Assembly (NCBI RefSeq): GCF_000003605.2
Contig: NW_003132874.1
Location: forward strand, 91,745-119,413
Direction: 5' to 3'
Length of the DNA stretch: 27,669 bases
DNA from: Saccoglossus kowalevskii
Taxonomy: Eukaryota > Hemichordata > Enteropneusta > Harrimaniidae
Numbering within the stretch: position 1 is the stretch's first letter; each line of letters opens with the position of its first letter. The notes below the pieces were generated by a model, which was not told the origin of the DNA, did not search any database, and worked only from the letters and a program-made list of their open reading frames with translations. Below, one piece after another: positions 1-27,669 of the stretch. The translations under genes were made by a program, and so were the position numbers.

Positions 1-1000
1 ACTGTAAAGGTGGTTATTGGTGTAGCCGAAAAAATTTAATGTGAGAAAAATGTATACAATAAAACTAAGTAGAGCAGTAAATACTAGTACCTTGACGCAA
101 ACATGAGAAAACAAGTTCGATATGGAGAAATTATATTATTTGAATTGTATATTATTGACACAACAAACCCTATCTCTCCATTCGATTATGTTTCCTGTTT
201 ACTGTGAGATGGCGTGTAATGCTTGAAAGACGTGGTACGAATGATTTGATTTCGAACTTGAATTTATCTTTTTTTTTTCTCACAGAAATGCATATCTTAA
301 ATTTAAAAACCCAGAATTTATTCATTTTGCAATAAATTGTACTCCAAGACAATATAAAGGATATTGACCTAAAAGAAGTTGGGGGTCACCAGCTTTTTTT
401 TTAGAGAAATTGATGGTTGTATTTTAGGGGAAAGTCGCAATTATGACACTATTATAACGATTTTACCACAGCTTCCTATGGCAGAGATATTATGCAATAT
501 CTCAAAATCTAGGCTGGTGACATAGGCTGAAAAAATCATATATTGTTAATGATGGAGTACTTTTCGTTTTTCTTCATTGTACCATGAGACAATAGCTTCA
601 TGATTGTACATAATGAACTAATGAACATTGCCATGCGATTGATGACCAATTTTGTCAAACATTATGACTAGGCTTCGACATTGACCATCATCAAATATGT
701 AGCTCATTATTAAGCGTGGTAATACCAAATCTAGAAACATAGTTTTGCGTTTGTAGAATACTTTGACGTCACTTCGATGCTATGACCCCTGTTGTTCTGT
801 TTCTACGTTCAATTTCACACCTAACGCGGGATCACGCAGTGAACGCAAGTTATTTTGAAACTGAAACGAGAAGTTTCTTTTGGCCAAGTGAATAACATCA
901 GAACATTTTTAAATGTGGAATTACGCACTGCGCTCGTTGCATGTCTGGTTTGATTCAACTGTCATTACAATTTACAAACATTTATACAAATAAAGAAATT
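1..1000. other. no supportable gene; AT-rich flank
   Basis: I see no exon with convincing coding character or family match on either strand. The only open frames are short and low in complexity. A full palindromic CRE-type site (TGACGTCA) lies at 764-771, and an ISRE-like site at 857-877 is listed separately. The stretch is probably intergenic, or the distal upstream region or first intron of the CD225 gene that starts at 3627. Confidence 0.5.
857..877 (+). promoter_or_regulatory. ISRE/IRF-like element (tentative)
   Basis: The site reads GAAACTGAAACGAGAAGTTTC. It contains the GAAANNGAAA core bound by IRF-family factors, followed by an inverted GTTTC half-site. It lies about 150 bp upstream of a TATA-like box and about 2.7 kb upstream of the start codon of the first CD225/dispanin gene. 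Vertebrate IFITM genes are interferon-induced through such sites (established). A role here is inference, because a GAAA-rich match can arise by chance in AT-rich DNA. Confidence 0.25.
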
Positions 1001-1017
1001 ACAAGAAAACCTCTGCA

Positions 1018-1027
1018 CTATATATAA
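1018..1027 (+). promoter_or_regulatory. TATA-like box, possible distal promoter
   Basis: The sequence CTATATATAAAC lies about 150 bp after the ISRE-like site. A good 5' splice site (GAA|GTAAGG, intron from 1231) follows about 200 bp later, and a good acceptor (TTTCTTTCAG, ending 3624) sits 2 bp before the CD225 start codon. A 5' untranslated exon of roughly 1050-1230 is therefore possible. Against this, a similar TATA-containing block recurs at 8513-8610, so the box may belong to a repeat. Confidence 0.2.
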
Positions 1028-1853
1028 ACTTGAAACGACCACGAGCGTAAGCACTGATGTCAGGGGAGCAAGGAATGAAAGTGTGATGGATCAATCAGAA
1101 CGATGAATCTATTACTAGTTACATGCCTCCTGTGTCTTGGTGCGCCATGACACTTGAGGCAGTGCAGGAACCAGCCAAGGTCCATATTACGAACCGCCCT
1201 CTGTAGGCTGCGATCTGTCGGAGTCTGGAAGTAAGGGAACAGAAACATTTGCATATTAATACAATTATTGTTTGGCAGTAATTATTAATTAAATCTCAAA
1301 GCAAAAGAAAGCAAAAACATCGAATGTAGAAATTTAGTTTTCTAAATTCACTATGTGTTAATATTGGTATGTATGGTTAATTTAATAACAATTATTTACT
1401 ACTCCGTACATCTACTTAGAATGTTACATTTTGTATATGATTTACAGATTTATACATAATAATTAGGTAATTCGCATATTTCTCCCAGGTGAATGTAGAA
1501 AGAACTACCTATGAAATTGCCACGAACTGCATTATTGGCGTATTTGTTTCATTGTTAAAAACTCGAAATTATAATAATTATTATAGAAAAAAAATAGTCT
1601 CCCAAATAAGTAAAAACAAGACATTATGTCAGATCAAATGCCCTGTACCATAACTTGACAACGACGCAATGCGACGCAATGGAAAAAAAGGTAAATAGTA
1701 TGTGTATTGACATAAAGCAACTTTCAAATATCCCAATACGTGTAGCGATATTTGTGAGAAAGATAGAAAGTATTTTCTAACGCTTTTTCTCGATATCTGA
1801 CTTGCTACAGAAAGACATTAACCGATAACTATGGTAACAAATAAATCATATGC

Positions 1854-1977
1854 TAATTTAATTTAATTTAATTTAATTTAATTTAATTTAATTTAATTTA
1901 ATTTAATTTAATTTAATTTAATTTAATTTAATTTAATTTAATTTAATTTAATTTAATTTAATTTAATTTAATTTAAA
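1854..1977. repeat. (TTTAA)n pentanucleotide microsatellite
   Basis: About 24-25 uninterrupted copies of a 5-bp unit (TTTAA/ATTTA register). The copies appear perfect across the whole run, which suggests recent expansion and probable length polymorphism. Confidence 0.95.
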
Positions 1978-3394
1978 AGTGTTCCCATAGATATGTAAAA
2001 AGACAGACACATCCGGGCATTTTTTTGAGGTTGCCATTTTGAATACCCACATTTTCAGATTTCGACTGGTACACAGAAATATTGGAGTTTTAGTGGCGTT
2101 AAATTACAATTCTCTATATCGTAAACAGGGCCAATAAAGAAAGTAAGTAAGCTGTTTCATACATTATAATGGTTATTTAAATTCTATGTTTAAGTCAAAA
2201 AGCTGATTTTTGTAGGTGGTCGTCTAGAAAATGAGTTTGATTCAACATTAAATACCATGGGTTCGACACCATAATCTGATCTAGGAATATCTCTGTACAT
2301 GTGATATTTTTAGACACCGTGTACAGTGGTTTAGTATATCATATGAAGCACTACAAATACGTTGTTATTTCATTTTAGACGTAATTATAGGAACACGCTT
2401 TCAACTACCTTGGTTTTAAATAGTAACAATAAGAACTTTATTACACAATTGAAACATCTGTGGTAGCAGTGTGGCGAATATACCAATGAACTGCAATAAC
2501 ATGTGCTTAAAATAGCAATAGATCGATTAGTAATCTAGATTTCCTCAACCCCACTCAACCCCATTCAACCTCATAATTTCCCCCCCTGAACAAATCTTAT
2601 TTCAACCATCTGCTCAACAGCTAAAACCACACTTGATTTACGACTTCACTGCTCAAAATAATTTAATTCTCAACAACACCAATAAAACCTTTTGTCAGAT
2701 GTTTTGAAGTTCGCAATTAAGAATTATTGCCAGTTTCTCGTATTACTGCAGAAAATTACCTGCTATGGCGCTATCGCTTACTGGCTACTCTCGCGGCGAG
2801 TGACATTATACATGTATATATATATATATTTGTTCTATTTAAAAATAAATAAATTACATTTAATTTGAATGTATTTCGCACAATACAATGCAACACAGCC
2901 AGTAACATGCTCAGTAGATGTAATATCTTAAAATGGCATTTGGATGTAAATGGCCATTATGACTTCTAAATGTTTTGTATCTTGTTTATTGGTTGTCATG
3001 CCATTCTGTGGCAGCTGATAACAAATATACATTTCAAATGAAAAAAAAAAATATTCAATGGAGTATGAATTAAAATAGTCAGATTATATTTTTATCTTAT
3101 ACAACGAAGTTGTGAAATTTTCGTCTCTCAACTGAATTGCAATATTTGTCTGCTACGTACAACACCTTGAATATTTTCATAACGGACACTTTTATCGAGG
3201 GGAATTGGTTGCTGCGTTTTACATTGGGGTGGGGGTGCTACGCCATGCGAAATTTCCGTTTTAGGTCCAGACCGCTACAACATGTTACGACATTCCCTGA
3301 AATGATTAAATTGAAGTGCTTTCAAATATTATACTTTCCCACCGTGGCATGAAAACTTCGCGCGAGAAATGTGCGCCCTGGTTCCACCTTCCAC
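1978..3394. other. AT-rich non-coding stretch
   Basis: No coding exon was recognised. The stretch holds a short (TA)n run near 2815-2830, a C-rich patch near 2550-2590 and poly-A runs. The frame starting at 3137 has no family resemblance. This is either intergenic DNA or the first intron of the CD225 gene, if a 5' untranslated exon exists upstream. Confidence 0.45.
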
Positions 3395-3560
3395 CAGTAT
3401 ACTTGCATATTATCTTACATTATTTGCATATTATCATACATCATTTGCATTTCTCACCATTATTCCACCATAGGCATTGCATTTGCATATTATCATACAT
3501 TATTTGCATATTACCACGCATCATTTGAATATCTCTTTCCGGTAACCCCATATGCATTTC
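3395..3560. promoter_or_regulatory. cluster of octamer (ATTTGCAT) sites in a degenerate repeat
   Basis: A degenerate tandem repeat based on TTGCATATTATCATACAT lies just upstream of the first CD225 exon. It contains four exact ATTTGCAT octamers (ATGCAAAT on the other strand, the classic POU/Oct-factor site) within about 100 bp, plus degenerate copies such as CTTGCATA and ATTTGAAT. The cluster ends about 65 bp before the start codon. It could be a POU-factor-responsive proximal enhancer or only a decaying AT-rich satellite; the position makes the regulatory reading worth testing. Confidence 0.4.
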
Positions 3561-3626
3561 ACGCTTCACATGTCGCTTTCTTATAGAGTGTTGCAGTATC
3601 ATGTTACCGGTAGCTTTCTTTCAGAT

Positions 3627-6600
3627 ATGAATCAAACAGAACCTGCTCCACCGTCATATGACCAGTACTATTCCCAGCAACAATATTATAATCAGGCATA
3701 TCCGGCACAGACCTATTCGACTCCAAGTACTTTTTCAACTGCGGTGGTAAGAAAATCAGTGATTTAATAATATATGTCGACAATATTATTATTTACACAT
3801 TCTGAATGACGTCAGTTTTCCGTGTTGTCAAGAACATGACGATTAATATCAAACACTCTGTAGAGAAGAATGTTACCAATATGTTTATCAAAAATATTAT
3901 TATACATTTGGGAATTATTTTTTCAGCATCTTAGAACATTGGTATTTTTGTCAGTATAAACATTAGATTCCAGAATTAATATGACGATAATCGATTTGCT
4001 ACTCGTGTGTGTGTGTGTTGTATTTAGTACGCACCGGAAGTAGAATTCGAAACAGAAATAATAAGATGGGAAAAATTGCAGCGCAGGCAGCAATAATATA
4101 GTCTATAGTCAATTGTTTTATCTTTCATTAAAAACAATTATTTGTTAGCACTATATTGTGTGACAGTTTCAAGCACTGAATGAGAATGTTAATTTCTACT
4201 CACGAAATGTGTTTACTAAAGTGTTAACTAACTGAACAATACCAAAACAGCATGATAAACTTATATATATAGCATCAATATTTTGGCGGAATATATTATA
4301 TGCAAATGTAATGTTATGCTGTTGCATTTAGTTGAGAACCAATACTACTGTTTTAGTCATTTCATTCAACTACTGCTTACAGGCGCCACAGCCAGTTGTG
4401 ATTCGATATGCCTTGATTGGCCTGGATATCATCGGTATGATTATGGCAGTTTGGAATACATTCTGTTGTTTTGTTCCACTTGGAATTCCAGCTATTATTG
4501 TGTCTGCATTTGTAAGTATACCATACTCAAATCATCTGAAAGGAATACTTGCTTTGCCGTAATGTTAAACTGGGTGATAAGACACCTGAGGAGTGGCTGT
4601 GGGTCTTGTCATTTTCGTCGTTAATAATTGTTAATATGTGCGCGATAACTGTAATATTTCAATCAGTAGCGATCAGTATAAATAACACTCCGATAAAAAC
4701 GTTGCCTTTTCCGATAATGAGAGTGATTAAGTAATTTTGATTAAGTAATTTTATCGAGTAAAAATATATTTATGAAAAAAAACAATCATCCCCAGATTTG
4801 TATTTATTGTATATAAAATATTGTATCCACTGATGACAGGAATATCACCATTTTGTTTCATAATTGTAATCAATATATTCGCCAATTTTCAGGAAATTGA
4901 AGCCATTCCAGTATTCGTATAGTGTAAAAGAGCACAGACAACTATGTAATTCTGACATAGGGTTGGTATATATGTACAAGTGCCCACAATTATGGTGAAT
5001 ACATGTTTAGCCAAATTTTACTTTGCAATCTGGTGGAGGTAGATGCTATGGTTGTTTGTAACACATTGCCTACTGGAAATCTTCATGAATGAGAAATCAA
5101 AGAAAGCTTAGAAAGAACTCCGGTGTACCCGATATTGGAGGCGTATTTAAAATTATTACAAAAATTGTGATTAGCTTTTCAAAAAAAAGCTTGGCGACTA
5201 ATATTGGTATATGTTATTTCAGTTACACACTGTAAAACACTATAATCCACGTTAATTTGATTGTACGTCCGTGGTTTACAGTCTGATTTTTTTTCAAGAG
5301 CACAAGTTCAATTTAAATCTGACTTAGATAATCAAATATGGATGGTTTTAAACATTAAAGTAATCACATCTGTGGATTGCTCTCAAGGCATCTATGTAGC
5401 ATGGCTCAAAGAAATGTGATGACTATTCATATTATGCAAATGTCAATCCAAAAACCAGACCTTTTCCCAAACTTTCATGCATTTTTCCAAGACATTTTGA
5501 CCCTTAATTCAGGCCAACATCATCGCCAAAGCTCATCAAAGTTCTGAGGATATGGTAGTTCCCTAGAGAAAACTGGTCTTTCTAAAATGAATTAATAACT
5601 ATGAAGAAATTTAAAGACTTTTCAAAGATTTTTTTATTTTTTTCTGTAATTTAAAGACAACTCAAAGACTTTCCTGACCTAAAAATATCCAAAGAATTTC
5701 AAAGGATTTTCCCAACGCTATGGACCTGTATCATACAAATTAGATAATTAATATATATGTATTTAGGCCCCAAATTAATTAGGTTGTTGCACTGTCTTAG
5801 AGAATTTATGTACTATGATTTATTAAAATAAATGATTAGTATTTGAGATGTTGACGGAAAAGCTGAAAACAGACTAATTGGCAACAGCCAAAATATAGAT
5901 TTTTGAATACTTTTGTGTCAAATGTGTCATTTCCTACCAGTCTAAAAACCAGGGGCAGAATGTCTGCCAACAATTAACTAGTGACAGTCCGTGACCTCTC
6001 AAACTATCTAGATAATATGCATCGTTGATCAATATGTAACTAGTCACGACAACTTCAGTGAAACCTCAAGTTGTAAAACCAATCCAAGATATGAGCCAGA
6101 ATTCATTCAATATATTCCGTGTTCTGTAGTTTATAAATATACCGCAAACTACGACTACGCAATGGATATAAGTCACGTTGAGAGTTTCAACAACACTCCA
6201 AACATTGTTCACGACAAGGGGCTTGGGTAATCAATGTAATGAAATAGACTCTGTCCGTGGATAATAATTATAGAAAACTAAACGCAAACATACCGGGAAA
6301 GGAAAACTTGCCCCAACCCCTGGTTTAATCTGAACTGTAATTTGGGCATATTCAAATTAAACATCCTGGCGCTGATTCAATCTGTTCCGTGATTTGGGGT
6401 ATATTCAATTATATTCGAACACCTGATTTGACCTGGGCATGATACGAGCATACTCAAACATGTCCAATCCCTGATTCAATCTGGGTTGTGAAGTGGGTGT
6501 ATTCAAACATACCCCACCCCGATGTAATCAATGTCGTGATTCAATCTGGGCTGTAATTAAATTTTGTGCAATCACAGCCAAGAGCATAATATAAGACATG

Positions 6601-6826
6601 TTGTTGTTTTTGTTTTTTATTTTAAAGTGCACTAATATAATTCATGTTGTCTTATTTTTTTATGTTTCAGGCATTCGAGTATCGACACAATGGCCAACAT
6701 GACAAAGCCACCAAGTTTTCCAAAATATCAATCGGTCTCTCCATTGTAGGTTTCATACTTGCTGTGGTCACCATAATTATAGTGGTTGTAGTTTTATTTG
6801 TTGTCAACACATCCAAAGAATTCTAA
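3627..6826 (+). CDS. CD225/dispanin (IFITM-related) membrane protein A, three exons
   Basis: Joined exons 3627-3746, 4383-4511 and 6671-6826 give 134 residues. All junctions are GT-AG and phase 0 (donors GTAAGA and GTAAGT; acceptors TGCTTACAG and TATGTTTCAG). Residues 1-40 are a Pro/Tyr/Gln-rich cytosolic head (PAPPSYDQYYSQQQYY) like many dispanins, with a PPSY motif that could bind WW-domain proteins. Residues 45-83 form the first hydrophobic segment, with a double cysteine (C68, C69; possible palmitoylation) and the PLG signature at 72-74. A short polar loop (HNGQHDKA, 89-96) leads into a second helix at about 104-128 and a short tail. This two-helix layout with a charged loop is the CD225 domain, whose members act in membrane fusion control and trafficking. 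The start follows 2 bp after an acceptor-like TTTCTTTCAG (ends 3624), so a 5' UTR intron is likely. I cannot assign a specific orthologue. Confidence 0.82.
6310..6560. repeat. degenerate ~60-bp tandem repeat in intron 2 of CD225 gene A
   Basis: Four to five diverged copies of a unit built on CCTGATTCAATCTGGGCTG ... TGGGTATATTCAAACAT follow one another just before exon 3. The copies differ by many substitutions, so the array is old. It has no coding frame. It ends about 110 bp before the acceptor of the last exon. Confidence 0.6.
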
Positions 6827-7345
6827 GATTAAAAATCTCAGCGAGAGTCTGATGAGATATAAATGTACACAAATTAAAATCTGCTCATTGAAATTCTGAT
6901 CGAAATCTGGTCACAATATTTGGAGATTTGTTCTCTTATTTGCATAGAACTATGTGATAGAAATTCTTGCTAGAATTTACCCACAGTCACTAACAAATAT
7001 TCCCGTCAAAATGTGGTTGAAATTTGTATTGTATATCACCCAGTCACTGAATTTAGGTGACTTGCTGTAATTCATATTCTTCAATTAATTACTCATCTCA
7101 ACATTACATAATATATATATTGTCATATCAGGGTATGGTGGCACATATATACAAAGTATTAACGTAAAGATAATGAGGCATGAGCTGTGTGTGTTTTCAA
7201 TGTTTCAAGTAATACAGAGTCAAAACTATTTTATGATACCAAGAAAACACATGGCGTAAATATTATAATAGTATGCTAATAACTGGAAAATGACTTCTTG
7301 GTTGCTCAAACATTATTCGCATATCGAGTATGTTCAACTCCTCAT
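6827..7345. other. 3' UTR / downstream flank of CD225 gene A
   Basis: This follows the TAA stop. It is AT-rich with no further coding exon. The nearest clear poly(A) signals (AATAAA) are at 7866-7871 and 8219-8224; ATTAAA at about 6874 is a nearer, weaker candidate. The 3' end therefore cannot be fixed from sequence alone. Confidence 0.4.
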
Positions 7346-7478
7346 TTAAAGGGCGGCAGTCGTCGTGCCGCGTCATGTTCGATATGGGACTCGTAGAGAC
7401 GTATACAACGCGTGTAAAATACATTGCTTATTTACATGAAATTCGAACACGCGCTGCGCGACGACCACCGCGCTTTAA
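7346..7478. mobile_element. TTAA-ended MITE-like element, 133 bp
   Basis: The element begins TTAAAGGGCGGCAGTCGTCG and ends CGACGACCACCGCGCTTTAA, so its ends are imperfect inverted repeats bounded by TTAA. It has no coding capacity. The ends resemble those of the elements at 7538-7839, 9051-9215, 20166-20330 and 22638-22905, so all appear to be non-autonomous members of one related group. TTAA is the target site of piggyBac-type transposases, but whether it is here a target duplication or part of the terminus is not settled. Confidence 0.6.
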
Positions 7479-7537
7479 CATTTAAATCGCTTATACTCTG
7501 AAGAACATGGCGCCGACCGACTGTACAAATAAGCTCA

Positions 7538-7839
7538 AAGCGTGGTAGTCGTCGCGCTGTGCATGTGCGACATTTGTGTTGATAAACATTGATTTTCCCA
7601 CAATCCAATGCGTTCTTCAAATGGAAATCACAAGTATGAGGTTTGACCTGGGCGCGACTTGCACTGATTACCGACGGTGACTCCTTCGATACCTTCCAAT
7701 CACATGAAAATTGCCTAATTAAAACTTAGAAACGTCTCAGTTCGTACTTGTTGATCTGCGCAACAGTCAAAGTCGCCATCTTTGTTTATATGAGACCCAT
7801 ATATCTCGCACATGCGCAGCGCGACGACTACCGCGCTTT
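7538..7839. mobile_element. MITE-like element, ~300 bp, same group
   Basis: The left end AAAGCGTGGTAGTCGTCGCG is inverted at the right end as CGCGACGACTACCGCGCTTT; the inverted repeats are about 34 bp with roughly three mismatches. The interior has no gene. A diverged copy lies at 22638-22905 inside an intron of the downstream hydrolase gene, and the two share long stretches such as GCGACATTTGTGTTGATAAA and ACAGTCAAAGTCGCCATCTT. It sits about 60 bp after the 133-bp element at 7346. Confidence 0.7.
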
Positions 7840-8499
7840 AACATTCTGTGCCTCTTCTGATGTAAAATAAATGTATTTCACGAATTTTGTGTAAAGCTGG
7901 GCGCTACTGAAGGAATAACCATGTAAGAGTATTTAGGGTAGGATTGGTGTTGCCATAGTAACAATTACACATGTAATGACATATATACAGAATGTTTGTT
8001 CTGATTAATATTTCAATGTCCAACACAATTGACATAGGGGCGGCCATATACTCACTGATTTGTGTTTATTTGCTCTTCTCTACACTTTGAATAGTATGTA
8101 TTACATAGAAATAACAAGGTTGTGTACTTTGTGGATAAATTCTCTTTTAATACATTTTATTTATAACTTTATTGGATACTAAAGTTGCTGCTGTATTTTT
8201 TAGCTCGGCTTGTTCTCAAATAAAAAAAATGAAACGATAATATGTGTTTTTTTCTCAGTTACATAATGTTGTACCTGAGAAAAATAGTTTTATTTTGGTG
8301 AAGTCAATACTACAAGCACGGGTTTTGAGGAACTAATCTCAATCAATTAATATTTAATAAATTAGCCCATCTATTAATAATCTGATCTGATTGCAGCTCT
8401 ATTGCAAACATACATAGCAGTATGTCCAATATGATTAAAATCCCATATCAATATCGAGGCTTCCATCGTTGGTGGCGTCACATCTGACAACAGGTTTTG

Positions 8500-8890
8500 C
8501 TGGTTCTCACCTCAAGTGTAACTAGTAACGGTTCCCGCATTCTGATTGGCCAGTCAAGCACTCGTGCTCACTGTCGTTCTATATATAAAGCAGGGTTTTC
8601 CTTTTACTCTCGTGAATATTTTCGGGCGGACATCTGGGCATTTTTACCGCCTGGCAACCATCGCGGTGAAAACAAAGGCCGAAAACTATCAGAAAACGGT
8701 ACTTTTGGATGGCTGTTGAGACTCCCCTGAACAGTGAAACAAAATTAGCCCTGCGTGTGCAGCATTACAGACACGTTTACGCAAAACGAAACTTGGAATG
8801 TGGAACAATATGGCGATTACTAGTTACCTGCGTCCTACTTGTCATTCGCAAAGGACGCCGGGAACTAGCGAAACTACAAGTGGGTTGTAT
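8500..8890. repeat. repeat-like, GC-richer block with promoter-like motifs
   Basis: The block has a TAACTAGTAA motif near its left end (8516) and the inverted form TTACTAGTTA near 8817. Between them lie a CCAAT-type box in inverted orientation (GATTGGCC, about 8545) and a TATATATAAA box (about 8581). The reverse complement of 1010-1130 resembles the left part, sharing TAACTAGTAA, TTCTGATTG and the TATATATA...GCAG...GTTTTC order. I read it as a diverged dispersed element with fold-back ends. It could instead hold an unrecognised promoter, but no good coding exon follows. Confidence 0.35.
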
Positions 8891-9050
8891 ATGAGTATAA
8901 TAGCGGCTGAATGAAACTGTCGGCACTATTGCGTTCAATGCAGCTATACGACCTCCTTTATAAATGAATGAATGATACAAGTACAATGCCTAATTACATT
9001 AAAGCAACAGCAATATAAACCAAAATGTTCTCCGCAAAATGGCGTCTATA

Positions 9051-9215
9051 TTAAAGCGGGAGGGTCGTCACCTGCGCACGCGCAGGAATCGAGTCCCAAG
9101 CGACGATAACAACACACGCTAAAAACGCAAAGGCTCATGGGTAGACGCTTGTTTGTAAACAATGACACGCTATGGTCATCTGACGCATGCACAGGTGACG
9201 ACACCCCCGCTTTAA
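9051..9215. mobile_element. TTAA-ended MITE, 165 bp, copy 1
   Basis: It is bounded by TTAAAGCGGGAGGGTCGTCA and TGACGACACCCCCGCTTTAA, near-perfect terminal inverted repeats of about 23 bp. It is exactly the same length as the copy at 20166-20330, which lies in the opposite orientation, and the two align along their full length with scattered substitutions. It has no coding capacity, as expected for a non-autonomous transposon. It lies in the spacer between the two CD225 genes. Confidence 0.85.
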
Positions 9216-10330
9216 TTTATATGTCCCTCTGTGTTCGTATATCGTCCGAATTGTCACTCAATTGTGATTACTCGTTTTTAGGTAAAATATCTGTTCCGAT
9301 AGTTCATGTAATGGTTGCTTCAAAATGAATGACATTACAAGATTCTACTCACAAGCTTATTTTTTACAGGATAAATTACAATTAAGATATGGAATATAAA
9401 GTGTGACCCAATATTGAGAGTAGTACTGCCAACGTATATATTAACATATTTACCACTTCTAATCTCGTATCTTTTATTTTTTTTTTTGGATATATTTTTA
9501 TTTCATATCGAGTAACAATATATTATGAGTAACATTTCCTTCAATTAGTGTTACTATGGAAACCGAGTTTGTTTAGCCCATGTTTTTAAAGTACCTTCGG
9601 GCGTACTGACATGCATACCACAGCATAGTTTATAGCAGCTATGTTTCATTTTTGTATTTTCAACATCATATCAGTCTGAGGATGTTGATTATTTCAAAAT
9701 AGTTGACTGATGTTACGCCTTCTTCGTTATATTATCAAAAACTACATGTACTTTAAGTCTGTTTTGTCCATGTATTGCCAGATTTAAAGTCGTTATATAC
9801 AAAACAAATAAGTATCTGGGTGGCTCGTAGCTGTCAGGAGTGTTAGTTTGATAATTGTTTTGAAAAGTGCCGAAAACGAAACATAGCAGGTAGAACTAAA
9901 TCCGTTCTTATTGCAAATCCATGTTATCTCTACTATCAAGTGTTGTTTTTTTTCCAAATTTAACTCTGGAGGCTCTTCTACTGCGACTCGAAACATTTAA
10001 ATATAGCTCTAGTTTGAATTACAAAGAAAAAAATAACGTGTGGTCTTTTTAAATAAGTGAAGAAATAAAGAAAAAAAATATTAAAAAAGTTAAAAAATTG
10101 AAGAAATGAATAAAAAAATATTAAAGAATTAAAAACAAATTGAATGAATACATAAATCAACTTTTTAAAGATGAAGTAGACGAGACATAATAAAGGTTAA
10201 CCAATCGGGATGTCGTAAGTCACAGATGCGCATGTACGTGAACATGTGCTGGTAGGCTGGTAATTTAGTAAACACCCTCCACGATCCTCATTACGGTCCA
10301 GCGTTGTATAGCCAAGCGTTTAATCCACTT
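9216..10330. other. intergenic AT-rich spacer between the CD225 genes
   Basis: No coding exon was recognised. It contains poly-T and poly-A tracts (around 9475-9490 and 10025-10135) and no obvious tandem array. The final part presumably includes the promoter of the second CD225 gene. Confidence 0.45.
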
Positions 10331-10339
10331 CATGTCACA

Positions 10340-10349
10340 TTTTATATAC
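10340..10349 (+). promoter_or_regulatory. TATA-like box upstream of CD225 gene B
   Basis: TTTTATATAC lies about 60 bp upstream of the start codon at 10405, which would leave a short 5' leader of about 30 nt. Position and sequence are compatible with a core promoter, but no start-site data are available. A full CRE palindrome (TGACGTCA, 10641-10648) lies 218 bp into intron 1 and could contribute. Confidence 0.35.
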
Positions 10350-10404
10350 TGTATACGAATTGTGTTTACACTGCAGTTCCAAGTATTGTGAAACAGTCGA
10401 CGAG

Positions 10405-13400
10405 ATGGAAGATTCGCCGGAAGGTAACGTATAATTGTACAAATAGCGACGGTTGATGTCGTCAAGGTTATTTAATGATGCGTGACCTTTTACTGACCTA
10501 TTTATATATACTCTCACAATAAACACGTGTGCCATCATAATTACGCTACATTATATGTATTACGTCACGCCGCACGATAAGACTTCTCGGTGATTTAAAC
10601 TTACAAATGGCGGTGGAGTACTTATATATGAAACGGTGGTTGACGTCATTTATCCGGCATGTAGGGTATAGAGTGGCTGGGTCAGTGGAAACGTCATCAG
10701 AGATATTCAATACCATTAAATATATTCAGACTCAATTCACACCATTGAAATGAATAGACCGTATTTAATTGATCGGCATGATTATAATGTTCGACATCTC
10801 GGCAGAGCAATATTGTACAAAAAAAAAACATTTAATTTCGATCATCTGTAAGTAGTTAAACTCAGACGCACAATACAATATTAGTGAGGTATCATGTGGT
10901 TAATTGTATTCGTATCATCTTAAATTTAACAAATGAATGGAATATGTATTATTATATAGGGGCATTACGCGTCAACAGTACTGGTACCAGGTAGCTGAGC
11001 TTTGGGCTTCACGCGCGTGCGATGTACTCGGTGAATATTGTAATTCAAAACCCTTTCGCTGATCGCTTTTCTAGTATACATGTCCCAACCAACTACACTG
11101 TTACCTGGTACATCTTATTTGTTCATATGGTTATATAAACCGTATCTTTCAAAGCAAAATTCATAAAATCACATTGATTTCCATTTCAGAGCCTCGGCGG
11201 ACAAACCAAGATGACGAAGTAATGAATATAGATTTAAAAACACATGGCGATCCATTCACGATCTCTTTACCCGAGGACACCTTCAAGGTACAGCATTGTT
11301 TCGTGTTTCGTATGTTTCTTTTGCGACACTCTAACATCCAGTATCGTGTGTGTTCTAAAAATAAAAATGACGACACACAACGTAATAACATATTAATGTA
11401 GTCATTATGAAGAGCACAATGCGTGATACGTATATCATATAATAATAATATAATATAATATTAAAACTGTAAAATGAATCCAGTTATGAAATTTGTGATT
11501 ACAATAAAGCCAGAATATTGTTATGAAGAAAGCAACGATCCGTGATTAATAGCGGTCAACACATGATAATCGATAGACTTGCAAACAGTCTCTTGTTTGT
11601 TGTTCTTTTCAATAAATAACATGTTACGTGAGTGTATAAATATCGAATACCGGATATACCACGAAACAACCGGCTAACCGCCATTTACAATTTATGCACT
11701 CACGTAATATTATAATTCATTAAAAAAGAAAGAAAAAGACTGCGTGCAAGTCTATATTACCGGGGATAATCGATATTATATATCACATAGCACACCCTTC
11801 CCATCGAGTGTTCTAGGATTTATCAATGTAAAGCGGGAATACTCTCCTCCGTCCTTTTTTGACATATAACGAATAATGTTAACATCATTTCGTTGCATGG
11901 ACGAATTTAGCCAAGCAGTACAAGGCGTGCCGAATAGCGGCCACCGAGTATTTGATATAACGCACACGTGAAACCCTTTATTCTTTTGACCGTCTTGATG
12001 TTCGCATCCTATCGCATAGATACACCTGGCGATTTTTATTCTATCAGCAATTGGCCATTAAAACTCGGTATATTTTTGAAAAAAATGCAGCGACATTGTC
12101 ATTTAAACAAATATTTAAACAAATAACACACATTTCATAAAAGAAAGGCAATATTACCCTGAAAAAAAAATCCAGCACAAAATTGAAGAACAAATCATTT
12201 TACATTTACCACCTTGCCGCCAAAACTGTCTATTGGTGTAACCCTTATTTTCTTAATACGGTCACAAATTTATAGCGCATGGAGTCTACTTTTCGTTAGC
12301 GAAGCAAAAACTGACGGAGACAGCTGGGGTAGATATGCGTTCGAAAAAAAAGAAAACAAAATGAATTTCGAGACCTGAAGTATGCCATGCTTAGGATATG
12401 GAAGCGAAGCGTCCCAGGTTGCGTCTTGGTCCAACGCCGATAGCGCAGAAACCATGTTGAAAGAATTAGACTCAAAGGTGTATAGGGTGTATTCTGTAAT
12501 ATATGTAATATTGATTAATTTTTGCAACACGTACATGGCCTTGATTGGTCATTCATAGGCTCACCTTTAAGTTAGTGTACATCATTTATCGACTTCATGT
12601 TCGTATAACAAATATTATCTGATTATTTGCAATATTGTAATTAGGAGAGACATCTACAGAGGGAGTAAACTGGCGCGTTAGGAGAGACATCTACAGAGGG
12701 AGTAAACTGGCGCGTTAGGATAGACATCTACAGAGGGAGTAAACTGGCGCGTATTGATATATGTTTTGCTGAGGTTCAAAACGCTCAGTCGATTGAAGGA
12801 TGCGTTATTCAATATTTGATTTTAATTATTGTGGATCCTTACGTCATGACCGCGATTGCTCACGGATTTGTAAAATCCTACTGGGACGTTCAACCTATAC
12901 ATATGTATATACCGAAAATATTATTTTAAAATAATATTTTCGATATATACTTTTTAACTCATTAATAGAAATCTGAATAATATTTTGTACGTGAAGTTAT
13001 GTAACGTTCCATATAACTTGGTTTTAAAGTCAGTGTTTATGTTGTGTATATGCGTACAGTTAATGCTTAGTGTTGTATGTGTGTTACAAGTGTAATGTCT
13101 TCCTTTTGTATTTAGTGCATGTATAACATGTTGTATCGTGGATGCCGTGTTTGAGTTTCACTAATGCATCTATATCCTTATTGGTATTTTGTTTTCCACC
13201 TTTGTGTCTTTGTACTGCTTCTAATATTAAGTTGTGTACTTCTCACTAACCAAGTTGTTTTTCTTCTTCAGATCGATACAGGAGAAAGTGATTTCAAAGT
13301 GAGTTAAGTATTTGTTTGCTTTAAATCAACATTGTAACGATGTTTTGTGTTGATATTATTTAATTCACTAAATGAGGGGACAATATATACTCAAACAGTT

Positions 13401-16400
13401 TTGTAGTTTTGAACAACCTTGATTACACTCATTGCGTCATTTTCAAGAGAGAGTAGAACTTTGTCTCAAGGGGACGCAAATATAATAGGAGAGGTCGATT
13501 AATCACACATTTGTATGTATCGCAGCTTCAGTTACGAAACCTATTAGCCCGTATATTTTTTCTCGAATTTCTTTAAATCTAGGATTTTGATTCTCGCCGT
13601 GAACGTCGCAGCCACCATGATTCCAACCCTCATAACAAGCGGCGTGATGAGAATCCCCATGGCAACCGCCACGAAGGTGATATCGAAAGTGACTCTCATT
13701 CAAACGGTGTTTATATCCAGAAACCGCGCACGTACCTTGTACACTCAGTGGTAGGCTGCATACTATGCGTCGTTCCACTGGGATTGATAAGTCTATATAT
13801 GTCATATCAGGTAAACAACAATACCGTTTTAACATGACTCATAAGTATATATATATATATATATGACAAAAGTAACAACATATAAACAAGAATACAGTCC
13901 ACTATGATTGTTGTCTATATATGACATATGAGGTAAGTAACAACATAGAAACAACAATACAGTCCACTAGGATTGGTAAGTCTATATATGACATATGAGG
14001 TAAGTGACAATATAGAACCGACAATACAGTCCACTACGATTGGTAAGTCTATATATGACATATGAGGTAAGTAACAACATAGAAACAATAATACAGTCCA
14101 CTAGGATTGGTAAGTCTATATATGACATGAGGTAAGTAACAAAATAGAAACAAGAATACAGTCCACTAGGATTGGTAAGTCTATATATGACATATGAGGT
14201 AAGTAACAATATAGAAACAACAATACAGTCCACTAGGATTGGTAAGTCTATATATGACATGAGGAAAGTAACACCATAGAAACAACAATACAGTCCACTA
14301 GGATTGGTAAGTCTATATATGACATGAGGTAAGTAACAACATAGAAACAACAATACAGTCCACTAGGATTGGTAAGTCTATATATGACATGAGGTAAGTA
14401 ACAACATAGAAACAACAATACAGTCCACTACGATTGGTAAGTCTATATATGACATATGAGGTAAGTAACAACATAGAAACAACAATACAGTCCACTAGGA
14501 TTGGTAAGTCTATATATGACATGAGGAAAGTAACAATATAGAAACAACAATACAGTCCACTACGATTGGTAAGTCTGTATATGACATGAGGAAAGTAACA
14601 ACATAGAAACAACAATAAAGTCCACTATGGTTGGTAAGTCTATATATGACATATGAGATAAGTAACAACATAGAAACAACAATACAGTCCACTAGGATTG
14701 GTAAGTCTATATATGACATGAGGTAAGAACAACATAGAAACAACAATACAGTCCACTATGATTGGTAAGTCTATATATGACATGAGGTAAGTAACAACAT
14801 AGAAACAACAATACAGTCCACTAGGATTGGTAAGTCTGTATATGACATGAGGAAAGTAACAATATAGAACCGACAATACAGTCCACTACGATTGGTAAGT
14901 CTATATATGACATATGAGATAAGTAACAACATAGAAACAACAATACAGTCCACTATGATTGGTAAGTCTATATATGACATGAGGAAAGTAACAATATAGA
15001 AACAACAATACAGTCCACTACGATTGGTAAGTCTATATATGACATGAGGTAAGAACAACATAGAAACAACAATACAGTCCACTATGATTGGTAAGTCTAT
15101 ATATGACATGAGGTAAGTAACAACATAGAAACAACAATACAGTCCACTATGGTTGGTAAGTCTATATATGACATATGGGGTAAGTAACAGCATAGAAACA
15201 ACAATACAGTCCACTACGATTGGTAAGTCTATATATGACATGAGGTAAGTAACAACATAGAAACAACAATACAGTCCACTATGGTTGGTAAGTCTATATA
15301 TGACATATGGGGTAAGTAACAACATAGAAACAACAATACAGTCCACTAGGATTGGTAAGTCTATATATGACAAATGAGGTAAATAACAACATAGAAACAA
15401 CAATACAGTCCACTAGGATTGGTAAGTCTATATATGGCATATGAGGCAAGTAACAATATAGAAACAAAAATACATTCCACTGGGATTTGTAAGCCTATAT
15501 ATGACATATGAGGTAAGCAACAGCATAGCAACAACAATACAGTCCACTAGGATTTGTAAGTCTATATATGACATATGAGGTAAGTAACAACATAGAAACA
15601 ACAATACAGTCCACTAGGATTGGTAAGTCTATATATGACATGAGGTAAGAACAACATAGAAACAACAATACAGTCCACTATGATTGGTAAGTCTATATAT
15701 GGCATATGAGGTAAGTAACAACATAGAAACAATAATACAGTCCACTAGGATTGGTAAGTCTATATATGACATATGGGGTAAGTAACATCATAGAAACAAC
15801 AATACAGTCCACTAGGATTGGTAAGTCTATTTATGGCATATGAGGTAAGTAACAACAGAGAAACAATAATACAGTCCACTAGGGTTGGTAAGTCTGTATA
15901 TGACATGAAGAAAGTAACAATATAGAACCGACAATACAGTCCACTACGATTGGTAAGTCTATATATGACATATGAGATAAGTAACAACATAGAAACAACA
16001 ATACAGTCCACTATTATTGGTAAGTCTATATATGACATGAGGAAAGTAACAATATAGAAACAACAATACAGTCCACTACGATTGGTAAGTCTATATATGA
16101 CATGAGGTAAGTAACAACATAGAAACAACAATACAGTCCACTATGGTTGGTAAGTCTATATATGACATATGGGGTAAGTAACAGCATAGAAACAACAATA
16201 CAGTCCACTATGATTGGTAAGTCTATATATGACATGAGGTAAGTAACAACATAGAAACAACAATACAGTCCACTAGGATTGGTAAGTCTATATATGACAT
16301 ATGGGGTAAGTAACAACATAGAAACAACAATACAGCCCATTATGATTGGTAAGTCTATATATGGCATATGAGGCAAGTAACAATATAGAAACAAAAATAC

Positions 16401-17810
16401 ATTCCACTGGGATTTGTAAGCCTATATATGACATATGAGGTAAGCAACAGCATAGCAACAACAATACAGTCCACTAGGATTTGTAAGTCTATATATGACA
16501 TATGAGGTAAGTAACAACATAGAAACAACAATACAGTCCACTAGGATTGGTAAGTCTATATATGACATGAGGTAAGAACAACATAGAAACAACAATACAG
16601 TCCACTATGATTGGTAAGTCTATATATGGCATATGAGGTAAGTAACAACATAGAAACAACAATACAGTCCACTAGGATTGGTAAGTCTATTTATGGCATA
16701 TGAGGTAAGTAACAACATAGAAACAATAATACAGTCCACTAGGATTGGTAAGTCTATATATGACATATGGGGTAAGTAACATCATAGAAACAACAATACA
16801 GTCCACTAGGATTGGTAAGTCTATTTATGGCATATGAGGTAAGTAACAACATAGAAACAATAATACAGTCCACTTGGATTGGTAAGTCTATATATGACAT
16901 ATGGGCTAAGTAACATCATAAAAACAACAATACAGTCCAGTGGGATTGGAAAGTCTATATATGACATGTGAGGTAAGTAACAACATAGAAACAACAATAC
17001 AGTTAACTATGATTGGTAAGTCTATATATGACATATGGGGTAAGTAACAACATAGAATCAACAATACAGCCCATTATGATTGGTAAGTCTATATATGGCA
17101 TATGAGGTAAGTACCAACATAGAAACAACAATACAGTCCAGTAGGATTGGTAAGTCTATATATGACATATGAGGTAAATAACAATATAGAAACAGCACTA
17201 CAGTCCACTGCGATTGGTAAGTCTATATATGGCATATGTAGTAAGTAACAACATAGAAACAATAATACAGTCCACTAGGATTGGTAAGTCTATATATGAC
17301 ATATGAGGTAAGTAACAACATAGAAACAGCAATACAGTCCACTACGATTGGTAAGTCTATATATGACATATGAAGTAAGTATCAACATAGAAACATGCAT
17401 CAGTTCAGAGTATGTTATGCCAATCACTTGAGAATAATAGTAAAGTATAGCCATGTTGGGGTAAGTCAACTTAACCTCAATGGGTATCTATACTACTGTT
17501 TGTTTTAATATTCTCGATGCAACTTCACACGTTAAAATGTTTTTCCCCAAGTTCACGAGTGGTAGTAGAGAAGGAAGATATAAATGAATCATCATTTTTT
17601 TTATCTCTAAACATGTAGGTGTATAGTGCTGTGAAGAAACGGGATTTCCGAAAAGCAAAATCATCGTCCAAATGTGCATGTCAGTTGTCAGCGGCTAGCA
17701 TCATCTGTGGTATCATCATATTGGTGTTAGTCATAGGAATAGTTATCTACTCCAGGTCGGATACGAGCTCTGCAACCCAGTCGCCATTCAACACTACGGA
17801 CCCAATATGA
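10405..17810 (+). CDS. CD225/dispanin (IFITM-related) membrane protein B, five coding exons
   Basis: Joined exons 10405-10423, 11190-11287, 13272-13298, 13583-13810 and 17619-17810 give 187 residues. The short first exon (MEDSPE plus one base) ends in phase 1 and exactly completes the frame of exon 2; the other junctions are phase 0. Residues 1-48 are acidic. Residues 52-78 are rich in His, Arg and Asn. The first hydrophobic segment is about 99-121 with C107, C110 and the PLG signature (113-115). The polar loop is YSAVKKRDFRKAKSS (126-140). The second helix is about 145-168, followed by a Ser/Thr-rich tail. This is the two-helix CD225 layout of gene A, and the intron inside the domain falls at the same place and phase in both, which supports tandem duplication followed by divergence. 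Exon 3 is a 27-nt in-frame microexon. The last intron (3.8 kb) is filled by a minisatellite seeded from the end of exon 4. The exon 1 choice is inferred; translation from the ATG at 11222 is the alternative. Confidence 0.75.
12641..12751. repeat. three tandem copies of a 37-bp unit
   Basis: Units start at 12641, 12678 and 12715. Each reads TTAGGAGAGACATCTACAGA then GGGAGTAAACTGGCGCG. The copies are identical except for GAGAGA to GATAGA in the third. The near-identity indicates recent duplication. It lies in intron 2 of CD225 gene B. Confidence 0.95.
12905..12950. repeat. 46-nt near-perfect palindrome
   Basis: A perfect 30-nt palindrome (12913-12942, arms CGAAAATATTATTTT and its complement, no loop) is extended on both sides by GTATATA/TATATAC with one mismatched pair. 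It lies in intron 2 of CD225 gene B, about 320 nt before the microexon. It is AT-rich and could extrude as a cruciform in DNA or form a hairpin in the pre-mRNA. Confidence 0.9.
13841..17393 (+). repeat. minisatellite of ~52 units (64-67 bp) derived from an exon/5' splice site
   Basis: Unit starts (GTAAGTCTATAT) can be followed from 13976 to 17351 at steps of 64-67 bp, about 52 units, with two decayed units before them. The unit contains CCACTAGGATTG, GTAAGTCTATATATGACATA, TGAGGTAAGTAACAACATAG and AAACAACAATACAGT. Length variants come mainly from an AT loss (GACATATGAGG to GACATGAGG) and a GT loss. The first 36 bp match the last 36 bp of CD225-B exon 4 (13775-13810) at 32 of 36 positions, and the next bases match the start of its intron. 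Most units carry two GTAAGT sequences. A five-unit block at 15422-15753 recurs almost unchanged at 16349-16680. The long open frames on the minus strand here only reflect a repeat that is poor in stop codons in that direction. Confidence 0.95.
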
Positions 17811-18079
17811 TTCTTGAATTGACCAATGAGCGTTCTAGTTTGTCTGTGTTTATTCTGTCGTAACAATCGCGAGATAATGATTCAACTAGAACGTATGAAT
17901 GCTATGGACATCGCGGTTCCAGATAGCGAGACTTTGTGAAGGAATGATGAATGAAACTGGATTTTTCATTTTTAAGGTATTACTACGAAGCTTCAACCCT
18001 TCTGCTCGTCGACATCGTAATGGGACTGCTGCTCGCTTATGTCGAATGAGACTGAACATGAGACAATATTACTGAATAT

Positions 18080-18085
18080 ATTAAA
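18080..18085 (+). terminator. candidate poly(A) signal for CD225 gene B
   Basis: ATTAAA, the commonest variant signal, lies 270 nt after the stop codon and is followed by a T/G-rich stretch (GGTGTTTGTTTCATTT). A canonical AATAAA follows at 18301-18306 and is an alternative 3' end. Confidence 0.4.
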
Positions 18086-18672
18086 GGTGTTTGTTTCATT
18101 TAATAGGAAGTAGTATTCCTTGTTTGTCATTTTTCAACGAATATATTATGTGTCCTTCTCCTGGAAAGTCATAACAGCTCCCGCGGTCTTCCGAGTGGCC
18201 AAACGGAAGACATGTTAGCACTACGACTGCGCAAAAGTTCGCGGTAACAATTTCCGGTACTACATTTGTATTTTGCTATTTTTCTTACGTTGTGAACAAT
18301 AATAAACTATGTCTTCACTACGTTATTCCACTTTATATATCTATGAAATATTGCATTTTCAGAATTATCCTAAATATAATAGGTTTACCTTAGGCAACTC
18401 TTTCAATATGCAAATATTTTGATAACAATCTGCACTGCATTCGAGCCTGGTGTAAAGGTGTAATCTAGCCCTAAGATTTTTTGAAACATACTGTATTATA
18501 CATCTGCCACCATAACGCCATAGGTTACAGCGTGCCGTAATTGTGCGTTATGTTACGGAGTACTATCATCCTACCATATAAGGAAATGCGAAGAAGTTCG
18601 CTGATTCTGTTCTTAACGTTTTTGATTTCGGCATTCCCATGATATATCCTTTGAAGGAAAAGATTTATAATA

Positions 18673-18775
18673 ATAATGAGGTTAATACGAGGATGCCACA
18701 AAGTATGCACTCAGACAGTACGCCGTCGCATCGACCTCTGTATACTTTGAAGTACCCTCGTAATAACCTCATAAT
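18673..18775. repeat. fold-back hairpin, ~36-bp arms
   Basis: The left arm (18673-18708, containing ATGAGGTTAATACGAGG and AAAGTATGC) is complementary to the right arm (18740-18775, containing GTATACTTT and CCTCGTAATAACCTCAT) at roughly four of five positions. The loop is about 31 nt. It lies between CD225 gene B and the hydrolase gene. It has no clear family, and is probably a small fold-back element or MITE remnant. Confidence 0.65.
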
Positions 18776-19173
18776 ATATGAACATATGAACTGGACTGTT
18801 ATGCCGTATAATACATGGTGCAATATCATGTATCGCATTTTACTTATGTTTGTATTCAAGTATTGATTGGGTGCTGCTCTTGGATGAGTAGAGAATACGT
18901 TTTTTTATTTTTTTACGAATAGGTTTGATACAAAACTATGCAATCCGATTGGCTGCCCCCCCCCCCCCCGGATTCAAGTGAGGTTGACTTCTAACATTTA
19001 TTGACCGTGGTATGTATGCTTTAACGATGGCTCTGAGCAGTGTTACATAAAAAAAAAAAAAACTGGCGACATCACGTCACTTGACATATCCTCCACGTGA
19101 TGGTCAGATAGGCAGCAGGGTCAAACCTACCAGCATCGCTCCACTGTATCTGTTATCCCTCAAGGTGGTACCA
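18776..19173. other. upstream region of the AADAC-like gene
   Basis: No coding exon was recognised. It holds a T-rich run (18900-18914), a long poly-C run (about 18957-18969) and a poly-A run (19050-19062). The last ~50 bp are presumably 5' UTR: the sequence GGTGGTACCAA before the start codon is also found upstream of the paralogous exon at 25635. Confidence 0.45.
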
Positions 19174-19185
19174 ATGCCAATATGA
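19174..19185 (+). other. minimal upstream ORF overlapping the start codon
   Basis: An ATG at 19174 encodes Met-Pro-Ile and stops at TGA (19183-19185). That TGA overlaps the main start codon in the arrangement ATGA. Such a start/stop overlap could damp translation or allow reinitiation at the main ATG. The paralogous gene shares the preceding GGTGGTACCAA but lacks this upstream ATG. Confidence 0.55.
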
Positions 19186-22100
19186 ATGGTAAATTCATGT
19201 TAATTTTCACGTTGGCGACAGCGATGGCGGCTGTCAATATGTACTTTGCTCGGCCTGTGGGAATTGCAGAACCCGCCAAACTGACGGCGGTCAACGCACT
19301 CTGTAAACTAGTACGATACGTGGTAAGGTATTTATATCTAGAAATAGACTACTATCGCTTCTAGTGTACGAATGAGTGTTCAATATTCACCACGTGTGTT
19401 GCATTCAACACATATGCGTATTATACCTATATTCTGGCTGGAGTTTGATCCGTAATTGTCTATAATTAGCTATCAACATTCGAGTAAAGTGAGAACCCAT
19501 CATTTGACCTTTGAACTTTGTGGTCTAGGAATTATATGTTTGTGTTTCGGGGGGGGTCAATGCCGCCATTATGAATATACTACTGTAAAATGACTAAATT
19601 TCACTGGTTTAGCATTCAGTTTCAGGCATATTCAGTGGGTTTTAAATTCACGGTTTTATCATTTAGATAATGTGTTCTATGCTAAATTTTACATATTCAC
19701 TGGGTTTTAATTTAGCTGACATTTTCCAGTCAGTGAAATAAGCAACATTAAAACCCAGTGAATAATTAACCCCTTTACAGTAACAGAGGGTGGTGCATAT
19801 CTACACAAGCCAATGAATAACAAGTTAATATATGACATATCATATCGGATATGTGCAAACAAACCTAATGTTGTTAAACAGTGGATATGCAGGTGGCTCC
19901 GAAAAATCAGACTCTGATAAGTCAGACTATCAGGTTCATTGCGACGAGCAGAGTAGATGAATTGCATTATTTGCGTTATCTTAGAACTAATCATTTTATG
20001 CAGTTATCAAACTATCAGAATGTTGTAAATTGTATTTAAAATCATGACGTGAATGTATTTGAACTTTGAAATTGTTTTTATTCCCAGTGTGTGTGATAGT
20101 AACAAGTAACACGCCTATTTGTTTTATCACATGCTGTGGTTAGAAGGCAGTTTGAATAAAAATACTTAAAGCGGGGGAGTCGTTACCTGCGCATGCGTCA
20201 GATGGCCATAGCGTGTCATTGTTTTCAAACAAACGTATACCCATGAGCCTTTTCGTTTTTAGCGCGTGTCGTTATCATCGCTTGGGGCTCAATTTCCGCG
20301 CGTGCGGAGGTGACGACCCTCCCGCTTTAATTCGCTAACCTTTGGTTACAATATTTTTTTTTTATTGGTACCAGCAGTATTTTATCTACGAGATAACGTA
20401 ACGTCACCTCTGGCCAAATATTGATGATCAGGCGTAAACTGATCGGTTGTAAAATAACACAAATACAAACATCTTACGAAATAAGTGACTAAAGATGTAA
20501 ATAAGTTCGGTAAACAGTGCGTAAATAGACGAGTTTTGAGTTCCGCCATTATCTTAGAAGCTTAGGCGCTCTGGTGGGAAAACGTTCCGTCTGCACAGGG
20601 GCACTCTCAATACAGGGGGCGTTTGCATACATATGTGTGGAGATTGCGTGTGGGGTGGCTTGATTCGACGTGCTGTCGGTACAGCAAGAACAACGGAGCA
20701 GCAGCGTCAATGGGGCTTGATTTCGCCACGTAAACGTTTGATAGCTCATCGGAATTACTGTTTATTGACGCATGCACCTACTTACGTGACGCATGCGTGG
20801 AATTCCTGTGGGATAGGTCTTCATCGTTTAGCATGTTTAAAGGGTAACCGCTCAATCTCAGGGATTGCACCAAAGAATCATGGGACACTATTGTTTATGT
20901 TGTTTACAATGTTAATCTATCTTTTGTTATCCATTGTTATTTTAATCCAGAAAGTAAATTTGTTGTGTGATTAGGCTTAACTAGAAGGTGTCCCTTTAAG
21001 TAATCATGTAAATGTTCGAATTATGTACGTACAGCCCATGAATTAATGTAGCAGATACCCATTAAACCATATCTTTGAAAAGCAAAGTATCATTCTTGAG
21101 TATAAGGGAGCAGCATAAAGTACAGTTCTTTTGTTGGATGTTTTTTTTTTCTTTTTCTAAATATCCGTGAATACAAGTATATATTTCATAATTTTTCTTC
21201 AGTCAGTGTGTAATTTTTCTTTTGACTGACGATTTCAGACAGGTGTATTTTAGTATAAAGTAAATTATTGTACCAGTCGCATATAGGTTGGAAGTTCCGT
21301 AATTTGAAACAAGATGGACACTTTGTGCAAAAAAAACAAAAAACGTTCAACTTTTCTCGAATTACAAAATGAAATGTGTAACAATTTGTTTATTCACTCC
21401 GTTGATGATACATTCTTTTCAGAACACGCTAGTTGGGAATAAAAACCAGTAATTGTTAACCAAAAAACGCAATTTACGTAGCTGTTCATTATTTAAAATA
21501 TGGTAAATCTTACAAAGAAAGATATTTAACTTCAACAACAGATGAACAAAAATATCGAAGCTCTGCACGGCCTTGCCTCCATTGACGTATTGTCAGTGCT
21601 TATACTGAGTCAGTTTAACTGCCCGAAAAATTGTTCATAATGTTTGTCATTCTATTCAGGGGGCGTGGTCAGAACAACTTCATATTTCCACGGAATATCA
21701 GGTCCAACGTATTACTCAAGGGGCGTTGGCGAAATTCGCCAAAAATCACTTGTCACGGGAAATCACCGACCAGATTGTTACAGATACTATGTTTGACGGT
21801 ATCAATGTTCGTATATATGAACCGAGGGCGAGTCAATACGACATGCTTCCGGCACTTGTATTTATACACGGTGGAGGGTGGGCAACACTCAGTGTAGGTG
21901 CGTAATATTCGGGTACCTGTTTTTTATTTATACTAGTGGTGGTTGAGTCGGTATACCCTACTTCGACGGGATTTAATTCGTTTATATTACAACAAAACAT
22001 TATTTTATATGCCAATATTTGATTTATACTGAGTTTGTACCAGGGCCTAACTCTTTAAACCATAACTCAGTACATTATGTGAAAATTGAAGTAAAAATCT

Positions 22101-23933
22101 AATCGTTTACTTATGGTACAGATCCACTGGTATAGTGTAGTTGTAATATATATCGTAATATATAGTGTAATGTTGATGATCATTTTGTCACATGGGTCTT
22201 CCCCCAAGATATATAGTTCACATAATTTTCTCATATTGTTTTCTTTCTCTGTAGAGGACTACGATGAAGTGACAAGAGATATAGCTGATCTGATGGGTCA
22301 AGTAGTTCTTATTTCAATCGAGTAAGTTTACCAATTAGTATTGTAATCAAGTCTACCCATTTGATGTGTAATGCGAATTGGGAACGTTTAATAACCGAAA
22401 TTTATTTTCCGTTCAAATATCCAACATGTTTTTGTTAATAAGTACATTTGTCGTTAATTACGGTATATGTATTCTATGAAAAAAAACGCGCCAGTCAAGG
22501 CAAATTCCCAGTTATTCTGATGAACAATCATAGAGCATTGTGGGATAGTTTACAATTCATGTACTTGCAGAAAGGTTTACGATTTGTGAAAAACTGTCCC
22601 ACAAATATTTATGTCGAATGATTCCTAACAAAATCGTTAATGGGCCGTGGTCGCCGCGCCGCGCATGTGCGACATTTGTGTTGATAAACATTGATATTCC
22701 CATAATTCAATGTGCTTTTGGGTGCGACATGCACTAAATATCGCCAGTGACTCCTTAGAAACCATCCAATCACAAACAAAATTACGTAGTGAATTCTTGG
22801 TAATGTCTAACTTTGTATCCGTCGGTTCTCACAACAGTCAAAGTCGCCATCTTTATTCATATGAGTCCAATATCTCGCGCATGCATAGCGCGACGACCAT
22901 GTTGTATTAGTATATATTGTGTGTCAAATATTTCGCGCTCGTTTTTAATGACACCGAGGCGTTCTCTACATAATATTACCTAATTACATTAAAAAATGTT
23001 GACACAAATAAAAATGTACAAACAAGACACGGCAAAAAATGCACTGGTCAAATTCTTCTAGCCTCCCCTACAGTTTCAAATGTTTGACCCCTACCATGCT
23101 CATTTGTCAAATATCATTGCAGTTACAACCTCGCTCCAGAACACATCTTTCCAGGTCCTGTGAACGATTGCTACAAGGCAACAAAATGGCTGCTCCAACA
23201 TGCAGCCGATTATGGAATTGACGAAAACAGAATTGGCATTTCCGGTGACAGCGCCGGTGGGAACTTGGCTGCATCGGTTGTTTTGCGATTAAAGGTCGAT
23301 AAAGTCACCCCGAAACTGGCATTCCAGGTACTGGTTTACCCAGCATTACAGTCCATCGATTTCACCCTGCCTTCGTATCAACAAAACAAATACGCTTTTG
23401 ATGGACTGATCACAACTTCGTATATGCCGTATTATTGGTTGATATACGCAATAGGTGAAGCTCCCAGAAACTTGACGGACGCCATGTTGAAAAAACAGGC
23501 CGTGTCAGAGTTGAGACGATTAAAGAACGGCCGCCTTGCGAATTATATCAACCACTCCCTGCTTCCAGAAACATATAAGAGTAGAGGGTATGACCCAAAC
23601 ATGCACACAAACATCAAGAAATCTGTTAAAGAAATTCCAAATAATATTTTACGGATTTTCGTTGATCCGTACTTCGCGCCACTTTTAGCAGAAGATCTCA
23701 GCGGACTTCCCGAGACCTATATAATAACTGCTGAATTTGATGTACTTCGGGATGACGGGATACTTTATTATGAGAGACTGAAGGAAGCTGGCGTCCAAGT
23801 GACACTCAACAATGTCGTAAGCGGTTTCCATGGGATGCTGAACATGGCCCAGGAAATCGGCGGATTTGAAGTTGGCATACAGCTTAAAAAAGATATTGCA
23901 AATTTTGCCAGGTTGAGATTTTATCCCGAGTAG
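19182..23933 (+). CDS. AADAC-like: arylacetamide deacetylase / neutral cholesterol ester hydrolase-like serine hydrolase, four exons
   Basis: Joined exons 19182-19322, 21660-21897, 22255-22321 and 23123-23933 give 418 residues, close to the roughly 400 of vertebrate AADAC. Junction phases (0, 1, 2) match exactly and all introns are GT-AG. An N-terminal hydrophobic signal anchor (about 5-22) is followed by the family segment RPVGIAEPAKLTAVNAL. The oxyanion-hole motif HGGGW is at 117-121 and IDYNLAPEH follows across the exon 3/4 junction. The nucleophile elbow GDSAGGN is at 190-196 (Ser192). EFDVLRDDG supplies the acid (Asp355) and GFHGM the histidine (His385); the Asp-His spacing of 30 is that of the family. 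The triad is complete, so the enzyme should be active. Family members are ER membrane proteins with a luminal catalytic domain that hydrolyse acyl esters and amides of lipids and xenobiotics. The exact substrate cannot be told. A tandem paralogue begins at 25635. Confidence 0.93.
19580..19790. repeat. nested inverted repeat (fold-back element) in AADAC-like intron 1
   Basis: A perfect 18-bp inverted pair (TATTCACTGGGTTTTAAT at 19694-19711 and its complement at 19747-19764) lies inside a weaker outer pair (TACTGTAAA near 19582 and TTTACAGTA near 19775). A further partial copy of the GTGGGTTTTAAA arm occurs near 19634. It has no coding content and is probably a small fold-back transposon. Confidence 0.65.
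20166..20330. mobile_element. TTAA-ended MITE, 165 bp, copy 2 (inverted)
   Basis: Its reverse complement aligns end to end with the element at 9051-9215, including the interior blocks AAAGGCTCATGGGTA and AACAATGACACGCTATGG, with identical total length. The ends are TTAAAGCGGG...CCCGCTTTAA. It sits within intron 1 of the AADAC-like gene. Copies in two unrelated locations with the same boundaries define the element's ends well. Confidence 0.88.
20540..20980 (+). other. GC-richer block with a 113-codon open frame, probably not a gene
   Basis: This stretch inside AADAC-like intron 1 is richer in GC than its surroundings and is open from 20633 to 20974 on the + strand. The predicted peptide ends in a hydrophobic run (FMLFTMLIYLLLSIVILI), but the rest matches no family I know and there are no flanking splice signals that demand it. 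It repeats the string GACGCATGC twice (about 20767 and 20791), also found in the 165-bp MITEs, so a decayed mobile element is the likelier source. Confidence 0.3.
22638..22905. mobile_element. MITE-like element in AADAC-like intron 3
   Basis: This is a diverged copy, in the same orientation, of the element at 7538-7839. It has the inverted ends CGTGGTCGCCGCGCCGCGCA and GCGCGACGACCA, and shared interior strings such as GCGACATTTGTGTTGATAAA and ACAGTCAAAGTCGCCATCTT. It makes up about a third of the 801-nt intron. It lacks clear terminal TTAA/TTTAA on the right, so the end is eroded or the boundary is shifted. Confidence 0.7.
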
Positions 23934-24031
23934 TAAAATAGCGTGAAAAAGTTCTGTATATATTCGCAGAATGATTGTATAACAACGTCCATATTTGCCC
24001 CATCGATGTTGTTGTACTCAAACAAACACGA

Positions 24032-24037
24032 AATAAA
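24032..24037 (+). terminator. poly(A) signal of the AADAC-like gene
   Basis: AATAAA lies about 100 nt after the stop codon and is followed by GGTGGTT, a GT-rich downstream element. This would give a compact 3' UTR of about 120 nt. Confidence 0.75.
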
Positions 24038-24059
24038 GGTGGTTCATGAAAAACAAAAT

Positions 24060-25634
24060 AGTTCTTATATGGTTATTTGATATATACTATGTAAACACGT
24101 GTGTCACAGAGCCGGCTTGACCGACACGAGACTGACATTGAGGGCGGGCTTTTAAGGCGGCGTAATTCTTCACTCGTGCTAAAACAGTTTCTGTAAGAAC
24201 AGGGTGCCGGTTGAGAGTTGGCATTTTAGATAGAACGTCTTAAACTTATTCGGCATGGCGCCGGCTTATCTTGTACATACGTATTTCAACGCCGGCTTAA
24301 CTCATGTTAACGCTGGTCTCCAAACCGGGTTTTTGGCACACGTTTGAACACGGTATTAGTGATTTTCTAATATACTGAATATAAAAGACCTAATGCATCT
24401 ATCTTCTACGTTGCGCCCTCTAGCGATGAGGCGCGTCTGTGACGTAAGTAGGTGTAAGAGCCGTTGACATCGTGGCTGCCTGTCAATAAAATATAGTCTA
24501 AATTGTAAATGACGAGTTGAGTATTAGAGCGACATTGCGTAAACCCGTCAACGTCATTTTAACGTCTTGCTTGATCACGAGGGATCTGAGCTTCCGTGTA
24601 ATTTTGCACAGTTTTAATTTAGCAGTTTTTTTTTTACTGTTTATGAGTTCGGTAATTCTCATATCACCAGGTCAAGAAATTACTATATACATCGATTAAA
24701 AAGGTACTACATATATTTAAAACTTGTGTAATTGTCTCTGTGCTGACATATTTTGTTACGAGGTTGAAGAAAGTAAAAGAACCCCCTCTAATTAAAAAAA
24801 TATATAAATTTTCAAGGCAAACGGAAACGTGTGGTTATATTGGCAGAATCAAATGACGTCATTATCCACTGTATCCGTTGATTGACTGGTTGGATTCAAC
24901 TGCAATTAAAATTTTAATATTTCCAGCAAATAGCAGAAGTGTGTAGGCAACTTGCTCACTAATTCGTTGAAAGATTTGGGTTTTGACAAAGTAGATTTGA
25001 CCATCGCAAACCATTTTGCATACTTTTCAGCTTTTTTAAAATGTTGTTTTAATATAACTAGCATTCGGTGGTGACAGAATAAAAGTTCATCTGCTTTAGT
25101 TAAAACCAGTGGTGAATTAGTGCACCAATATTTCTGTATAAAATTGAAAGAAATGGGTTTGTTTTTGTTTCAAAATATCAGTGGGTTTATTATTTTTGAA
25201 CAAGGAACACGCTTGTGTCTAATACCGAAATAACGAGTTTAATTTGCACCTGACATTGTTTACATTTAACAGACACGAATTCTTGCAGGCAACCTTCGTG
25301 TCGTCACAGTTACAGTATTACTACGTTTTCCGGCGTGTTCTGTGGTAAATGCAGACAAGTGACGAGGGCATAATATTTCTATATGCACGACTGACTGGCT
25401 TACAGACATCACCCGGGAAGAGATTGCAATGCCGAGATTCCAAACAAGCGCCCCTTACGGCTAACCGCAGGTCTTTCCTGACCCTGAGACTCTTTTCAAT
25501 AGTGTGGCGGAATCTAAGCAAGTCAGCTGATTGCGGAGCTGACCTTTTCCCCTTTCAGTGCTTACAGGACATGAACGCGACGTAAAGTCATTAATAGCTG
25601 TCGGTGGTACCAACATCACTAACTGATTTCTAAT
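24060..25634. promoter_or_regulatory. spacer between the two AADAC-like genes
   Basis: No coding exon was recognised. The notable parts are three copies of GCCGGCTT within 24110-24300, a TATAAAAG box at 24380-24387 followed by a possible splice donor (GTAAGT, 24444), and a CRE palindrome TGACGTCA (24854-24861). Together these could form a promoter and untranslated first exon for the second hydrolase gene, but this is inference. The open frame at 25349-25585 has no family match. Confidence 0.3.
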
Positions 25635-25772
25635 ATGGGTAAAAATATTATCATTTTTACATCGTTAACGGCGCTGCTTGTTTTCTCCATGTATATATCA
25701 CGACCTATTGGAATAGCGGAGCCGGTCAAATTGACAGCGGTCAATGCTCTTTTCAAGATTGCAAGGTTTACG
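25635..25772 (+). CDS. AADAC-like: first coding exon of a second AADAC-like hydrolase (rest beyond window)
   Basis: The exon encodes 46 residues and ends at a perfect GTAAGT donor in phase 0, the same phase and almost the same length (46 against 47 codons) as exon 1 of the upstream gene. With a one-residue gap, about 27 of 46 residues are identical. The match is strongest in the segment RPIGIAEPVKLTAVNALFK, which follows a hydrophobic signal anchor. The 5' UTR sequence GGTGGTACCAA is also shared. No exon 2 (which should carry the HGGGW motif) appears in the 1.9 kb to the window end. The upstream gene's intron 1 is 2.3 kb, so the remaining exons most likely lie just outside. A lone duplicated exon cannot be excluded. 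Confidence 0.85.
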
Positions 25773-26605
25773 GTAAGTGACGCAATTCATGTGAGTCAAT
25801 GATTCTCAACTCTACAGAACGGATTGAAGGAAATCCTTAGCGGCATGGCACAAACCTTGACATGATGTAGATAGACTTTAAATCACGACTGCGCATGCCC
25901 AGTTTCAATGACGAACGTACACTATACAAACGTCACAGTCTCGGATACCTGCACTGGTGCATGGCATTATACGTGATTGACTTCAGTGCATTAGTATATA
26001 CTTTATTTAGTCTTACGCATAGCATGTGTTGGAGCTCCATGGGTGTAGTAACGTTGTGACACGGGCGCTTGTAAAACTTCCGATTCTGCCAGAGTCAAGG
26101 CCATTGTTTCGCATGGCATCGTTTTAACGAGGGATTATAGTGAATGCATTCACACAATCAAGTTTCCAAACAAAAACTTACTGACTGTAGAATAAGGTTT
26201 CAATTCTGGAAATAAAGAAAAATTGTTATTCCTGAAAGCAGGTTTTAGTTACTTCCCTCACCGATGTGCTCCTAGGACGGTCATTATGTGATAAACTAGG
26301 CTCGGCAAACTTTCTAGACAGTTTGAAATCTAATCTAGGTGAACTCTGGCAGAATAAATATTTGGAGATAAATAAATGTGATTATAGATATCGAGGTTCA
26401 AATCATGTTGTAGCTGACATGCTGAACTCGTAAGACATCGTCCAAATCTACAGTCGTTTTACTTGGCTGTTTTTTGTCGCTGATAAAAATGCAATATGGA
26501 CGAAAACATCTATTTTTTTAATATTGTCATTTGATATTGGTTCTTCATATTGTAGGTCAATTCAGACTATGATTTACCCAAAACTAAAAAAAAATTACGT
26601 TTGTA
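25773..26605. other. intron 1 of the second AADAC-like gene, nothing else recognised
   Basis: AT-rich sequence following the donor at 25773. I find no exon carrying the expected LVFIHGGGW-type motif, no tandem array and no repeat shared with the rest of the window. Confidence 0.5.
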
Positions 26606-26737
26606 GGACACACGACAGTATTCTTCAGATGAAAAGTCAAATTCACTAATACGCATGTGCAGTGATTGTTTTTGTACGTACCAAAAACAATCGATGCACA
26701 TGCGTATTAGGGAATTTCACTGTTTTGTGTTTTGTCC
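26606..26737. mobile_element. fully palindromic fold-back element, 132 bp
   Basis: The centre is GTACGTAC (26674-26681) and the arms run outward through CACTAATACGCATGTGCA and its near-complement TGCACATGCGTATTAG. The ends GGACACACGACAGT and ACTGTTTTGTG...TTTGTCC are weaker complements. The inner ~35 bp of each arm match at nearly every position with no loop. It has no coding capacity and would form one long hairpin. Its full symmetry suggests a fold-back MITE. It lies in the presumed intron 1 of the second AADAC-like gene. Confidence 0.8.
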
Positions 26738-27211
26738 AACTCAGACAACTACTCGAATACTCTGATGTATGCTGCGACAATCACGTGTTTAGATCATGAT
26801 AAATTAACTATTAACGTGGTCTACGACGGCAAGATCGTCAACGTAACCACGCAAGCGATTTCACCGATAGTTTTTATTCTACGTAGCGCATTATTTTGTG
26901 CAAACAAAACTATACATTTAATGTATAGTTCTAACCTGACAGTATATAAATAGATTAATAAATTCTTGTTGGAAAAAAAAACTAATTAAAATACGGTCGT
27001 GATTGAGATTGCCTGTACTGTTACTGAAATGTACGTATTAACTAGAATAAAATCGCCTGGCGGCGGGGTCCAGTACATGCATATGCGTTAAATGAGTTTT
27101 CTATGTCAATGAAATAACGCGAGAACTGCATGGCTTGCATAAATGAAAATATTAAAAAATATATTTGCATGAAACAGCCAATTCTTTGATTTCTGATTTA
27201 CTGCTTTATTA

Positions 27212-27244
27212 GTCCCCGTTCGGACGCAGTCCGAAAACGGGGAC
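27212..27244. repeat. 33-nt perfect hairpin at the edge of a dispersed repeat
   Basis: GTCCCCGTT and AACGGGGAC pair around an inner stem CGGAC/GTCCG with the loop GCA; an AA bulge separates the two stems on the 3' side. The hairpin immediately precedes the GTCC/GTGC microsatellite and appears to be the left terminus of the element that runs to the end of the window. Confidence 0.8.
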
Positions 27245-27669
27245 TTATGTTTTGCCCTGTGTGCGTCCGTCCGTCCGTGCGTCCGTGCGTCCGTGCGTCC
27301 GTGCGTCCGTGATCACCTGTATCTCGAACATGCATGGACCGATTAAGTTCAAACTTCACTCATACATCACACATTATATGGGACATATGCACATGCATTT
27401 TTTTCATGATCCGATTAACGATAGCCGAATAGCGGCCATTTTAAGGCCGAAAATGCATCAAAATCGCACATTTTCACCATTCCGGACCCGGATCTCAGTT
27501 ATGCATGGACGGATTTTGTTCAAATTTGGTACATACATTAAACATAATAGGACCTTGATGCACGTCATTTTTTTTTTTGGATCGGGTTCGAAATGGCCGA
27601 CTGGCGGCCATTTTGTTTTAAAGAATTCAGTTCTGGATCCGTATCTGAGACATGCTTGGATTGATCGAG
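27212..27669. repeat. dispersed repeat: hairpin + (GTCC/GTGC)n + ~150-170 bp internal repeats, truncated
   Basis: After the hairpin comes a run of GTCC and GTGC tetramers (about 27263-27311). Diverged tandem units of about 150-170 bp follow, starting near 27321, 27492 and 27642. Each opens with ATCTC...ATGCATGGACNGATT and continues through a T-run, GATCNG, and GGCGGCCATTTT. There is no protein-coding frame. Similar (GTCC)n-headed non-autonomous repeats are, to my knowledge, common in marine invertebrate genomes, but I cannot name the family. The window ends inside it. Confidence 0.75.

Follow-up and report, generated by a model that had tools for sequence, protein, structure and literature searches.

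Proteins of the CD225 (IFITM/dispanin) family possess two membrane segments. We take the defining feature of an IFI6-type splice-donor minisatellite to be a repeat that contains an exon-intron junction, with a donor in each unit; the human IFI6 repeats are presumably 12 bp long and placed at the exon end, and IFI6 is presumably not a CD225 protein. The minisatellite of this human gene (IFI6, also G1P3 or 6-16), with its multiple splice donors, was reportedly described by Turri, Cuin and Porter in 1995 in NAR 23:1854. According to the available text of PMC4526556, two downstream repeat units serve as splice donors in human IFI6. Introns have also been described to arise when exon DNA that bears AGGT is duplicated in tandem (PMC4974935, available text). 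The locus reported here lies in a window of 27,669 nucleotides (the whole stretch of DNA that was analysed) from the hemichordate Saccoglossus kowalevskii (NW_003132874.1, positions 91,745 to 119,413), and its nearest precedent, as far as the available text on IFI6 goes, is that human gene, which likewise has a minisatellite with multiple splice donors and the transcript of which is interferon-induced. The two differ in that IFI6 has short repeats and donors that are used, whereas the present unit measures 67 bp and carries two putative donors; moreover, the present array is intronic apart from its exon edge. A narrow search of the open-licence literature returned no comparable case beyond IFI6, and more may exist. 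With intron gain, as presented in the available text, the locus shares duplicated gene DNA bearing splice-site-like sequence. However, in intron gain the copy needs a usable acceptor, while here none reaches the score of the weakest real one, and an existing intron has been enlarged and not created.

The host gene, designated CD225-B, is modelled as five exons with an uninterrupted 187-aa frame, all on the forward strand, as are the other features given below. Exon 1 (10405..10423, from the ATG, donor AAG/GTAACG), exon 2 (11190..11287) and exon 3 (13272..13298, 27 nt, the skipping of which leaves the frame open) are modelled from splice signals and open frame only, exons 4 and 5 from the CD225 profile and the paralogs. 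Exon 4 (13583..13810, 228 nt) encodes the first half of the CD225 domain and is followed by the authentic 5' splice site GTAAAC (13811..13816, context CAG/GTAAAC), assigned by donor scoring and comparison with paralogs. Exon 5 (17619..17810), which runs from the acceptor CATGTAG/GTG to the stop codon, encodes the second half of the domain and the C-terminus. The PF04505 profile reports an end-to-end match (E 3.2e-15, 56.4 bits vs a cut-off of 27.1, residues 95-162 on profile positions 1-68 of 68), and this full-length domain, scoring above the curated cut-off, places the protein in the CD225 family. A second CD225 gene, gene A, is found in the window at positions 3627-6826.

Intron 4 of CD225-B is filled by a minisatellite (13852..17395), for which TRF reports a period of 67, 53.6 copies and 90% matches. 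Its units are arranged head to tail, fall within the ~10-100 bp range and are numerous; TRF, tiling and donor scoring together describe ~53 copies of a 67-bp unit with two donor-like sites each. The minisatellite of ~52 copies that the initial annotation placed in the gene's own intron is therefore real. Wrap-around tiling with a cyclic consensus indicates that the register of the array runs upstream into coding exon 4. Unit 0 (13774..13835; tiling and BLAST) joins the final 37 nt of exon 4 to the 25 nt with which the intron opens; the ensuing unit 1 (13836..13894; tiling) is strongly diverged and holds no decoy donor that reaches the authentic score. Units 2-54 are regular, with 67 bp in 32 of them, 65 bp in 16, 64 bp in four and 66 bp in one, and it is to these 53 units that the counts below refer, units 0, 1 and 55 of the tiling being excluded. 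Over the 67 columns, they show 6.1 differences on average, and 14 pairs of units are identical. The distance to the exon is a little smaller for units 2-10 (4.4 differences) than for units 11-54 (5.3). Within the array, 316 nt recur without a mismatch at a lag of 927, which shows a recent block duplication and suggests a recent change in array length.

The last 37 nt of exon 4 align with the array unit at 33 of 37 positions without a gap (score 54), which bears out, well above chance, the copy of the 36-nt exon end (32/36) claimed earlier. By comparison, dinucleotide shuffling of exon 4 (2,000 times) yields a score of 25 at best, and 820 other 228-nt stretches of the window compared with the unit yield 28 at best. 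A chance origin of the match is excluded by these shuffles and window controls together with genome-wide BLAST. Indeed, a 253-nt query made of exon 4 and the adjoining 25 nt of intron returns from the 572-Mb assembly at least 37 matches, namely itself and 36 in the array (best non-self E 5.9e-9), and 34 of the 36 listed array matches cross the splice junction (query 228/229) and end at query position 232 at least. In the reverse search, a 151-nt piece of the array returns, among the matches listed, 24 that lie in the array and a single further one, at the end of exon 4 (13774-13823, E 8.0e-8). No array-like or exon 4-like DNA appears elsewhere in the assembly among the matches listed, the match counts being lower bounds as very common words are skipped in the search. 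In a viral contig collection, the 36-nt pattern of the unit has no exact match. Compared on its own with the unit, the intron side is far less similar than the exon side: the opening 40 nt of intron 4 score 25, which 5 of 2,000 shuffles equal or exceed (best 32). The repeat contains an exon-intron junction and a donor per unit, which makes it of the IFI6 type as we understand it.

The CD225 profile has 34 matches in the assembly, 30 of which were given loci, and 18 are read as first halves of the domain. The junction falls at the identical codon, in phase 0, in 17 of these 18 half-exons, CD225-B included, and is located twelve residues from the start of a P-x-G motif (I-I-G in one, P-I-S in another); the half-exon left out is L043, in which the junction was not found. 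At this shared junction, 16 half-exons carry a GT and one (L027) an AT. PRRT1 (9zks_M, E 6.5e-4) is aligned through the copied segment without a gap. Because the junction is shared among CD225 half-exons and the PRRT1 alignment is free of gaps, the exon is old and homologous; the junction being old, the array is most likely derived and exon 4 is most likely its source, a direction that is argued from paralogs in one assembly. Position 10 agrees with copying from exon to array, since it is a serine in exon 4 and in 13 of 16 paralogs (alanine in the other three), whereas the unit would encode a threonine, found in none of them. Positions 5 and 12 (I/V and Q/E) were dropped as indicators of polarity, as the paralogs do not decide. 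The origin of the array from exon 4 and its donor, as proposed in the initial annotation, is thus supported by the genome-wide match, the shared CD225 junction and PRRT1. As regards the donors themselves, 16 were ranked, with genes A and B included and L027, devoid of GT, left out; the donor of L020 was assigned by position, and a higher-scoring GT occurs in this locus 23 nt past the end of the match. GTAAGT is the commonest CD225 donor (8/16), and a G at +5 is present in 14 of the 16 live donors, the GTAAAC of exon 4 being one of the two without it. Either the real donor may have weakened after copying, or the founder may have gained GTAAGT by an indel.

Splice sites were scored with donor and acceptor matrices based on human sites and applied to this animal gene. 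On this scale, 86 of the 250 GTs of the array reach or exceed the authentic donor, vs 9 of 1,511 outside the array, two of them authentic donors of the two window genes, which corresponds to densities of 24 and 0.37 per kb, respectively; by U1 pairing, 83 of the 250 do so. Two sites recur in the unit: D1, the copied donor (matrix score 7.72, U1 pairing -12.3 kcal/mol), and D2, the site at which ATAAGT became GTAAGT (5.06 and -9.1 kcal/mol), vs 3.89 and -8.3 kcal/mol for the authentic donor. The description of the true donor as weaker than its copies holds with respect to most of them; within its family, it ranks 9th of 16 by matrix and 6th by U1 energy and is therefore an ordinary, average site. 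Of the 53 units, 32 read GTAAGT at D1 and 49 at D2, so that the second donor, claimed for each unit, is absent as GTAAGT from four, and the array counts 81 such motifs instead of the 90-100 previously given for the intron. The first decoy to reach the authentic score (GAG/GTAAGT, 13933..13938) is met 122 nt beyond the authentic donor. The CD225 domain is split by an intron at one position in the other CD225 genes as in CD225-B. A donor-rich array is seen in none of the other 11 CD225 introns that were measured (12,603 nt, individual lengths approximate); they contain three sites that reach the CD225-B donor score and 10 that reach the donor of their own gene. These 11 introns come from 15 fetched regions, the remaining L058-L061, in which the second half was not located, being scanned for repeats only. 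Five introns belonging to window genes A and B contain no decoy at the authentic-donor score. As for acceptors, none of the 287 AGs of the array reaches the weakest real acceptor, whereas 179 of 1,089 outside do; by this matrix, the unit is devoid of an acceptor of usable strength, which sets it apart from an intron-gain event or an exonised repeat.

A junction-spanning duplication followed by neutral expansion, with authentic splicing kept and the array as a tolerated passenger, is in our view the probable history of the locus. A segment of ~54 bp across the exon 4/intron 4 junction would have been duplicated in tandem, perhaps joined at CGTT tetramers, and the putative founder segment (13771..13824) covers the 54 bp between those at 13771 and 13825. 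This microhomology is suggestive only as a duplication joint: it is one 4-nt repeat near the ends, with a background of 0.6% per position (first 13.7 kb), and the units now carry CAGT at its place. One founder copy may then have diverged from the exon by a ~13-bp indel and a small number of base changes, ATAAGT to GTAAGT among them. The lengths add up (54 + 13 = 67), the alignment itself having a 14-nt gap on the intron side and a single terminal base left unmatched. All 54 units from 1 to 54 carry the derived base at D2 and likewise that of column 38, the alignment of unit 1 being doubtful in both cases; because all these units share the derived D2 base, a single founder would explain the doubled donors. 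Slippage and unequal exchange would have brought the array to ~53 intronic units, including the block duplicated 927 bp apart, the exon end being retained as the constrained edge unit. The authentic donor (13810/13811) is presumably still joined to the acceptor (17618/17619), and authentic splicing is most likely because this is the first donor after the exon 4 acceptor and no array donor is paired with an acceptor that could define an exon; it would be further favoured because use of any array donor needs an exon 4 of at least 350 nt. The array would then be a tolerated, probably polymorphic passenger, the donors of which may bind U1 without productive splicing. The tolerance of 86 strong decoys is odd, other CD225 introns holding almost none, and the missing +5 G of CD225-B could mean relaxed use of the authentic site. 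If this history is correct, a selected exon-intron junction can seed a minisatellite and stay seemingly functional as its edge unit.

The variation among units fits a neutral expansion from one founder, with D2 on the conserved side. Among the 67 six-column windows of the 53 units, eight equal or surpass D2 in conservation and 50 equal or surpass D1, and by number of variant types D2 and D1 stand at 36% and 88% of windows, respectively, which gives no clear support for selection on the donor columns. Of the 53 units, 13 have lost the GT of D1; six of these share a single dead form, GAGGAAAGT, which was therefore multiplied with the rest of the array. No positive sign was found of the roles of U1 sink, decoy, polyadenylation shield or source of alternative C-termini suggested in the initial annotation: the D2 columns are among the better conserved, but those of D1 are not, and dead D1 sites have multiplied. 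The first 122 nt past the authentic donor are free of decoys, a hint that leans to selection but that decay of the array edge would also explain.

Read-through of exon 4 soon meets a stop, as had been noted before: the first in-frame one in the gene model is a TGA (13835..13837), 25 nt into the intron. It precedes all decoys, and the alternative C-termini that the copies were supposed to provide would hence reduce to a single truncated one, every decoy giving the same ending ...MSYQVNNNTVLT. Under the 50-55-nt rule for mRNA decay in vertebrates, decoy-spliced mRNA would be expected to decay, as the first decoy junction lies 95 nt from the read-through stop.

Among the functional readings of the array, it is unlikely that its donors are joined to exon 5 in some of the mRNAs, in the manner of IFI6, with array length tuning the output, which would yield a one-helix protein with the above ending or a transcript lost to nonsense-mediated decay. 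In its favour are the 86 array GTs (of 250) that match or outscore the authentic donor, the lack of +5 G in the latter and the precedent of the interferon-induced human IFI6, which splices from downstream repeat units (PMC4526556, available text). However, even the nearest decoy, 122 nt away, would produce a 350-nt exon and later ones longer exons, exon 5 is intact with the CD225 profile matched end to end, and the D1 columns are not specially conserved and are dead in 13 of 53 units. A related and decidedly doubtful version supposes a length-variable splicing rheostat, in which the +5 G was lost and array donors took over a share of splicing; array length would then set, for each individual, the amounts of two-helix protein, one-helix protein and decayed mRNA. 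Pairing between array and exon RNA was dropped as suggestive at most: the duplex is predicted at -21.0 kcal/mol, whereas 500 units shuffled by mononucleotide average -13.8 (sd 3.2), and the best of them, at -24.3, exceeds the real duplex. Telescripting is an established idea (PMC5499120, available text), and orphan donors at 24 strong sites per kb vs 0.37 outside might in a similar manner attract U1 snRNP and either slow splicing or curb premature polyadenylation. There would be little to shield, though, since intron 4 contains a single AATAAA/ATTAAA, itself inside the array, where ~nine are expected from the window rate of 2.4 per kb, and D1 is dead in 13 of 53 units, so that we hold this function to be very unlikely.

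That CD225-B is no longer needed and the array is a symptom of its decay would agree with the A at donor position +5 and with another CD225 gene, on C3500, that lacks a GT at the corresponding junction; five exons, an open frame of 187 aa and a CD225 match of 3.2e-15 make such decay highly improbable. Least credible, to the point of near-implausibility, is the reverse direction, in which a pre-existing satellite unit gave exon 4 its 3' end and donor. It would account for exon and units being in register and for a unit donor, GTAAGT, nearer to the family norm than GTAAAC, but it conflicts with the same-codon junction of 17 CD225 half-exons, with the end-to-end CD225 domain match and with the restriction of array-like DNA to this locus among the assembly matches listed. 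One intron holds 86 donors that equal or exceed the real one, its junction copies differing mainly in position and a few bases, and offers a natural test of position and exon context vs donor strength in 5' splice-site choice.

Ordinary intronic minisatellites of this genome resemble the CD225-B array in being tandem, with units of tens of bp, some of them dense in GTAAGT; examples are those on C994 and the donor-motif arrays on C998 and C1089. Donor-motif arrays as a class are not enriched in the genome over a backward-pattern control, three AGGTAAGT at a 58-83-bp period occurring 588 times forward and 449 times reverse, as compared with 1,353 and 449 for the control. No exon is evident in the sequence read beside the C998 and C1089 arrays, the latter of which fills nearly all of the 9,990 bases read, and no exon-end match is found in the C994 array or in the array downstream of the C3500 half-exon. 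The minisatellite on C994 is itself located in a CD225 intron and is unrelated to the present one. Three of the contigs listed for the donor-motif pattern were read, and their GTAAGT arrays are large on C998 and C1089 and short on C850.

The end of CD225-B exon 4 contains ATATGTCATAT (window 13790-13810), which is complementary to ATATGACATAT of the consensus of the 67-bp unit tandemly repeated in intron 4, an array in which ATATGACATA occurs exactly 23 times. Because the exon end carries this complement of the unit consensus, its pairing with a unit can exceed that between two units, the predicted energies being -21.0 and -16.4 kcal/mol, respectively.

Elsewhere in the same assembly, a CD225 half-exon, the first half of the domain, on contig C3500 (54600-60500, locus L061) displays AT where the donor GT is expected (GAA|ATAAGT). 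It is very close in sequence to a CD225 half-exon of contig C994, and an unrelated 44/89-bp array lies 3' of it. On C994 (619150-621500, locus L054), a 27/54-bp minisatellite of ~1.25 kb resides inside another CD225 intron, which is placed at the same position as intron 4 of CD225-B; GTAAGT is absent from this minisatellite, which has no match to the end of the adjoining exon. Strong donor motifs are abundant in two other large arrays, one on C998 at about 891.5-892.5 kb (L072; 26-bp unit, 34 copies, CAGGTGAGTA/CAGGTAAGTA type) and one on C1089 (1-9990, L074; 32-bp unit, 317 copies), with no adjoining exon evident within the stretches read.

Further tandem repeats in the window comprise three copies of a 37-bp unit (98%; 12641-12752) in intron 2 of CD225-B, and a perfect TAATT repeat of 24.6 copies (1854-1976). 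The window also harbors an esterase exon (23160-23933; Abhydrolase_3 match, 4.4e-39), which we take to be arylacetamide-deacetylase-like. Near positions 19184 and 25636, similar first-exon sequences can be made out by eye and suggest an arrangement of genes in tandem.
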